Notes under the pieces: generated by a model
What the model was told of the DNA's origin: nothing
Seen by the model: only the letters and a program-made list of their open reading frames with translations
Database searches by the model: none
From: Streptomyces sp. NBC_01341
Lineage (GTDB): Bacteria > Actinomycetota > Actinomycetes > Streptomycetales > Streptomycetaceae
Reading direction: 5' to 3'
Assembly: GCF_035946055.1 (NCBI RefSeq)
Contig: NZ_CP108364.1
Span: 2,108,001 to 2,172,000 of the forward strand
DNA length: 64,000 bases
Made by a program: the position numbers and the translations under genes
Shown: piece by piece, positions 1-64,000 of the stretch
Layout of the letters: the number at the start of each line of letters is the position of its first letter
Position numbering within the stretch: the stretch's first letter is position 1

Positions 1-524
1 TGCCCGGGGTCCTCCAGGTGGACGCGGGAGTCCATCGAGGTGTCGCGCTCGTCCCCGAGGAGGAACAGCTGTCCTTCCGGAACGTCGGCCGTGAACTTCT
101 GGGCGGAGGCGGGGGCCTTGCCGTCCGCGCCGACGAGTGACGAGGCGCCGTCCGCCCGCAGATACGGTTCCTCGATGGGCTTGCCGTTGACGGTGAGGCG
201 GCCGTCGTCGCCGCAACACGCGATCGTGTCACCGCCGACGCCGACGACACGCTTGACCATCGGCACGTCGCCCCAGGCCGAGTCGGTGAAAACGACCACG
301 TCACCACGCCGCACGTCACCGCCGTCCACCCGCTCGGCGAGCACCCGGTCCCCGGCGTTCACCGTCGGTGACATCGAGTCGGTCGGCACCGTGTACGGCG
401 CGTACACCACCGCTCCCCAGGCGAATCCGCCGAGGAAGAGCACACAGCCGACGGCCACGGCCAGGTTCGACAACACAGTGCCGAGCCGACCGTGGCCGTC
501 ATCCGTACGTCCTGTTCCACTCAT
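1..524 (-). CDS. sipZ: Type I signal peptidase SipZ-like (3' end outside window)
   Basis: Membrane serine protease that removes signal peptides from exported proteins. Reading the minus strand from the ATG at 524-522 gives a short cytoplasmic N-terminus, one membrane segment (about residues 17-41), then the catalytic Ser in PTDSM (Ser50) and the general-base Lys in MVKRVVGVGGD (Lys91). The substrate-pocket GD-S-M/DSR region lies close to the window edge, and the C-terminus is outside. It is the last of four tandem paralogues, 50 bp downstream of sipY. The sequence around the Ser (YTVPTDSM) differs from the IPSGSM/IPSDSM of the other three, so it is the most diverged copy. The Z designation rests on position relative to the S. 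lividans sipWXYZ order. Confidence 0.9.
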   Translation of the reverse strand, partial: MSGTGRTDDGHGRLGTVLSNLAVAVGCVLFLGGFAWGAVVYAPYTVPTDSMSPTVNAGDRVLAERVDGGDVRRGDVVVFTDSAWGDVPMVKRVVGVGGDTIACCGDDGRLTVNGKPIEEPYLRADGASSLVGADGKAPASAQKFTADVPEGQLFLLGDERDTSMDSRVHLEDPG

Positions 525-574
525 CCCAGCGCTCCCCCATCGGAGATCGACAATCGCTGATCCGAGTCGGCACC

Positions 575-1471
575 CTACCCGGCGGTACGCCCGTGGGTCA
601 GCCTGCGGCGACGCCAGAACACGAGGGGCAGCGCACCGGCTACACCGAGTGCTCCCGGCACGGCGGCGGAGGCCGCAGCGTTCAGCCCCGGCTGGTCGAA
701 CGTCTTCGGCACAGGCAGGGTCGCCCAGCGGCTGATCGGCCATGCGATCACGATGGCCCGGCCGACGACCTCGTCGTTGGGAACCGTGCCGCCGCCGGGA
801 AGCTCCTGGTGGTAACGGGAGTCCCACGAGTTCTGCCGGTGGTCGCCCATCACCCAGATCCGGCCCTTGGGCACGTGGACCGGACCGAACGGCTCGTCGT
901 CGCACGCGCTGTTGCCCTTGAAGATGAACGACTTGTCGTCGAGCGCCTTGCCGTTGACCGTGACCGGCCCGTTCTTCTTGCACTCGACCGTGTCACCGCC
1001 TACCGCGATGACCCGCTTGATCAGGTCCTTCTCCTCGGCCGACGGCATCAGCCCGATGAAGCTCAGGAACTTCTGCACCGCGTTGGGCTCGGGCGTCGCG
1101 GTGTCCTCGAGCCAGCCGCCCGGGTCGTGGAAGACCACGACCTCGCCGCGCTCCGGCTCCGCGCCGAACCACGGGGTCAGCTTGTCGACCAGTACCCGGT
1201 CACCCCGCTGAAGGGTGTTCTGCATCGAGTCCGAGGGGATCGAGAACGCCTGTACCAGGAAGGTCTTGATCAGCAGCGCGAGAATGAGCGCGATACCGAT
1301 GAGGAGCGGCAGTTCCTTCCAGAAGGAGCGCGGCTTCTTCACCGCCCTGCTGCCACCGCCCGCGGCATCGCCGTCACTGTCCGCACCCACCGGAACTCCC
1401 TCGCCAGAAGGCCGGTCCTCGGGTTCGTCGTGTCCGGATCGTGCGCCGACCGCCAAATCCCCCACATCCAC
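575..1471 (-). CDS. sipY: Type I signal peptidase SipY
   Basis: Signal peptidase I, a membrane Ser/Lys protease acting on Sec and Tat precursors. It has an N-terminal membrane segment at about residues 53-76, catalytic Ser82 in IPSDSM, Lys152 in IKRVIAVGGD and the GDHRQNSWDSR box. A second hydrophobic stretch near the C-terminus (about 268-285), followed by an Arg cluster, suggests a C-terminal membrane anchor. The start shown (ATG at 1471) overlaps sipX by 98 nt. An alternative GTG at 1390, preceded by GAGGGAG, would cut the overlap to 17 nt and remove an acidic 27-residue leader. Family identity is clear; the exact start is not. Confidence 0.92.
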   Translation of the reverse strand: MDVGDLAVGARSGHDEPEDRPSGEGVPVGADSDGDAAGGGSRAVKKPRSFWKELPLLIGIALILALLIKTFLVQAFSIPSDSMQNTLQRGDRVLVDKLTPWFGAEPERGEVVVFHDPGGWLEDTATPEPNAVQKFLSFIGLMPSAEEKDLIKRVIAVGGDTVECKKNGPVTVNGKALDDKSFIFKGNSACDDEPFGPVHVPKGRIWVMGDHRQNSWDSRYHQELPGGGTVPNDEVVGRAIVIAWPISRWATLPVPKTFDQPGLNAAASAAVPGALGVAGALPLVFWRRRRLTHGRTAG

Positions 1472-2432
1472 TCCTCACTCCGTGCCACCGCCCGCGTCCG
1501 ATCCGGCGCAGGCCCACCACTCCCATAACGAGCGGGAGTTCCGCAGGGGTCGGGAGCAGGACCATTCCGTTGCGATCCTGGGAGGACAGACTATTCGACG
1601 GGCTCGGCCCCGCAGTCGTCCTGGCGCGCCCGTCGGGGACCGACGCGTACGTCCCGGGCTCCTCCAGCCTGCGCCAGTGACCGAACGGCCAGGCGATCAC
1701 GACGGCCCTGCCCACGACCTGGTCCTGTGAGACCGTGCCGTTTCCGGGCTTGTCGAGGTGGAAGCGCGAGTCCGCGGAGTTGGACCGATGGTCGCCCATC
1801 ACGAAGATCCGGCCCTGCGGAACCTTTACCTCGAATTTGAGAGTGGAGGGCACATCACCGGGGTTCAGGTAGGGCTCGTCGAGCGCCACGCCGTTGACCG
1901 TGATCCTGCCGTCGGTACCGCAGCACTTCACGGTGTCGCCCCCGACGGCGACCACGCGCTTGATCAGATCCTGTTCGTCCTCGGAGGGCAGCAGCCCGAT
2001 GAACGTCAGCAACTCCTTCATCTGCTTGATGCCCGCCGGCGGGTCCTCGGTGGCGGGGGCCTCCTGCTGCAGCCAGCCACCGGGGTCCTTGAAGACGACG
2101 ACGTCACCGCGCTCGGGTTCGGAGCCGAACCACGGGGTCAGCTTGTCCACGAGTACCCGGTCGCCGATCCTGATGGTCTGTTCCATCGACCCGGAGGGGA
2201 TCACGAAGGCCTGGACGAGGAAGGTCTTCAGCACCAGCGCGATCAGCAGGGCCACCACGACGAGGAGCGGAATCTCCTTGATCGCGGATCTGCGTCTGCG
2301 GCGTTTCACCTTGCGGGCGAGTTTTCTCCGCTCCGCCCGTGTGGGCAGCGAGCGTGGGGTCGTCGGCCGTGATCCGGTGGGCAGCGGAGGACTGGCGTCC
2401 GTCCCGTCGCGGCCACGCCCGCGGTTACCCAC
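1374..2432 (-). CDS. sipX: Type I signal peptidase SipX
   Basis: Type I signal peptidase with an unusually long basic N-terminus (Arg/Lys-rich, about residues 32-50) before a membrane segment at 53-77. Catalytic Ser82 lies in IPSGSM and Lys158 in IKRVVAVGGD; the GDHRSNSADSR substrate box is present. At 352 residues it is longer than a minimal SipI. The extra C-terminal part holds a short hydrophobic stretch followed by a Gly/Arg-rich tail, and that tail is encoded by DNA shared with the start of sipY. It overlaps sipW by 8 nt, so the two are probably translationally coupled. In S. lividans most of the tandem sip genes are co-transcribed; the same is inferred here. Confidence 0.92.
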   Translation of the reverse strand: MGNRGRGRDGTDASPPLPTGSRPTTPRSLPTRAERRKLARKVKRRRRRSAIKEIPLLVVVALLIALVLKTFLVQAFVIPSGSMEQTIRIGDRVLVDKLTPWFGSEPERGDVVVFKDPGGWLQQEAPATEDPPAGIKQMKELLTFIGLLPSEDEQDLIKRVVAVGGDTVKCCGTDGRITVNGVALDEPYLNPGDVPSTLKFEVKVPQGRIFVMGDHRSNSADSRFHLDKPGNGTVSQDQVVGRAVVIAWPFGHWRRLEEPGTYASVPDGRARTTAGPSPSNSLSSQDRNGMVLLPTPAELPLVMGVVGLRRIGRGRWHGVRSGCGGFGGRRTIRTRRTRGPAFWRGSSGGCGQ

Positions 2433-3198
2433 GGTCCGCGCCTGTCGGCCGTATGCCCGCGAAGGCGTCCGTGCCCTCCAGGGAGCCGACCCTGCCGAGC
2501 GGCCAGCCGAGCCAGTCGACCCGCCCGATCACACGGTCGAGCGGCACCATGCCGCCGCCCGGCTCCCCGAGGTGGTCGCGGGAGTCCCGGGACCTGCTGC
2601 GATGGTCCCCCATCACCCACAGGGTGCCGCCGGGCACCACGATGTCGAAGGCGACCTCGGACGGTCTGTCCCCGGGGTGGATGTAGCCCTCGCTCACCGC
2701 GGTGCCGTTCACCTCGAGCCTTCCCAGCCTGTCGCAGCAGACCACCCGGTCGCCCCCCACGCCCACCACCCGCTTCACGAAGTCCGTCCCGGCGGGCTCG
2801 GCCAGTCCCAGGGACGCGGCCGCCCCGCGCAGCAGTTCGCCCACGGGGTCGCCGCCGGTGTCCGCCTCCCGCACGAACGATCCGGTGCCGTCGAAGACCA
2901 CCACGTCGCCGCGCCGGGGTTCGGATCCGAAACGGTACGCCAGTTTGTTGACGAGTACCCGGTCCCCGATTCTCAATGTGGGTTCCATAGATCCGCTGGG
3001 GATGAGGAAGGGCTGGAGCACGAACGCGCTGAACAGCAGCAGGGCCGCGGTGCAGGCCATCCCCAGGAACGCCGTCCGCCCCCAGGACACCGACCTGGGC
3101 AGCCGGTCCCGGACATGCGCGGAGCGCGACCCCTCCTCCGGCCCGTCTGCGGGGCCTGAGGAACGATCGCGCTCCGTGTGCTGTGCTTCCGTGTCCAT
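2425..3198 (-). CDS. sipW: Type I signal peptidase SipW
   Basis: First of the four tandem signal peptidases, 257 residues. A charged N-terminus leads to a membrane segment at about 42-63, catalytic Ser70 in LIPSGSM, Lys142 in VKRVVGVGGD and the GDHRSRSRDSRDH box near 198-208. No C-terminal hydrophobic anchor is obvious, unlike SipX and SipY. It lies 45 bp downstream of rplS, separated by a stable hairpin. The ATG at 3198 is the only start that keeps the full N-terminal region. Confidence 0.93.
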   Translation of the reverse strand: MDTEAQHTERDRSSGPADGPEEGSRSAHVRDRLPRSVSWGRTAFLGMACTAALLLFSAFVLQPFLIPSGSMEPTLRIGDRVLVNKLAYRFGSEPRRGDVVVFDGTGSFVREADTGGDPVGELLRGAAASLGLAEPAGTDFVKRVVGVGGDRVVCCDRLGRLEVNGTAVSEGYIHPGDRPSEVAFDIVVPGGTLWVMGDHRSRSRDSRDHLGEPGGGMVPLDRVIGRVDWLGWPLGRVGSLEGTDAFAGIRPTGADRG

Positions 3199-3199
3199 C

Positions 3200-3222
3200 G
3201 GGGCCGGATTCTATCCGGCCCC
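3200..3222 (-). terminator. Hairpin between rplS and sipW
   Basis: Perfect 9-bp stem (3200-3208 with 3214-3222) and 5-nt loop directly after rplS and just before the sipW ATG. It probably ends or attenuates the ribosomal transcript before the sip genes. There is no clear T-run. Confidence 0.6.
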
Positions 3223-3243
3223 GCTGTGGACGCCGGAGGTGAA

Positions 3244-3594
3244 TCAGCGGTCGCGCTTCTCCTTGATCTTCGCGGCCTTGCCGCGGAGCTCACGGAGGAA
3301 GTACAGCTTGGCGCGACGGACATCACCGCGGGTGACGAGCTCGATCTTCTCGAAGATCGGGCTGTGCACCGGGAAGGTGCGCTCGACGCCGACGCTGAAG
3401 GAGACCTTGCGGACCGTGAAGGTCTCGCTGACGCCCGAGCCCTGGCGACGGATGACTACGCCCTTGAACTGCTGGATACGGGAGCGGTTGCCCTCGATCA
3501 CGCGCACGTGGACGTTGACGGTGTCACCCGGGCGGAACGCCGGGAGGTCGGTGCGGAGCGAGGCGGCGTTGACGCCATCGAGCAGGGAAGTCAT
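3244..3594 (-). CDS. rplS: 50S ribosomal protein L19
   Basis: Large-subunit protein at the 30S-50S interface. The ATG at 3594 (MTSLLDGV) gives 116 residues, the usual actinobacterial length; an upstream in-frame GTG at 3621 would add nine residues with no family support. The core is typical: [16 protein letters not shown], then [12 protein letters not shown] and the [21 protein letters not shown]-terminus. It is the last ribosomal gene of the rpsP-khpA-rimM-trmD-rplS block, an order widely kept in bacteria. Confidence 0.97.
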
Positions 3595-3718
3595 GTTGTC
3601 TGCTTTCTTCGCCGATGCCACAGGTCATCGACGGGAGAGAGTGAGGTCGGGATGCTGATCCCATCGGGCGGGCGTCTGTCCCCCTGTGGCAGGGGCGCAC
3701 GCCGGACGTACAGCGGGC

Positions 3719-4543
3719 CTATTCTTCCACGGCCTGCGGCCTGCGCCAAAATCGGCCGCCGGGCTCCGGGGACCAGCCGAGGATGGAGAGGATCTCGCGG
3801 TCCTTCTTGTCGAAGCCGGATGCCTCGCAACGCTCGATGAGATCCGGCCGGTTGAGCGCGGTACGACGGAATGCCTCGTCCCGCCGCCAGCGCGCGATGC
3901 GCCCGTGGTGCCCGCTCAGCAGCACGTCCGGGATGCCCCGGCCACGCCACTCGGGGGGCTTCGTGTAGACCGGGCCTTCCAGGAGGTCGGCCATGGCTCC
4001 GGGCGCGAAGGAGTCGTCCCGGTGCGACTCGGCGTTGCCGAGCACCCCCGGCAGCAGCCTGGCCACGGCCTCCGTGATCACCAGGACGGCGGCCTCCCCG
4101 CCGGCCAGGACGTAGTCCCCGATGGAGACCTCGACGACGGGCATCCGGGTCGCGTACTCGTCCGTCACCCGGCGGTCGATGCCCTCGTAGCGGGCGGGAG
4201 CGAAGACCAGCCACGGCCGCTCCGACAGCTCCACGGCGAGCTCCTGGGTGAAGGGCCGGCCACTGGGTGTAGGCACCACGAGCACCGGGGAGTGCGCCCC
4301 TGCCTCGTATCCGTCGGCCAGCGCGTCGTCCAGGGCCTCGCCCCACGGGCCGGTCTTCATGACCATGCCGGGGCCGCCGCCGTACGGGGTGTCGTCCACG
4401 GTGTTGTGCCGGTCGTGGGTCCAGTCACGCAGGTCGTGGACGTGTACGTCGAGGCTGCCCCGGGCGCGGGCCTTGCCGACGAGGGAGACGTTCAGGGGTT
4501 CGAGGTACTCGGGGAAGATCGTGACGACGTCCAGCCGCATCAC
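3719..4543 (-). CDS. trmD: tRNA (guanine-N1)-methyltransferase TrmD
   Basis: Methylates G37 next to the anticodon of tRNAs that read CNN codons, using S-adenosylmethionine, and so prevents +1 frameshifting. The N-terminus is [11 protein letters not shown]. The trefoil-knot SAM site contains APARYEGID and the [13 protein letters not shown] segment at about residues 130-150. The start is GTG at 4543, or ATG at 4540 immediately after; either overlaps the rimM stop (GTGATG), implying translational coupling. At 274 residues it is a normal actinobacterial length. Confidence 0.97.
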
Positions 4544-5130
4544 GCGCCGCCCTTCTTCCCGTCGTCCGCGGCGTCGTCGCCGGCGCTGTCCTCGTCGCGC
4601 ACGGACGCGATGACGGCCTCGCTCTCGTCGATCAGACCGGGCGGCGGCGTGATGACGGCACGCTGCTCCTCCAGGTCGATCTCGGTGACGATCTCCTCGA
4701 CGAACGGGATCATCACCTCGCTGCCGTCCGGGCGTTCCACGATGAAGAGGTCCTGCGAGGGCAGGTGAGTGATCTCCGTGATCCGGCCGATCTCGGTGCC
4801 GTCGGCCAGGACGACGTCGAGGTCCATCAGCTGGTGGTCGTAGAACTCCTCGGGATCCTCCGGCAGTTCCGCGGGGTCCACCTCGGCGATCAGCAGGGTG
4901 TTGCGCAGCGCCTCGGCGGCCGTGCGGTCGCGCACCCCCTCGAACCGCAGCAGCAGCCTTCCGCTGTGCACCCGGCCGGTCTCGATGGCCAGCGGCCCCA
5001 CGTGGGCGGGCTCGGTGGCCAGGACGGCGCCGGGCCCGAGCCGGAGCTCGGGCTCGTCGGTGCGCACCTCGACGGTGACCTCGCCCTTGATGCCGTGGGC
5101 GCGACCGATCCGCGCAACTACCAACTGCAC
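4540..5130 (-). CDS. rimM: 16S rRNA processing protein RimM
   Basis: Assembly factor for the 30S head; binds S19 and helps mature the 3' domain of 16S rRNA. The N-terminal beta-barrel begins [17 protein letters not shown]. The C-terminal PRC-barrel domain includes the [10 protein letters not shown] segment (about residues 90-105) and [12 protein letters not shown]. An acidic tail ([15 protein letters not shown]) is typical of streptomycete copies. The GTG start at 5130 is preceded by GGGAG. The gene couples to trmD by a 4-nt overlap. Confidence 0.96.
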
Positions 5131-5184
5131 GCTGTTTCTCCCGGTGTTCTCTTGCTGAGGAGGCGGTGATGTACGGACGACAAA

Positions 5185-5216
5185 GGCCGGGGACGGCTCG
5201 AAAGCCCTCCCCGGCC
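5185..5216 (-). terminator. Hairpin between khpA and rimM
   Basis: Imperfect 14-bp stem (5185-5198 with 5203-5216, one C-C mismatch) and a 4-nt loop in the 105-bp gap between khpA and rimM. It may be an internal attenuator or processing site that lowers rimM-trmD expression relative to rpsP. It is not clearly a full terminator. Confidence 0.5.
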
Positions 5217-5235
5217 CCGGCCGGTGTTCAACTCT

Positions 5236-5475
5236 TCAGCGAACCTGGTCCACGTCGACGAGGTCGACCCGGATCCCACGTCCACCGATGGCACCCACGA
5301 CGGTACGCAGGGCGCGCGCGGTGCGGCCGTTACGGCCGATCACCTTGCCGAGGTCGTCGGGGTGAACCCTGACCTCCAGCACGCGTCCACGGCGCAGATC
5401 GCGCGAGGCGACCTGCACATCGTCGGGGTTGTCGACGATGCCCTTCACGAGGTGCTCAAGAGCCTCCTCGAGCAT
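5236..5475 (-). CDS. khpA: KH-domain RNA-binding protein KhpA
   Basis: A 79-residue single-KH-domain protein. In Gram-positives KhpA pairs with KhpB/EloR and affects RNA stability and cell elongation. The RNA-contact GxxG loop is seen as GRNG in GKVIGRNGRTARAL (about residues 45-60). It lies 2 nt after rpsP, the standard rpsP-khpA-rimM order. Identification is firm; the precise role in Streptomyces is inferred from other phyla. Confidence 0.93.
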   Translation of the reverse strand: MLEEALEHLVKGIVDNPDDVQVASRDLRRGRVLEVRVHPDDLGKVIGRNGRTARALRTVVGAIGGRGIRVDLVDVDQVR

Positions 5476-5477
5476 GC

Positions 5478-5918
5478 TCAGGCCTCGGTCGACTCGGTGG
5501 ACGCGGCAGCGTCGGCCGCCTCGTCCGCCTTCTTGTCCGACTTCTTGGCCTTCTGGGTGATGGCCTCACCCTTGGCCTCGTCGCCGTCCGTGGCCAGGGC
5601 CTCGAACAGGGCGCGCTTGTCAGCCTTGGGCTCCGGCTGCAGGAGCGGCGCGGGGGCCGGGAGGCCCTTGTGGGCCTGCCAGTCACCGGTGAGCTTCAGG
5701 ATCGCGAGGACGGGCTCGGTCGGCTGGGCGCCGACAGACAGCCAGTACTGTGCGCGCTCCGCGTTGACCTCGATGCGGGAAGGGTTCTGCACCGGGTGGT
5801 ACAGACCGATCTCCTCGATGGCCCGGCCGTCACGGCGGGTACGGGAGTCGGCGACGACGATGCGGTAGTGAGGCGAACGGATCTTGCCCAGACGCTTCAG
5901 CTTGATCTTGACTGCCAC
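5478..5918 (-). CDS. rpsP: 30S ribosomal protein S16
   Basis: Small-subunit assembly protein. The family N-terminus [23 protein letters not shown] fixes the start at GTG 5918, with AGGAG about 12 nt upstream; the open frame continues upstream without homology. The S16 core covers roughly residues 1-85. It is followed by a long Lys/Ala/Ser/Glu-rich tail (to residue 146), which is usual in actinobacteria and probably disordered. First gene of the rpsP-khpA-rimM-trmD-rplS block. Confidence 0.96.
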
Positions 5919-6073
5919 GGAAGTGGTCTCTCCTGGTCTGTGACGTGGTTGGGCACAAAAGATGCCACGTGGGGTTGCGGTACTCGGGTGCCCGATGGAC
6001 GCGTCAGCCGGAGGAGAGAGGGGTCCTGTGCGACTGTCGAGTACAGCTGACCATTGTGCCACACCCCATGGGG

Positions 6074-6667
6074 TCACCCCACCGCGACCGCCGCTTCCGG
6101 GATACGGAAGGGCTTGCCGCACCCGCCGCACATGATCGGCGCCTGGGCGAGGACGGACGGGACGACGCGGACGTTGCGACCGCAGTCGCAGACGGCCTTG
6201 ACCCGCACGCCTCCCCCGGACGAACCGTGCCGGGCGGCGGGACCGCGGAACGAGCGCTTGGTGTCCGCGGCCGTGGCGACGGTGTGCGCCTTGAGAGCGC
6301 GCTGCAGCCGCTCCGCCGTGGGACGGTATCTGCGTTTGGCCTCGGTATTCAGGGTCACCAGCGAGAATCCGCTGCTGGGGTGGGGCTCCTCGGCATGGTC
6401 GAGGCCCAGCTCCTCGGCGATCGCGAGGAAGCGTCGATTGTGGTAGCGGCCCGCTCGCGAGGTGTCCCGGACACCTCGTGCGGCGGCGATGCCGTGGACT
6501 GCCTCATGGAGCAGCCGTTCGAAGGAGAGCTCGGCGCCACAGGCGGACGAGGACTCTCCGATCAGGGACTCTGGCGCGGCAAGATCGGGCAGCTCGGGGT
6601 GGTACCGCTGAATGTCGGCCCACGCCTGTGCCAGCTCTGCGGCAAGTACAGGTGGTGTCGTGCTCAC
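6074..6667 (-). CDS. SprT-like zinc protein (putative metallopeptidase)
   Basis: A 197-residue protein with an HExxH zinc motif, HEAVH at residues 54-58, followed by a GRYHNRRF segment whose His could be the third ligand. This arrangement resembles SprT/Spartan-like gluzincins. The C-terminus carries two Cys pairs (CDCGRN near 162-167 and MCGGCGKPF near 181-189), a zinc ribbon as in SprT proteins. No signal peptide or membrane segment is present. It lies upstream of rpsP on the same strand with a gap of about 155 bp. Function is inferred from motifs only; homologues are usually annotated as hypothetical. Confidence 0.72.
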
Positions 6668-7188
6668 GTCGTGACAACGAGCCTGAGCGCTCCGGTGTTC
6701 CTATTCCGGGGCATCCCAAATAATTTGCACGTACCAGTCAGTTTCCCTCCATGCGCCGCGACGAGGGCGGGTGCGCAGATCAGCGGAGAAGCATCACAGC
6801 TCGCACCAAGGTAGGACGTAGCCGCACGTACGCACCGGCGCGGACCCGGCACCCTCAGGGGACATTACCCGGGACGGAGCAGAGGCGGCACACCGGCGGC
6901 AGGGCGGGCGCGGAGCGCTCGACGTGCTGCGCCCGGCGTGTCGGGTAAGACTGTGAGGAAGCGAGCGGCCGGCGCGTCGCACCCCGGCGTCCGCGCGCAC
7001 CGCGCGACGCCGGGGGCGCACGACCGGAGCACGCGAGCAATGTGATCCCGCCCCGTCCGACCCCTGGACGGGACCGCCGATGCGGAGTTCCCTGACATAC
7101 GGGGGCTGTGGGCACACATACACAGCACACAGACATGGGGGACCTCACTCGGGCACGACCGACCTCACGGCGGATTGGGGCGCATTCC
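6668..7188. other. Divergent intergenic region, 521 bp
   Basis: Lies between the SprT-like gene and the methyltransferase, which point away from each other, so it must hold both promoters. An AT-rich patch near 6715-6735 is the most promoter-like stretch for the minus-strand gene. No convincing coding frame, RNA gene or strong hairpin was found. Confidence 0.5.
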
Positions 7189-8049
7189 ATGACACCAACG
7201 CTCGTCCGGCACCACAGGTACGCGGACTCGTCCGATCCGGTGGACGCCGGTACCCGCGCCCGTGACTGGGCCGAGATCCAGGAGCGCATGCTCGCGCCCC
7301 TCTACGAGGCGGTGTACGAGCGCCTCGAGGTGGGCTCCGGCACGCGGATGCTCTCCCTCGACTGTGGTTCCGGGCTCGCGCTGCTGATGGCGGCGTCACG
7401 CGGGGCGCGCGTCACCGGCGTCGACAGCGACCGGGAACGGCTCGCCCTCGCCCGGGAACGGCTCCTGGCCGGCGCGGGGCAGGAGGAGGGGAGCGGGGCT
7501 CCGCGGGCCAGGCTCGTGGACAGCGTCGCGGCGGCCGGCGCGGACCGCCCGGCGCCGTACAACCTGCTGACCGCCTTCCAGCCGATCGGGTGCGCGGACG
7601 GTGACTCCGAGGGGCTCGCGCCCGCACTGGCGTCGGCGGTGCCACTGGCCGTCCGCGGGACCACGGTGGTGCTGGCCGGCTGGGGCCCGCCGGAGCGGTG
7701 TGCCACGGCTCCGGTTCTCCGGGTCGCGGCCCGGCTCACCGAGTCCGCGCGCGCCCCGCGCACCCAGGCCGGCTGGCGGCCGGCGCTGCGGGACGACCTG
7801 GAGGACGTGGCGGCACGGGCGGGACTGAAGCCGGACGGTTCCGGGCGGGTGTCCTGCCCGTTCGGATACGCGGACGTGGACAGCGCCGTGCGGGGGCTGC
7901 TGTCGACCGGCCTGTTCGACGCCGCCGTACGCGCGACGGACCGCGCCCAGGTCGAGAAGGAGATCGCGGAGGCCCTGCATCCGCATCTGCGGGCCGACGG
8001 CACGGTGTGGATGCCGAACGTCTTCCGCTACCTGGTGTGCGTGACCTGA
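7189..8049 (+). CDS. Class I SAM-dependent methyltransferase
   Basis: Rossmann-fold methyltransferase of unknown substrate, 286 residues from the ATG at 7189 (MTPTLVRHH). Motif I is seen as SLDCGSGLALLMAA and motif II as the acidic GVDSD at the end of beta-2. An in-frame ATG at 7108 would add 27 residues (THTQHTDMGDL...) that look like untranslated leader, so I prefer the shorter form; neither start has a strong ribosome-binding site. Convergent with ffh across a perfect hairpin. Confidence 0.8.
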   Translation: MTPTLVRHHRYADSSDPVDAGTRARDWAEIQERMLAPLYEAVYERLEVGSGTRMLSLDCGSGLALLMAASRGARVTGVDSDRERLALARERLLAGAGQEEGSGAPRARLVDSVAAAGADRPAPYNLLTAFQPIGCADGDSEGLAPALASAVPLAVRGTTVVLAGWGPPERCATAPVLRVAARLTESARAPRTQAGWRPALRDDLEDVAARAGLKPDGSGRVSCPFGYADVDSAVRGLLSTGLFDAAVRATDRAQVEKEIAEALHPHLRADGTVWMPNVFRYLVCVT

Positions 8050-8055
8050 CGGGAA

Positions 8056-8094
8056 CGCGAAGGGGCGCCCCGCCGGGCGGGGCGCCCCTTCGCG
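8056..8094. terminator. Bidirectional terminator between methyltransferase and ffh
   Basis: Perfect 17-bp stem (8056-8072 with 8078-8094) and 5-nt loop between two convergent stop codons. Symmetry and position suggest it ends transcription from both sides. Confidence 0.85.
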
Positions 8095-8107
8095 TGCGAC
8101 GGGCCGG

Positions 8108-9655
8108 TCAGCCCATGAACTTCTTGAACTCGTCGGGGAGTTCGAAGTTCTTCTCCTCCTGGGCGGGCAGGTTGAACGCGCCACCCTGCGCCGCCTGCTC
8201 CCGGCGGGCAGCCTCGGCCTGCTCCTCGGCCTTGCGCTTCATCGGGTTGCCGCTCTTGCGCTTGCCCTTGGCCTGCTTGACCTGCTTCTTCTGACGGCCG
8301 GGACCGCCACCCATGCCCGGCATGCCGGGCATCCCGGGCATGCCGCCGCCCTGGGCCATCTTCGACATCATCTTGCGGGCCTCGAAGAAGCGCTCCACGA
8401 GGTTCTTCACCGCGGAGACCTCGACACCCGAGCCCTTGGCGATACGGGCCCGGCGCGACCCGTTGATGAGCGTGGGCTCGGCGCGCTCCTTCGGGGTCAT
8501 CGACTTGATGATCGCGGCCGTGCGGTCCACGTCGCGCTCGTCGATGTTGTTGATCTGGTCCTTGATCTGTCCCATTCCGGGCAGCATCCCGAGCAGCTTG
8601 GAGATGGAGCCCATCTTCCTGACCTGCTCCATCTGCGCCAGGAAGTCGTCGAGCGTGAAGTCCTTGCCCTTGCTCGACGCCAGCTTGGAGGCCATTTTGG
8701 CGGCCTCTTCCTGGCTGAAGGTCTTCTCCGCCTGCTCGATCAGGGTGAGCAGGTCACCCATGTCGAGGATGCGGGACGCCATGCGGTCGGGGTGGAAGGC
8801 GTCGAAGTCCTCGAGCTTCTCACCGTTCGACGCGAACATGATCTGCTTGCCCGTGACGTGGGCGATCGACAGGGCAGCACCACCGCGGGCGTCACCGTCG
8901 AGCTTCGAGAGCACCACACCGTCGAAGCCGACACCGTCGCGGAAGGCCTCGGCGGTGTTGACCGCGTCCTGGCCGATCATCGCGTCGACGACGAAGAGGA
9001 TCTCGTCCGGGCTGACGGCGTCACGGATGTCGGCGGCCTGCCGCATCAGTTCCTCGTCGATGCCGAGGCGGCCGGCGGTGTCGACGACGACGATGTCGTG
9101 CACCTTGGCCTTGGCGAACTCGATGGAGTCCTTGGCGACCTTGACCGGGTCGCCCACGCCGTTGCCCGGCTCCGGCGCGTACACCGCGACACCCGCGCGG
9201 TCGGCGACGACGCTCAGCTGGTTGACGGCGTTGGGCCGCTGGAGGTCGCACGCGACGAGCAGCGGGGAGTGGCCCTGGGACTTGAGCCAGAGGCCCAGCT
9301 TTCCGGCCAGGGTGGTCTTGCCCGCACCCTGCAGACCCGCGAGCATGATCACGGTGGGCGGGTTCTTCGCGAACCGCAGCCGGCGGGTCTCGCCGCCGAG
9401 GATGCCGACGAGCTCCTCGTTGACGATCTTGACGACCTGCTGGGCGGGGTTCAGCGACTGGGAGACCTCGGCGCCGCGCGCCCGCTCCTTGATGTTGGCG
9501 ATGAACGCGCGCACCACGGGGAGGGCGACATCGGCCTCGAGCAGGGCGATACGGATCTCGCGAGCCGTGGCGTCGATGTCCGCCTCGGACAAGCGGCCCT
9601 TGCCCCTGAGGTTTTTGAAAGTCGCGCTAAGGCGGTCGGAGAGAGTATCGAACAC
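8108..9655 (-). CDS. ffh: Signal recognition particle protein Ffh
   Basis: SRP54 GTPase that binds signal sequences of nascent membrane proteins and delivers them to FtsY. The N domain is followed by the G domain with P-loop GLQGAGKTTLAGKL (about residues 106-119), DTAGR and SKLDGDARGG. The C-terminal M domain ends in a Met/Gly-rich segment (repeated MPG) and a Lys-rich tail that contacts 4.5S RNA and signal peptides. The GTG start at 9655 gives 515 residues, normal for Streptomyces. Its receptor gene ftsY lies 7 kb away in this window. Confidence 0.97.
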   Translation of the reverse strand: MFDTLSDRLSATFKNLRGKGRLSEADIDATAREIRIALLEADVALPVVRAFIANIKERARGAEVSQSLNPAQQVVKIVNEELVGILGGETRRLRFAKNPPTVIMLAGLQGAGKTTLAGKLGLWLKSQGHSPLLVACDLQRPNAVNQLSVVADRAGVAVYAPEPGNGVGDPVKVAKDSIEFAKAKVHDIVVVDTAGRLGIDEELMRQAADIRDAVSPDEILFVVDAMIGQDAVNTAEAFRDGVGFDGVVLSKLDGDARGGAALSIAHVTGKQIMFASNGEKLEDFDAFHPDRMASRILDMGDLLTLIEQAEKTFSQEEAAKMASKLASSKGKDFTLDDFLAQMEQVRKMGSISKLLGMLPGMGQIKDQINNIDERDVDRTAAIIKSMTPKERAEPTLINGSRRARIAKGSGVEVSAVKNLVERFFEARKMMSKMAQGGGMPGMPGMPGMGGGPGRQKKQVKQAKGKRKSGNPMKRKAEEQAEAARREQAAQGGAFNLPAQEEKNFELPDEFKKFMG

Positions 9656-9776
9656 GGCGCTCGTCGGTCCTCAGGGTCGGGGGCGGGGCAGGTCGGTCGC
9701 CCTCAAGGGTATCCGGACCCCGGAGAACGCAAAGCCCTCGCCCGGTTCTCGTGACGTACGGGCCCGGAGCAGGGGG

Positions 9777-12230
9777 TCAGCCCAGCGCCTTCTCGACCTC
9801 TCCGGCCACCTCGGCGGCCCGTTCCGGCGGGAGCGGCGCGCCTTCGGCGTCCGTGACGTAGAAGGCGTCCACGGCGTTCGCCCCGAGCGTGGAGACATGG
9901 GCGCTGCGCACCAGCACCGCACTCTGCTCCAGCGCGCGGCCGATCCGGTGCAGCAGCCCCGGGGCGTCCTGGGCACGGACCTCGATGACCGTGGCCAGCC
10001 ACGATCCGGCCGCCGCGACGGTCACCCGGGGCGGCGGGGCCTTCACCCCGCGCCGCCGGGGGTAGGCGGCCTCGCGTTCGGCGAGCCTGGCCCGGATGTC
10101 GAGGGAGCCGTCCAGGGCGCGTACGAGGTCGGCGCGGAGCCTGGCGGCCTGCGGGAGCGAGCCGTACTCGGCCGCTACCCGCCAGCTGAGCACCAGGAGA
10201 TCGGCCGTGCCTCCCAGCTCGGTCGGCAGCTCGACGGCCCGCAGGTCGGCGGCGCGGACGGTGAGGCGGTGCAGGGCCAGCACCCCGGCAGCGGCGGGCA
10301 GCACCCCGGGGCGGTCGGGCAGGGCGATGAGGAGTTCGACGCCGATGGGCTCGGGTTCGCCGTCCTCGGAGGGCGTTTCCGGCCGGGTGTGCAGCGACAG
10401 TACGGGTTCGCCGGTGCGCAGGGCCTCGACGGCCAGACGCTCCTGCTCGGCGCTGGGGGCGAGAGGTTCCGGCACCGGCGGCTCCTCCCCGGCGAGGAGC
10501 GCGGCGACGCGCCTGACCAGGTCGGCGACGAGCGAGGCGCGCCAGGCACTCCAGGCGGCGGGGCCGGTGGCCAGCGCGTCGGCCTCGGTGAGCGCGTGCA
10601 GGAGTTCCAGCGTGGAGGCACTGCCGACGGCGGTGGCGACGGAGCGTACGGTCGCCGGGTCGTCGAGGTCGCGCCGGGTGGCCGTGTCGATGAGCAGCAG
10701 GTGATGGCGCACGAGTGCGGCCACGACACCGACGTCCTGCTTGTCGAAGCCGATGCGGGTGGCCATGTCGCGGGCGATGACCTCGCCGGCCACGGAGTGG
10801 TCCCCGGGCCATCCCTTGCCGATGTCGTGCAGCAGGGCCGCGACGAGGAGCAGGTCGGGGCGGCCGACCCGGCGGGTGAGGTGGGACGCGCGGACGGCCG
10901 TCTCGACGAGGTGGCGGTCGACGGTCCAGGTGTGGACGGGGTTGCGCTGCGGCCGGCAGTGGACCCGCTCCCAGTCGGGCAGCAGGCGGGTGATGATGCC
11001 CTCCGACTCCAGGGCCTCCCAGACCCCCACGGTCGCTGCCCCGGCGCCGAGGAGGGTGACGAGTTCCTCGCGGGCCTGGGGAGGCCACGGCACGGGCAGC
11101 GGCTGGGCGGCGGTGCTCAGGTGGCGCACGAGGTGGCGGGAGAGCGGCAGTCCGGCCTCGGCCGCGGCGGCCGCCGCGCGGAGGGTGAGCACGGGGTCGC
11201 GTTCCGGGCGTGCGGTGCGGGCGAGGACGACCTCGCCGTCGGCCTCGACGACGCCGTCGGCGAGCGGGGTGCGCTCGGGGGCGGCCTTGGCGCCACCGCC
11301 GAGGAGGGTCCGCAGCCGGGGGCGTGCCGAGCGGGAGCGCAGGACACGGTTGACCTCGCGCCAGGTGACGTCGGTGGCGTACGAGACGGTCCGCGCGGCC
11401 TCGTACACCTGGCGCAGCAGGGCGTCGGCGTCGAGGAGGCCGAGGGCCCCGGCGACCTGGTCCTGTTCCTGCAGGGCGAGGCGGTCGGTGGCCCGTCCGG
11501 TCGTGAGGTGGAGGGCGTCGCGGGCGTCGAGCAGGGTGCGCCGGGCCTCGGCGAGCCCTTCGCGGGGGGCGTCGGCGACCCAGGAGGCGGCGACGGCGCG
11601 CAGGGCGGTCGCGTCGCGGAGGCCTCCGCGGGCCTCCTTGAGGTCGGGTTCGAGGAGGAACTGCAGTTCGCCCATGCGTTCGGCGCGCTCGCGGCAGAGC
11701 TCGTCGAGGGCCGGCAGGCGCTTGGGGGCCTGGTTCCGCCAGTCGGCGAGGATCGCGGTCCGCAGTCCGGCGACGAGGCCGATGTCACCGGCGACGGGCC
11801 GCGCGTCGAGCAGTCCGAGCTGCACCTTGAGGTCGTCCGCCGCGGTGCCGCGTGCCTCGCCGGGGGTGCGTACGGAGTGGTCGAGGGCGAGGCCGAGGTC
11901 CCAGACGGGGTACCAGATTCCGTCGGCGAGGGCGGCGACCGCCGAGGCGTCGGCGGTGCCGTCGTGCAGGAGCAGCAGGTCGAGGTCGCTGCGGGGGGAG
12001 AGTTCGCCGCGGCCGTACCCGCCGACGGCGACGAGGGCCGCTCCCCGGATGCCCGCCCGCTGGGCGGCCGTGGTGAACAGTCCGGTCAGCCAGTCGTCGG
12101 TGAGCCGGGCGAGGGCCGCACGGCGCGGCGGCCCGGACCGCACCTCCTCCTGAAGGAGGCGCAGCCGGGCCGCCGCGTAGCCGCTGGGTCCCGAGTCCTC
12201 GGATTCGGTGGTCACTTCGGTGCTCGTCAC
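9777..12230 (-). CDS. glnD: PII nucleotidyltransferase/uridylyl-removing enzyme GlnD
   Basis: Bifunctional enzyme that modifies the PII protein GlnK in response to nitrogen status. In S. coelicolor the homologue adenylylates rather than uridylylates GlnK. The nucleotidyltransferase motif GGYGRGELSPRSDLDLL is at about residues 68-84. An HD hydrolase domain (HTWTVDRHLVETA then AALLHDIGKG) lies near 430-480. Two ACT-like domains fill the C-terminus (about 640-817). The GTG start at 12230 lies 32 bp after glnK, completing the amtB-glnK-glnD operon. At 817 residues it is a usual length. Confidence 0.96.
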   Translation of the reverse strand: MTSTEVTTESEDSGPSGYAAARLRLLQEEVRSGPPRRAALARLTDDWLTGLFTTAAQRAGIRGAALVAVGGYGRGELSPRSDLDLLLLHDGTADASAVAALADGIWYPVWDLGLALDHSVRTPGEARGTAADDLKVQLGLLDARPVAGDIGLVAGLRTAILADWRNQAPKRLPALDELCRERAERMGELQFLLEPDLKEARGGLRDATALRAVAASWVADAPREGLAEARRTLLDARDALHLTTGRATDRLALQEQDQVAGALGLLDADALLRQVYEAARTVSYATDVTWREVNRVLRSRSARPRLRTLLGGGAKAAPERTPLADGVVEADGEVVLARTARPERDPVLTLRAAAAAAEAGLPLSRHLVRHLSTAAQPLPVPWPPQAREELVTLLGAGAATVGVWEALESEGIITRLLPDWERVHCRPQRNPVHTWTVDRHLVETAVRASHLTRRVGRPDLLLVAALLHDIGKGWPGDHSVAGEVIARDMATRIGFDKQDVGVVAALVRHHLLLIDTATRRDLDDPATVRSVATAVGSASTLELLHALTEADALATGPAAWSAWRASLVADLVRRVAALLAGEEPPVPEPLAPSAEQERLAVEALRTGEPVLSLHTRPETPSEDGEPEPIGVELLIALPDRPGVLPAAAGVLALHRLTVRAADLRAVELPTELGGTADLLVLSWRVAAEYGSLPQAARLRADLVRALDGSLDIRARLAEREAAYPRRRGVKAPPPRVTVAAAGSWLATVIEVRAQDAPGLLHRIGRALEQSAVLVRSAHVSTLGANAVDAFYVTDAEGAPLPPERAAEVAGEVEKALG

Positions 12231-12262
12231 CCAGCTGCCTTTCCGTTCACAGGATCCGTCGG

Positions 12263-13950
<1,688 letters not shown>

Positions 13951-14047
13951 CGGCGTCTCCTCGTCGTCGGTGCGGCCTCGTGCGGGGGTGCGGGACCACG
14001 GTGAAAAGGTGCGGGCCGGTTATGCGCCATGACATTCGCGCAACGCG

Positions 14048-14085
14048 GTTTCCACGAATGCCGCACGATGTTTCGCCGCAGTGAC
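14048..14085 (-). promoter_or_regulatory. GlnR-binding box upstream of amtB
   Basis: Read on the minus strand this is GTCAC-n6-GAAAC-n6-CGGCA-n6-GAAAC. It matches the streptomycete GlnR consensus (gTnAc-n6-GaAAc repeated with 6-nt spacers); only the third half-site is poor. It lies 98-135 bp upstream of the amtB start, as expected for an activator site. Confidence 0.8.
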
Positions 14086-14196
14086 GAAGGGGGCCCACGT
14101 GTTACGTACCGATGAACCACCGGTGCCGGACCCGGTGCGCTGCCTACCATGCCCGCAGCGCCGCATACGGTGCGGGCGGCACGCCCCGGGACGTGA

Positions 14197-14274
14197 ACCG
14201 GCCACGACAGCGACCCGCTGACCTGGCAATGGGGGAGCCGAGTCGGGTGGTACGGGGCGGCTGTCGTGGCCGGT
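14197..14274. repeat. 15-bp inverted repeat between amtB and nsdA
   Basis: Arms 14197-14211 and 14260-14274 are perfectly complementary with a 48-nt centre. It begins 15 bp beyond the nsdA stop and lies upstream of the amtB GlnR box. It could be the nsdA terminator with a structured loop, or an extended operator. Confidence 0.6.
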
Positions 14275-14288
14275 GGTGCGGGTGCCGG

Positions 14289-15764
14289 TCAGACCGCTTC
14301 GGCGGTCTCCGGGAGCTGCTCGGTGAGCAGGTCGGTCAGCAGGGCGACCTCGGGGATGTCACCGAAGTCCCTGGCAGCGGTGTCGACGGTCTTGCGGAGC
14401 CTGGTGTTGACGCGCTCCGATCTCACCTTCTTGGCGATCTTCAGGGCCCGGGTGGCCAGCACCGTCGACTCCTCCGGCTCGCGCTTGAGGAGATGCACCG
14501 TGGCCATGCCGATCAGATTCAGGGCGTAGGACCTCTGGTGCTCGTCGTCGTCCCCGAAGAGGTCCACGGCGCGGGCCATGACGGGCTCCGCGAGTGAGGC
14601 GTAGGTGGGGCTGCGGCCCGCCACGTAGGCGAGGTCACGGTAGGAGTGGGCGTTCTCGCCGTGCAGTTCCGCGTCGGAGAAGAAACGGATCCAGTCGGGC
14701 TCGGGCTCGTCGTCGAGCACGGCGTCGGCGAAGGTGTCCTCGGCCATCCGGACCGCTCGCTTGCACCTGCTCGGCTGGCCCATGTTGGCGTACGCGCGCG
14801 CCTCCATCGCATACAGCATGGCCTGGGTCCTGGCGGTGGCGCACTCCCGGCTTCCGTACTGGGCGAGGTGGATGAGTTCCAGTGCGTCGTCGGGCCGGCC
14901 GAGGTGGATCATCTGCCGGCTCATGCTGGAGAGGATGTACGAGCCGAGCGGCTTGTCCCCCGCCTCCTTGGAGGCGTGCAGCGCGAGTACGAAGTACTTC
15001 TGCGCGGTGGGCTGGAGGCCCACGTCGTAGCTCATCCAGCCCGCCAGCTCGGCCAGCTCGGCGGCGCAGCGGAAGAGCCGCTTCGAGGTGGCCTCGGGCT
15101 GGGGTTCCTGCAGCAGGTCGGTGACTTCGTGCAGCTGGCCCACGACGGCTTTGCGGCGCAGCCCGCCGCCGCACTGGGCGTCCCACTGACGGAACATCGC
15201 CGTGGTGGACTCCAGCAGGTCGAGCTCCGGCCCGGAGAGCCGGGACGGCCGGCTCACCGCGACCTGGCGCTCGGGTTCGCCGTGCGCCGCCGGGGCCACG
15301 GGGACCAGCCAGCGCTGCATGGGTTCGATGAGAGTGGGCCCCGCGGCCAGGGCGAGCGAGCTGCCGAGGAATCCGCGCCGGGCGAGCATGAGGTCGCTGC
15401 GGGAGAACTCGCTGAGCAGGGCGACGGTCTGGGGACCGGCCCAGGGCAGGTCCACGCCCGCTACCGAGGGTGCCTGGTGGGTGGCGCGCAGTCCGAGGTC
15501 CTCGACGGCGACCACGGTGCCGAAGCGCTCGGAGAAGAGCTCCGAGAGGATGCGCGGGATCGGTTCGCGGGGCTGCTCGCCGTCGAGCCAGCGGCGCACC
15601 CGGGAGGTGTCGGTACTGATGTGGTGGGCGCCCATCTGGCGTGCCCGGCGGTTCACCTGCCGGGCGAGCTCCCCCTTCGACCAGCCGCTGCGCACGAACC
15701 ACGAACCCAACCGCGCGTTGGAGCGCTTTCCGGCATCCGTCTCGCCTGCGCCGCTGCCACTCAC
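14289..15764 (-). CDS. nsdA: NsdA, negative regulator of differentiation
   Basis: In S. coelicolor loss of NsdA increases sporulation and antibiotic output, so it is a repressor-like regulator whose mechanism is not settled. The 491-residue protein starts at GTG 15764 ([10 protein letters not shown]); the upstream frame lacks homology. The N-terminal region (about residues 15-85) resembles a helix-turn-helix with a [15 protein letters not shown] segment. A twin-Arg hydrophobic stretch ([10 protein letters not shown]) lies at about 128-137. The rest is helical with TPR-like repeats ([37 protein letters not shown]). Monocistronic and divergent from the prim-pol gene. Assignment rests on sequence memory and the conserved position between amtB and ftsY. 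Confidence 0.9.
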
Positions 15765-16188
15765 TGGAACGCCCCCATCCCGCTGAAACCCGTCGCGCGA
15801 ACCTCTATCAGAATGCCGTGCCTCGGTGCCGTCTGTACGCGCGTTGCGCACCATCGAACAGATCATCGGATTGCCCGGGGCATACCCGGGCGCACATGCA
15901 ATTGCAGGTTCGAGTACCGACGGTAATCCTACGATCACCGTCGCCGCGAGGGTGATTGCTGAAACGCCACCATTCGCCACCCCTTCGGATGAACCCGCTC
16001 CGGGCAGTCCGCGATTGACTTGACAGACCGCGATCAGCAGCAGGCGGAGTGAAGCGTTCTGGGGCGCGGGAGCCGCATCGCGCACCCCTTGTACGCCACC
16101 CCCACGCGCCGCCGGTCCGGGGCGGCCGCGGATGCCTTCGGAGACTCCGGGTCGTAACCACCGGTGAGTCGGACCCGTTGGAGGGGGC
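15765..16188. other. Divergent intergenic region nsdA / prim-pol, 424 bp
   Basis: Contains the promoters of both divergent genes. The stretch 15880-15970 is less GC-rich than its surroundings. A strong ribosome-binding site (GGAGGGGGC) lies at the right end, before 16189. No other gene or clear operator was seen. Confidence 0.5.
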
Positions 16189-16839
16189 ATGGGCTTCACG
16201 ATCGGCGGCATCCGGGAGATGCGCCCGGGCGGCGCGCGGCGACGCGGCCGTGCGGGCTGGGCGACGGCGGTGGCCGAGTACACGGGTTTGTGGGGCTGGG
16301 CCGTGACGCCCGGCGCGCGAGCGGCCGCAGGGGTCTGCTCGTGCGGCGACCCCGGGTGCGCCGCCCCCGGCGCCCACCCGCTGGGCTTCGCGCCGGAGGT
16401 CCCGCCCGGCGCCACCCTCGGCATGGCCGCGGACGCCTGGGCCGAGGTGCCGGGCGCGTCGGTGCTGCTCCCCGTCGGCCGGAGCTTCGACGTGCTCGAC
16501 GCCCCCGAGACCGCCGGCCGCCGCGCGCTGGTCCGGATGGAACGGATGGGAGTGCCGCTCGGGCCGGTGGCCGTCACCCCGACAGGGCGCGCCCAGTTCT
16601 TCGTCGCCCCAGGGGCAGCCGCCGGACTGCCCGGCCTGCTCTACCGGATGGGCTGGGACGACGCGGATCTGGACCTGAGGGCGCTCGGGGCGGGCACGTA
16701 CATCACGGCTCCGCCCTCGGACCTCGGCGGCCTCGGTCCCGTCCGCTGGCTGCGGCCGCCGGCGCCCGGGACGGCCGCCGCTCCCCCGCAGGCCAGGCTG
16801 CTGCTCGGCACGCTCGCCTACATATGTCACCGGTGGTGA
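16189..16839 (+). CDS. Short bifunctional DNA primase/polymerase-like protein
   Basis: A 216-residue protein related to the N-terminal prim-pol domain (archaeo-eukaryotic primase fold) often annotated in Streptomyces as bifunctional DNA primase/polymerase. It has a small Cys cluster (CSCGDPGC, residues 50-57) followed by AHPLGFAP, and an acidic pair in FDVLD (100-104) at the expected metal-site position. No helicase domain follows, so it is a stand-alone domain, and whether it is catalytically competent is uncertain. Strong ribosome-binding site; monocistronic with a terminator; divergent from nsdA, an arrangement I recall as conserved in the genus. Confidence 0.75.
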   Translation: MGFTIGGIREMRPGGARRRGRAGWATAVAEYTGLWGWAVTPGARAAAGVCSCGDPGCAAPGAHPLGFAPEVPPGATLGMAADAWAEVPGASVLLPVGRSFDVLDAPETAGRRALVRMERMGVPLGPVAVTPTGRAQFFVAPGAAAGLPGLLYRMGWDDADLDLRALGAGTYITAPPSDLGGLGPVRWLRPPAPGTAAAPPQARLLLGTLAYICHRW

Positions 16840-16843
16840 GCGC

Positions 16844-16879
16844 CGAAGGGCGGTGAACCCCTCGGTCCACCGCCCTTCG
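16844..16879. terminator. Terminator between prim-pol gene and ftsY
   Basis: 12-bp perfect stem (16844-16855 with 16868-16879) with a 12-nt loop between convergent genes; probably works in both directions. Confidence 0.75.
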
Positions 16880-16897
16880 CAACGCACCCTGCCTCGG

Positions 16898-18103
16898 TCA
16901 GTCGCCGATCAGCGCGTCCACGAAGGCGCCCGGCTCGAACGGGGCCAGGTCGTCCGGGCCCTCGCCGAGGCCGATGAGCTTCACCGGGACCCCCAGCTCG
17001 CGCTGCACGGCGATGACGATGCCGCCCTTCGCGGTGCCGTCCAGCTTGGTCAGGACGATGCCGGAGATGTCGACGACCTCGGCGAACACCCGCGCCTGCA
17101 CCAGGCCGTTCTGTCCGGTGGTGGCGTCCAGGACGAGCAGGATCTCGTCGAGCGGACCGTGCTTCTCCACGACGCGCTTGACCTTGCCGAGCTCGTCCAT
17201 CAGGCCGGTCTTGGTGTGGAGCCTGCCCGCGGTGTCGATGAGCACCACGTCGGCGCCCTCGGCGATACCTTCCTTCACCGCGTCGAAGGCGATCGACGCG
17301 GGGTCGCCGCCCTCGGGACCGCGCACCGTGCGTGCGCCGACGCGCTCACCCCAGGTCTGGAGCTGGTCGGCCGCGGCGGCGCGGAAGGTGTCGGCGGCAC
17401 CGAGAACGACGCTGCGGCCGTCGGCGACGAGCACGCGGGCGAGCTTGCCCGTCGTGGTGGTCTTGCCGGTGCCGTTGACGCCGACGACCATGACGACACC
17501 GGGAGTCTCCGCGCCGCCCTCCGTCTTCACCTCGCGGTCGAGACCGGGACCGAGCAGCGTGATGAGCTCCTCGCGCAGGAGTGCGCGCAACTCGTCGGGC
17601 GTACGGGTACCGAGGACACGGACCCGCTCGCGGAGGCGTTCCACGAGCTCCTGGGTGGGGGCCACGCCGACATCGGCGGTGAGGAGGGTGTCCTCGATCT
17701 CCTCCCAGGTGTCCTCGTCGAGGTTGTCGCGGGACAGGAGCGTGAGCAGCCCCTTGCCCAGGGTGTTCTGCGAACGGGCGAGCCGGGTGCGCAGGCGCAC
17801 CAGGCGGCCCGCGGTGGGCTCGGGTACTTCGAGCTGGGGGATCTCCGGCTCGAGGACCACCGGGGTGTCCTCGACGGGAGTCCCGGTGCCGGGGAGACCG
17901 ACCTCCTCGATGGTGCGCCGCGCTTCGTCGCGCGACGTCTCGGCTTCCTCGCCGACATGGGGCTCGGCGGGAGGAGTGATGGTCGGCGTGCTCGACGGTG
18001 CCGAGGGCGGCAGCTGCTTCTTCTTGCGGCTGCTGACCACGAGCCCGCTGATCAGGCCGACCGCGACCAGGGCGATGACTACAGCAAGGATGACGATGTC
18101 CAT
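16898..18103 (-). CDS. ftsY: Signal recognition particle receptor FtsY
   Basis: SRP receptor GTPase that docks Ffh-ribosome complexes at the membrane. The start is ATG 18103 (MDIVILAVV), giving 401 residues with an N-terminal membrane helix (about 3-23) and a KKK stop-transfer; this anchor is common in actinobacterial FtsY. An acidic/Pro-rich linker follows, then the NG domain: P-loop GVNGTGKTTTTGK, DTAGRLHTK and TKLDGTAKGG. Divergent from the NCS1 permease gene. Confidence 0.96.
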   Translation of the reverse strand: MDIVILAVVIALVAVGLISGLVVSSRKKKQLPPSAPSSTPTITPPAEPHVGEEAETSRDEARRTIEEVGLPGTGTPVEDTPVVLEPEIPQLEVPEPTAGRLVRLRTRLARSQNTLGKGLLTLLSRDNLDEDTWEEIEDTLLTADVGVAPTQELVERLRERVRVLGTRTPDELRALLREELITLLGPGLDREVKTEGGAETPGVVMVVGVNGTGKTTTTGKLARVLVADGRSVVLGAADTFRAAAADQLQTWGERVGARTVRGPEGGDPASIAFDAVKEGIAEGADVVLIDTAGRLHTKTGLMDELGKVKRVVEKHGPLDEILLVLDATTGQNGLVQARVFAEVVDISGIVLTKLDGTAKGGIVIAVQRELGVPVKLIGLGEGPDDLAPFEPGAFVDALIGD

Positions 18104-18213
18104 AACGTGTCCAGTATCGGCCACGGGCGCGGCCCGGGCGCGGTTCCGGACGGCGGCAGCGGAGACCGTCGGGGCGGTATGCCACTTTTGGGGGTAAAGG
18201 TACGCTGCTGCCC

Positions 18214-19605
18214 GTGGAAAACCGCGGCCTGGATCCCGTACCCGACGCCGAGCGCACCGGCCGGGTCCCCGCACTGTTCCCCACGTGGGTGACGGCGAAC
18301 CTGACGGTGCTGCTGCTGATCGTGGGCGCCGGACTCACCGTCTTCAACGGGCTGAACCTGTGGCAGGTGCTGGTGGTGGGACTCACCGCACCCGTGCTCT
18401 CGTTCGGGCTCGTCGGCCTCGTGTCGATCACGGGCAAGCGCGGCGGCGCACCCGGCATGGCGCTGTCCCGTGCGGTGTTCGGGCAGCGCGGCAACCTCCT
18501 GCCGGGGTCCGTCCTGTGGGTGGCCCGCTGGGGGTGGGAGACCGTCAACGCGGTCACGGGTTCCTACGCGCTGCTGGCCGTGCTGCACCTGCTGTTCGGC
18601 CTGCGCAGGAGCCACACGCTGATCCTGCTGACCCTGACGGCCTTCGTCGGCGCGGGCTTCCTGGTCTCGGGCCTCGGCTTCCGGGCCCTTCGGCTCTGCT
18701 CCCGGTCCTCGGCCTGGCTGTTCGGCGGCGCGAGCCTGCTCGTGCTGGCCCACCTCGCGGCCTCGACCCCCTGGCGGTCCGTCCTCGACCGGCCGCCCGC
18801 CCCGGCAGCGCTGCTGATCGCGGGGATCGGGACGCTGGCCGCCGGTGGGATCAGCTGGGTCCCGTCCGCCCCCGACTTCGCCCGCTACCTGCCGCGTTCC
18901 GCGTCCGGCCCAGGGATGGTCTGCGCGGCCGTGGGCGGCGCCCTCGTCACCGTGCTGCCGATGGTGGCGATGGGCGCGGTGATGGCGGTGAGCTCCCCCG
19001 GCCTGGCGGTCACGAGGGATCCGGTTTCCTTCATCGGCGAACTGCTGCCGACGTGGGTCTCGGTGCCCTATCTCCTGGCCGCCGTGCTCGGCATGGTGCT
19101 GATCAACGCGATGTCCATGTACTCCGCCGGCTTCACCGCGCAGACGCTCGGCTTCGCGATTCCCCGGGCCTGGGCCGTGGGTGTGAACGCCGGAATCAGC
19201 CTGCTGCTCGGCGGGCTGCTGATGCTCGTGGCGAGGAACTTCCTCGACACGTTCCTGTCGTTCCTGGCCCTGCTCGGCGTGACGTTCTCCGCCTGGATCG
19301 GTGTCTTCGGCGTGGACGCGCTCCGGGGCCGTACGTACGACCCGGCGGCGCTCATGGACACCGCGCCGGGCAGCGGTTACTGGTACGCCGGAGGGTTCAG
19401 CCGGCCGGCCGTGGCCGCCTGGGCCGTCGCCCTCGTGACAGGGCTGCTGTTCACCGACGTCGAGTGGTTCAGCGGCCCGCTCGCCTCCACCTGGGTGGGG
19501 CGCAGCGGTCTGGGCTGGGCTGCGACGGTCCTCGTCTCGGCGGGGGTCTACGCGCTGCTGCCGCGCCCCGTCGCCGCCACGGGCGTCCGGCCCGCCGTCT
19601 TCTGA
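18214..19605 (+). CDS. Purine/cytosine permease family (NCS1) transporter
   Basis: Integral membrane protein of 463 residues with about 12 hydrophobic segments, matching the nucleobase:cation symporter-1 family. The N-terminal FPTWVTANLTVLLLIVGAG and the GKRGGAPGMALSRAVFGQRGN segment are typical cytosine-permease features. The substrate (cytosine, purine or a related base) cannot be read from sequence. GTG start at 18214, monocistronic, divergent from ftsY and convergent with glcP. Confidence 0.85.
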   Translation: MENRGLDPVPDAERTGRVPALFPTWVTANLTVLLLIVGAGLTVFNGLNLWQVLVVGLTAPVLSFGLVGLVSITGKRGGAPGMALSRAVFGQRGNLLPGSVLWVARWGWETVNAVTGSYALLAVLHLLFGLRRSHTLILLTLTAFVGAGFLVSGLGFRALRLCSRSSAWLFGGASLLVLAHLAASTPWRSVLDRPPAPAALLIAGIGTLAAGGISWVPSAPDFARYLPRSASGPGMVCAAVGGALVTVLPMVAMGAVMAVSSPGLAVTRDPVSFIGELLPTWVSVPYLLAAVLGMVLINAMSMYSAGFTAQTLGFAIPRAWAVGVNAGISLLLGGLLMLVARNFLDTFLSFLALLGVTFSAWIGVFGVDALRGRTYDPAALMDTAPGSGYWYAGGFSRPAVAAWAVALVTGLLFTDVEWFSGPLASTWVGRSGLGWAATVLVSAGVYALLPRPVAATGVRPAVF

Positions 19606-19703
19606 CGCCCCCACCTCGCGCCGGCCCTCGTCCACCGCACGCAGCCGCCCCGGGCGGCACGGGGCCGGACCGGGGCAGCGGGTCGGGAACGGGACAGCGG
19701 GGA

Positions 19704-21122
19704 TCAGCCCATCTCCTCCAGCGCCTTGCCCTTGGTCTCCTTCACGAACTTGAGCACGAAGGGGATGGAGAGCACGGCGAAGCACGCGTAGATGATGTAG
19801 GTGCCCGAGAGGTTCCAGTCGGCCAGGCTCGGGAAGCTCGCGGTGATCGCCCAGTTGGCGATCCACTGCGCCGACGCGGCGACACCGAGGGCGGCGGCCC
19901 GGATCCGGTTCGGGAACATCTCGCCGAGGAAGACCCAGACCACGACACCCCACGAGAGTGCGAAGAAGAGCACGAAGACGTGGGCCGCGATCAGGGCGAC
20001 GGTGCCCTCGGTGTTCGGCAGTTTGCCGTCGACCAGATTCGCGGAGAAGGCCCAGGCCTCGAACGCCAGCGCGACGGCCATGCCGATGGATCCGACGAGC
20101 GCGAGCGGCCTCCGGCCGACCCGGTCCACCAGGATCATGGCGATCACGGTGCCGATGATGTTGATGATCGACGTGGTGAACGAGTAGAAGAAGGAGTCCG
20201 TCGGGTCGATGCCGACGGACTGCCACAGCGTCGCCGAGTAGTAGAAGGCGACGTTGATGCCCACCAGTTGCTGGAAGACCGAGAGACCGATACCGACCCA
20301 GACGATCGGCAGGAAGCCGAGACGGCTCCCGAGCAGGTCGCTGAACTTGGACTTGTGCTCGCGGCGCATGGCCGTCTCGATCTCGTTCACGCGCGCGTCG
20401 AGGTCGATGTTCTTGCCCTCGACCTCTTCGAGGATCTTGCGGGCACGGTCCCTCTTGCCGACGGAGATCAGGAAGCGCGGCGACTCGGGGATGGCGAAGG
20501 ACAGCAGCCCGTAGAGGATCGCCGGGACGACCATCACCCCGAGCATCCACTGCCACGCCTCGAGGCCGGCGATGTCGCCCCGCTGGTCGCCGTCGGCGAT
20601 CTGCAGGATGCCGTAGTTGACCAGCTGCGAGATGGCGATGCCGATGACGATGGCGGCCTGCTGGAACGAGCCGAGGCGGCCTCGGTAGGCGGGCGGTGAG
20701 ACCTCGGCGATGTAGGCCGGGCCGATGACGGAGGCCATGCCGATCGCGAAGCCGCCGATGATCCGCCACATGGCGAGGTCCCAGAGGGCGAACGGCAGCG
20801 CCGACCCGACGGCGCTGATGGTGAAGAGCACCGAGGCGATCTGCATGCAGCGGATACGGCCGATGCGGTCGGCGATGCGTCCCGCGGTGGCCGCTCCGAT
20901 CGCACAGCCGATCAGGGCGATGGCGATGACCTGTGCGAGCGTGCCCGACCCGATGTCGTAACGGTCGCGGATGGCTTCGACCGCGCCGTTGATGACGGAA
21001 CTGTCGTAGCCGAAGAGGAAGCCGCCCATCGCCGCGGCCGCCGTGATGAAGATGACATGGCCGAGATGATCCGGGTGGGCATCCCGGGCTCCGGACTCCG
21101 GTCCGCGCGCTGTGCTGGTCAC
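19704..21122 (-). CDS. glcP: Glucose permease GlcP (MFS sugar porter)
   Basis: Proton-coupled sugar transporter, 472 residues, 12 membrane segments. The sugar-porter signatures are present: GFLFGYDSSVINGA, GRIADRIGR, PESPRFL, FYYSATLW and VDRVGRRPL. In S. coelicolor the equivalent gene at this position (glcP1) is the main glucose importer and supports glucose kinase-dependent carbon repression. The GTG start at 21122 is preceded by AGGAG. The 233-bp upstream region contains AT-rich tracts (near 21240-21260) suited to a regulated promoter. Glucose specificity is inferred from synteny. Confidence 0.9.
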   Translation of the reverse strand: MTSTARGPESGARDAHPDHLGHVIFITAAAAMGGFLFGYDSSVINGAVEAIRDRYDIGSGTLAQVIAIALIGCAIGAATAGRIADRIGRIRCMQIASVLFTISAVGSALPFALWDLAMWRIIGGFAIGMASVIGPAYIAEVSPPAYRGRLGSFQQAAIVIGIAISQLVNYGILQIADGDQRGDIAGLEAWQWMLGVMVVPAILYGLLSFAIPESPRFLISVGKRDRARKILEEVEGKNIDLDARVNEIETAMRREHKSKFSDLLGSRLGFLPIVWVGIGLSVFQQLVGINVAFYYSATLWQSVGIDPTDSFFYSFTTSIINIIGTVIAMILVDRVGRRPLALVGSIGMAVALAFEAWAFSANLVDGKLPNTEGTVALIAAHVFVLFFALSWGVVVWVFLGEMFPNRIRAAALGVAASAQWIANWAITASFPSLADWNLSGTYIIYACFAVLSIPFVLKFVKETKGKALEEMG

Positions 21123-21355
21123 ATGAACTCCTGGTACCTGGCCGCAACGTCAGGTGTGGGGGGTGAGCCCTCTTAGTGGCGCACAACACCTCACCGACCA
21201 CCACTTGAAGCTAAACGCGGCGTCACTGAGGCTGTGCATTCAAATTTTGAAGTCAAGATGCGCCTCCGGCGAAGGCGTGGCCCCACACCTGCCCAGGAAT
21301 CCCCGCATCACACTGTGAAGTGTTGAAGATCGAGTAAAGAAGCCCTGGCGTGCTG

Positions 21356-24300
21356 TCAGGCCGGGCGGCGCGTCTCCCGGCGAATCCGCTGGCTGATCAC
21401 CTTCGACACCCCGTCGCCCTGCATCGAGACCCCGTACAGCGCGTCGGCGACCTCCATCGTCCGCTTCTGATGTGTGATCACGATGAGCTGGGAAGTCTCC
21501 TGGAGCTCCTCCATGAGCCGGATCAGCCGCTGCAGATTGGTGTCGTCCAGGGCCGCCTCGACCTCGTCCATGACGTAGAAGGGACTCGGCCGCGCCTTGA
21601 AGATGGAGACCAACAGGGCAACGGCCGTAAGGGATCTCTCGCCTCCCGACAGCAGTGAGAGCCGCTTGACCTTCTTGCCCGGCGGCCGGGCCTCCACGTC
21701 GAGGCCGGTCGTCAGCATGTTGTCCGGATCGGTGAGGACCAGCCGTCCCTCACCCCCCGGGAAGAGCCGTGAGAAGACGCCCTCGAACTCACGGGCGGTG
21801 TCACGGAACGCCTCGGTGAACACCTGCTCGACCCGCTCGTCGACCTCCTTGATGACCTGCATCAGGTCGGCCCGGGTCTTCTTCAGGTCTTCGAGCTGCT
21901 CGGAGAGGAACTTGTGCCGTTCTTCCAGTGCCGAGAACTCCTCCAGGGCGAGAGGATTCACCTTCCCGAGTTGCTGGTACGCCCGTTCGGCCGCCTTCAG
22001 CCGCTTCTCCTGCTCGGCCCTGACGAAGGGCTTCGGAAGGTTGCGCGGGTGCTCGGGATCGGCCGGCAGCTCCTCGCCCTCGGCGGCGGGCGACGGCGGT
22101 ACCGGCTGCTCCGGTCCGTACTCGGCGGCCAGGGCCGCCGGCTCGACACCGAAGTCCTCCAGCGCCTTCGCCTCGACCTGCTCCATGCGCAGCCGCTTCT
22201 CGGCCCCGAGCACCTCGCCGCGGTGCACCGAGTCGGTGAGCCGGTCGAGCTCGCTCTTGAGGTCACGGCCCCTGCCGCGTTCCGCAGCGAGCTCCCGCTC
22301 CCGCTCAGCCTTGGCCGCCTCGGCACGGGTCCGCTCCTCGTCCGCCCGTACGACCGAGACCTCCACGTGGGCGAGCAGCTGCCGGGCCCCCGAGGCCACC
22401 GCCTGGGCGACGGCGGCCTCGTGGCGCAGCCGGGCACGGCGCTGCTCGGCCCGGGCGCGGGCCTCACGCTCCGCGCGGGCCCCCCGGTCCAGGGAGTCCG
22501 CCCGGCCGGCCAGCGCCTTGACCCGCTCCTCGTGGGTGCGGGCCTGGAGACGTGCCTCCATCTCGGTCTGACGCGCGTTGGCACCGTCGGCGGCGAGCCG
22601 GTCCCGTACGGATGTGTCCGGCTCCTCCTCGACGGGCGTCTCCTGGGCGACCAGCAGACGTTCCGCCAGTTCCCCGGCCTCCTCGGTGGCCCGCTCCAGC
22701 GCCTCCTGCGCCCGGAGCGCTGCGGCCGTCGTACGCTCCGCCTCCCCCACGGCGCCGCGGGCCTGCCCGGCCAGCCGTCCCAGGTGCTGCGCGACCCCCG
22801 ACTTCTCGCGGTCGGCGGCCCTGCGCCGCTCCCCCAGCTCCTCCACCAGCGCTGCGGTGTCACCGCGCCGCGCGGCCGCGGCGCGCCGGTCCGAGGCGAG
22901 TTCCTCGCACCGGACCTCCAGCTCCGCCAGTTCGGCGGCCGCCTCGTCGACGGAGGCCTGCACCTCGAGCAGGCTGGGAGCCCCGGCGGACCCGCCGTGC
23001 GCGAAGTGGGCGCCCAGGACGTCGCCCTCGGCGGTGACCGCGGTCAGACCGGGGTGTGCGGCGACCAGCTCCTCGGCGTCCTCCAGCGTCCCGACCACGA
23101 CCATGTCGCGCACCAGGCGCCGTACGCGGCCGAGCAGTTCGGCGGGTCCGTGCAGCAGACCCGCCACCTGGGGCGCGGGGCAGTCCCCGGTGGCGACGGC
23201 GAGGGCGGACGGGGAGTGCGCGGGCTGTCCGGCGGGCACCGCGGCGCCGTGCTCCGCCCCCGATGCCTGCCCGGGCACCTGGCCCGCGGCGGTGGTGGCC
23301 GGCGGCCCCTGCGGCTGCTCCGCCCCCTGCGCGGGCACCAGCCCCGGGCCGGCACCGCCCGGTACCAGCGCCGCACGGCCCGCGTCCTGCTTGCGCAGCA
23401 GACGGATCGCCTCCGCGGCCGTGGCCGGATCCGTCACCGCGACCGCGTCGGCTGCCGCGCCCAGCGCCGCCGCCACCGCGACCTCATGTCCCGGGGATAC
23501 GGTGAGCAGCTCGGCCAGGGGGCCGAGCAGCCCGGGGAGCCGGTCGCCCGCGCCCAGCAGCACCCCGGTGCCGTCCTTGCGGCGGAGCCCCAGCGACAGG
23601 GCATCGTGCCGCGCGGAGACGGCGGCGCGGCTGCGCTCCGCGGCGGTGACCTCCTCGCGCGCGGCTCCCAGTGACGCCTCGGCCGTCGCGAGCTCCCGCT
23701 TGGCCTCCTCGTGCCGCTCCGCCAGCTCGGCGTCGCCCGCGTCCATGCCCTCGACCTCGGCCTTGAGCTGCTCGTACTCCTCCTGCGCGGCGACCGCCCG
23801 CTCCTGCGCCTCGTCGCGCGCTGCGGCCAGCCGGTCGATCTCGGCCTGCGCCGAACCCGCCCGGCTGCGGGCGGCGTTGACCTGCCCGGTCAGCCGCGCG
23901 AGTCCTTCTCGCCGGTCGGCGATGGCGCGGGCCGCGTCCCGCAGCGCGCGCTCCTCGGCGGCGAGCTGCCGCTCCAGCTCCGACCGGTGTGCGGTGGTGT
24001 CCTCCAGCGCGTGCTCCGCCGCTTCGAGGGCGGCCTCCAGCTCCGCCTCCTGCTCACGGATCCGTGCGGCCTCGCGCTCCATGTCCTCGGGATCACGCCC
24101 GCGCCGTTCCTCGTCGGGCGCCCCGGTGGCACTCTTCACCCGGGCGTCGGCGAGCGAGATCGTGCCCCGTACCCGCTCGGCCAACTGGGAGAGTTCGTAC
24201 CAGGTCTGCTGGGCCCGCTGCAGCCGCGGCGCCAGCCGCCGGACCTCGTCCTCCAGGTCCGCCTCACGGGCGAGCGCCGCCTTGAGTTCGGCCTCGGCGG

Positions 24301-25069
24301 TCTCCTTGCGCCGTTTGAGCTCGGCCTCGTCTGCGATCTCGCCGCGCAGCGCCTCCCGCAGTCCCACCAGGTCGTCGGCGAGGAGCCGCAGCCTGGCGTC
24401 GCGGAGGTCGGCCTGGATGACGGCGGCCCTGCGGGCGACGGCTGCCTGCCGTCCCAGCGGTTTGAGCTGGCGACGCAGTTCGTCGTTGAGGTCCTGGACG
24501 CGGGCGAGGTTGGCTCCCATCGCCTCGAGTTTCCGGGCCGCTTTCTCCTTGCGCCTGCGGTGCTTGAGCACACCCGCGGCCTCTTCGATGAAGGCGCGGC
24601 GTCCGGTCGGGTCGGCGTGCAGGACGGAGTCGAGCCGGCCCTGGCCGACGATGACGTGCATCTCACGGCCGATCCCGGAGTCGGAGAGGAGTTCCTGGAT
24701 ATCGAGCAGCCGGCAGGTGTCGCCATTGATCTGGTATTCGCTGCCGCCGTTGCGGAACATGATCCGTGTGATCGTCACTTCGGCGTACTCGATGGGAAGC
24801 GCGCCGTCGGAATTGTCGATGGTCAGCGACACTTCGGCGCGGCCGAGCGGTGGCCTCCCGGTGGTACCGGCGAAGATCACGTCTTCCATCTTGCCGCCGC
24901 GCAATGATTTGGCGCCCTGCTCACCCATGACCCAGGAGAGCGCGTCCACCACATTGGATTTGCCCGACCCATTGGGGCCGACGACGCAGGTGATCCCCGG
25001 TTCGAACCGAAGGGTCGTGGCGGAGGCGAATGATTTGAAACCACGCAGGGTCAGGGCCTTGAGGTGCAC
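21356..25069 (-). CDS. smc: Chromosome segregation protein SMC
   Basis: Condensin ATPase that compacts and aligns replicated chromosomes, with ScpA and ScpB encoded elsewhere. It has Walker A GPNGSGKSN at about residues 32-40, two long coiled-coil arms rich in Glu/Ala/Arg, a hinge near 520-700, signature LLSGGERSLTAVALL and Walker B YVMDEVEAALDD. At 1237 residues it is longer than the usual ~1,190. The extra length is a low-complexity Ala/Gly/Pro/Gln stretch within the hinge (about residues 566-625). GTG start at 25069. Confidence 0.96.
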   Translation of the reverse strand: MHLKALTLRGFKSFASATTLRFEPGITCVVGPNGSGKSNVVDALSWVMGEQGAKSLRGGKMEDVIFAGTTGRPPLGRAEVSLTIDNSDGALPIEYAEVTITRIMFRNGGSEYQINGDTCRLLDIQELLSDSGIGREMHVIVGQGRLDSVLHADPTGRRAFIEEAAGVLKHRRRKEKAARKLEAMGANLARVQDLNDELRRQLKPLGRQAAVARRAAVIQADLRDARLRLLADDLVGLREALRGEIADEAELKRRKETAEAELKAALAREADLEDEVRRLAPRLQRAQQTWYELSQLAERVRGTISLADARVKSATGAPDEERRGRDPEDMEREAARIREQEAELEAALEAAEHALEDTTAHRSELERQLAAEERALRDAARAIADRREGLARLTGQVNAARSRAGSAQAEIDRLAAARDEAQERAVAAQEEYEQLKAEVEGMDAGDAELAERHEEAKRELATAEASLGAAREEVTAAERSRAAVSARHDALSLGLRRKDGTGVLLGAGDRLPGLLGPLAELLTVSPGHEVAVAAALGAAADAVAVTDPATAAEAIRLLRKQDAGRAALVPGGAGPGLVPAQGAEQPQGPPATTAAGQVPGQASGAEHGAAVPAGQPAHSPSALAVATGDCPAPQVAGLLHGPAELLGRVRRLVRDMVVVGTLEDAEELVAAHPGLTAVTAEGDVLGAHFAHGGSAGAPSLLEVQASVDEAAAELAELEVRCEELASDRRAAAARRGDTAALVEELGERRRAADREKSGVAQHLGRLAGQARGAVGEAERTTAAALRAQEALERATEEAGELAERLLVAQETPVEEEPDTSVRDRLAADGANARQTEMEARLQARTHEERVKALAGRADSLDRGARAEREARARAEQRRARLRHEAAVAQAVASGARQLLAHVEVSVVRADEERTRAEAAKAERERELAAERGRGRDLKSELDRLTDSVHRGEVLGAEKRLRMEQVEAKALEDFGVEPAALAAEYGPEQPVPPSPAAEGEELPADPEHPRNLPKPFVRAEQEKRLKAAERAYQQLGKVNPLALEEFSALEERHKFLSEQLEDLKKTRADLMQVIKEVDERVEQVFTEAFRDTAREFEGVFSRLFPGGEGRLVLTDPDNMLTTGLDVEARPPGKKVKRLSLLSGGERSLTAVALLVSIFKARPSPFYVMDEVEAALDDTNLQRLIRLMEELQETSQLIVITHQKRTMEVADALYGVSMQGDGVSKVISQRIRRETRRPA

Positions 25070-25381
25070 GCCGCCGGACTCTACCTTTCACTCTCGGTTT
25101 CGCTGATGAAGGTGCAGGGCACATCAGACGTTAAGCGAAGAGCGACGGACCGGGGGCGGGCCGGGGGAATGAAAGAAGGGACGCCGAAGCGTCCCTTGTA
25201 CATCACGCGCGACACCGCTCATGCGGCGTTCGCACACAGCCTTGCGTGACGGATCGCGGAGTGACCCGGTCCCGGGAGATCCCCGGTGATCCAGGACAGC
25301 GATCCGTGACGAAGACATTTCATGGCTGATCCCGAGCAGCTGGCACGTTCGGCCCCACCGGACCCGGCAGGGCCTTGACGG
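25070..25381. other. Intergenic region upstream of smc, 312 bp
   Basis: Holds the smc promoter and the terminator hairpin listed separately at 25176-25197. No coding frame is convincing. Confidence 0.5.
25176..25197 (-). terminator. Terminator after small coiled-coil gene
   Basis: Perfect 9-bp stem (25176-25184 with 25189-25197). On the minus strand it has a TTCG tetraloop and is followed by CTTTCATT, so it reads as an intrinsic terminator before smc. Confidence 0.75.
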
Positions 25382-25594
25382 TCAGGTCAGCGCGGGCTCC
25401 GCCTGGGGTACGTCGATGTCGATGCTGTCGAGCAGCGACTCCTGGTGGTGGGCGGCGGCGTTGAGCGCGTCGTTCTCGTCCTGGATCCGTACGAGCTCGG
25501 ATTCCAGGTCCTGGACGCGCTTCTGAAGCCGTCGCATCTCGGCGAGGAGTCGCGGGTCGGAACCGCCGACGTAACCGAGAAGCGCCTTTGCCAT
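25382..25594 (-). CDS. Conserved small coiled-coil protein
   Basis: A 70-residue protein starting at ATG 25594 (MAKALLGYVGGSDPRLL) with GGAGG 10 nt upstream; the longer frame from 25702 reads through non-coding sequence. Residues about 18-45 form a leucine-rich heptad pattern (LLAEMRRLQKRVQDLESELVR), predicting a short coiled coil, followed by an acidic tail. I recall orthologues as conserved hypothetical proteins beside smc in streptomycetes. Function unknown. Confidence 0.8.
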   Translation of the reverse strand: MAKALLGYVGGSDPRLLAEMRRLQKRVQDLESELVRIQDENDALNAAAHHQESLLDSIDIDVPQAEPALT

Positions 25595-26029
25595 GATGGA
25601 TGGTCCTCCACACTGAGTGACCGACCGAATGCGGTGCGGGTCGTGGGAATCGCACCCGCGGTGTTCGGCAGTGATGAGTGTCCACTGCTGTTCTGCTGTC
25701 ACCAGCCCTGCCGAACAGCTGAGGTGCGCGGGGTTTTCAGCGTCTCACCAAAAAGTTTGACGGTCAACACGATCACACGCCGACGGCCGGGAGTCCCGGG
25801 GGCGCGCGGCCTGTCGATCATGCGGCGCGACTCTCCTGCGGGCACCCGAGGGATAGGGAGACCTTCGTCGGAGCCGCAGCCTTGCATGACATCCACTTCT
25901 TGGCAACCATGTGCCGCCGCCAGGCGCTTTCGCAGGTCATTTCGGGTGCGGTGCCTTTCCCGCCCTCCCGGTCACGCCCGGCGCCCCGTCGGACACGAAG
26001 CGGATCCGCGCCTTCTCCCCGGGCGGCCG
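25595..26029. other. Structured intergenic region, 435 bp
   Basis: No gene supported. The part next to the small coiled-coil gene (25639-25716) is rich in inverted repeats: GCGGGT/ACCCGC around 25636-25659, GCAGTG/CACTGC around 25668-25688, and outer arms 25663-25671 with 25708-25716. This could be a structured 5' leader. Confidence 0.45.
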
Positions 26030-26311
26030 TCAGCGGATCGCGAATCCCTCATATCCACCGCGAGGCGTGTCCCAGATCTCAGTGACTCCGTCCACGCGAC
26101 CGGGTGTGTCGTCGGAGCCGAGCCAGTCGAGCAAGCGGTGGCAATTCTCACGCGGCCCTTCCGCCACCACCTGCACCCGGCCGTCGTCGAGATTGAGGGC
26201 GAAGCCGGTGAGCGCGCCGATCTCCAAAGCATTTGCCCTGGTGAACCAGCGAAACCCTACTTGCTGTACTCGGCCGCGTACCCATACGACGAGGCGCGCA
26301 TCTGTGTTCAT
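26030..26311 (-). CDS. acyP: Acylphosphatase
   Basis: Small (93-residue) enzyme hydrolysing acyl phosphates such as 1,3-bisphosphoglycerate and acetyl phosphate analogues. The active-site Arg21 lies in [13 protein letters not shown] and Asn40 in [17 protein letters not shown], both canonical. ATG start at 26311. It stands alone on the minus strand, divergent from the CAP-domain gene. Confidence 0.95.
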
Positions 26312-26388
26312 GCCCGAACGCTAACCGGCCAATTGCACAACGAGCACGGCGCCCCAATCCGCCATGGCGTAAGGTCCCCTCGCAATAG

Positions 26389-26406
26389 CTCACCCGAACG
26401 GGTGAG
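26389..26406. promoter_or_regulatory. Palindrome upstream of CAP-domain gene
   Basis: Perfect 18-bp palindrome CTCACCCG-AA-CGGGTGAG, 60 bp before the CAP-protein start and 78 bp before the acylphosphatase start. Likely an operator in this divergent promoter region; the regulator is unknown. Confidence 0.55.
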
Positions 26407-26465
26407 TTTGATCAAGAATACGGTGACGTCGCAACGACGCCCGGAGCACGAGGAAGGCACAGCGC

Positions 26466-27398
26466 ATGGGACGCCATCGACGCGCAGGCGCAGCCCCGGC
26501 CGCTGAGCAGCACGCGGCAGAAGCGGCGGGCGGGCCCCGGAGTGCACGCCGGAGGAAGCGAGCACGACGGCCCGTACGCGCCGGACTGCTCGGCATCTCG
26601 GCGGCCGTGGCCGTCGGCGCCGTCGCCGTCGCCTCCGGCCTCGTGCCCGGCGGAGACACCTACAGCGTCAGCGGCGGACCGGCCGCGGACCAGGTCCGCT
26701 CGGGCGGCGGCCCCGACCTGCTGACCCAGGGCGACGCGTCGGCCGAGCCGACCGGCGGGACCTCGGCGTCGGCCGAAGCGGGCAGCAGCGCGGACTCCTC
26801 GGCCCTGCCGTCGGCGTCCCCCTCCGCCACCCCGAGCGGGAAGCCGAGCGGCAAGCCCTCGGCGAGCGCGTCGAAGCGGGCGGCGAAGAGTCCGGAGAGG
26901 ACGAAGGTTCCCGCCCTGAAGAAGAGCGCGTCGTCCCGGCAGGCCACCAAGGCCCCCACCGCCTCGAAGACCCCGTCGGCCGCCCCGACGCGTGCGGCCA
27001 CCGCACCGTCGAGCCCTGCCTCCACCTCCGCGCAGGCGGCGGTGCTCGCACTGGTCAACGAGGAGCGCGCGAAGGTCGGCTGCAGCCCGGTCACCAGGAG
27101 CGCGTCGCTGACCGCGCTCGCACAGGACTTCAGCGAGGACATGGCCGCGCGGGACTTCTTCGGCCACACGGACCCGGATGGGGCGACCCCGTGGGACCGC
27201 GCTGCGGCTGCCGGTGTCGAAGGGCTCGGCGGCGAGAACATCGCCCGCGGCCAGGCCGACGCGCAGGCCGTGATGGATGCCTGGATGAACAGCGACGGTC
27301 ACCGCGCGAACATTCTCAACTGCGACTACACGACGCTGGGCGTCGGCGTGCACCTCGGTGCCGGCGGCCCCTGGTGGACTCAGGACTTCGGCTTCTGA
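26466..27398 (+). CDS. Secreted/membrane-anchored CAP-domain (SCP) protein
   Basis: A 310-residue protein with an Arg-rich cytoplasmic start, a hydrophobic segment at about 38-60 acting as signal or anchor, a low-complexity Ser/Ala/Pro/Lys linker (about 85-185), and a C-terminal CAP domain (about 190-310). CAP hallmarks are LVNEERAKVGCSP, FFGHTDPDG, GENIARG and GHRANILN. CAP proteins in bacteria are extracellular with varied or unknown roles, some in envelope or spore functions. Monocistronic with a strong terminator. Confidence 0.9.
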   Translation: MGRHRRAGAAPAAEQHAAEAAGGPRSARRRKRARRPVRAGLLGISAAVAVGAVAVASGLVPGGDTYSVSGGPAADQVRSGGGPDLLTQGDASAEPTGGTSASAEAGSSADSSALPSASPSATPSGKPSGKPSASASKRAAKSPERTKVPALKKSASSRQATKAPTASKTPSAAPTRAATAPSSPASTSAQAAVLALVNEERAKVGCSPVTRSASLTALAQDFSEDMAARDFFGHTDPDGATPWDRAAAAGVEGLGGENIARGQADAQAVMDAWMNSDGHRANILNCDYTTLGVGVHLGAGGPWWTQDFGF

Positions 27399-27426
27399 TC
27401 CGCCGTCCGCGCAGCAGGCCCGAACG

Positions 27427-27461
27427 GCGCGCCCGCCCCTGACGTACGGGGGCGGGCGCGC
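27427..27461 (+). terminator. Terminator after CAP-domain gene
   Basis: Perfect 13-bp GC stem (27427-27439 with 27449-27461), 9-nt loop, starting 29 bp after the stop codon. Confidence 0.8.
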
Positions 27462-27480
27462 TCGTCCCGTCGCGTTCCCG

Positions 27481-27529
27481 CTTACGCCTGTGCAGCGCTC
27501 ACCGGGAGTGAGCACTGCACAGGCGTAAG
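27481..27529. promoter_or_regulatory. 49-bp near-palindrome before the HxlR gene
   Basis: Arms 27481-27501 and 27509-27529 match over 21 bp with one mismatch (C27496/A27514) around a 7-nt centre. It ends 9 bp before the HxlR ATG, so it probably overlaps the promoter or transcript start. Probable autoregulatory operator. Confidence 0.75.
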
Positions 27530-27538
27530 CTCTCGGGC

Positions 27539-27940
27539 ATGGCTCTGGCAGAGACGGAACACGTGCACGGCGACGAGTCGCCGTTCGACGTCTTCTCACG
27601 GCAGTGCCCCTCGCGCGGGACGCTGGAGCACGTCACGGGCCGCTGGGGCGGCCTGACCCTGGGCGCGCTGCACGAAAGCGGGGCCCGCTTCAACGAGCTG
27701 CGCCGCCGGATCGACGGTGTCAGCGAGAAGATGCTCTCCCTGACGCTGCAGGCCCTGGAGCGCGACGGTCTGGTGCACCGGGACGCCCAGCTCACCAATC
27801 CGCCACGCGTCGACTACGAGCTGACAGCCCTGGGGCGCGAGGTCGCGGGCAGGCTGCTGGACCTCATCCGCCTCGTCGAGGGCCGGATGCCCGAGGTCAT
27901 CGAGGCCCGGGACCGTTACGACGCGGCTCGGGGAGCCTGA
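27539..27940 (+). CDS. HxlR-family winged-helix regulator
   Basis: A 133-residue DNA-binding protein. The family pattern is clear: Cys23 in RQCPSRGTLEHVTGRWG, then GARFNELRRRIDGVSEKML (recognition region) and LQALERDGLVHRD wing. HxlR proteins often sense electrophiles or oxidants through the conserved Cys and usually control a divergent target; here the only divergent-side signal is its own palindrome. No ribosome-binding site precedes the ATG, so the mRNA may be leaderless. Convergent with mutM across 19 bp. Confidence 0.93.
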   Translation: MALAETEHVHGDESPFDVFSRQCPSRGTLEHVTGRWGGLTLGALHESGARFNELRRRIDGVSEKMLSLTLQALERDGLVHRDAQLTNPPRVDYELTALGREVAGRLLDLIRLVEGRMPEVIEARDRYDAARGA

Positions 27941-27959
27941 GACTCCGCGGCCGCCGCAC

Positions 27960-28814
27960 TCAGACGCGCGGCGGGCGCTGGCAGCGGGGGCAGAAGTAGC
28001 TGGACCGGTTCATCCAGGGGCGGCGGCGGATCGGTGTGCCGCACCGGTGGCAGGGCTCGTCCTCACGTCCGTACGCGTCCAGTGACCGGTCGAAGTAGCC
28101 GGACTGACCGTTCACGTTGACGTAGAGACTGTCGAAGCTGGTGCCGCCCTGGGCCAGGGCCTCCCGCATCACGTCACGGATGTGGCCGAGCAGCTCCGCC
28201 GTCCTCGGCCGGGTCAGGGTGGCCGTCGGCCGTTCGTAGTGGAGCCGGCTGCGCCAGAGCGCCTCGTCGGCGTAGATGTTGCCGACCCCGCTGATCAGGG
28301 ACTGGTCGAGCAGGGCACGCTTGACCGTGGTGCGGCGCAGACGCAGCGCCACGTGGAACGCCGTTTCGTCGAAGGCCGGGTCGAGGGGGTCGCGGGCGAT
28401 GTGCGCGATGACGTCGGGCAGCCCGTCGGGGGTGTTCTCGTGGAGCGACAGTCCGCCGAAGGTCCGCTGGTCCACGAAGCGCAGCTCGGTGCCGAGGTCG
28501 TCGTCGAAGCCGATACGGATCCGCAGGTGCTTCTCGTCCGCCGCCGCGGTGGGCTGCACGAGGAGCTGACCGCTCATGCCGAGGTGGCCCAGCATCGACG
28601 AGTGCGCCTCGTCGAGAGGGACCCAGAGGTACTTCCCGCGCCGCATCGCCGTGCCGAAACGCAGGCCCCGGAGCCGCGCGGCGAAGTCCGCCCCGCCCGC
28701 GAGGTGCCGGCGGACCGCACGCGGATGCAGGACCTCGACGCCGCTCACGGTGCGGCCGGAGACCCAGCGCTCCAGACCGCGCCGTACGACTTCGACCTCG
28801 GGCAGTTCGGGCAC
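27960..28814 (-). CDS. mutM: Formamidopyrimidine-DNA glycosylase (Fpg/MutM)
   Basis: Base-excision repair glycosylase/AP lyase removing 8-oxoguanine and Fapy lesions. The GTG start at 28814, with AAGGAG upstream, places the catalytic Pro directly after the initiator (PELPEVEVV), which fixes the start; the longer open frame is not used. The conserved Lys is in GKYLWVPL, the H2TH region in [12 protein letters not shown], and a C-terminal zinc finger has CHRCGTPI and CPRCQ. 284 residues. Downstream of rnc by 76 bp, as in many actinobacteria. Confidence 0.96.
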
Positions 28815-28890
28815 GGCGGGCACTCCTTCGAGGGGAAAGGGACAGCGAAAACCCCCCGGTGCACGTGGCACCGAGGGGCTCCTGGACGGG

Positions 28891-29715
28891 TCAGGCCGGA
28901 GCGGCGCCCGAGTGCGGCGACGGGTCGGCAGGGGTGTCGGCGACCCCTCCGTCGGCAGCCGCCTTCGCCGCTGCCTCCCGCGCTTCCGCGGCGGCGCTGA
29001 TCTCGCGCCAGGCGGACTCCGCCGCCTGCTGCTCCGCTTCCTTCTTGCTACGGCCGGTGCCGGTGCCGTACGAGACACCACCGACGCGAGCAGCAGCAGT
29101 AAAGGTCTTCTCGTGATCGGGTCCGGTCTCCGTGACGAGGTACTCGGGGACTCCGAGGCTCTCGCTCGCGGTGAGCTCCTGGAGACTGGTCTTCCAGTCC
29201 AGGCCGGCTCCGAGGCTCGAGGACCTGTCGATCAGCGGGTCGAAGAGCCGGTGCACCAGCTCCGAGGCCGCGCCGAGGCCCTGGTCGAGATAGACGGCGC
29301 CGATCACCGCTTCAAGGGTGTCGGCGAGGATGGAAGCCTTGTCCCGGCCCCCCGTGCCCTCTTCACCGCGGCCGAGCCGGATGAAGGAGCCGAGTTCGAG
29401 GCCGCGGCCCACTTCCGCAAGCGCACGCGAGTTGACCACCGCGGCCCGCAACTTGGCCAGCTGGCCTTCGGGCAGGTCGGGGTGGGTGCGGTACAGCGTG
29501 TCCGTGACCACCAGGCCGAGCACGGAATCCCCGAGGAACTCCAGCCGCTCGTTGGTGGGCAGACCGCCGTTCTCGTATGCGTACGAACGATGGGTCAGCG
29601 CACGCACCAGAAGGGCGGACTCGAGGTGATACCCGAGCCGCCCTTCCAGAAGCGTGTGGGACGAGGCTGTGTTGATGTTGTCTGCCTGCTTCTTGGCGCT
29701 GGACAACTCAGACAT
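28891..29715 (-). CDS. rnc: Ribonuclease III
   Basis: Double-strand RNA endonuclease for rRNA and mRNA processing. In S. coelicolor this gene is absB, required for normal antibiotic production. The start is ATG 29715 ([10 protein letters not shown]), 274 residues. The catalytic signature [16 protein letters not shown] is at about 62-77, followed by the second acidic cluster ([15 protein letters not shown]). The C-terminal dsRNA-binding domain begins at [12 protein letters not shown] and contains [14 protein letters not shown]. An Ala/Pro-rich tail follows. Confidence 0.96.
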
Positions 29716-29734
29716 CGGGCCTCTCACCAGCCGC

Positions 29735-29908
29735 TCAGACCTCGAGGACCTGGCGCTTGTTGTAGGTGCCGCAGCTCGGGCACGCAATGTGCTGGAGCTT
29801 CGGCTCCTGGCAACGCTCGCACGAAACCAGGGTGGGGACCGCAGCCTTCCACTGCGACCGGCGGTGGCGCGTGTTGCTGCGCGACATCTTCCGCTTCGGA
29901 ACAGCCAC
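29735..29908 (-). CDS. rpmF: 50S ribosomal protein L32 (zinc-binding form)
   Basis: 57-residue ribosomal protein starting at GTG 29908 ([16 protein letters not shown]). Two Cys pairs, CERC and CPSC, make it the zinc-containing C+ form rather than the zinc-free paralogue some Streptomyces carry. It sits 2 nt after the DUF177 gene, a pairing found across bacteria. Confidence 0.97.
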
Positions 29909-29910
29909 GG

Positions 29911-30576
29911 CTACTTCTCCTGCTTCTCGTCGACGCCCGGTTCGGCGCCGCCCATGTTGTCCTTCTCGCCGTCCTGAACGGTCTCGGCGAGTCCTTGCAG
30001 TGCCGCCCAACGGATGTCGGCGACGTCGTGGTGGTGGCCCGGATTCTCGTCCAGCCTGATCCCGCATTCGGAACACAGACCGGCACAGGTCTCCTTGCAC
30101 ACCGGCTGCAGCGGCAGTGCGAGCACCACCGCGTCACGCAGCACAGGCTCGAGGTCGAACGAGTCGTCCTCGAGGAAAAACCTGTCCTCGTCGTCCTCGG
30201 CGTCGTCGACCGGGTCCGCGTTCCTGCTGCGGTTCCGGTCATCGGCGTCAGGGTACGAGAACATCTCCTGGAAATCCGCTTCGACCTCGAGGGTCAGCGG
30301 CTCCAGACACCTTACGCACTCCCCCTCGGCCGTCGCACGGGCGGTGCCTGTGACGAGCACCCCTTCCATGACCGATTCGAGGCGGAGGTCCAGCGCCAGG
30401 GGCGCGTTCTCCGGAACTCCGACGACCCCGTCGATGCCGAGGTCCTTCGGTGCTTCCGCCGTGCGGGTCAGCCGCTTCTGGGTACCCGGACGCCGGCCGA
30501 GCTCGCGCGTATCGAACACGAGAGGGCTGCGGTGGTCGAGGTGGCCGTTCAGGGCTTTTCCTGCTTTCGAGATCAT
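29911..30576 (-). CDS. DUF177 (YceD) family protein
   Basis: A 221-residue protein of the DUF177/YceD family, tightly linked to rpmF in bacteria and implicated in 23S rRNA accumulation in other organisms. A CVRC pair lies in [22 protein letters not shown] and further Cys residues in [13 protein letters not shown], a likely zinc site. An acidic insert ([13 protein letters not shown]) is notable. The start is uncertain: ATG 30576 lacks a clear ribosome-binding site, and homologues as I remember them begin near ALNGHLDHR, ten residues later. Confidence 0.85.
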
Positions 30577-30713
30577 GTGCGTGGTGCGGTTTCGGGAGGG
30601 CCACCCCTGTCCGGATGGAAAGAGGGCAGCCTGGATCGCGGACATACGCGCGACCGAACAGCCAGGATACTGGACGTACCGCCCAGCTCCCAATCCGGTA
30701 CGGCCCGCTCCGG

Positions 30714-31850
30714 TCAGCGGCCCTGCTCGTACCGGCGCAGCTGCTCCAGGTCGATCATGCTCGTGTCGAAGAGGCTGGTCTCGTCGAGCGCGCTCTCGCC
30801 CTGCTGCGCGGGCACCTGGCCCTGCTGGGGCCAGTACTCCTGCTGCTGGTTCGGGTCGTACGCCTGCTGCTGGTACGCGTACGGGTCGGCCTGCTGCTGC
30901 GGATATCCGTAGCCGTCCTGGAGCTGTTGCTGGTCCTGGTAGCCGTACGTCTGCGCGTACTGGGGCTCGGATCCGGGCTGAGCGGAAAAGCCCGTCTGTG
31001 CGGGGTCCTGGTAGCCGGCCACCGGCGCGTAGTCCGGCTGCACGGGCTCCGTGTAGGGCTGATGGACGGGTTCGGCGTAGTCCGGCTGCCGGGGGATCTG
31101 CTGCGGCTCGGGGGTGGCGAGTTCCGCGAGGCCGGCCCAGTGGTCCTCGTCGCTGGTGTGCTGCCCGCCGCCCGCGGCGTCCTGGGCGGCCATGTGCGCG
31201 CCGAGGTCGTCGGTGGCGACCCGGCCGTGCAGCTTCTGCCGGCCCCGGCCGACGGCTTCCAGCGTCTTGGCGAGCACGGCCTCGAAGGCACCGAGCTTGG
31301 TGTCCACGTAGTCGTCCGCGCGCCGCCTGAGCGTCTCGGGGTCGGCGCTGCGCTCCGGGGCCTCGGCGAAGTCGGGGTCCTGGTAGCCCTGCTCGTCGAG
31401 GCCCTCGCCGCGTCCGAGGAGCTTCTCCCTGCCCCGGTCCACGGAGCCGATGGTCTTGGTGAGGACGACCTCGAAGTTGGCGAGCTTGCTGTCGACGTAC
31501 TCGTCGGCCTCCGCGCGGACCTCGTCGGCCTCCCTGCGGGCCTCGGACAGGATCCGGTCGGCCTCCGCCTGGGAACGCTGGGCCACCTCCGTGCCCGAGA
31601 TCAGGGAGCCCCTCTCGGCGCGGGCGGACTCGATGATCCGGTCGGCCTCCTGCCGGGCCTGTTCCACGAGCTGCTCATGGCCGCCGATGAGTTCCTGGGC
31701 GTGGGCGAGCGAGCCGGGCAGTGCCTCGCGCACCTCCTCCAGCAGCGCGAGCAGTTCGGCCCGGTTGACCACACAGGACGCCGACATGGGCATGGACCGG
31801 GCGTTCCCGACCGTTTCGACGATCTCGTCGAGCTTCTTCTGCACGTCCAC
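30714..31850 (-). CDS. DivIVA-like coiled-coil protein, SepIVA-type
   Basis: A 378-residue protein with a DivIVA-like coiled-coil N-terminal half: VQKKLDEIVETVGNARSMPMS, then long Ala/Glu/Arg heptads. A 33-residue element (residues 115-147) recurs at 178-210, with 21 identical positions (ADEYVDSKL... versus ADDYVDTKL...). The C-terminal third is Gln/Tyr/Pro-rich and ends in an acidic helix (LDETSLFDTSMIDLEQLRRYEQ). Its position beside DUF177-rpmF-rnc-mutM matches the mycobacterial septation factor SepIVA (Rv2927c). A role in septation or polar growth is inferred. The GTG at 31850 or 31844 may start translation. Confidence 0.82.
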   Translation of the reverse strand: MDVQKKLDEIVETVGNARSMPMSASCVVNRAELLALLEEVREALPGSLAHAQELIGGHEQLVEQARQEADRIIESARAERGSLISGTEVAQRSQAEADRILSEARREADEVRAEADEYVDSKLANFEVVLTKTIGSVDRGREKLLGRGEGLDEQGYQDPDFAEAPERSADPETLRRRADDYVDTKLGAFEAVLAKTLEAVGRGRQKLHGRVATDDLGAHMAAQDAAGGGQHTSDEDHWAGLAELATPEPQQIPRQPDYAEPVHQPYTEPVQPDYAPVAGYQDPAQTGFSAQPGSEPQYAQTYGYQDQQQLQDGYGYPQQQADPYAYQQQAYDPNQQQEYWPQQGQVPAQQGESALDETSLFDTSMIDLEQLRRYEQGR

Positions 31851-31947
31851 CGTGTGCTCGCCACTCTCTGCCGCTGTTGGAGACGGACGGGACGACTGTA
31901 CGGCCAGTCGCCTCCCGTCCGACACCTGGTGACGGTCGGTCAGCGCA

Positions 31948-32457
31948 TCACTTCTCGCCGAGACGCTCCGTGAGTGCGCGGTGGACCGTGGGCGGCAGCA
32001 GGTGCGCCACGTCGCCGCCCCAGGTGGCGACCTCCTTGACCAGGGAGGACGACAGGAAGCTGTAGGTCGGGTTGGTCGGCACGAACAGCGTCTCGACACC
32101 GGAGAGGCCGTTGTTCATCTGGGCCATCTGCAGCTCGTAGTCGAAGTCGCTGACGGCCCGCAGCCCCTTCACGATCGCGGGGATGTCGCGCTGCTTGCAG
32201 AAGTCGACCAGCAGCCCGTGGAACGACTCGACCTCGACGTTGCCGAAGTCCGCCGTGACCTCGCGGATCATCTCGATCCGCTCGTCGACCGTGAACAGGC
32301 CCTTCTTGGACTGGTTGATCATCACGGCGACGTGCACGACGTCGTACAGCTTCGAGGCTCGACCGATGATGTCGAGATGTCCGTTGGTGATGGGGTCGAA
32401 CGACCCCGGACAGACGGCGCGGCGCAACGTGGTTCCCTCGCTCTCCGGTGCGGTCAT
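31948..32457 (-). CDS. coaD: Phosphopantetheine adenylyltransferase
   Basis: Fourth step of coenzyme A synthesis: 4'-phosphopantetheine plus ATP to dephospho-CoA. [18 protein letters not shown] nucleotidyltransferase motif with the TNGH box is at about residues 18-34. The C-terminal [13 protein letters not shown] corresponds to the ISSTxxR motif. ATG 32457 overlaps the rsmD stop by 4 nt, the usual rsmD-coaD coupling. 169 residues. Confidence 0.97.
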
Positions 32458-33038
32458 CGTGCGTCTTCGTACGTAGAGGCGGCGCGACCGTACCAAAGCG
32501 TGGCCTCGCCGTAGCGGCGGGCCCGTAGCGGCTCGAAACCGTCGGGCCAGCCGAATTCGCCGCCTCTCGTGCTCCGTTCCACCGTGACGAGGGCGTCGCC
32601 CGTGAGCCAGCCCTGAGCACGGAGTGTGAGCAGGATCTCCCGGAGATCGTCGTCGGTGACGGCGTACGGCGGGTCGAGGAACACCACGTCGTACGGCTCC
32701 GAGGGTGCGGGTCCCGTGACGATCTGTTCCGCCCGCCCGGCGCGGAACTCCGCACCGGGCAGACCGAGGGTCCGGATGTTCTCGCGGACCGTACGCGCCG
32801 CCTTGGCGTCGGCCTCCACGAGCAGTGCGTGGACGGCGCCGCGGGAGAGGGCTTCCAGGCCCACCGCGCCGGAGCCGGCGTACAGGTCGGCGAGGCGGAT
32901 GCCGTCGATGGTGCCGAGGAGCGCGGCCCATGTGGAGAACAGGCCCTCGCGCGCACGGTCGGATGTGGGGCGGGTGCCGGTGCCGGGCGGGACGGCCAGG
33001 CGGCGTCCGCCGGCCGTGCCGGCGATCACGCGGGTCAT
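32454..33038 (-). CDS. rsmD: 16S rRNA (guanine966-N2)-methyltransferase RsmD
   Basis: Methylates G966 of 16S rRNA. ATG 33038 ([14 protein letters not shown]) gives 194 residues. The SAM site is [18 protein letters not shown] and the catalytic NPPY-like motif is VVFLDPPY. Overlaps coaD and follows recG with a 98-bp gap, a common actinobacterial recG-rsmD-coaD order. Confidence 0.95.
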
Positions 33039-33136
33039 GGGTGTCTGGTCCTCGGGTCGCGGGCGGCGCACAGGACGGGACGTGTGCCGTGCTCCCCACG
33101 ATATGGCGTCCCCGGATTTCCGCCCGGTCACCCCCG

Positions 33137-35365
33137 TCACCCCTTGTCGAGGTACTCCTCCCGGTCCTTGTCCAGAAGTGCGTCCAGCGCGATGCGCAGC
33201 TCGGGGAGCCGGTCGAGCTGCGGGTCGTCCGCGACGACCCGGACCGCCTCCTCACGGGCCGCCGCGATGACTTCCTCGTCGTCGATGACGCTGAGCACCC
33301 GCAGGGAGGACCGGACGCCGGACTGGGCCTGGCCGAGGACGTCGCCCTCCCGCCGCTGTTCGAGGTCGATGCGGGACAGCTCGAAGCCGTCGAGGGTCGC
33401 GGCGACCGCGGAGAGCCTGGCCCGGGCTGGGCTCGCCTCGTGGGCCTCGCTGACCAGCAGGCAGAGGCCGGGGGCGCTGCCGCGGCCTACTCGGCCCCTG
33501 AGCTGGTGCAGCTGGGACACCCCGAAGCGGTCGGCGTCCATGATCACCATCGCGGTGGCGTTGGGGACGTTCACCCCGACCTCGATGACCGTGGTGGCGA
33601 CGAGGACGTCGACCTGGCCGGCGGCGAAGCGCCGCATGACGTCGTCCTTGTCGTCGGGCGGCATCCTGCCGTGGAGGACCTCGATGCGCAGGCCGCTCAG
33701 CGGGCCACGGGACAGCTGGGCGGCGATGTCCAGCACGGCGAGCGGCGGGCGCTTCTCCGGGTCCTCGGCTGGGGCGGCCTGTTTCTTTGCGGCCTTGTCC
33801 TTCTTCTCCGCCGCTTCGTCCCCTTCGTCGCCGATGCGTGGGCAGACGACATAGGCCTGGTGGCCGTTCCCGACCTCCTCGCGGACCCGCTCCCAGGCGC
33901 GGTCGAGGAAGTGGGGTTTGTCCTTGGCGGGCACGACATGGCTGGCGATCGGGGAGCGTCCGGCCGGCAACTGGTCGAGCACGGAGGTCTCCAGGTCGCC
34001 GAAGACCGTCATCGCGACCGTGCGCGGAATGGGTGTGGCGGTCATGACGAGCAGGTGCGGGGGCTGTTTCCCTTTGGAGCGGAGGGCGTCGCGCTGCTCC
34101 ACCCCGAACCGGTGCTGCTCGTCCACGACGACCAGGCCGAGGTCGTGGAACTTGACCTTGTCCTCGATCAGCGCGTGGGTGCCGATGACCAGTCCCGCCT
34201 CGCCCGTGACCAGATCGAGCAGTGCCTGACGGCGGGCGGCCGTGCCCATGGACCCGGTGAGCAGGACGACCTTCGTGCCCAGGTCGGAGCCGCCCAGCAT
34301 TCCTCCTTCGGCCAGCTCGCCCATCATCTCGGTGATCGACCGGTGGTGCTGCTGGGCGAGCACTTCGGTCGGGGCGAGCATCGCGGCCTGGCCGCCCGCA
34401 TCGACGACCCGGAGCATGGCCCGCAGGGCCACCAGCGTCTTGCCGGAGCCGACCTCGCCCTGGAGCAGGCGGTGCATCGGGTGTTCCGCCGCGAGGTCGC
34501 CGAAGATCTCCTCGGTGACCTTCTGCTGGCCCTCGGTGAGGGTGAAGGGGAGCGTGGCGTCGAAGGCGTCGAGCACTCCTGCGGACACGGGCTTCCTGGC
34601 CACCGCCGGAAGCTGCGTGTCGGCGTACCTGCGGCGGGCGAGGGCGACCTGGAGGACGAAGGCCTCGTCCCAGCGCAGCCGGTCACGCGCGGCCGCGACG
34701 TCCGCCCTGGTCTGAGGACGGTGGATCCTGAGCAGCGCCTCGGGGAGCGGGACGAAGCCCCGCCCCTCCCGCAGCGAGGGGGGAAGCGGGTCGACGGCCT
34801 CCTGGGCACTGGGCAGGACGGTGTCGACGGCTTTGGCGATCCGCCAGGAGTCGAGTTGCTTGCAGGCGGGGTAGATCGGCAGCAGCCGGCCCGCGAAGGC
34901 GTCGACGGCCTCGGTCACGTCGGCCTCCTCGTCGCTGTTCCGCGCGTCGAGGAGCTGGTACGTGGGGTGGGCGAGCTGCATCTTCCGGTTGAACACGGAG
35001 GCTTTGCCCGCGAACATGGCGCGCCGCCCGGGCAGCAGCTCCTTGTGCGGCTTGTGGACGCCGTGCCCGAAGAAGACGAGCTGGAGCCTGCCGCTGCCGT
35101 CGGTGAGGGTCACTTCGAGCCGCTTGCCCCGGCCGTTGTTGAACATCATGATCCGCGCGTCGGCGACCTGGGCCACGACCGTGACGTGCTCGTCCAGCGG
35201 GAGGTCCGTGAGCGCCGTCAGCCGGCCCCGCTCCTCGTACCGCCGCGGGTAGTGGTGGAGCAGGTCACCGACCGTGTGCAGGTCGAGGTGTTCGGCCATC
35301 ACCTTCGCGGTGGCTCCGCCGAGTAGCTTCTTCAGGGGTTCATCGAAAGCGGACACGCGGTCCAT
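33137..35365 (-). CDS. recG: ATP-dependent DNA helicase RecG
   Basis: Branch-migration helicase that rescues stalled forks. The N-terminal wedge/OB domain (about residues 1-200) is followed by helicase motifs: Walker [20 protein letters not shown] box [15 protein letters not shown], motif [11 protein letters not shown] and motif [12 protein letters not shown] Lys/Ala-rich insertion (about residues 511-532, [12 protein letters not shown]) lies between the helicase lobes and is unusual for the family; it looks like a flexible loop. 742 residues, ATG start at 35365. Confidence 0.96.
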
Positions 35366-35416
35366 TGCACACCACGGTACTGACAGATGTCGCCGGGCGC
35401 GGCGCGGGGCACGGCG

Positions 35417-37039
35417 TCACTCGACGCCGATGAGCAGGGGTGCGGTCTGGTGGCCGCCCCGGTAGACGACGGTGTCGACGGCCAGGTAGCCCTCGCGCAC
35501 GTACGCGCTGAGGGTGTCGGCGAGGCTGTCGGGGACGTCCTCCCCCAGGACCAGGGTGACGAGTTCGCCGCCGGCCGACAGCATCCGGTCGAGGACGGTT
35601 CGGGCGGTGGCGGGCACGTCCTCGCCGATGACGGCGACGTCCCCGTCGATCAGCCCGAGGATGTCGCCGGCCTGGCAGATCCCCGCCATCGTCCACGACT
35701 GGCGCTCGGCGACGGCCAGTTCGGCGTACCGGGTGGCACCGGCCGCCGCGGTCATGGCGACGACGTCCTCGTCGAAGCCGCGGCCCGGTTCGTGGACGGC
35801 GAGGGCGGCGATGCCCTGGACGGCGGCGCGCGTGGGGACCAGGGCGACGCGGATGCCTTCGGTCCTGGCCTGTTCGGCGGCGGCCGCCGCCGTGTGGCGC
35901 AGCTGCGCGTCGTTGGGCAGCAGGACGACCTCGCGGGCGTGGGCCCGGCGGATCGCGTCGACCAGTTCGCCGCTTGCGGGCGGCTCGCCGGGGCGGGCCA
36001 GGACGGTGGTCGCACCGGCGTCGGTGCACAGGCCGGAGAGTCCGTCGCCGGGGACGACGAGGACGACCGCGCGCTGGACGGGTTCGCGGTGGGCACGGAC
36101 CCGGTCGGCGGCGAAGTGCGTGATCCGGATCCGGTAGGGCCGCCCGGCCTCGACCCCGGCTTCGACGGCCGCCCCTGCGTCGTCGACGTGGACGTGGACG
36201 TTCCACAGGCCGTCGCCGCCGACCACGACGAGTGAGTCCCCGAGGGCGTCCAGCCGGGCCCGCAGCCCGGTCACGGCGTCGTCGGAGGCCTCCAGCAGGT
36301 AGATGACCTCGAAGGCGGGGCCGCCGTCCGGGTCGGCGTCGCCGCAGTCCCCGGTGCGCGGCGGGAGATCGGGGCCCTGAGGGACGGTGCGCTCCGCGGG
36401 GCGGCCGCCGACGGCTTCCAGCAGGGCTCCGAGCACGGCGACCAGGCCCTGTCCGCCCGCGTCCACGACGCCCGCCCGTCCGAGGGCGGCCAACTGGCCG
36501 GGGGTGGCGGCCAAGGCGGCCAGGGCGCCTCCGTACGACGCGTCGAGCACGTCCCTGAGGCCCGCACCGGCAGGCGCCGCCCCGGCCGCCTCGGCGGCGG
36601 CGGTGGCGACGGTCAGCACCGTGCCTTCGACGGGATGGGCGACGGCCTTGCGCGCCGCGGCGGCGGCCTCCGCGAGGGCGGTCCGCAGGTGAGGTGCGTC
36701 ACCTGCCTCGGCCAGCACTCCGGCCATGCCGCGCAGCAGTTGCGCCAGGATGGTGCCGGAGTTCCCCCGGGCTCCGATGAGCGCGCCGTGCGCCATGGCC
36801 CGTACGACGTCGGCGGGGGCGGGGAGTGTGGAACCCGTCTCGTGGGCGGCGAACACCGCCTCGACCGCCGCCGCCGCCGATTCGACGGTCAGGTACAGGT
36901 TGGTGCCCGTGTCCCCGTCGGCGACGGGGTAGACGTTGATGGCGTCGATCGCCGAACGCTCCCGGCCCAGGGCCTCCAGGGCCAGCGAGCACCAGGTGCG
37001 CACCGCGACGGCGTCGAGAACGTCGTGGGACTGCGGCAC
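35417..37039 (-). CDS. DAK2/DegV-linked kinase domain protein (FakA-like)
   Basis: A 540-residue protein with an N-terminal DhaL (DAK2) nucleotide-binding domain: YPVADGDTGTNLYLT (about residues 36-50) supplies the metal-binding Asp residues and GARGNSGTILAQLLRG the second loop. The C-terminal DAK1-like part resembles FakA/YloV, the ATP-binding subunit of fatty acid kinase that works with a DegV-family FakB in Firmicutes. The partner is not in this window. It lies 51 bp upstream of recG on the same strand, as in many actinobacteria. Substrate is inferred. Confidence 0.85.
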   Translation of the reverse strand: MPQSHDVLDAVAVRTWCSLALEALGRERSAIDAINVYPVADGDTGTNLYLTVESAAAAVEAVFAAHETGSTLPAPADVVRAMAHGALIGARGNSGTILAQLLRGMAGVLAEAGDAPHLRTALAEAAAAARKAVAHPVEGTVLTVATAAAEAAGAAPAGAGLRDVLDASYGGALAALAATPGQLAALGRAGVVDAGGQGLVAVLGALLEAVGGRPAERTVPQGPDLPPRTGDCGDADPDGGPAFEVIYLLEASDDAVTGLRARLDALGDSLVVVGGDGLWNVHVHVDDAGAAVEAGVEAGRPYRIRITHFAADRVRAHREPVQRAVVLVVPGDGLSGLCTDAGATTVLARPGEPPASGELVDAIRRAHAREVVLLPNDAQLRHTAAAAAEQARTEGIRVALVPTRAAVQGIAALAVHEPGRGFDEDVVAMTAAAGATRYAELAVAERQSWTMAGICQAGDILGLIDGDVAVIGEDVPATARTVLDRMLSAGGELVTLVLGEDVPDSLADTLSAYVREGYLAVDTVVYRGGHQTAPLLIGVE

Positions 37040-37242
37040 CGTTGGTCCTCCTTGGGGCGGCCGTGGGGGGCTGGCTGAACCGCAGAGTAGTCCTCACCCG
37101 CAGGTCCGGCGGGCAGAGGTGCGGGGAGGAGGGCCCGGGAAGCCGTGGTAGTTTCGTATCTCCGACGCAGGCGTTGTATGCTGCTTCGGTTGCCCGACGA
37201 AAGTCGGGACATTCCTCCGGTACCGCCACTTCAGTAAAATGA

Positions 37243-37260
37243 TTCCGGCGCGCCGGAATT
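37243..37260. promoter_or_regulatory. 18-bp perfect palindrome in rpmB leader
   Basis: ATTCCGGCG-CGCCGGAAT, 35 bp before the rpmB start, probably in the 5' untranslated region. It could be an operator or a hairpin influencing L28 synthesis. No regulator assigned. Confidence 0.55.
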
Positions 37261-37295
37261 CACTGTAAGTGCATCTGAAGTCTTTGGAGTGACCC

Positions 37296-37481
37296 GTGGC
37301 TGCCAACTGCGACGTTTGCGGCAAGGGGCCGAGCTTCGGCAACAGCATTTCGCACTCGCACCGCCGTACGTCCCGTCGCTGGAATCCCAACATCCAGCGC
37401 GTGCGTGCAGTGGTCGGTCGGACGCCGAAGCGGCTCAACGTCTGCACCTCGTGCATCAAGGCCGGCAAGGTCGCGCGCTGA
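37296..37481 (+). CDS. rpmB: 50S ribosomal protein L28 (zinc-binding form)
   Basis: 61-residue ribosomal protein. Cys5/Cys8 (CDVC) and Cys50/Cys53 (CTSC) identify the zinc-binding C+ form. The GTG start at 37296 has TTGGAG upstream. Monocistronic, divergent from the DAK2 gene, followed by a strong terminator. Confidence 0.97.
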
Positions 37482-37513
37482 CGTCCCCGTCGTAGCGCAG
37501 CCTTCCGGTTGCC

Positions 37514-37549
37514 CAAAAAGCCGGTCCACCTCGGTGGACCGGCTTTTTG
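37514..37549. terminator. Bidirectional intrinsic terminator, rpmB / thiD
   Basis: Perfect 17-bp stem (37514-37530 with 37533-37549) ending in AAAAA/TTTTT, so each strand has a T-run. Ends rpmB (plus) and thiD (minus). The clearest textbook terminator in the window. Confidence 0.95.
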
Positions 37550-37555
37550 CTGTCT

Positions 37556-38365
37556 TCACCGTGCGGGGCGCAGCGCCCAGCCGTGATCGACGGGGCCGAT
37601 GCCGCCGCCCAGCGCGAAGCCGGCCCGGATCGCGCCGGTGACGTACTCCTTCGCGCTCCGCACGGCCGTCGGCACGTCCTGGCCGCAGGCCAGTCCGCAC
37701 GCGATGGCGGAGGCGAGGGTGCAGCCCGTGCCGTGGGTGTGCCGGTTGTCGTACCTCGGCGCGCGCAGCCAGTGTTCCTCGGAGCCGTCGGTCAGCAGGT
37801 CGACGGCGTCGCCGGGCAGATGACCGCCCTTGATGACGACCCAGCGGGGTCCGTACGAGAGGATCTCGGCGGCGGCTCTGCGCATTCCGGCCTCGTCGGT
37901 GACCGTGATGCCGGTGATCTGGGCCACCTCGTCGAGGTTGGGGGTGGCGACCGTGGCGACGGGCAGCAGTTTCGTGCGTACGGATTCGAGGGCCTCGGTG
38001 GCGAGCAGGGCGTCCCCGTGCTTGGAGACCCCGACGGGATCGACGACGACGGGAGCCCGTGTGCCCGCGAGGAGTCCCGCGACGGTGTCGACGAGCGCGG
38101 CCGACCCCAGCATGCCCGTCTTCACGGCCTGGACACCTATGTCGTCGACGACGCTCCGGTACTGGGCGCGCACGGCCTCCACCGGGAGTTCCCAGGCGCC
38201 TTGCACGCCCAGCGAGTTCTGGGCGGTCACGGCGGTGAGCACGCTCATCCCGTGCGTGCCGAGGGCCAGCATCGTCTTCAGGTCGGCCTGGATGCCCGCA
38301 CCGCCGCCGGAATCGGATCCGGCGACGGTGAGGACACGGGGCGGTACGGCGGCGGGTGCTGTCAT
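37556..38365 (-). CDS. thiD: Hydroxymethylpyrimidine/phosphomethylpyrimidine kinase
   Basis: Phosphorylates HMP and HMP-P to HMP-PP for thiamine synthesis. ATG 38365 gives 269 residues. Ribokinase-fold motifs: [18 protein letters not shown] near the N-terminus, [12 protein letters not shown], and the [11 protein letters not shown] anion hole with its catalytic Cys/Asp region. It follows thiL by 10 bp, so the two kinases are probably co-transcribed. Confidence 0.95.
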
Positions 38366-38375
38366 GCCCCGGAAT

Positions 38376-39347
38376 CTACTGGGCGTCCTCGATGGACCCG
38401 AAATGGTCCCAGCCGCCCTTGCTGGTCCACGGGGCACCGTCGACGGTCACCTGGGGCAGCGCCGACGGGTTGAGGACCTCGCCGATCACTTTCCAGCGGG
38501 CGGGGAGCTTCACGTCCGCGGGGAACGTCGCCACGATCGCGTGGTCCTCTCCCCCGGTGAGCACCCACTGCAGGGGGTCGACCCCGACGGCTTGTCCGAT
38601 GTCCGACATCTGCGAGGGGATGTCGATGAGCCCCGAGCGCAGGTCGATGCGGACCTTGCTGGCCTCCGCGATGTGCCCGAGGTCCGCGACGAGCCCGTCG
38701 CTGACGTCCGTCATGGCCGTGGCGCCCAGTCCGGCCGCCGCCGGGCCCGCGTGGTACGGCGGTTCGGGGCGCCGGTGTGCCTCGACGAAGGCGCGGGGTG
38801 AGCGGAACCCGCGGGAGAGCACGGCGAATCCGGCGGCGGACCAGCCGAGCCAGCCGGTGACGGCGACGACGTCGCCGGGCCGGGCACCGGCGCGGGTGAC
38901 GGGTTCGTGGTTGCGCAGGTCGCCGAGCGCGGTGATCGCGACGGTGATGGTGTCACCGCCGACGACGTCGCCACCGACCACCGCGGCACCGGCGACCTGG
39001 CATTCGTCGCGCAGCCCGTCCATCAGCTCGGCGGCCCAGGTGACCGGGAGGTCGGAGGGTACGACGAGGCCGAGGAGCAGGGCGGTGGGCACGGCGCCCA
39101 TGGCCGCGATGTCGGCGAGGTTCTGGGCGGCCGCCTTGCGGCCGACGTCGTACGCGGTGGACCAGTCGCGGCGGAAGTGCCGCCCTTCCAGCAGGATGTC
39201 CGTACTGGCCACGACCCTGCGGTCGGGAGCGGCCACGACCGCGGCGTCGTCGCCGGGTCCCAGCCGTACCGCCGGAGTGGTGGTGAGCCGGGAAGTGAGC
39301 TCTCTGATGAGCCCGAACTCCCCCAACTCGCCCACGGTTCCCTTCAC
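38376..39347 (-). CDS. thiL: Thiamine-monophosphate kinase
   Basis: Final step of thiamine pyrophosphate synthesis. 323 residues from GTG 39347. PurM/AIRS-like signatures: [13 protein letters not shown] (about 31-43), [50 protein letters not shown], and [14 protein letters not shown]. Upstream of thiD. The family's start codon region (GELGEFGLI) is present, supporting this start. Confidence 0.96.
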
Positions 39348-39667
39348 CGAGTCTCACCTCTCATGTATCGCACCGGACACCTGTCCGTGCTGCTTCAGCG
39401 GCCGGAGGTCCGGGCCGTGGACGAACGGCCCGGGGGCACCGGCGGCCCCGGGTCGTGCGGGCGTCACCGTCCCCCTTCCGCCCCGGTGGGCTTGCGGTCG
39501 CGAGCCCCAACTGCTGTCGGTACCGTCAAGAGATACGTCAACTTCTGTGGTGCGTACGCCACGCTGTGGGCGTCAACCGGCCCGTGGGTCTCCCCGCGGC
39601 CCGCGGCGACGCGATAACGTGGCGTCCCTTTCCCCCACATGATCCTCGTGGCCGCCCTGGAGGTTCC
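39348..39667. other. Divergent intergenic region thiL / RAM-domain gene, 320 bp
   Basis: Carries promoters for both genes and a GGAGG ribosome-binding site at its right end. No TPP riboswitch-like element or other RNA was recognised upstream of thiL. Confidence 0.45.
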
Positions 39668-39901
39668 GTGGTACAGGCGTACATCCTCATCCAGACCGAG
39701 GTGGGCAAGGCGTCGATCGTCGCCGAGACCATCGCAAAACTTCCGGGAGTGATTCAGGCAGAGGACGTCACAGGCCCCTACGACGTGATCGTGCGCGCAC
39801 AGGCCGACACGGTCGACGCGCTCGGCCGCATGGTGGTCGCCAAGGTCCAGCAGGTGGACGGCATCACGAGAACCCTGACCTGCCCGGTCGTCCACCTCTG
39901 A
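39668..39901 (+). CDS. Stand-alone Lrp/AsnC ligand-binding (RAM) domain protein
   Basis: A 77-residue protein corresponding only to the effector-binding alpha/beta domain of Lrp/AsnC regulators (VQAYILIQTEVGKAS... GPYDVIVRAQADTVDALG... ITRTLTCPVVHL); the helix-turn-helix is absent. Such stand-alone RAM proteins can bind amino acids or modulate full-length Lrp proteins. GTG start at 39668 with GGAGG nearby. The DUF3515 gene follows 20 bp later. Confidence 0.88.
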   Translation: MVQAYILIQTEVGKASIVAETIAKLPGVIQAEDVTGPYDVIVRAQADTVDALGRMVVAKVQQVDGITRTLTCPVVHL

Positions 39902-39921
39902 CCCCTGTCTACGCTGGCCCG

Positions 39922-40410
39922 GTGACCCGCACCCGCCGCCCGCTTCCCGGACCCCGTGTTCTCTCCGTGTCCGCCGCCCTGTTCGTCCTGGCCGCGGCGG
40001 GCTGTTCCGCCGGCGGTTCCCAGCCGTCCGTGGCGGTACCCACTCCGTCGTCGGAGGCAGCCGGGTACTGCGAGGCACTGCACGGGGAACTGCCGGAGAC
40101 GGTCGCCGGTCTGGAACGGAGCGACCCCTCACCGGAGTCGGATCTGACCGCCGGCTGGGGGGACGGGGCGATCGTACTGCGCTGCGGTGTCCCCCGGCCC
40201 GCGAGGATGGACGATTCCCAGTCGAAGGCGGTGGAGGCGGACGGCGTCAACTGGCTGCTGGAGCAGCGCGAGGGCGACGGCCCGCGGTTCACGACCACCT
40301 ATCGCAAGGCGTACGTCGAGGTGACGCTCGGGCCGAAGTACGCGCACGACGCCACCCCGCTGTCGGCGTTCGCGGCGCCGGTCGCGAAGACGGTGCCCGG
40401 CAGCCTCTGA
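39922..40410 (+). CDS. DUF3515 family lipoprotein
   Basis: A 162-residue predicted lipoprotein: basic start, hydrophobic segment (about 13-26) and a lipobox ending in AAGC with Cys28 as lipidation site. The rest contains paired Cys residues (YCEAL and LRCGVP) and the motif GVNWLLEQ. It matches DUF3515, which in streptomycetes lies beside ddl; function unknown, possibly envelope-related. GTG start at 39922. Confidence 0.85.
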   Translation: MTRTRRPLPGPRVLSVSAALFVLAAAGCSAGGSQPSVAVPTPSSEAAGYCEALHGELPETVAGLERSDPSPESDLTAGWGDGAIVLRCGVPRPARMDDSQSKAVEADGVNWLLEQREGDGPRFTTTYRKAYVEVTLGPKYAHDATPLSAFAAPVAKTVPGSL

Positions 40411-40416
40411 GGGCTT

Positions 40417-40447
40417 CGAGGGCCGTCCCCCGGCGGGGCGGCCCTCG
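40417..40447. terminator. Terminator between DUF3515 gene and ddl
   Basis: Stem of about 13 bp (40417-40429 with 40435-40447, one G-T pair) between convergent stop codons. Confidence 0.75.
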
Positions 40448-40453
40448 TACGGC

Positions 40454-41638
40454 TCAGCGCAGGCCGGTGGGGCGGTTCAGCGCGGCCTGGATCAGCCGGT
40501 CGACCAGTTCCCCGTAGCTCACACCGCTCTCCTGCCACATGCGCGGGTACATGGAGATCGGGGTGAATCCCGGCATGGTGTTGATCTCGTTGATGACGAA
40601 CGTGCCGTCCTCCGTGAGGAAGAAGTCGGCGCGCACCAGTCCCTCGCAGGACACGGCCTCGAAGGCGTCCACGGCGAGCCGCCGGACCTCGGCTGTCTGC
40701 TCCTCGGTGAGCGGCGCGGGCACCAGCCCGGCCGCCGAGTCGATGTACTTGGCCTCGAAGTCGTAGAAGTCGTGCGCGGTGACCGGCGGGATCTCGGCGG
40801 GCACGCTCGCGCGCGGTCCGTCCTCGAACTCCAGGACACCGCATTCGATCTCGCGGCCGCGCAGCAGGGACTCCACCAGGAACTTGGGGTCGTGCCGGCG
40901 GGCCTCCTCGATCGCCTCGTCGAGTCCGGAGGGGTCGTCGACCTTGGTGATGCCCATGGAGGAACCGCCGCGGGCGGGCTTCACGAAGAGCGGCCAGCCG
41001 TGTTCGGCGGCGAACTCCATGATGCGCTTGCGGGCGGCGGGCCGGTCGGACTCCCACTCCCGGGGGCGGACGACCTCGTACGGCCCGACCGGCAGCCCGA
41101 AGGAGGTGAACACCCGCTTCATGTACTCCTTGTCCTGGCCGACGGCCGAGGCCAGGACACCGGCGCCGACATACGGCACCCCGGAGAGCTCCAGAAGGCC
41201 CTGGAGCGTGCCGTCCTCGCCGTACGGGCCGTGGAGCATGGGGAAGACCACGTCGACCTCGCCGAGCGCCGTGGGGACCGCGCCGGGTTCGCCGACGACG
41301 ACGTCACGGTTGCCGGGGTCGACGGAGAGCGTCACCGCTCCGCGGGCGGACTCGGCCAGCTGGTCCACGTCGGGGACCTGCCGGTTGGTGATGGCCATCC
41401 GGGCCGGGTCGTCGGACGTGAGGGCCCAACGTCCGTCCCTGGTGATGCCGATCGGCAGGACGTCGTACTTCGTCCGGTCGATGGCGCTCATGATGGCGCC
41501 CGCCGTGACGACCGAGATGCCGTGTTCGGAACTCCGGCCGCCGAACACGACGGCCACGCGCGGCTTGCGGCCCTGCTCGGAGCTCTGCTCGGGGCCGAGG
41601 GGGCTCTCGGTGCTCTGGGGGAGGTTCTGGCTGCTCAT
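40454..41638 (-). CDS. ddl: D-alanine-D-alanine ligase
   Basis: ATP-grasp ligase making the D-Ala-D-Ala dipeptide of peptidoglycan. 394 residues from ATG 41638. N-terminal VAVVFGGRSSEHGISV, phosphate-loop KPARGGSSMGITKV, and catalytic RADFFLTEDG / NEINTMPGFTPISMYP near the C-terminus. Tyr/Phe selectivity for D-Ala versus D-lactate was not assessed in detail, but nothing suggests a resistance-type ligase. Upstream of gpsA and plsC on the same strand direction (plsC-gpsA-ddl). Confidence 0.96.
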   Translation of the reverse strand: MSSQNLPQSTESPLGPEQSSEQGRKPRVAVVFGGRSSEHGISVVTAGAIMSAIDRTKYDVLPIGITRDGRWALTSDDPARMAITNRQVPDVDQLAESARGAVTLSVDPGNRDVVVGEPGAVPTALGEVDVVFPMLHGPYGEDGTLQGLLELSGVPYVGAGVLASAVGQDKEYMKRVFTSFGLPVGPYEVVRPREWESDRPAARKRIMEFAAEHGWPLFVKPARGGSSMGITKVDDPSGLDEAIEEARRHDPKFLVESLLRGREIECGVLEFEDGPRASVPAEIPPVTAHDFYDFEAKYIDSAAGLVPAPLTEEQTAEVRRLAVDAFEAVSCEGLVRADFFLTEDGTFVINEINTMPGFTPISMYPRMWQESGVSYGELVDRLIQAALNRPTGLR

Positions 41639-41672
41639 ATCGCGATGAGCGTACCTGCTGGTAGAGCCCGAG

Positions 41673-42683
41673 TCAGCGCCGCTCGGGCTTGGCGCTGCGC
41701 GACATCAGCTCCTTCAGCGCGACCACCGGGGGCTTGCCCTCGTGGACGATGCCGACGACCGTCTCGGTGATCGGCATGTCGACACCGTGCCTGCGCGCCA
41801 GATCGAGCACCGATTCGCAGGACTTGACGCCCTCGGCGGTCTGCTTGGTGACGGCCACGGTCTCCTGGAGCGTCATCCCGCGGCCGAGGTTGGTTCCGAA
41901 GGTGTGGTTGCGCGACAGCGGGGACGAGCAGGTCGCCACGAGGTCACCGAGTCCGGCGAGTCCGGAGAAGGTCAGCGGGTCGGCGCCCATGGCGATGCCC
42001 AGGCGGGTGGTCTCCGCGAGGCCCCTGGTGATGAGCGAGCCCTTGGTGTTGTCGCCCAGGCCCATGCCGTCGGCGATGCCCACGGCGAGGCCGATGACGT
42101 TCTTCACGGCGCCGCCGAGTTCGCAGCCCACCACGTCGGTGTTGGTGTACGGCCGGAAGTACGGGGTGTGGCAGGCGGTCTGGAGGCGCTGGGCCACGCT
42201 CTCGTCCGCGCAGGCGACGACGGCCGCCGCGGGGCGGCGCTCGGCGATCTCCTTGGCGAGGTTGGGGCCGGTGACGACGGCGATGCGGTCGGCGGTCACC
42301 TTCGTGACGTCCTCGATGACCTCGCTCATCCGCTTGGCGGTGCCGAGTTCGACGCCCTTCATGAGGGAGACGAGGACCGTGTCCGGCTCCAGGTGCGGGG
42401 CCCAGTCCGCGAGGTTGGCGCGCAGCGTCTGGGAGGGCACCACCAGGACGGCGAAGTCGGCGCCGCGCAGCGCCTCCGCCGCGTCCGTGGTGGCCCGGAT
42501 CGAGGCGGGGAGCTCGATTCCCGGCAGGTACCCGGGGTTGGTGCGGGTGGTGTTGACCGCTTCGGCGACCTCTGCCCGGCGCCCCCAGAGGGTGACCTCG
42601 CAGCCCGCGTCGGCGAGGATCATGGCGAAGGCCGTACCCCATGAGCCGGTTCCGAAGACGGCCGCCTTGGCGGGGTGCGTCAC
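41673..42683 (-). CDS. gpsA: NAD(P)H-dependent glycerol-3-phosphate dehydrogenase
   Basis: Makes sn-glycerol-3-phosphate from dihydroxyacetone phosphate for phospholipids. 336 residues; dinucleotide site AVFGTGSWGTAFA, then GPNLAKEIAERRP and the catalytic Lys region AVKNVIGLAVGIADGM. The GTG start overlaps the plsC stop (GTGA), coupling two consecutive phospholipid steps. Confidence 0.97.
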   Translation of the reverse strand: MTHPAKAAVFGTGSWGTAFAMILADAGCEVTLWGRRAEVAEAVNTTRTNPGYLPGIELPASIRATTDAAEALRGADFAVLVVPSQTLRANLADWAPHLEPDTVLVSLMKGVELGTAKRMSEVIEDVTKVTADRIAVVTGPNLAKEIAERRPAAAVVACADESVAQRLQTACHTPYFRPYTNTDVVGCELGGAVKNVIGLAVGIADGMGLGDNTKGSLITRGLAETTRLGIAMGADPLTFSGLAGLGDLVATCSSPLSRNHTFGTNLGRGMTLQETVAVTKQTAEGVKSCESVLDLARRHGVDMPITETVVGIVHEGKPPVVALKELMSRSAKPERR

Positions 42684-43432
42684 GTGGATCCCTTTCCCTC
42701 TGCCTTGCGCCGCTGTTCAGCACGGGCCTTGCGGTGATCGTAGAGCTCGGTGGGCGCCTTCTCGCCGCGCAGGTCCTCGAGCTGGGCGGTGATCGCGGCC
42801 ATGATGGTCTCGGTCGCCCGGCGCAGCACCTCGGGCGTCGGGTCGAGGCCGTAGTAGCTCGACAGGTCGACGGGCGGTCCCGCCTGTACCCGGAGGGTCT
42901 TGCGCGGGAACAGCCGGAGCTTGTTCTCCTTGGCGTACGGCGGCATCGCGAGGTTGGCGCCCCACTGGGCGACGGGGATGACGGGGGCCTTGGTCATCAG
43001 CGCGACGCGGGCGGCGCCGGTCTTGCCGACCATCGGCCACATGTCGGGGTCGCGGGTAAGCGTGCCCTCCGGGTAGAAGGCGACGCATTCACCGCGCTCG
43101 ACGGCCTCGACGGCGGCCCGGAAGGCGTCGAGCGCGTTGGTCGTCTCGCGGTAGACGGGGATCTGTCCTGTGCCGCGCAGCATCATGCCGACGAACGGGG
43201 TCCTGAACAGTCCGGCCTTGGCGAGCAGCCGCGGCACGCGTCCGGTGTTGTACTGGTAGTGCGCGTAGGACAGCGGGTCCAGATACGAGTTGTGGTTGAC
43301 CGCGGTGAGGAATCCGCCCTCGGCCGGAATGTGTTCCATCCCCCGCCAGTCCCGCTTGAACAGAACCACCAGGGGCGGTTTCGCGATCACCGCAGCCAGG
43401 CGGTACCAGAAGCCGATTCTGCGGCGGGACAC
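42680..43432 (-). CDS. plsC: 1-acylglycerol-3-phosphate acyltransferase
   Basis: Acyltransferase of the PlsC family, probably forming phosphatidic acid. The catalytic HX4D motif is NHNSYLDP (about residues 47-54) and the glycerol-phosphate site is FYPEGTLTR. 250 residues with an N-terminal hydrophobic helix. GTG start at 43432. Overlap with gpsA supports the pathway role; some actinobacteria have several paralogues with different acyl preferences. Confidence 0.92.
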   Translation of the reverse strand: MSRRRIGFWYRLAAVIAKPPLVVLFKRDWRGMEHIPAEGGFLTAVNHNSYLDPLSYAHYQYNTGRVPRLLAKAGLFRTPFVGMMLRGTGQIPVYRETTNALDAFRAAVEAVERGECVAFYPEGTLTRDPDMWPMVGKTGAARVALMTKAPVIPVAQWGANLAMPPYAKENKLRLFPRKTLRVQAGPPVDLSSYYGLDPTPEVLRRATETIMAAITAQLEDLRGEKAPTELYDHRKARAEQRRKAEGKGST

Positions 43433-43575
43433 TCGGAGGCCTTCCTCTAGGACTACTGAGCTGCTGCGCGGCTCGCGGCGATGCTCACTGCCCCGGGCCC
43501 CTGCGTGTGGGGAACACGGTACGCCTCACGCGTGGGGGCGGACCGCCGGGTTGTCGTACCGGCAGGCGAGAATAA

Positions 43576-44265
43576 ATGCTGATGCCTCACGAGGGGGAGA
43601 TCGCCACGAACACCGACCCGACCGGCCCCTGGTCCCTGGTCGTCCCGTTGAAGCCGCTGGCCAGGGCCAAGAGCAGGCTGGGGCGCGCGGTGGGCGGGGA
43701 GCTGCGGCCCCGCCTGGCCCTGGCGTTCGCGCAGGACACCGTCGCGGCGGCGCTGGCCTGCCCCGCGGTGCGTGATGTGGTGGTCGTCACGGACGATCCG
43801 GTGGCCGGTGCGGCGCTGTCGGCCCTCGGTGCCCGCACGGTGGCCGACACCCCTGCCGCGGGGCTCAACGCGGCGCTGGAACACGGTGCCCGGTCGGTGC
43901 GCAGGTGTGGACGCGGCGCGGCGGTGGCGGCGCTCAATGCGGATCTCCCCGCACTCCGTCCGCACGAATTGGCTCGCGTGCTCGATTTCGCGACGGCATT
44001 TCCCCGCGCATTTGTCGCCGATGCCCAGGGAATCGGAACGACATTTCTTTCCGCCGCACCCGGAGTGGAATTGCGCCCGGCCTTCGGCGGTTCGTCGAGG
44101 GCGCGGCATCTCGCTTCCGGCGCGGTGGAGATCACACCGTCCGGCCTCCATTCGGTCCGCCGGGACGTGGACACGGGCGAAGACCTGCGGGCGGCGCTCG
44201 CGCTGGGCGTCGGGCGGTTCACCGCGGTTCTGACGGCCCCTGTGGCGCCTGCCGCGGACCGATAG
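43576..44265 (+). CDS. cofC: 2-phospho-L-lactate/phosphoenolpyruvate guanylyltransferase
   Basis: MobA-like nucleotidyltransferase in coenzyme F420 synthesis (CofC/FbiD); in actinobacteria the substrate is probably phosphoenolpyruvate. 229 residues; N-terminal VVPLKPLARAKSRLG, then VVVVTDD, LNADLPALRP and the late GSSRARHLASGA segment. ATG 43576 or ATG 43582 may start; both lack a strong ribosome-binding site. Divergent from plsC. The other F420 genes are elsewhere. Confidence 0.9.
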   Translation: MLMPHEGEIATNTDPTGPWSLVVPLKPLARAKSRLGRAVGGELRPRLALAFAQDTVAAALACPAVRDVVVVTDDPVAGAALSALGARTVADTPAAGLNAALEHGARSVRRCGRGAAVAALNADLPALRPHELARVLDFATAFPRAFVADAQGIGTTFLSAAPGVELRPAFGGSSRARHLASGAVEITPSGLHSVRRDVDTGEDLRAALALGVGRFTAVLTAPVAPAADR

Positions 44266-44275
44266 GCTGCCGGTC

Positions 44276-44479
44276 ATGCAGGCGACTTCGTTCACGTACG
44301 ACCCGGGGACCCGCAGCGGCAGCGTGCTCCTCGACGACGGCACACCGGTGGATTTCGACGCTCCGGCGTTCGACGCGGGAGGGCTGCGGCTGCTCCGTCC
44401 GGGGCAGCGGGTACGGATCGAGACCGAGGGCGAGGGCACGTCGCTGCGCATCACCCTCGTGACGCTGCAGACGCTCTGA
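44276..44479 (+). CDS. Conserved small beta-rich protein
   Basis: 67 residues, SFTYDPGTRSGSVLLDDGTPVDFD then LLRPGQRVRIETEGEG; alternating hydrophobic strands and a cold-shock-like pattern suggest a small OB-type barrel, but RNP motifs are absent. Starts 10 bp after cofC, likely co-transcribed, and ends at a strong terminator. Function unknown. Confidence 0.78.
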   Translation: MQATSFTYDPGTRSGSVLLDDGTPVDFDAPAFDAGGLRLLRPGQRVRIETEGEGTSLRITLVTLQTL

Positions 44480-44499
44480 ACGGCCTCCGGACAGCCCGC

Positions 44500-44529
44500 G
44501 GGCCGGGCTCCCCGAGGGGAGCCCGGCCC
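44500..44529. terminator. Terminator between small beta protein and hupS
   Basis: Perfect 14-bp GC-rich stem (44500-44513 with 44516-44529) between convergent genes; the closing pairs open to form the loop. Confidence 0.85.
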
Positions 44530-44560
44530 GGCGCGTGTGAGGAACGAGCGGTGCCCGGTC

Positions 44561-45223
44561 TCACTTCTTGCGTGCGGTGACCTTCTTGGCTGTGGTCTTG
44601 CGTGCCGTGGTCTTCTTCGCGGGCGCCTTCTTCGCCGTGGTCTTCTTGGCGGGCGCTGTCTTGGCCGCTACGGCCTTCTTCGTGGCGGTGGCCTTCTTCG
44701 CCGGCGTCGCCTTCTTCGCCGCCGCCGTGGTCTTCTTCGCGGCCGCCGTGGTGGTCTTCTTCGCCGGCGTCGCCGTCTTCGCGGCTGCCGTGGTCTTCTT
44801 CGCGGCCGCCGTGGTCTTGCGGGCCGTGGCCTTCTTGGCGGTGGCCTTCTTCGCAGCGGCCTTCGCCGTCGTGCGGGTGGAAGAACCGCCCGAGAGGCTG
44901 CCCTTGGGGGCCTTCTTGACGGAGACCTCGCCACCCTTGGGGAGCTTCTTGGAGCCGCTCACCAGGTCCTTGAAGCCCTGTCCCGCACGGAAGCGGGGCA
45001 CCGAGGTCTTCTTGACCCGGACGCGCTCACCCGTCTGCGGGTTGCGGGCGTAGCGGGCGGGGCGGTCGACCTTCTCGAACGAACCGAAACCGGTGACCGA
45101 GACACGGTCGCCGCCGACGACCGCACGGACGATCGCATCGAGTACCACGTCGACCGCGTCAGCGGCCTGCTGGCGGCCGCCGACCTTGTCGGCAATCGCT
45201 TCTACGAGCTGCGCCTTGTTCAC
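44561..45223 (-). CDS. hupS: HU-type nucleoid protein with H1-like tail (HupS)
   Basis: Two-part DNA-binding protein of 220 residues. The N-terminal ~90 residues are a complete HU domain (NKAQLVEAIADKVGG, GFGSFEKVDRPARYARNPQTGE, GQGFKDLV). The remainder is a Lys/Ala/Thr repeat tail (KKTTAAAKK, PAKKATA) like eukaryotic histone H1. In S. coelicolor the equivalent HupS is abundant in spores and compacts their nucleoid. GTG start at 45223 with GGGGAAGAC upstream. Confidence 0.96.
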   Translation of the reverse strand: MNKAQLVEAIADKVGGRQQAADAVDVVLDAIVRAVVGGDRVSVTGFGSFEKVDRPARYARNPQTGERVRVKKTSVPRFRAGQGFKDLVSGSKKLPKGGEVSVKKAPKGSLSGGSSTRTTAKAAAKKATAKKATARKTTAAAKKTTAAAKTATPAKKTTTAAAKKTTAAAKKATPAKKATATKKAVAAKTAPAKKTTAKKAPAKKTTARKTTAKKVTARKK

Positions 45224-45365
45224 GTCTTCCCCTTCGGAGACATTGCCCGAACGAAACTGTTCAGGCTTTTTCGCACGTTAGGCAGATATATACCGCAAAT
45301 CAAACACGAAACGGGCTAATCACCCTAGTGCCGCAACGAAGTCGACCGCTGCGCTGTCCGCAGAG

Positions 45366-45593
45366 TCAGTCACCTTCGGGGAATCGGCCCTCATCGAGGT
45401 CCTTCATCAACCGGTCCAGACGCCGTGCCGCGCCTGGGAGATCGTGCTTAGCCGCGGCCGTGACGACCATCAGCTTCCGGGACAGCGCCATCCTTACGCC
45501 CTCCGGGACTTGCAGTGCGCGCACCTTTGCGTGCGCTTCCTTCAATCGGTCGGCGACGTGGCCATAGAGCTCGAGTTGGCTGTCGCGTTCCAT
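45366..45593 (-). CDS. Conserved small helical protein
   Basis: 75 residues from ATG 45593 (MERDSQLELYGHVADRLKEAH). Strongly helical, charged, no membrane segment or Cys. Lies alone between hupS and leuD; an orthologue is present at the same place in other streptomycetes as I recall. Function unknown. Confidence 0.7.
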   Translation of the reverse strand: MERDSQLELYGHVADRLKEAHAKVRALQVPEGVRMALSRKLMVVTAAAKHDLPGAARRLDRLMKDLDEGRFPEGD

Positions 45594-45647
45594 GCACCGA
45601 TTGTGCCATCTGGGGCGAGTTGTCGCCCGAGGGGGTCTCAACAAGCG

Positions 45648-45681
45648 ACTGCGCCCCCTGTCCGAGGACAGGGGGCGCAGT
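45648..45681 (-). terminator. Terminator after leuCD
   Basis: Perfect 15-bp stem (45648-45662 with 45667-45681), tetraloop, beginning 17 bp beyond the leuD stop. Ends the leuCD transcript. Confidence 0.88.
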
Positions 45682-45697
45682 TCGGGAAAAGCGCTGC

Positions 45698-46291
45698 TCA
45701 GACGTCAATCGTGCGCGGCTTGTGGGACGGACGGGCCGCCTCGTAAGTCGCAATGTCCGCTTCGTTCTGAAGGGTGAGGCTGATGTCGTCCAGCCCGTTC
45801 AGCAGCCGCCAGCGGGCGTTCTCGTCGAGCTCGAAGTCGGCCGTGATGCCCTCGGCGAGCACCTGGCGCTTCTCCAGGTCGACGGTCACCTCGGCCGTCG
45901 GATCGGCCTCGGCCAGCTCCCAGATGCTGTCCACGACCGCCTGGTCGAGGACGACGGTCAGGAGACCGTTCTTCAGGGAGTTGCCGCGGAAGATATCGGC
46001 GAACCGGGAGGAGATGACGGCCTTGAAACCGTAGTTCTGCAGGGCCCAGACCGCGTGCTCACGGGACGAGCCCGTGCCGAAGTCGGGACCCGCGACCAGG
46101 ACCGAGGCACCCTTGCGCTCGGGGCGGTTGAGGACGAAGTCCCCGTCCTTGCGCCAGGCCTCGAAGAGTCCGTCCTCGAAGCCGTCGCGGGTGACCTTCT
46201 TCAGCCAGTGGGCCGGGATGATCTGGTCGGTGTCGACGTTGCTGCGCCGCAGCGGGACGACCCGGCCGGTGTGTGCGGTGAATGCTTCCAT
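45698..46291 (-). CDS. leuD: 3-isopropylmalate dehydratase small subunit
   Basis: Small (swivel) subunit of isopropylmalate isomerase, second step of leucine synthesis. ATG 46291 ([26 protein letters not shown]), 197 residues. The [13 protein letters not shown] motif is at about residues 71-83. Follows leuC by 5 bp; one transcription unit. Confidence 0.97.
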
Positions 46292-46296
46292 GACTC

Positions 46297-47721
46297 TCAG
46301 ACTCCGGCGGGCGTACGGACGTCGGACAGATCGGCGGGCGAGGCCAGGTGGCCCAGCACCGCGGTCGCGGCGGCGACCTGCGGGGAGACCAGGTGGGTGC
46401 GGCCGCCCTTGCCCTGCCTGCCCTCGAAGTTCCGGTTCGAGGTGGAGGCGGAGCGCTCGCCGGGGGCCAGCTGGTCGGGGTTCATGCCGAGGCACATCGA
46501 ACAGCCCGCGTGCCGCCATTCGGCGCCGGCGGCGGTGAAGACCTTGTCCAGGCCCTCTTCCACGGCCTGCAGGGCGACCCGGACGGAACCCGGGACGACC
46601 AGCATCCGTACGCCGTCGGCGACTTTGCGGCCGTCCATGATCGAGGCCGCGTTGCGCAGGTCCTCGATACGCCCGTTGGTGCACGAACCTACGAACACGG
46701 TGTCCACGCTGATCTCGCGCAGCGGCTGGCCCGCGGTCAACCCCATGTACTCAAGGGCCTTTTCGGCGGCGTGGCGCTCCGAGGCGTCCTCGTACGAAGC
46801 GGGGTCGGGGACGGCGGCGGACAGGGGCGCACCCTGGCCCGGGTTGGTGCCCCAGGTGACGAACGGCGCGAGCGACGGGCCGTCGATGACGACCTCGGCG
46901 TCGAAGACGGCGTCGTCGTCGGTGCGCAGCGTCTTCCAGTACTCCACCGCCGCGTCCCACTCCTCGCCCTCGGGCGCGTGGTCACGGCCTCGCAGGTAGT
47001 CGAAGGTGGTCTCGTCCGGCGCGATCATCCCGGCGCGGGCACCGGCCTCGATCGACATGTTGCAGATCGTCATCCGGGCCTCCATCGAGAGCTTCTCGAT
47101 GGCGGAACCGCGGTATTCGAGGATGTAGCCCTGGCCGCCGCCGGTGCCGATCCGGGCGATGATGGCCAGGATCAGGTCCTTGGCGGTGACACTGTCGGGG
47201 AGTTCGCCCTCCACGGTGATCGCCATCGTGCGGGGGCGGGCCAGGGGCAGCGTCTGGGTGGCCAGGACGTGCTCGACCTGGCTGGTGCCGATACCGAAGG
47301 CCAGCGCGCCGAACGCGCCGTGGGTGGAGGTGTGCGAGTCACCGCAGACGACCGTGGTGCCCGGCTGGGTCAGGCCCAGCTGCGGGCCGACCACGTGTAC
47401 GACGCCCTGCTCGACGTCTCCCAGCGGGTGCAGCCGGACTCCGAAGTCCGCGCAGTTCTTGCGGAGGGTCTCCAGCTGGGCACGCGAGACGGGGTCGGCG
47501 ATCGGCTTGTCGATGTCGAGGGTCGGGGTGTTGTGGTCCTCGGTGGCGATGGTGAGGTCGAGACGCCGGACCGGGCGGCCGGCCTGGCGCAGACCGTCGA
47601 ACGCCTGCGGGCTGGTCACCTCGTGCAGCAGGTGCAGATCGATGAAGAGAAGGTCGGGCTCGCCATCGGCGCGCCGGACGACGTGGTCGTCCCAGACCTT
47701 CTCCGCGAGTGTCCTACCCAT
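46297..47721 (-). CDS. leuC: 3-isopropylmalate dehydratase large subunit
   Basis: [4Fe-4S] aconitase-family enzyme that isomerises 2- to 3-isopropylmalate with LeuD. 474 residues; cluster ligands in GSCTNGR and CSMCLGMN, substrate motif [15 protein letters not shown]-terminal [12 protein letters not shown] 47721 with AAGGGAAAG upstream. Divergent from ndgR; regulation through the shared intergenic region is expected because NdgR binds leuC promoters in relatives. Confidence 0.98.
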
Positions 47722-47733
47722 CGCTTTCCCTTC

Positions 47734-47753
47734 GGCCGGCGTCTTCGCCGGCC
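47734..47753 (-). promoter_or_regulatory. Leader hairpin just before leuC ribosome-binding site
   Basis: Perfect 8-bp stem (47734-47741 with 47746-47753), 4-nt loop, ending 12 nt before the leuC start on the mRNA. It sits right against the ribosome-binding site, so it may affect leuC translation. Confidence 0.55.
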
Positions 47754-47857
47754 CAACTAGAGATTCGGGTGCCGCCGTCCGGACCCCCGAGCGGGGCGGT
47801 GGCTGCGGGCCCCGGTAAGGCCGCTCCTACAGGTTCGCAACTTCCGGGGAAAATTGA

Positions 47858-47886
47858 ACTTGCGTTTCACAGAGTGAGACGCGAGT
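47858..47886. promoter_or_regulatory. Candidate NdgR operator
   Basis: Imperfect inverted repeat centred on 47872 (GCGTTTCAC-AGA-GTGAGACGC core, 11 of 13 arm positions paired), 9 bp before ndgR and 137 bp before leuC. Position fits an IclR-type operator controlling both. Confidence 0.65.
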
Positions 47887-47894
47887 ATCGTCGT

Positions 47895-48611
47895 ATGGAC
47901 AACTCTAGCGGCGTCGGCGTTCTCGACAAGGCAGCTCTGGTATTGAGCGCCCTGGAGTCCGGTCCGGCCACCCTCGCCGGGCTGGTCGCGGCGACAGGGC
48001 TCGCAAGGCCTACGGCACACAGACTTGCCGTGGCACTCGAACACCACCGCATGGTGGCGAGGGACATGCAGGGCCGTTTCATTCTCGGCCCCCGGCTGTC
48101 GGAGCTCGCGGCCGCGGCCGGCGAGGACCGCCTCCTGGCGACGGCCGGACCCGTACTCACGCATCTGCGCGACATCACCGGCGAGAGCGCGCAGCTCTAC
48201 CGCCGACAGGGCGACATGCGGATCTGCGTGGCCGCCGCGGAGCGGTTGTCCGGCCTGCGGGACACGGTGCCGGTCGGCTCCACGCTCACCATGAAGGCGG
48301 GCTCGTCCGCGCAGATCCTGATGGCCTGGGAGGAGCCGGAGCGCCTGCACCGGGGCCTGCAGGGCGCCCGCTTCACCGCGACCGCCCTTTCGGGAGTGCG
48401 CCGACGCGGCTGGGCCCAGTCCATCGGCGAGCGCGAGCCGGGCGTCGCCTCCGTCTCGGCCCCGGTACGCGGCCCGTCGAACCGGGTGGTCGCCGCGGTG
48501 TCCGTCTCCGGGCCGATCGAGCGCCTCACCCGTCATCCGGGGCGGATGCACGCCCAGGCGGTCATCGACTCGGCCGCACGGCTGAGCGAGGCCCTGCGCC
48601 GCACGGGCTGA
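47895..48611 (+). CDS. ndgR: IclR-type regulator NdgR
   Basis: In S. coelicolor NdgR controls leuCD and other amino-acid genes and affects growth and antibiotic production in defined nitrogen sources. 238 residues from ATG 47895; the longer frame upstream overlaps the operator. N-terminal winged helix (SALESGPATLAGLVAATGLARPTAHRLAVAL) and C-terminal IclR effector domain (DTVPVGSTLTMKAGSSAQILMAW, GVASVSAPVRG). Divergent from leuC, the conserved arrangement. Confidence 0.95.
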   Translation: MDNSSGVGVLDKAALVLSALESGPATLAGLVAATGLARPTAHRLAVALEHHRMVARDMQGRFILGPRLSELAAAAGEDRLLATAGPVLTHLRDITGESAQLYRRQGDMRICVAAAERLSGLRDTVPVGSTLTMKAGSSAQILMAWEEPERLHRGLQGARFTATALSGVRRRGWAQSIGEREPGVASVSAPVRGPSNRVVAAVSVSGPIERLTRHPGRMHAQAVIDSAARLSEALRRTG

Positions 48612-49084
48612 GACCTTTCGGCTCCTGGTTCTCCTCCCCCAGGCCGCCCCAGCGCCGTGGCGGCCCCCTTCACCCCGGTGCTTCATCCCGGCCCCCTCCG
48701 GCGCCCCCTCCCGGAGTCAGCGGCATCCGCCGCCCTGCGCTCCGCGCACGAGGTGGCGGGAACTCCGCATCCCCTCTCCCCCGGCAGCACGCCGGCCGGT
48801 GAGCGGCGTGCACGCGCGCGGACCGTGCGGTTCGGCGATGGAGCACGGCGAACTCTCCCCCGCGCGCCGCTCGTTGGTCACCCCCGCGACGGTCCTCGTC
48901 CGCCCGGACGTCCCCGCGAAGTCGGGCGCCTCGCCCAACCCGCCCGCCCTGTACGGGAGGTGGCAGTGCCGGATCCGGACGCGTCGGAGCAGTACGCCAC
49001 GCAGGAAGCAGCGAGGCGTCGGCAGGCGGACACGAGAAAAAGGCCCCCACCGAGGTGAAGGGCCCTTCTCTTCCTGCTGTGTTG
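48612..49084. other. Intergenic region ndgR / tRNA cluster, 473 bp
   Basis: Downstream of both neighbours. Open frames across it are compositional, with no motif or ribosome-binding site. The right end (about 49033-49072) has an imperfect hairpin, AAAGGCCCC...GGGCCCTT with an inner CACC/GGTG stem, followed on the minus strand by T-rich sequence; it may end the tRNA transcript. Confidence 0.5.
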
Positions 49085-49157
49085 TACCCCCGACCGGATT
49101 CGAACCGGCGCTACTGCCGTGAGAGGGCAGCGTGCTAGGCCGCTACACAACGGGGGC
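49085..49157 (-). tRNA. tRNA-Glu (CTC), copy 1
   Basis: 73-nt cloverleaf with 7-bp acceptor GCCCCCG/CGGGGGT, anticodon loop CTCTCAC (anticodon CUC), T-arm GCCGGTTCGAATCCGGT and discriminator A. CCA not encoded. Identical to copies 2 and 3. Confidence 0.97.
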
Positions 49158-49177
49158 GTGGTTACTGCTGACTTGCG

Positions 49178-49249
49178 CTGGGCTACCAGGACTCGAACCT
49201 AGAATGACGGTACCAGAAACCGTAGTGTTGCCAATTACACCATAGCCCA
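49178..49249 (-). tRNA. tRNA-Gln (CTG), copy 1
   Basis: 72-nt cloverleaf: acceptor TGGGCTA/TAGCCCA, anticodon loop TTCTGGT (anticodon CUG), discriminator G, CCA not encoded. T1-A72 and G73 are typical bacterial tRNA-Gln features. Identical to copy 2. Confidence 0.97.
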
Positions 49250-49261
49250 TGGTGTGACAAG

Positions 49262-49334
49262 TACCCCCGACCGGATTCGAACCGGCGCTACTGCCGTGAG
49301 AGGGCAGCGTGCTAGGCCGCTACACAACGGGGGC
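49262..49334 (-). tRNA. tRNA-Glu (CTC), copy 2
   Basis: Same 73-nt sequence as copy 1, 12 bp from tRNA-Gln copy 1. The 86-bp spacer to copy 3 contains the palindrome ATCCGGC-GCTA-GCCGGAT (49349-49366), a possible processing hairpin. Confidence 0.97.
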
Positions 49335-49420
49335 CCTAGCGATCCTCCATCCGGCGCTAGCCGGATATTGCCACCGCAAGAACGTGGGTGCGACCCAGAT
49401 GTTCTCGCGGGAAGGATCTG

Positions 49421-49493
49421 TACCCCCGACCGGATTCGAACCGGCGCTACTGCCGTGAGAGGGCAGCGTGCTAGGCCGCTACACAACGGGGGC
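49421..49493 (-). tRNA. tRNA-Glu (CTC), copy 3
   Basis: Third identical tRNA-Glu copy. It is followed on the plus-coordinate side by tRNA-Gln copy 2 after 18 bp, repeating the Glu-Gln unit of copy 1. Confidence 0.97.
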
Positions 49494-49511
49494 TTGCTAC
49501 TTGATCTTGCG

Positions 49512-49583
49512 CTGGGCTACCAGGACTCGAACCTAGAATGACGGTACCAGAAACCGTAGTGTTGCCAATTACACCATAGCCCA
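49512..49583 (-). tRNA. tRNA-Gln (CTG), copy 2
   Basis: Identical to tRNA-Gln copy 1. First gene of the cluster in the direction of transcription, so the cluster promoter should lie in 49584-49668. Confidence 0.97.
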
Positions 49584-49668
49584 CTGAAACGCAACCCTTG
49601 GGGGTAGTGTTTCTGTCTGCGCTTCCCGACCGGATCTTTCGGCCCGCTCGGGCGGCGCAGGAAGAACA

Positions 49669-50379
49669 TTACCCGAAGGTGTCCGGCGCTCCAAAACGGG
49701 TATTGCCTGCCAGCAGCCCGGGGAGTTCACCGAGGCCCGTGATCCGGACGAGTTCGGGCCGCCCGCCTCTGCCCCTGCGGTCCAGCCAGACGCCGGTCAG
49801 TCCGGCGGCCACGGCTCCCGCGGCGTCGATGTCGGGCTCGTCCCCCACGTAGACCACCTCGTGCGGATCGAGTTCCATCGCCTCGCACGCCGCGAGGAAG
49901 GCCCTGGCGTCCGGCTTGTAGACGCCCAGTTCCCGCGCGCACAGGAGGACCTCGAAGCGGTCGCGCACGCCGAGCGCCCGCAGCTTGCGCTCCTGGTGGT
50001 CGACCGAGGAGTTCGACAGCACGGCGTGCCGGTGCGTGTCCGCCAGGGCGTCCAGTACGGGCAGCGTGTCGGGAAAGAGCACCCAGGATCGCTCGTAGTG
50101 CCCGGTGTACCGCGTGAACCAGGCGTCGGCCTCCCGGTCGCTCAGCTCCCGGCCGAGGAAGTCCCTGACCCGGTCGCGGCAGTGCGCGTGCCAGTCGGAC
50201 TCGCCGGCGGCGACCCGCGCCCAGTGCACCGAGGCGATGCTCATCCACCGGGCGTGGTGGTCCCCGCCGTCATCGGGGAGACCCTCCTCCCGCAGGTGCG
50301 TGAGGAGACCGGTGCGGTCCGATCCCGCGTAGTCGAAGATCGTGTCGTCGACGTCCCAGAGAACCGCACGGATGGCCAT
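49669..50379 (-). CDS. HAD-superfamily hydrolase
   Basis: Phosphatase of the haloacid dehalogenase family, 236 residues from ATG 50379 (MAIRAVLWDVDDTIFDYAG). Motif I DVDDT (nucleophile and acid Asp), motif II LSNSSVD, motif III Lys in VYKPDARAF, motif IV GDEPDIDAAGA. Alpha-helical cap between motifs I and II. Substrate unknown; YjjG/pyrimidine-nucleotidase-like HADs are plausible. Between gltX and the tRNA cluster, separated from gltX by a strong terminator. Confidence 0.92.
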   Translation of the reverse strand: MAIRAVLWDVDDTIFDYAGSDRTGLLTHLREEGLPDDGGDHHARWMSIASVHWARVAAGESDWHAHCRDRVRDFLGRELSDREADAWFTRYTGHYERSWVLFPDTLPVLDALADTHRHAVLSNSSVDHQERKLRALGVRDRFEVLLCARELGVYKPDARAFLAACEAMELDPHEVVYVGDEPDIDAAGAVAAGLTGVWLDRRGRGGRPELVRITGLGELPGLLAGNTRFGAPDTFG

Positions 50380-50470
50380 ACGGGCGAACCTACCCGTGTC
50401 GTGCGGCCGATGCGGGCCGACCGGACAACACGGGGCCCGGTCGCGGACCCCGGCCCTCCCCCGGAAACAC

Positions 50471-50508
50471 CGGTGGGCGGTCACGGGTGCTCCCGTGACC
50501 GCCCACCG
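50471..50508 (-). terminator. Terminator after gltX
   Basis: Perfect 17-bp stem (50471-50487 with 50492-50508), tetraloop, 15 bp beyond the gltX stop. Confidence 0.9.
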
Positions 50509-50523
50509 CGACACCGCGAGGCG

Positions 50524-51996
50524 CTACGCCGCGAGCTTCGCCAGTGCCGCGTCGATCCGGGCGATCGTCTTCTCGCGGCCCAGGATCTCCAGGGACTCGA
50601 AGAGCGGCAGGCCGACCGTGCGGCCGGTGACGGCGACACGGACCGGGGCCTGCGCCTTGCCGAGCTTCAGGCCGTGCTTCTCGCCGGCGGTGAGCACGGC
50701 CGTCTTGAGCGCCTCGGCGTTCCACTCCGCCGCGGCCAGCTCGGCCCGGGCCGTGACGAGCAGGGCGTCGGAGCCCTCCTTCATGGCCTTCGCCCAGGAC
50801 GCCTCGTCGTGGACGGGCTCGTCCAGGAAGAGGAAGTCCACGTTGGCCGTGATGTCCGAGAGGACCGTGACGCGCGTCTGCGCGTGCGGGGCGATCTCGG
50901 CGAACTGCTCCGCGTCGAAGGCCTCGGGGGCCCAGGGCGCGAAGGGGGCCTTCAGCCAGGGGCCGCACGCCTCGGTGAAGGTCTTCACGTCGAGCATCCG
51001 CAGGTGCTCGGCGTTGATGTGCTCGGCCTTCTTCAGGTCGAAGCGCGCCGGGTTGGCGTTGACGTCGGCGATGTCGAACGCCGCCACCAGTTCGTCACGG
51101 CCGAAGATGTCGCGGTCCTCCGCGATCGACCAGCCGAGCAGCGAGAGGTAGTTGATCAGCCCCTCGGGCAGGAAACCCCGTTCGCGGTAGAGGTTGAGCG
51201 AGGCCTGCGGGTCGCGCTTGGAGAGCTTCTTGTTGCCCTCGCCCATGACGTACGGCAGGTGGCCGAACGCAGGGGTGTACTTGGCGATGCCCAGTTCGAT
51301 GAGCGCCCGGTACAGGGCGATCTGGCGCGGGGTCGAGGAGAGCAGGTCCTCGCCGCGCAGGACGTGGGTGATCTCCATCAGCGCGTCGTCGACCGGGTTG
51401 ACGAGCGTGTAGAGGGGCGCACCGTTGGCACGGACGATGCCGTAGTCCGGGACGTTCTCCGGCTGGACCGTGATGTCGCCGCGGACCAGGTCGGTGAAGG
51501 TGATCGCCTCGTCGGGCATCCGGAAACGGATGATCGAGGTGCGGCCCTCGGCCTCGTACGCGGCCTTCTGCGCGTCGCTCAGGTCACGGCAGTGGCCGTC
51601 GTAGCCCGAGGGCCTGCCGGCGGCGCGGGCGGCGTCGCGGCGGGTGTCGAGCTCCTCGGTGGTGCAGTAGCACGGGTACGCGTACCCGGCGGCCAGGAGC
51701 TTCTCGGCGACGTCCTTGTAGAGGTCCATCCGCTGCGACTGGCGGTAGGGCTCGTGGGGGCCGCCGGTCTCGGGGCCCTCGTCCCAGTCGAGGCCGAGCC
51801 AGCGCATCGAGTCGAGCAGCTGCGTGTACGACTCCTCGGAGTCGCGCGCCGCGTCGGTGTCCTCGATGCGGAAGACCAGGGTGCCCTGGTGGTGCCGGGC
51901 GAAGGCCCAGTTGAAGAGAGCTGTCCGGACCAGGCCCACGTGGGGGTTGCCGGTCGGGGAGGGACAGAAACGTACACGGACAGGGGGGTTAGCCAC
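50524..51996 (-). CDS. gltX: Glutamyl-tRNA synthetase
   Basis: Class I synthetase. 490 residues from GTG 51996 ([15 protein letters not shown]). The HIGH motif appears as HVGL (residues 19-22) and the KMSKS motif as KLSKR in [13 protein letters not shown] (about 249). Actinobacteria lack GlnRS, so this enzyme is expected to be non-discriminating, charging both tRNA-Glu and tRNA-Gln with Glu before GatCAB amidation. Overlaps the FAH gene by 8 nt. Its two tRNA substrates lie 0.9-1.4 kb away. Confidence 0.97.
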
Positions 51997-52765
51997 GCTT
52001 GATCACCTTGTTGGTGAGAGTGCCGATGCCTTCGATGGTGACGGCGACCTCGTCGCCGACGTGCAGGGGTCCGACGCCCGCGGGGGTCCCCGTCAGGATC
52101 ACGTCGCCCGGGAGCAGTGTCATGGCCTCCGTGATGTGGACGACCAGATCCTCCACGGAGCGGATCATGTCGCTGGTCCGGCCGAGCTGTCGCTGCTCGC
52201 CGTTGACCGTGGCCTGGATGGCCAGGTTGCCGGGGTCGACGTCGGTCTCCACCCAGGGCCCGAGCGGGCACGCGGTGTCGAAGCCCTTCGCGCGGGCCCA
52301 CTGGCTCTCGCGACGCTGGACGTCGCGGGCGGTGACGTCGTTGGCGCAGGTGTAGCCGAAAATGACGTCTTTGACCCGCTCGCGCGGGACCTCGCGGCAC
52401 ATGCGCCCGATCACCACGGCGAGCTCCGCCTCGTGGTGCAGTTCGTCGGAGAACGAGGGGTACTCGATGGCGTCGCCCGAGCCGATCACCGAGGTGGTGG
52501 GCTTGAAGAAGGCCACGGGGACGTCCGGGACCTCGTTGCCCATCTCGGCGGCGTGTTCCGCGTAGTTACGGCCGATGGCCACGACCTTGTTCGGAAGCAC
52601 GGGCGGGAGCAGCCGGACCTTCTTCAGCGGGACCTTGGTCCCGGAGAGTTCGAAGTCGGCGTACGGGATGCCCTTGATGATGTCGAGGACGAGGCTGTCG
52701 GGGCTGTCGCCCTCGACCGCGCCGAAGGCGACATTGCCGTCGATGGAGAACCTGGCGATGCGCAC
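51989..52765 (-). CDS. Fumarylacetoacetate hydrolase family protein
   Basis: 258-residue FAH-fold enzyme of the 2-hydroxyhepta-2,4-diene-1,7-dioate isomerase / acylpyruvase type. Metal ligands fit [10 protein letters not shown] and the later ANDVTARD region; [12 protein letters not shown] and [13 protein letters not shown] are family hallmarks. Substrate not predictable. Upstream of and overlapping gltX, so co-expressed with it, as is usual in Streptomyces. Confidence 0.92.
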
Positions 52766-52882
52766 GGGAAGCTGTAGCCCCTCACTTGCTGGCTGAAGAC
52801 TGACGCTCCAGGCTATCGCCTCGCCCGGCGGGCTCCGCCCCCATTACCGGCGTCGTCGGGACGCGCCGACACGGGCACACGG

Positions 52883-52911
52883 AGGCCCCCGCAGCCGGGC
52901 TGCGGGGGCCT
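52883..52911 (-). terminator. Terminator between small ANPRRT gene and FAH gene
   Basis: Perfect 13-bp stem (52883-52895 with 52899-52911), 3-nt loop. It isolates the upstream small gene from the FAH-gltX unit. Confidence 0.85.
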
Positions 52912-53058
52912 TGCGTCGATACCGCGGACGTCTGCGCGGTGCCGCGGGGCGGGCGGCGCCGGGGTCTCGCCGGCCTCAGAGGCTGTCGGGTGGCCTTCGT
53001 CCGGAAAAGCGGGCGCGCCGGGGCGTGACCGCCCGATCAGGGGTCACCGGACAGGCGC

Positions 53059-53241
53059 TCAGCCGGCGGCCGCGACCGGGGCCTCCATGAGGATGGTGCG
53101 GCGGGGGTTGGCCGTCTGGGTCGGCAGGTCGACGGCGTGCTCCGGCTGTTCCGGCGTGTGCAGGGTCCCGGCGCCGTCGAGGTGCGCCAGCGTGGTGCGC
53201 CGGGGGTTGGCAATGTTGCGGAACGTCATCGTCGTCTTCAT
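53059..53241 (-). CDS. 60-residue protein with duplicated ANPRRT motif
   Basis: Small protein of unknown function starting at ATG 53241 (MKTTMTFRNI); AAGGG lies about 12 nt upstream, while the longer GTG start at 53274 has no ribosome-binding site. The hexapeptide ANPRRT occurs at residues 11-16 and 44-49, each followed by T/I-L, separated by an acidic Gly/Pro/His-containing linker (LDGAG, TPEQPEH). No Cys, no membrane helix. The DNA encoding the two motifs is a near direct repeat (53093-53112 and 53192-53211). It has its own terminator and is divergent from conservon 1. It could be a peptide precursor, an adaptor or a regulatory peptide. Confidence 0.62.
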   Translation of the reverse strand: MKTTMTFRNIANPRRTTLAHLDGAGTLHTPEQPEHAVDLPTQTANPRRTILMEAPVAAAG

Positions 53242-53822
53242 CTGCCGTATGGGCCCTTGCCGCTGGGGCGCCACCAGGAGGGGCGCCGGTTGTCGGATTC
53301 GCTATCCCTGTAAAGCGTCAGGCTAAACATCCGATTCCCCGCCCGGGCCGGGAAGAGACGTCGATCATCATGTGAGTTTGCTCACGAAGTGAGCGACAAT
53401 CCACTCATCACGGACAGTCGATCGCGTGAGGCAAAGCAGACAATCCGTCACTGAATCTGTCATTCCGCTCCCGATCATGTCGACTGGGACACCCCTCACC
53501 CCCCTCGACGACACCCCTATTCACCCCATTTGACCCCGAACACGATCCACGCCTTGTTACCCACCCATCACACCGTGTCATACAGGTCACAGCCCGGTAC
53601 ACGGGCCTTGTTGGAGATCCTCCACTGTGCTGGAATTCCACGCACCGCCGCGGGTTTCAGGCCCAGCGCGCAGGGGCGCAACGCAGCGCCGAGTGGCGGC
53701 GGGAGGGGGAAGTACGCCGGTCACTCACGACCACCATGGGGCGCGTCGAGCGCCCCACGACGCCGACACCGTCCTGCCGTGCCACGCGCGGAGGGACGCC
53801 TGGTCCAGAGGTTGCGACGCTA
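53242..53822. other. Divergent intergenic region upstream of conservon 1, 581 bp
   Basis: Holds the promoter of cvnA1 and of the ANPRRT gene. It is less GC-rich than average (53330-53620) and contains the repeated CTCAC/GTGAG element listed separately. No coding frame is convincing. Confidence 0.5.
53373..53393. promoter_or_regulatory. Triple half-site element GTGAG-n4-CTCAC-n3-GTGAG
   Basis: Three alternating half-sites give two overlapping palindromes (53373-53385 and 53380-53394). It lies 132 bp upstream of the ANPRRT start and 430 bp upstream of cvnA1. Operator-like; regulator unknown. Confidence 0.5.
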
Positions 53823-56800
53823 GTGCAGGGACGTTTCAAGAGGGATGGCATGGGGTCGCCCCAGCCCCGCCAGGGCCGAGGGGAAACTCCGGCGGATCAG
53901 GAGCCGCGCGGCGGGAACGACCGCGGCGCCTCACCCCAGCACGCCCAGAATTCCGGTGCGGCCGGTGACGGCGGCGACCGGGCGCAGCGCCCCGGCGCCC
54001 AGAACGGCGCGAGTGCGGACGTCACGGCGCCCGCCAAGCCGGCCGGCCCCAGCAACACCGGCTCACGCATAGCCCTGCGCAACTGGCGCATCAGCACGCG
54101 TCTGGTCTCCCTGCTCGCCCTCCCCGTGGTCGCCGCGACCACCCTGGGCGGGCTGCGCATCAACGAGTCGATGAACGACATCGATCAGCTGGAGCACATG
54201 CAGCTGCTCACCAAGATGACGAAGCAGGCGACCGCGCTCGCCAACGCGCTCCAGGAGGAGCGCGACAAGTCGGCCGGTCCGCTGACGAACGGCGTGAAGG
54301 CCACCGACTTCAAGGTCACCGAGCCCCGCAAGCGCACCGACCGTGCCGAGCAGGCCTTCCTCGAGGCCACGGACGAGATCCGCAACACGCCCGGCGACGC
54401 GGCCCTGGACAGCATCCACGCGAGTGTCAGCCAGATCAGCAACCAGCTCGGCAACATCACGAGCATCCGCAAGGACGCCTACGCGAAGGGTTCGCCGAGC
54501 CTCAACACGGTCGACCAGTACAGCCAGCTGATCACCTCCCTGCTGAGCCTCTCCCAGGACATGGCGCAGGCCACCAGCAACCCGGAGATGATCAAGCGCA
54601 CCCGTGCCCTGGCCGCCTTCTCCTCCTCCAAGGAGTACGCCTCGGTCGAGCGGGCCATCATCGCCGCGGCCCTCCCGGGCGGCGACAGCGAGAAGACCCA
54701 CCTGAACCCGAACGACCAGGCGTTCGGCCGTAACGCGCTCCACAAGGCGGACACGACCCTCCAGACGTTCGAGTCGACCTACGAGTCGACGGGCAAGAGC
54801 TCCACCGATCTCCTCGCGCCGCTGGACAACGGCAACCCCGAGATCAAGGCTGCCGACATGTACGCGAAGAGGGTGCTCGACAGCCCGCTGGGCATGGAGG
54901 GCAGCAAGTCGCGTACGTACATGGACTGGTACGACCAGAGCTCCAACAAGATCCAGGCCATGAAGACCATCGAGGAGACCCTCCTCGGTGACATGGAGAG
55001 CAAGGCCCGCGAGCTCCGTGAGGAGTCGCAGCGCGACGCCATCCTCAACGGTGCGATCATCCTCATCGTCCTCGGTGTGTCACTGGTCGGCGCCTTCGTC
55101 GTGGCGCGGTCCATGATCCGCTCGCTGCGCCGCCTGCAGGACACCGCGACCCGGGTCGCCCAGGACCGTCTGCCCGAGCTGGTCAAGCAGCTCTCCGAGA
55201 CGGACCCGCAGGACGTCGACACCTCCGTCGAGTCGGTCGGTGTCCACTCCCGCGACGAGATCGGCAAGGTGGCCGCGGCCTTCGACGACGTGCACCGCGA
55301 GGCGGTCCGTCTGGCCGCCGAGCAGGCGCTTCTGCGAGGCAACGTCAACGCGATGTTCACCAACCTCTCGCGCCGCAGCCAGGGCCTCATCCAGCGTCAG
55401 CTCTCGCTCATCTCCGAACTGGAGTCCCGCGAGGCCGACCCGGACCAGCTGTCCTCGCTCTTCAAGCTCGACCACCTCGCGACCCGTATGCGCCGGAACG
55501 GTGAGAACCTCCTCGTCCTCGCGGGTGAGGAGCCCGGCCGCCGGTGGACGCGTCCCGTGCCACTGGTCGACGTGCTCCGTGCCGCCGCCTCCGAGGTGGA
55601 GCAGTACGAGCGCATCGAACTGGCCGCGGTGCCCGCCACCGAGGTCGCCGGCCGCGTCGTCAACGACCTCGTGCACCTGCTCGCCGAGCTGCTGGAGAAC
55701 GCCACGTCGTTCTCCTCGCCCCAGACGAAGGTCCGGGTCACCGGTCACGCGCTGCCCGACGGCCGTGTGCTCGTCGAGATCCACGACACCGGCATCGGCC
55801 TCTCCCCCGAGGACCTGGCCGCGATCAACGAGCGGCTGGCCTCGCCGCCGACCGTGGACGTCTCGGTGTCACGCCGCATGGGTCTGTTCGTGGTCGGCCG
55901 GCTGTCCCTGCGTCACGGCATCCGGATCCAGCTGCGTCCCTCCGACTCCGGTGGTACGACCGCGCTCGTCATGCTGCCCATGGAGGTCGCGCACGGTGGC
56001 AAGCAGCCGCCGAAGCAGAGCAACGGCCAGCAGGGCGGCGCACCCGGCGGGCTCCTCGCCGGCGGCGCTCCCGGCGGCGGGCAGCGTCCCGGCCTCGCGG
56101 GCCCCGGAGGGGCTCCCGCCAAGGGTCTGGGCTCGTCCGCTCCGCTCGGCCAGGTCGGCGCGGGTTCCGCGCCGCGGGCCGCGCTGCCCTCGCGCGACGG
56201 CGGACCGCGCCAGCCGCAGCAGGGCAACGGCCAGCAGTTCGGCAACCAGCAGGCCCCCGGCCTGCCGAACCAGGGCCGCCCGGAGGCGCCGCGTCAGGGT
56301 GGCGGACTCTCCGGAGCCTTCGGCGGCGGTGCCCGGATGGGCGCACGCGGGCCGCAGGACGGATCGGCTGGTACGGACCCGAACCGGCCGAACCTCTTCG
56401 GTCACTCCGGATCGCAGGCCGGCCAGCAGAGCGGCCCGCCCGCCCGGCAGTCCCCGCAGCCGCAGCAGGCCCAGTTCGGTCAGGGCGCCCCGCAGCAGCC
56501 CGGCGGCCCCGGCCGCCAGCTGCCGCCGTCCGGCGGACCGCGGGCCGAGCTGCCTGGCGGCAACCCGCAGGCGCAGCACCCGCAGACCCAGAACTGGGGC
56601 GCCGAGGAGCAGGGCGCCCAGGGGCGCCCGCAGCCGGACGTCCCCCGCGGTCACGAGGAGACGGACGCCGGACGCTTCGCGCGGCCGGGCAGCTCCGCAC
56701 CGAACCAGCAGTTCAGCCCGCAGAACCAGCGTCCGCCGGTGAACGACCGTCAGGAATACGGCGCCACGGCCGAGTTCGCCCGCCCGGACTTCTCCGCGCC

Positions 56801-57518
56801 GCAGGCGCCGCAGGTCCCGGACGCGGCGAGCACCGCGCAGTTCGCCCGTCCGGACTTCGGCGCGCCGATGCCGCAGGACCAGGGCTACGGCGCCCAGGCA
56901 CCGCAGCGTCCGCAGATGCCCGCACCGGACCGGCAGGACAACGCCGGCTTCGGGGCACCGCGGCACCCGGCCCCTTCCGCCGGGGAGCTGCCGCACCGTC
57001 CGGCGCTGCCGCAGCAGCACGAGGTGCTGCCGCCCGCCGGTCCCGGTGACGGACGTACGCCGCTGTTCGACACGCTGGAGACGAACTGGTTCCACGGCCC
57101 GCAGCAGGGCGGCCAGCAGCCGCCGGCCGTCGAGCCGCAGGCACCGGCCGCTCCCCAGCCCGTCGGCAACCCGGCTCCGCCCATGCCCCGGCGTGGTGCG
57201 GCCGACGGGGGCGTCACGAGTTCCTGGCGCGCTTCGCCCAACGACGAGCTCGTGCGGCAGGCGGAGCGGGTCAAGAAGCCCGCCGCGGGCGGGATCACCA
57301 CGTCCGGGCTGCCTCGCAGGGTCCCACGTGCCAATTTGGTACCGGGCACCGCTCAGCAGCAGAATCATCAGTCCGGACCCCAGGTTTCGCGTGCGCCCGA
57401 TGACGTACGCGGCCGTCTGACCAATCTCCGCCGGGGCATCCAGCAGGGACGACAGGCCAACAACGGCTCGTCTACCGGCAGTTTCCATCTCGGCCCCACT
57501 CACCAGCAGGAGCGTTAG
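53823..57518 (+). CDS. cvnA1: Conservon protein CvnA1 (NIT-domain histidine kinase-like)
   Basis: Membrane sensor of the first conservon, 1231 residues. N-terminal Pro/Gly-rich segment, membrane helix at about 92-110, an extracytoplasmic NIT (nitrate/nitrite-sensing) domain to about 385, second helix near 404-426, HAMP, then an ATPase domain with N-box AELLENATSF and G-box HDTGIGLSPEDLAAINERL (about 622-690). No standard H-box; LDHLATRMRRNGENLLVL occupies that position. The last ~500 residues are low-complexity Gln/Pro/Gly. In S. coelicolor cvn9, CvnA groups with CvnB-D at the membrane. The start (GTG 53823) is supported by AGAGGTTG-n8-GTG spacing shared with cvnA2; ATG 53850 is the alternative. 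Confidence 0.92.
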   Translation: MQGRFKRDGMGSPQPRQGRGETPADQEPRGGNDRGASPQHAQNSGAAGDGGDRAQRPGAQNGASADVTAPAKPAGPSNTGSRIALRNWRISTRLVSLLALPVVAATTLGGLRINESMNDIDQLEHMQLLTKMTKQATALANALQEERDKSAGPLTNGVKATDFKVTEPRKRTDRAEQAFLEATDEIRNTPGDAALDSIHASVSQISNQLGNITSIRKDAYAKGSPSLNTVDQYSQLITSLLSLSQDMAQATSNPEMIKRTRALAAFSSSKEYASVERAIIAAALPGGDSEKTHLNPNDQAFGRNALHKADTTLQTFESTYESTGKSSTDLLAPLDNGNPEIKAADMYAKRVLDSPLGMEGSKSRTYMDWYDQSSNKIQAMKTIEETLLGDMESKARELREESQRDAILNGAIILIVLGVSLVGAFVVARSMIRSLRRLQDTATRVAQDRLPELVKQLSETDPQDVDTSVESVGVHSRDEIGKVAAAFDDVHREAVRLAAEQALLRGNVNAMFTNLSRRSQGLIQRQLSLISELESREADPDQLSSLFKLDHLATRMRRNGENLLVLAGEEPGRRWTRPVPLVDVLRAAASEVEQYERIELAAVPATEVAGRVVNDLVHLLAELLENATSFSSPQTKVRVTGHALPDGRVLVEIHDTGIGLSPEDLAAINERLASPPTVDVSVSRRMGLFVVGRLSLRHGIRIQLRPSDSGGTTALVMLPMEVAHGGKQPPKQSNGQQGGAPGGLLAGGAPGGGQRPGLAGPGGAPAKGLGSSAPLGQVGAGSAPRAALPSRDGGPRQPQQGNGQQFGNQQAPGLPNQGRPEAPRQGGGLSGAFGGGARMGARGPQDGSAGTDPNRPNLFGHSGSQAGQQSGPPARQSPQPQQAQFGQGAPQQPGGPGRQLPPSGGPRAELPGGNPQAQHPQTQNWGAEEQGAQGRPQPDVPRGHEETDAGRFARPGSSAPNQQFSPQNQRPPVNDRQEYGATAEFARPDFSAPQAPQVPDAASTAQFARPDFGAPMPQDQGYGAQAPQRPQMPAPDRQDNAGFGAPRHPAPSAGELPHRPALPQQHEVLPPAGPGDGRTPLFDTLETNWFHGPQQGGQQPPAVEPQAPAAPQPVGNPAPPMPRRGAADGGVTSSWRASPNDELVRQAERVKKPAAGGITTSGLPRRVPRANLVPGTAQQQNHQSGPQVSRAPDDVRGRLTNLRRGIQQGRQANNGSSTGSFHLGPTHQQER

Positions 57519-57941
57519 TTGAGCCCCATGAGTCAGGCCGCGCAGAATCTGAACTGGCTGATCACCAACTTCGTGGACAACACCCCAGGGGTGTCGCACA
57601 CGGTGGTGGTCTCCGCGGATGGCCTGCTGCTGGCGATGTCCGAAGGTTTCCCGCGCGACCGCGCCGATCAGCTGGCGGCCGTCGCGTCCGGTCTGACGTC
57701 GCTGACGGCAGGGGCCTCCCGGATCTTCGAAGGCGGCGCCGTGAGCCAGACGGTCGTGGAGATGGAGAGGGGTTTCCTCTTCCTCATGTCCATCTCCGAC
57801 GGATCGTCACTCGCCGTCCTCGCCCATCCGGACGCGGACATCGGTCTGGTCGGGTACGAGATGGCCCTTCTCGTCGACCGCGCGGGGACCGTCCTCACCC
57901 CGGATCTCCGCGCCGAGCTACAAGGCAGTCTGCTCCACTAG
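57519..57941 (+). CDS. cvnB1: Conservon protein CvnB1 (roadblock/LC7 domain)
   Basis: 140-residue roadblock/LC7 protein (NLNWLITNFVDNTPGVSHTVVVSADGLLL...), the GTPase-regulator-like component of conservons, related to MglB. TTG at 57519 immediately follows the cvnA1 stop; ATG at 57528 is the alternative, with AGGAG placed correctly for the TTG. Differs from CvnB2 at only four residues (Asn/Ser, Ser/Asn, Thr/Ser, His/Asn). Expected to act on CvnD1. Confidence 0.95.
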   Translation: MSPMSQAAQNLNWLITNFVDNTPGVSHTVVVSADGLLLAMSEGFPRDRADQLAAVASGLTSLTAGASRIFEGGAVSQTVVEMERGFLFLMSISDGSSLAVLAHPDADIGLVGYEMALLVDRAGTVLTPDLRAELQGSLLH

Positions 57942-58075
57942 CCGGCCATGCGGCAGGCGCCCGACACGATCCCCCCAGGTACTACTCAAAACCCTCACCC
58001 ATCCGGCCGCACGAGCCCCCCACCGGCCACCTTGAGACCGCAGGCCGACCCCCTGCTGTCACGCCCGGAGGATTT

Positions 58076-58483
58076 ATGACCCCGCCACCCGCCTCACCGG
58101 ATCCGTACGGCGCACTGCACCACGCGTCGTACGACGGTGAAGGCGACCAGCCGCTGGTCCGTCCGTACGCAATGACCGGCGGCCGGACCCGGCCGCGTTA
58201 CCAGCTCGCCATAGAGGCGCTGGTCAGCACCACGGCAGACCCCGCTCACCTCGGGACGCTGCTCCCCGAGCACCAGCGGATCTGCCACCTCTGCCGTGAG
58301 GTCAAGTCGGTGGCCGAGGTCTCGGCCCTGCTCTCCATGCCCCTGGGTGTGGCGCGGATCCTCGTGGCAGACCTGGCGGAAGCCGGCATGGTGGCCATCC
58401 ACCAGCCGGGCAATGGAGAGGCCGGCGGCGCGCCGGATGTGACACTGCTCGAAAGGGTGCTCAGTGGACTTCGCAAGCTCTAG
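58076..58483 (+). CDS. cvnC1: Conservon protein CvnC1 (DUF742)
   Basis: 135-residue DUF742 protein, a predicted winged-helix-like fold (EHQRICHLCREVKSVAEVSALLSMPLGVARILVADLAEAGMV). Its core starts at LVRPYAMTGGRTRPRYQLA, residues 27-46. GGAGGATTT precedes the ATG. Function within conservons is not well established; in cvn9 it associates with the other Cvn proteins. Overlaps cvnD1 by 20 nt. Confidence 0.94.
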   Translation: MTPPPASPDPYGALHHASYDGEGDQPLVRPYAMTGGRTRPRYQLAIEALVSTTADPAHLGTLLPEHQRICHLCREVKSVAEVSALLSMPLGVARILVADLAEAGMVAIHQPGNGEAGGAPDVTLLERVLSGLRKL

Positions 58484-59045
58484 CGGCGGTACGGCCCGCG
58501 CCACCACCTCGGCGAAGATCGTGGTGGCAGGGGGCTTCGGCGTGGGTAAGACCACGTTTGTCGGTGCCGTCTCGGAGATCAACCCGCTGCGCACCGAAGC
58601 CGTGATGACGTCCGCGTCAGCGGGCATCGACGACCTGACCCACACCGGGGACAAGACCACGACCACCGTGGCCATGGACTTCGGACGCATCACCCTGGAC
58701 CAGGACCTGATCCTCTACCTGTTCGGCACCCCCGGACAGGACCGCTTCTGGTTCATGTGGGACGACCTGGTCCGCGGCGCCATCGGCGCCGTCGTCCTCG
58801 TCGACACCCGCCGCCTCGCCGACTGCTTCCCCGCAGTCGACTACTTCGAGAACAGCGGCCTCCCCTTCGTCATCGCGCTCAACGGCTTCGACGGACACCA
58901 GCCCTACACCCCCGACGAGGTACGCGAAGCACTCCAGATCGGCCCCGACGCGCCGATCATCACGACGGACGCCCGCCACCGCGCGGACGCCAAGAGCGGC
59001 CTGATCACCCTGGTCGAGCACGCCCTCATGGCTCGGCTGAAGTAG
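58464..59045 (+). CDS. cvnD1: Conservon GTPase CvnD1
   Basis: Ras-like small GTPase, 193 residues from GTG 58464. P-loop GGFGVGKTTF; switch II region LFGTPGQDRFWF in place of the Ras DTAGQ; G4 appears as NGFD rather than NKxD. GTP binding is known for CvnD9 and related proteins. Terminal gene of conservon 1, followed by a strong hairpin. Its first 240 bp are almost identical to cvnD2. Confidence 0.95.
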   Translation: MDFASSSGGTARATTSAKIVVAGGFGVGKTTFVGAVSEINPLRTEAVMTSASAGIDDLTHTGDKTTTTVAMDFGRITLDQDLILYLFGTPGQDRFWFMWDDLVRGAIGAVVLVDTRRLADCFPAVDYFENSGLPFVIALNGFDGHQPYTPDEVREALQIGPDAPIITTDARHRADAKSGLITLVEHALMARLK

Positions 59046-59083
59046 GCGCAAGTCCGTATCGATCTACGGAAGTTGCTGTAGTC

Positions 59084-59127
59084 ACACGGGGGCGGGCTGT
59101 GTCCTTTGACACGATCCGCCCCCGTGT
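59084..59127 (+). terminator. Terminator after conservon 1
   Basis: Long stem (59084-59103 with 59108-59127) with 13 uninterrupted pairs at the base and one internal mismatch. Separates the two conservons into independent units. Confidence 0.85.
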
Positions 59128-59395
59128 TCATAACATTTCGACAGTGAATTGTCCCGCCATCGCCACCCGGCGCGTACGCCCGGTGCCGCTGCGCGCACAC
59201 GAGCCTCGCCTTTTGACGGGGCTCGCTCTTTATGCCCGTTTTATCTTTGACGGGCGTCACCCGGAATTACAGATTCCGACTGTTTGGAACGCGACCCGTC
59301 CGCGTGCTGCAATGCCTCGAACTACCGAGTAGTACGGCCCCCTGAACGATAATCCGGCACAACGTAGGTGCCGACGCCGAGAGGTTGTTGGTCGA

Positions 59396-62300
59396 GTGAG
59401 GCGAAGCAACGAGGGCTCCGCAGCGCAGCCGGAGCGGGGCAACTTCACCCCTCCGCGCGCCGCGGTGTCGCCTTCGGTCACGTCCGAGGCGGAGCCGGCG
59501 GGGGGCAGCACCAGCCGGCTGTCACCGCGCAACTGGCGGGTGCCCACCCGGCTGAACGCGATTCTCCTGATACCCGCGCTGGTCGGCCTGGTCATGGGCG
59601 GATTCCAGGTGAAGGGGTCGGTCGACACCTGGAACGAAGCCCAGGACGCCGAGAAGACGGCACTGGTCGTCCGCGCGGCCGGGGAGTACGGACAGGCGCT
59701 GCTGAACGAGCGAGACCTCACCGCCCAGCCGCTGCTGTCCAACAAGCGCGCCGCTTCCGAGGTCGAGGAGGTGCGTGCCACCACCGACGCCGCCGCCGCG
59801 AAGTTCGCCGAAGCCGTGCAGGACATGCCGGACAAGGAAGGGCTCGACCGCCGCCTGAAGCTGTTCAAGGTGGAGGAGCCGCTCCTCCCCGAGCTGCGCA
59901 AGGCCGCCTACGCCGAGGCCATGGACCCGGTGAAGACGGAAGAGGGCTACACCAAGGTCCAGCACTCGCTCATGGAGTTCTCCAACGAGCTCGGCCTGGG
60001 CACCGGCAACATCACGAGCTACGGCCGGACCGTGTACGCGATCGAGCTGGCCAAGGCCGCAGAATCGCTTCAGCGCTCGATCGGCATGCACCTGCTGGTT
60101 CGGCCGAGCCAGGAGGAACGCAACTTCAACGGCCAGGTCACGGCGTTCAGCTCGTACAACTACCTGGAACAGATCGCCCTCGGCGAGTTCATCTCCGGAG
60201 GCACGGGGGCGGACGCTGCCCGCCTCAAGGAGGTCATGGCCGGCAAGGCCGCCGAGGGGGCCGAGCAGCTGAAGGCCGCCAAGGCCCAGGCGAAGGCCGC
60301 CGGGAAGCCCTTCGTCTCGCCCCCGAGCATCGACGGTTCGGTGTTCGACGGCATGGCGCAGCAGATCGGGCAGGGCAAGCAGCCCGACGAGCTGAAGGCC
60401 AAGGGCATCACGCCCGAGACCTGGATGGCCGCGGCCACCGCGAAGTTCGACGGTTACACCACGGTCGAGAACGAGCTCGTCGACAAGGCGGTGACCGAGG
60501 CGGCGGAGATCTCCACCGACGCCAGGAACGACGCCATCGTCAACGCCGCGATCGTGATCATCGCGCTGCTGGCGGCCTTCATCATCGCCGGACTCATGGC
60601 CCGCCAGATGAGCCGCTCGATGCGCCAGCTGCGTACGGCCGCCTTCGGCATCGCCGAGCAGAGGCTCCCGATGCTCGTCGACCAGCTGTCGCGGACCGAG
60701 CCCGGCCGGGTGGACACCCGGGTACAGCCCATCCCGATCAACAGCCAGGACGAGATCGGCGAGGTCGCCCGCGCCTTCGACCAGGTCCACCGCGAGGCGG
60801 TCCGGCTCGCGGCCGAGCAGGCCATGCTCCGGGGCAACGTCAACGCGATCTTCACCAACCTCTCGCGCCGCAACCAGTCGCTCATCGAGGGCCAGTTGAC
60901 CCTCATCACCGATCTGGAGAACAACGAGGCGGACCCGGACCAGCTGGAGATCCTCTTCAAGCTGGACCACCTGGCCACGCGTATGCGCCGCAACGGCGAG
61001 AACCTCCTCGTCCTCGCGGGCGAGGAGCCCGGCCGCCGCTGGAACCAGCCGGTTCCGCTGGTGGACGTGCTGCGTGCCGCCTCGTCCGAGGTCGAGTCCT
61101 ACGAGCGCATCGAGCTCACCGGCGTGCCGGAGAGCGAGATCCACGGCCAGGCCGTGACCGACCTCGTGCACCTGCTGGCCGAGCTGCTGGAGAACGCGAC
61201 CACCTTCTCCTCACCGCAGACCAAGGTCCGCGTCACCGCGACCCGGCTGCCTGACGGGCGGGTCATGGTCGAGATCCACGACAAGGGCATCGGCCTCACC
61301 GCCGAGGACTTCGCGGACATCAACCACAAGCTGGCCAACCCGCCGACCGTGGACGCCGCGGTGTCCCAGCGCATGGGTCTGTTCGTGGTCGGCCGGCTTG
61401 CCGACCGGCACGGCATCCGTGTCCAGCTGCGCCCCTCGGGCGAGCAGGCGGGCACCACGTCGCTGGTCATGCTGCCGGACCCCATCACCCACGGTGGTGG
61501 TGGCGACTCCTCGCCCGAGGGGGACTTCACCGTCTCCTCGATCATTCCGGAGCAACAGCAGGCAACCGCGTTCGACCCCATGCCGCAGCCGCTTCCGATG
61601 CGTACGGCGGCGGAGCTCGGCTTCGACGACTCCCGCTACGACACCCCTGCGGCGGACTCCCCGCAGCTGGACCCGGTCAACCGTTCGCTGATGCGTGAGG
61701 AGCGGCGTGCCGCTCTGGAGGCGCAGGCCGGTGGCGAGCGCCCGGACTTCCAGGGCAACGGCGCCGCACAGCAGCAGGGCTTCCCGCAGGAGGCGCAGCA
61801 GCAGGGCTTCCCGCAGGGTCAGTACGCCCAGGGGCAGTACGCATCCGAGCAGTACGGCCAGGGGCAGCAGGAGTACGCGCAGCAGCCCGCCTACGAGGCC
61901 GGCTACGAGCCGTACGCCGCGGGGAACGGGTACCAGGAGCCGCAGCAGAACGGTTATGCGGAATCCGCGTACCCGACCCAGGGCGGCTCCCAGGAGCAGT
62001 ACTCCGATCAGTTCGCACCGCCGGGTGATCAGTCCCAGCAGGGCGAATGGGCGGCTCAGGGTTCCTACCAGGGTGCCTTCGAGCCCCAGGTGCAGGCCCA
62101 AACGGAATCTGCGCCGAGCCCTCCCGCCGAAGAGGCGGAGCGCGTAGGCTTCGACCGCCCGGGACCCACCCCCAGCCCCGGTCACGATCTGACCGAAGCG
62201 GGTCTCCCGCGCCGTGGTGCGGGCCAGCAGCACTGGCAGCCGACCGGCCGCGGAAACGATCAGCCTGCGCTGCCGGCGCAGCGGCCGCAGCCGGAGGTTC

Positions 62301-62608
62301 CGGAGCAGCAGACGGAGACCTCCGACGGCAACGGCGAGGACTGGCGTTCGGCGAACGACGAACGCTGGGAGCGGGCCGAGAAGCTCCGGGATCCGAAGGC
62401 GGGCGGGATCACCCCGTCCGGACTCCCCCGGCGCGTGCCCAAGGCCAATCTGGTCGAGGGCACTGCGGAGCAGACCCAGCAGGGCGGCCCCCAGGTCTCC
62501 CGCGCTCCGGAGGACGTGCGGGGCAGGTTGAGCAACCTGCGCCGCGGGGTCCAGCGGGGACGTACCGCGGGGTCGGACACAAGTAATACCTACAACCAGG
62601 AGCGTTAG
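59396..62608 (+). CDS. cvnA2: Conservon protein CvnA2 (NIT-domain histidine kinase-like)
   Basis: Sensor of the second conservon, 1070 residues from GTG 59396. Membrane helix at about 52-70, NIT-type extracytoplasmic domain, second helix near 382-402, HAMP, then an ATPase domain with LLENATTFSS and HDKGIGLTAEDFADINHKL (about 593-660). The C-terminal ~370 residues are Gln/Gly/Tyr/Pro-rich, different from the CvnA1 tail. Both proteins end near an ITPSGLPRRVPKANLVEG-like element followed by GPQVSRAPEDVRGRLSNLRRG. The sensory domain diverges from CvnA1, so the two conservons probably sense different signals. The 268-bp upstream region holds its promoter. Confidence 0.92.
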   Translation: MRRSNEGSAAQPERGNFTPPRAAVSPSVTSEAEPAGGSTSRLSPRNWRVPTRLNAILLIPALVGLVMGGFQVKGSVDTWNEAQDAEKTALVVRAAGEYGQALLNERDLTAQPLLSNKRAASEVEEVRATTDAAAAKFAEAVQDMPDKEGLDRRLKLFKVEEPLLPELRKAAYAEAMDPVKTEEGYTKVQHSLMEFSNELGLGTGNITSYGRTVYAIELAKAAESLQRSIGMHLLVRPSQEERNFNGQVTAFSSYNYLEQIALGEFISGGTGADAARLKEVMAGKAAEGAEQLKAAKAQAKAAGKPFVSPPSIDGSVFDGMAQQIGQGKQPDELKAKGITPETWMAAATAKFDGYTTVENELVDKAVTEAAEISTDARNDAIVNAAIVIIALLAAFIIAGLMARQMSRSMRQLRTAAFGIAEQRLPMLVDQLSRTEPGRVDTRVQPIPINSQDEIGEVARAFDQVHREAVRLAAEQAMLRGNVNAIFTNLSRRNQSLIEGQLTLITDLENNEADPDQLEILFKLDHLATRMRRNGENLLVLAGEEPGRRWNQPVPLVDVLRAASSEVESYERIELTGVPESEIHGQAVTDLVHLLAELLENATTFSSPQTKVRVTATRLPDGRVMVEIHDKGIGLTAEDFADINHKLANPPTVDAAVSQRMGLFVVGRLADRHGIRVQLRPSGEQAGTTSLVMLPDPITHGGGGDSSPEGDFTVSSIIPEQQQATAFDPMPQPLPMRTAAELGFDDSRYDTPAADSPQLDPVNRSLMREERRAALEAQAGGERPDFQGNGAAQQQGFPQEAQQQGFPQGQYAQGQYASEQYGQGQQEYAQQPAYEAGYEPYAAGNGYQEPQQNGYAESAYPTQGGSQEQYSDQFAPPGDQSQQGEWAAQGSYQGAFEPQVQAQTESAPSPPAEEAERVGFDRPGPTPSPGHDLTEAGLPRRGAGQQHWQPTGRGNDQPALPAQRPQPEVPEQQTETSDGNGEDWRSANDERWERAEKLRDPKAGGITPSGLPRRVPKANLVEGTAEQTQQGGPQVSRAPEDVRGRLSNLRRGVQRGRTAGSDTSNTYNQER

Positions 62609-62609
62609 T

Positions 62610-63032
62610 GTGAGCCCGATGAGCCAGGCGGCGCAGAATCTGAACTGGTTGATCACCAACTTCGTGGACAGCACCCCCGGGGTGTCCCACACTGTGGTGG
62701 TCTCCGCCGACGGACTCCTGCTGGCGATGTCCGAAGGTTTCCCGCGCGACCGCGCCGATCAGCTGGCGGCCGTCGCCTCCGGTCTGACATCGCTGACGGC
62801 GGGTGCTTCCAGGATCTTCGAAGGCGGTGCCGTAAATCAGACCGTTGTGGAGATGGAGCGAGGATTTCTCTTCCTCATGTCCATCTCCGACGGATCCTCA
62901 CTCGCCGTCCTCGCCCACCCGGACGCCGATATTGGCCTGGTTGGATACGAAATGGCACTTCTCGTAGACCGTGCAGGAAGTGTCCTCACCCCGGATCTCC
63001 GCGCCGAGCTGCAGGGAAGTCTTCTTAACTAA
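62610..63032 (+). CDS. cvnB2: Conservon protein CvnB2 (roadblock/LC7 domain)
   Basis: 140-residue roadblock protein, 97% identical to CvnB1. GTG 62610 directly follows the cvnA2 stop with AGGAG upstream; the sequence around it parallels cvnB1. Its last ~100 bp use AT-ending codons (LLN ends CTTCTTAAC), less GC-rich than the matching part of cvnB1, and tandem stops TAATAG close it. Confidence 0.95.
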   Translation: MSPMSQAAQNLNWLITNFVDSTPGVSHTVVVSADGLLLAMSEGFPRDRADQLAAVASGLTSLTAGASRIFEGGAVNQTVVEMERGFLFLMSISDGSSLAVLAHPDADIGLVGYEMALLVDRAGSVLTPDLRAELQGSLLN

Positions 63033-63121
63033 TAGACAGACAGTGCGTTTCTCGTCACCGCGCCATAAGGTGCGGTGGCGCGGCACCACTGGGATGGCGA
63101 CCGGCAGTCGGAGGAGGAAAC

Positions 63122-63778
63122 GTGGCAACACCCACAGGCGGACACCCGTACGAGGGCGGTCAGCGGGTCCCGGGTGAGCAGGGTGACAACCGTTTCAACG
63201 CCCCCTCCATGCCCGGCAGACAGGGTCCGCAAGACCCTTACCAGCCGTATCAGCCCTACCAGCAGTCCCAGCAGGGCGGCGACTGGCAGCAGCAGCCCGA
63301 TCCCGGGTGGCCGCAGCAGCAGCCTCCGTACCAGCAGCCGCAGCACGAACAGCGGCCGCCGCAGCGGTACGAGGCGCCGCCGTCCCGCATCCAGCCCGTC
63401 CAGCGGCAGGAGCCCGCGCCCGAGAAGCCCTCGGCGCACAACCCGCTGGTCCGTCCGTACGCCATGACCGGCGGCCGGACCCGGCCGCGTTACCAGCTCG
63501 CCATCGAGGCACTGGTCAGCACCACGGCCGATCCGGCCCGGCTGCAAGGGCAGTTGCCCGAGCACCAGCGGATCTGCCGGCTCTGCATCGAGATCAAGTC
63601 GGTGGCCGAGATCTCGGCCCTGCTCTCGATCCCACTCGGCGTTGCCCGGATCCTCGTCGCCGACCTGGCAGAGGCCGGACTCGTCGCTATTCATCAGCCC
63701 GGCGGCGACGAGGCCGCCGGCGGCCAACCAGCCGTGACACTGCTCGAAAGGGTGCTCAGTGGACTTCGCAAGCTCTAG
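63122..63778 (+). CDS. cvnC2: Conservon protein CvnC2 (DUF742) with Pro/Gln-rich extension
   Basis: 218 residues. The C-terminal DUF742 core (from NPLVRPYAMTGGRTRPRYQLA, residue 107) closely matches CvnC1, but it is preceded by an ~80-residue Pro/Gln/Tyr-rich low-complexity region (DPYQPYQPYQQSQQ, QQPDPGWPQQQPPY) absent in CvnC1. GAGGAAAC precedes the ATG. Overlaps cvnD2 by 20 nt, as in conservon 1. Confidence 0.94.
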   Translation: MATPTGGHPYEGGQRVPGEQGDNRFNAPSMPGRQGPQDPYQPYQPYQQSQQGGDWQQQPDPGWPQQQPPYQQPQHEQRPPQRYEAPPSRIQPVQRQEPAPEKPSAHNPLVRPYAMTGGRTRPRYQLAIEALVSTTADPARLQGQLPEHQRICRLCIEIKSVAEISALLSIPLGVARILVADLAEAGLVAIHQPGGDEAAGGQPAVTLLERVLSGLRKL

Positions 63779-64000
63779 CGGCGGAGCAGCCCGCTCCACT
63801 ACCTCGGCGAAGATCGTGGTGGCAGGGGGCTTCGGCGTGGGTAAGACCACGTTTGTCGGTGCCGTCTCGGAGATCAACCCGCTGCGCACCGAAGCCGTGA
63901 TGACGTCCGCATCGGCGGGCATCGACGACCTGACCCACACCGGGGACAAGACCACGACCACCGTGGCCATGGACTTCGGACGCATCACCCTGGACCAGGA
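63759..64000 (+). CDS. cvnD2: Conservon GTPase CvnD2 (3' end outside window)
   Basis: Start of a second CvnD GTPase: MDFASSSGGAARSTTSAK, P-loop GGFGVGKTTF, switch region up to DFGRITLDQD. The last 200 nt in the window differ from cvnD1 at two positions only. Truncated by the window edge, not by mutation. Confidence 0.95.
   Translation, partial: MDFASSSGGAARSTTSAKIVVAGGFGVGKTTFVGAVSEINPLRTEAVMTSASAGIDDLTHTGDKTTTTVAMDFGRITLDQ

Follow-up and report, generated by a model that had tools for sequence, protein, structure and literature searches.

Conservon-associated proteins and the cvn1 locus

Among the proteins known to accompany conservons, CvnE and CvnF are encoded beside a cvnA gene and act as accessories on CvnA; they go with CvnA proteins that have no sensory domain, and both are folded, CvnF as a GAF protein and CvnE as a cytochrome P450 (PMC13343842). 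MfpA, a gyrase modulator, is a non-core protein encoded within the operon of the mycobacterial mfp conservon, a pentapeptide-repeat DNA mimic of 183 to 192 aa found in Mycobacteriaceae only (PMC13015309). For the cvnA1 promoter region, published reports place WhiB (with WhiA), BldC, BldD, WblC, and ScbR2 there and, among them, associate the loss of BldC with lower cvnA1-D1 transcripts (PMC4850268, PMC6428758, PMC5859096, PMC7157823, PMC4595836). The gene that faces cvnA1 across this region in Streptomyces coelicolor, SCO5545, appears as an uncharacterised divergent partner in a ChIP-seq/EMSA study, and in that study, on ScbR2, neither divergent gene changed much (1.024 and 0.952; PMC4595836). 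According to another report, sven5239 of S. venezuelae lies at the same position relative to cvnA1 (PMC4850268). In the searched literature, the SCO5545, vnz, and sven tags and the motif described below led only to the WhiB paper, and no function was found for the gene.

Here, we examined the divergent partner of cvnA1 in a window of 64,000 nucleotides from Streptomyces sp. NBC_01341. By synteny, we infer that this small gene is the orthologue of SCO5545, and sven5239 is probably the same gene, judging from its position next to cvnA1. The genes that define the locus are as follows.

53059..53241, minus strand: small ORF of 60 aa plus stop codon (53059-53061), from its translation, family-wide orthologues, and conserved start
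53823..57518, plus strand: cvnA1, divergent neighbour, with a GTG start inferred from the conserved MQGRFKRDG
50524..52765, minus strand: FAH-family gene and gltX, the fixed downstream neighbours

Two conservons stand in tandem between 53823 and 62608: the cvnA1 operon, with cvnA1 itself at 53823-57518, and one with another CvnA-type ORF, at 59396-62608.

A small protein with two motif boxes

Translation of the minus-strand ORF 53241-53062 yields MKTTMTFRNIANPRRTTLAHLDGAGTLHTPEQPEHAVDLPTQTANPRRTILMEAPVAAAG, a Cys-free protein of 60 aa in which ANPRRT occupies residues 11 to 16 and again residues 44 to 49, an offset of exactly 33; the sequence-only reading, which had described ANPRRT-(T/I)-L twice at this interval, was thus right about the protein. 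Such a repetition is rare by chance, a repeated 6-mer appearing in 42 of 200,000 shuffles of the 60-aa sequence. The earlier coordinates of the gene, 53059-53274, took in an upstream GTG extension of the ORF. The start is at 53241, where M/V-K-T-T is kept, encoded as (A/G)TG-AAR-ACN-AC across 109 loci, with GTG as the start codon at 69 of them and ATG at 40. The codon-position GC content of the ORF (0.66/0.56/0.95) follows the pattern of Streptomyces genes. The parts of the protein are these.

53188..53211, minus strand: motif box 1, A11 to L18, ANPRRTTL
53113..53187, minus strand: variable linker, residues 19 to 43
53089..53112, minus strand: motif box 2, A44 to L51, ANPRRTIL, with T43 directly before it and P55 (T+6) after it

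We found no match that would assign the protein to a described family: no score exceeded the family cut-offs of Pfam, NCBIfam, or PHROGs, and a profile search of the PDB gave no convincing match, in agreement with the earlier failure to recognise the family. Small disordered motif proteins are known in general, and this motif and protein family are new as far as the databases and the searched literature reach. The protein shares with CvnE and CvnF a place beside a cvnA gene, but at 60 aa, disordered and divergently encoded, it has neither a Pfam match nor a predicted fold that would make it a GAF or cytochrome P450 protein. Like MfpA it is a non-core protein linked to a conservon, although it has no sequence likeness to that pentapeptide-repeat protein.

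Structure prediction with AlphaFold2, using 28 orthologues, returned a mean pLDDT of 58.6 and a pTM of 0.15, with no secondary-structure element long enough to list; the alignment consisted of closely related sequences, and a weak fold could still form on binding or oligomerisation. Inspection of the 60-aa sequence revealed no signal peptide, hydrophobic signal, or transmembrane stretch. This bears on the suggestion that the protein is a precursor, its boxes serving either for processing or as the core segments of a secreted peptide signal; a small protein without Cys that keeps two short segments would fit such a reading. As well as a signal or leader peptide, the linked processing, modification, or export genes of a secreted signal or RiPP precursor are lacking: no modifying enzyme, protease or peptidase, or exporter lies in the conserved neighbourhood. 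Moreover, the stretches that cleavage would release drift among relatives, and the motif is near-identical in all genera, unlike species-specific signals. We therefore regard this part of the sequence-only reading as very improbable.

The net charge of the protein is +1, and beyond the two basic turns the chain is otherwise neutral, an arrangement which could suit nucleic-acid binding through the N-P-R-R turns in the manner of S/T-P-R/K-R/K minor-groove motifs. We take these turns to resemble the SPKK motifs of that class. Nevertheless, no more than one or two basic positions persist in each box, and the equally conserved A, N, T, and L would be needless for contact with the DNA backbone, so that binding of this kind is, in our judgment, rather improbable.

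Constraint on the boxes

Beneath the two boxes lies a direct repeat, which had been reported as a near repeat of 20 bp. The repeat is real, but its length is 19 nt, with 18 of 19 positions matching and a spacing of 99 nt.

53193..53211, minus strand: 19-nt copy of the repeat beneath box 1
53094..53112, minus strand: 19-nt copy of the repeat beneath box 2, 18/19 identical

A nearly exact DNA repeat could mean that the ORF encodes no protein at all and that the repeat functions as DNA or RNA. We compared the window sequence with about 104 relatives inside and outside the boxes. Synonymous divergence (pS) is equal, at 0.258 in the boxes versus 0.257 outside, whereas nonsynonymous divergence is 0.019 in the boxes versus 0.138 outside; the resulting dN/dS is about 0.06 for both boxes together and 0.49 for the rest of the protein. 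Since synonymous sites are as free in the boxes as outside them while the amino acids are not, the repeat is preserved as protein, not as DNA, and the two boxes are under strong purifying selection at the protein level. In addition, the orthologues that were inspected have an open frame, and the spacing between boxes changes by whole codons. The reading as a noncoding element was accordingly dropped, its probability being close to nil.

Residue-level conservation was examined in 194 distinct orthologues. These were gathered by a motif pattern that itself fixed A, P, and the second R, so that the invariance of these three rests instead on alignments, whose rows were themselves picked as relatives. 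The orthologue group has two ANPRRTxL boxes in a protein of 53 to 73 aa, as does the ORF of the window. The boxes lie 33 residues apart in 148 of the 194 (range, 29 to 49), and L, rarely V, stands two residues past the T of each. Box 2, in most orthologues ANPRRT[V/I]LxxxP, is preceded by T in all 194 and has P six residues after its T in 190. The first Arg of the pair (R14 and R47) can be replaced by K, N, Q, or G. The N terminus, linker, and tail drift, constraint being confined to the boxes, and in the most distant genera nothing but the boxes is recognisable. The flanks of the boxes differ, I-A-N..TTL in box 1 versus T-A-N..[V/I]LxxxP in box 2, and it may be that they serve two different sites and not one.

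In box 1, RR is followed by T in 191 of the 194 and by S in 3; in box 2, it is followed by T in all, although the collecting pattern allowed only T, S, or V there. A hydroxyl residue kept in the context R-R-T-x-L recalls the site of a Ser/Thr kinase, with the protein as a phospho-switch or a pseudosubstrate. This would leave the conserved A-N-P and the proline at T+6 unexplained, and no kinase is encoded in the conserved neighbourhood; we deem phosphorylation an improbable account of the boxes.

Two strongly selected boxes on a drifting and apparently unfolded chain favour linear docking motifs. The protein lacks a stable fold, by prediction only, and its constraint is confined to the short repeated motifs. 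Binding motifs were among the functions that the sequence-only reading had proposed, and the evidence is most consistent with that proposal. Our preferred reading, with a confidence slightly above even, is a disordered protein of the cytosol that acts as a bivalent linear-motif ligand, each of its two ANPRRTxL boxes docking on a conserved partner. Each box would fit into a pocket on a partner conserved in Streptomycetaceae and the flexible linker would merely tether the two, while the presumed bivalency would provide avidity on a dimer or allow two partner molecules to be bridged. The two short boxes offer ready-made bait peptides for the partner.

Distribution and genomic context

Orthologues were detected by whole-genome search in 389 of 393 sampled genomes of the same genus, almost always in a single copy, and by profile search in 389 of 395 genomes of the family, covering 15 of 17 genera. 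Closer inspection of the misses recovered four further divergent orthologues at this locus, in three genomes of genus g2 and one of genus g5, which leaves without a clear match in the family one genome of genus g15 (G406) and one that is 71% complete (G508). Within the genus, the whole-genome search gave no clear match in four of the 393 genomes (G001, G010, G276, and G373). Genome G375 has a partial weak match only, at a locus that looks intact but is broken by indels, and G196 carries a second copy inside a frameshifted duplicate of the locus, which is taken as an assembly error or a decayed duplicate. No full orthologue was found outside the family in the class and order samples, no credible one in other families of the same order, and no relatives among plasmid and phage records or viral contigs. 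The small gene is real and near-universal in Streptomycetaceae.

The order of genes at the locus is fixed, with cvnA1 diverging on one side and FAH-gltX downstream on the other in 79 of 80 ten-kilobase loci, counted by coordinates, the 80th having been missed because the search pattern overlooked its ORF; the same flanking holds in distant genera. The sequence-only reading had named an absence of homologues and an unconserved frame as outcomes that would speak against it, and had proposed to see whether both motif copies and the cvn neighbourhood are kept. Homologues exist, their frame is conserved, and both copies and the cvn1 neighbourhood persist across essentially all Streptomycetaceae.

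This location would suggest a signalling role for the small protein, and in particular that of a dedicated conservon 1 accessory, the boxes binding Cvn1 proteins (e.g., CvnA1 as a dimer, or CvnB1, a roadblock protein) and modulating this actinobacterial G-protein system. The unbroken divergent adjacency to cvnA1 across the family and the conserved intergenic region common to both genes argue for it, as does the precedent of CvnE and CvnF as accessory proteins acting on CvnA (PMC13343842). However, FAH-gltX is linked equally tightly, so that adjacency may mean only that a stable locus has been inherited vertically; the small gene is divergent and stands outside the operon; the precedent concerns folded GAF or P450 proteins that go with CvnA proteins without a sensory domain (PMC13343842); and the motif also occurs in small ORFs of another family, near which no conservon was found (see below). 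We consider a conservon-dedicated function possible but, on balance, unlikely.

The intergenic region and transcription

As had been noticed in the earlier reading, the small gene and cvnA1 share one intergenic region, in a divergent arrangement, from which the small gene would be expressed. When upstream DNA from relatives is aligned, three strongly conserved features stand out in it.

53309..53330, minus strand: conserved element ATGTTTAGCCTGACGCTTTACA, close to the small gene
53372..53385, no strand assigned: conserved inverted repeat GTGAGCAAACTCAC
53462..53492, no strand assigned: conserved block GTGTCCCAGTC..CATGATC.GGAGCGGAAT, containing GACAC on the plus strand

ATGTTTAGCCTGACGCTTTACA probably serves the small gene as a promoter or regulator site, and the inverted repeat is likewise a probable regulator site. 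GACAC is the pentamer associated with WhiA (PMC3781837), which makes 53462-53492 a candidate WhiA site. Another conserved block lies at 53606-53680, about 180 nt ahead of the cvnA1 start, and reads CCTTGTTGGAGATCC.GCACTGTGCTGGAATTCCACG on the plus strand; it is likely the cvnA1 promoter, followed by a long 5' untranslated region.

Downstream of the small gene, the earlier reading had assigned it a terminator of its own.

52883..52911, minus strand: perfect 14-bp hairpin, terminator-like, with no T run, about 150 nt past the stop codon of the small gene

The hairpin is there, but it is not conserved: a stem of at least 9 bp within 250 nt of the stop occurs in just 21 of 78 relatives, compared with 5 of 80 in a shuffled control. 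Consequently, and with the FAH-family gene and gltX following on the same strand, transcription of the small gene on its own is only a possibility.

Near-universal in Streptomycetaceae, fixed next to a developmental regulator, and encoded beside intergenic DNA to which BldC, BldD, WhiA/WhiB, WblC, and ScbR2 are reported to bind, the protein likely matters to the life cycle. The link to development and the cytosolic location of the docking protein proposed above are putative.

The motif outside Streptomycetaceae

Within the host genome, the ANPRRT pattern has three other matches, none of them in a credible protein. A class-wide search identified, in several genomes of the actinobacterial family f17, ORFs of 45 to 60 aa that start M-x(3-4)-LANPRRT-(R/K)-(L/I)-xx-W-P, at seven loci (L254, L255, and L289 to L293). 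Like box 2 they carry the extended motif ANPRRTx[LI]xxxP, and like the window protein they have a polar low-complexity tail; they differ in having a single copy, at the extreme N terminus and followed by W-P, and in their neighbours. Among these loci there is no common neighbour or shared neighbour function. We treat the f17 ORFs as leads, whose homology by descent to the window protein is a possibility only, yet their single-copy motif suggests a more general docking element, and their occurrence is as expected if the motif is a functional unit. Its presence in another family would also offer an independent check. Tentatively, and with well less than even confidence, we propose that a conserved cellular machine reads ANPRRTx[LI]xxxP, which would be a new docking motif of actinobacteria shared by two or more different families of small proteins; its bivalent Streptomycetaceae version would couple that machine to the developmental programme controlled at the cvn1 locus.

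A similar sequence occurs in a type II topoisomerase. The ParC protein of one f17 genome (G964) reads YANPRRTVLMD, close to box 2, at the end of a coiled-coil segment. By analogy with MfpA, which shows that a conservon can include a gyrase modulator (PMC13015309), the boxes might be imagined to mimic the RRTxL of topoisomerase A subunits and to regulate gyrase or topoisomerase IV. In the host, ParC (FGTDRRTVLLE) shares only RRTxL with the boxes, GyrA has FGDDRRSKL, and neither contains the invariant ANP; the database match behind this idea is weak (E of 0.001, in 1 of 394 genomes). Because the host proteins share RRTxL or less, mimicry was put aside as hardly credible.

Finally, family f22 is represented by a single genome (G720), and an ORF with two motif-like segments, likewise a lead, is known from that genome alone: at L256, positions 4391 to 5077, a 58-aa reading contains VASPRRVRL and, at its C terminus, TANPRRTQV, and it is located directly upstream of groEL.
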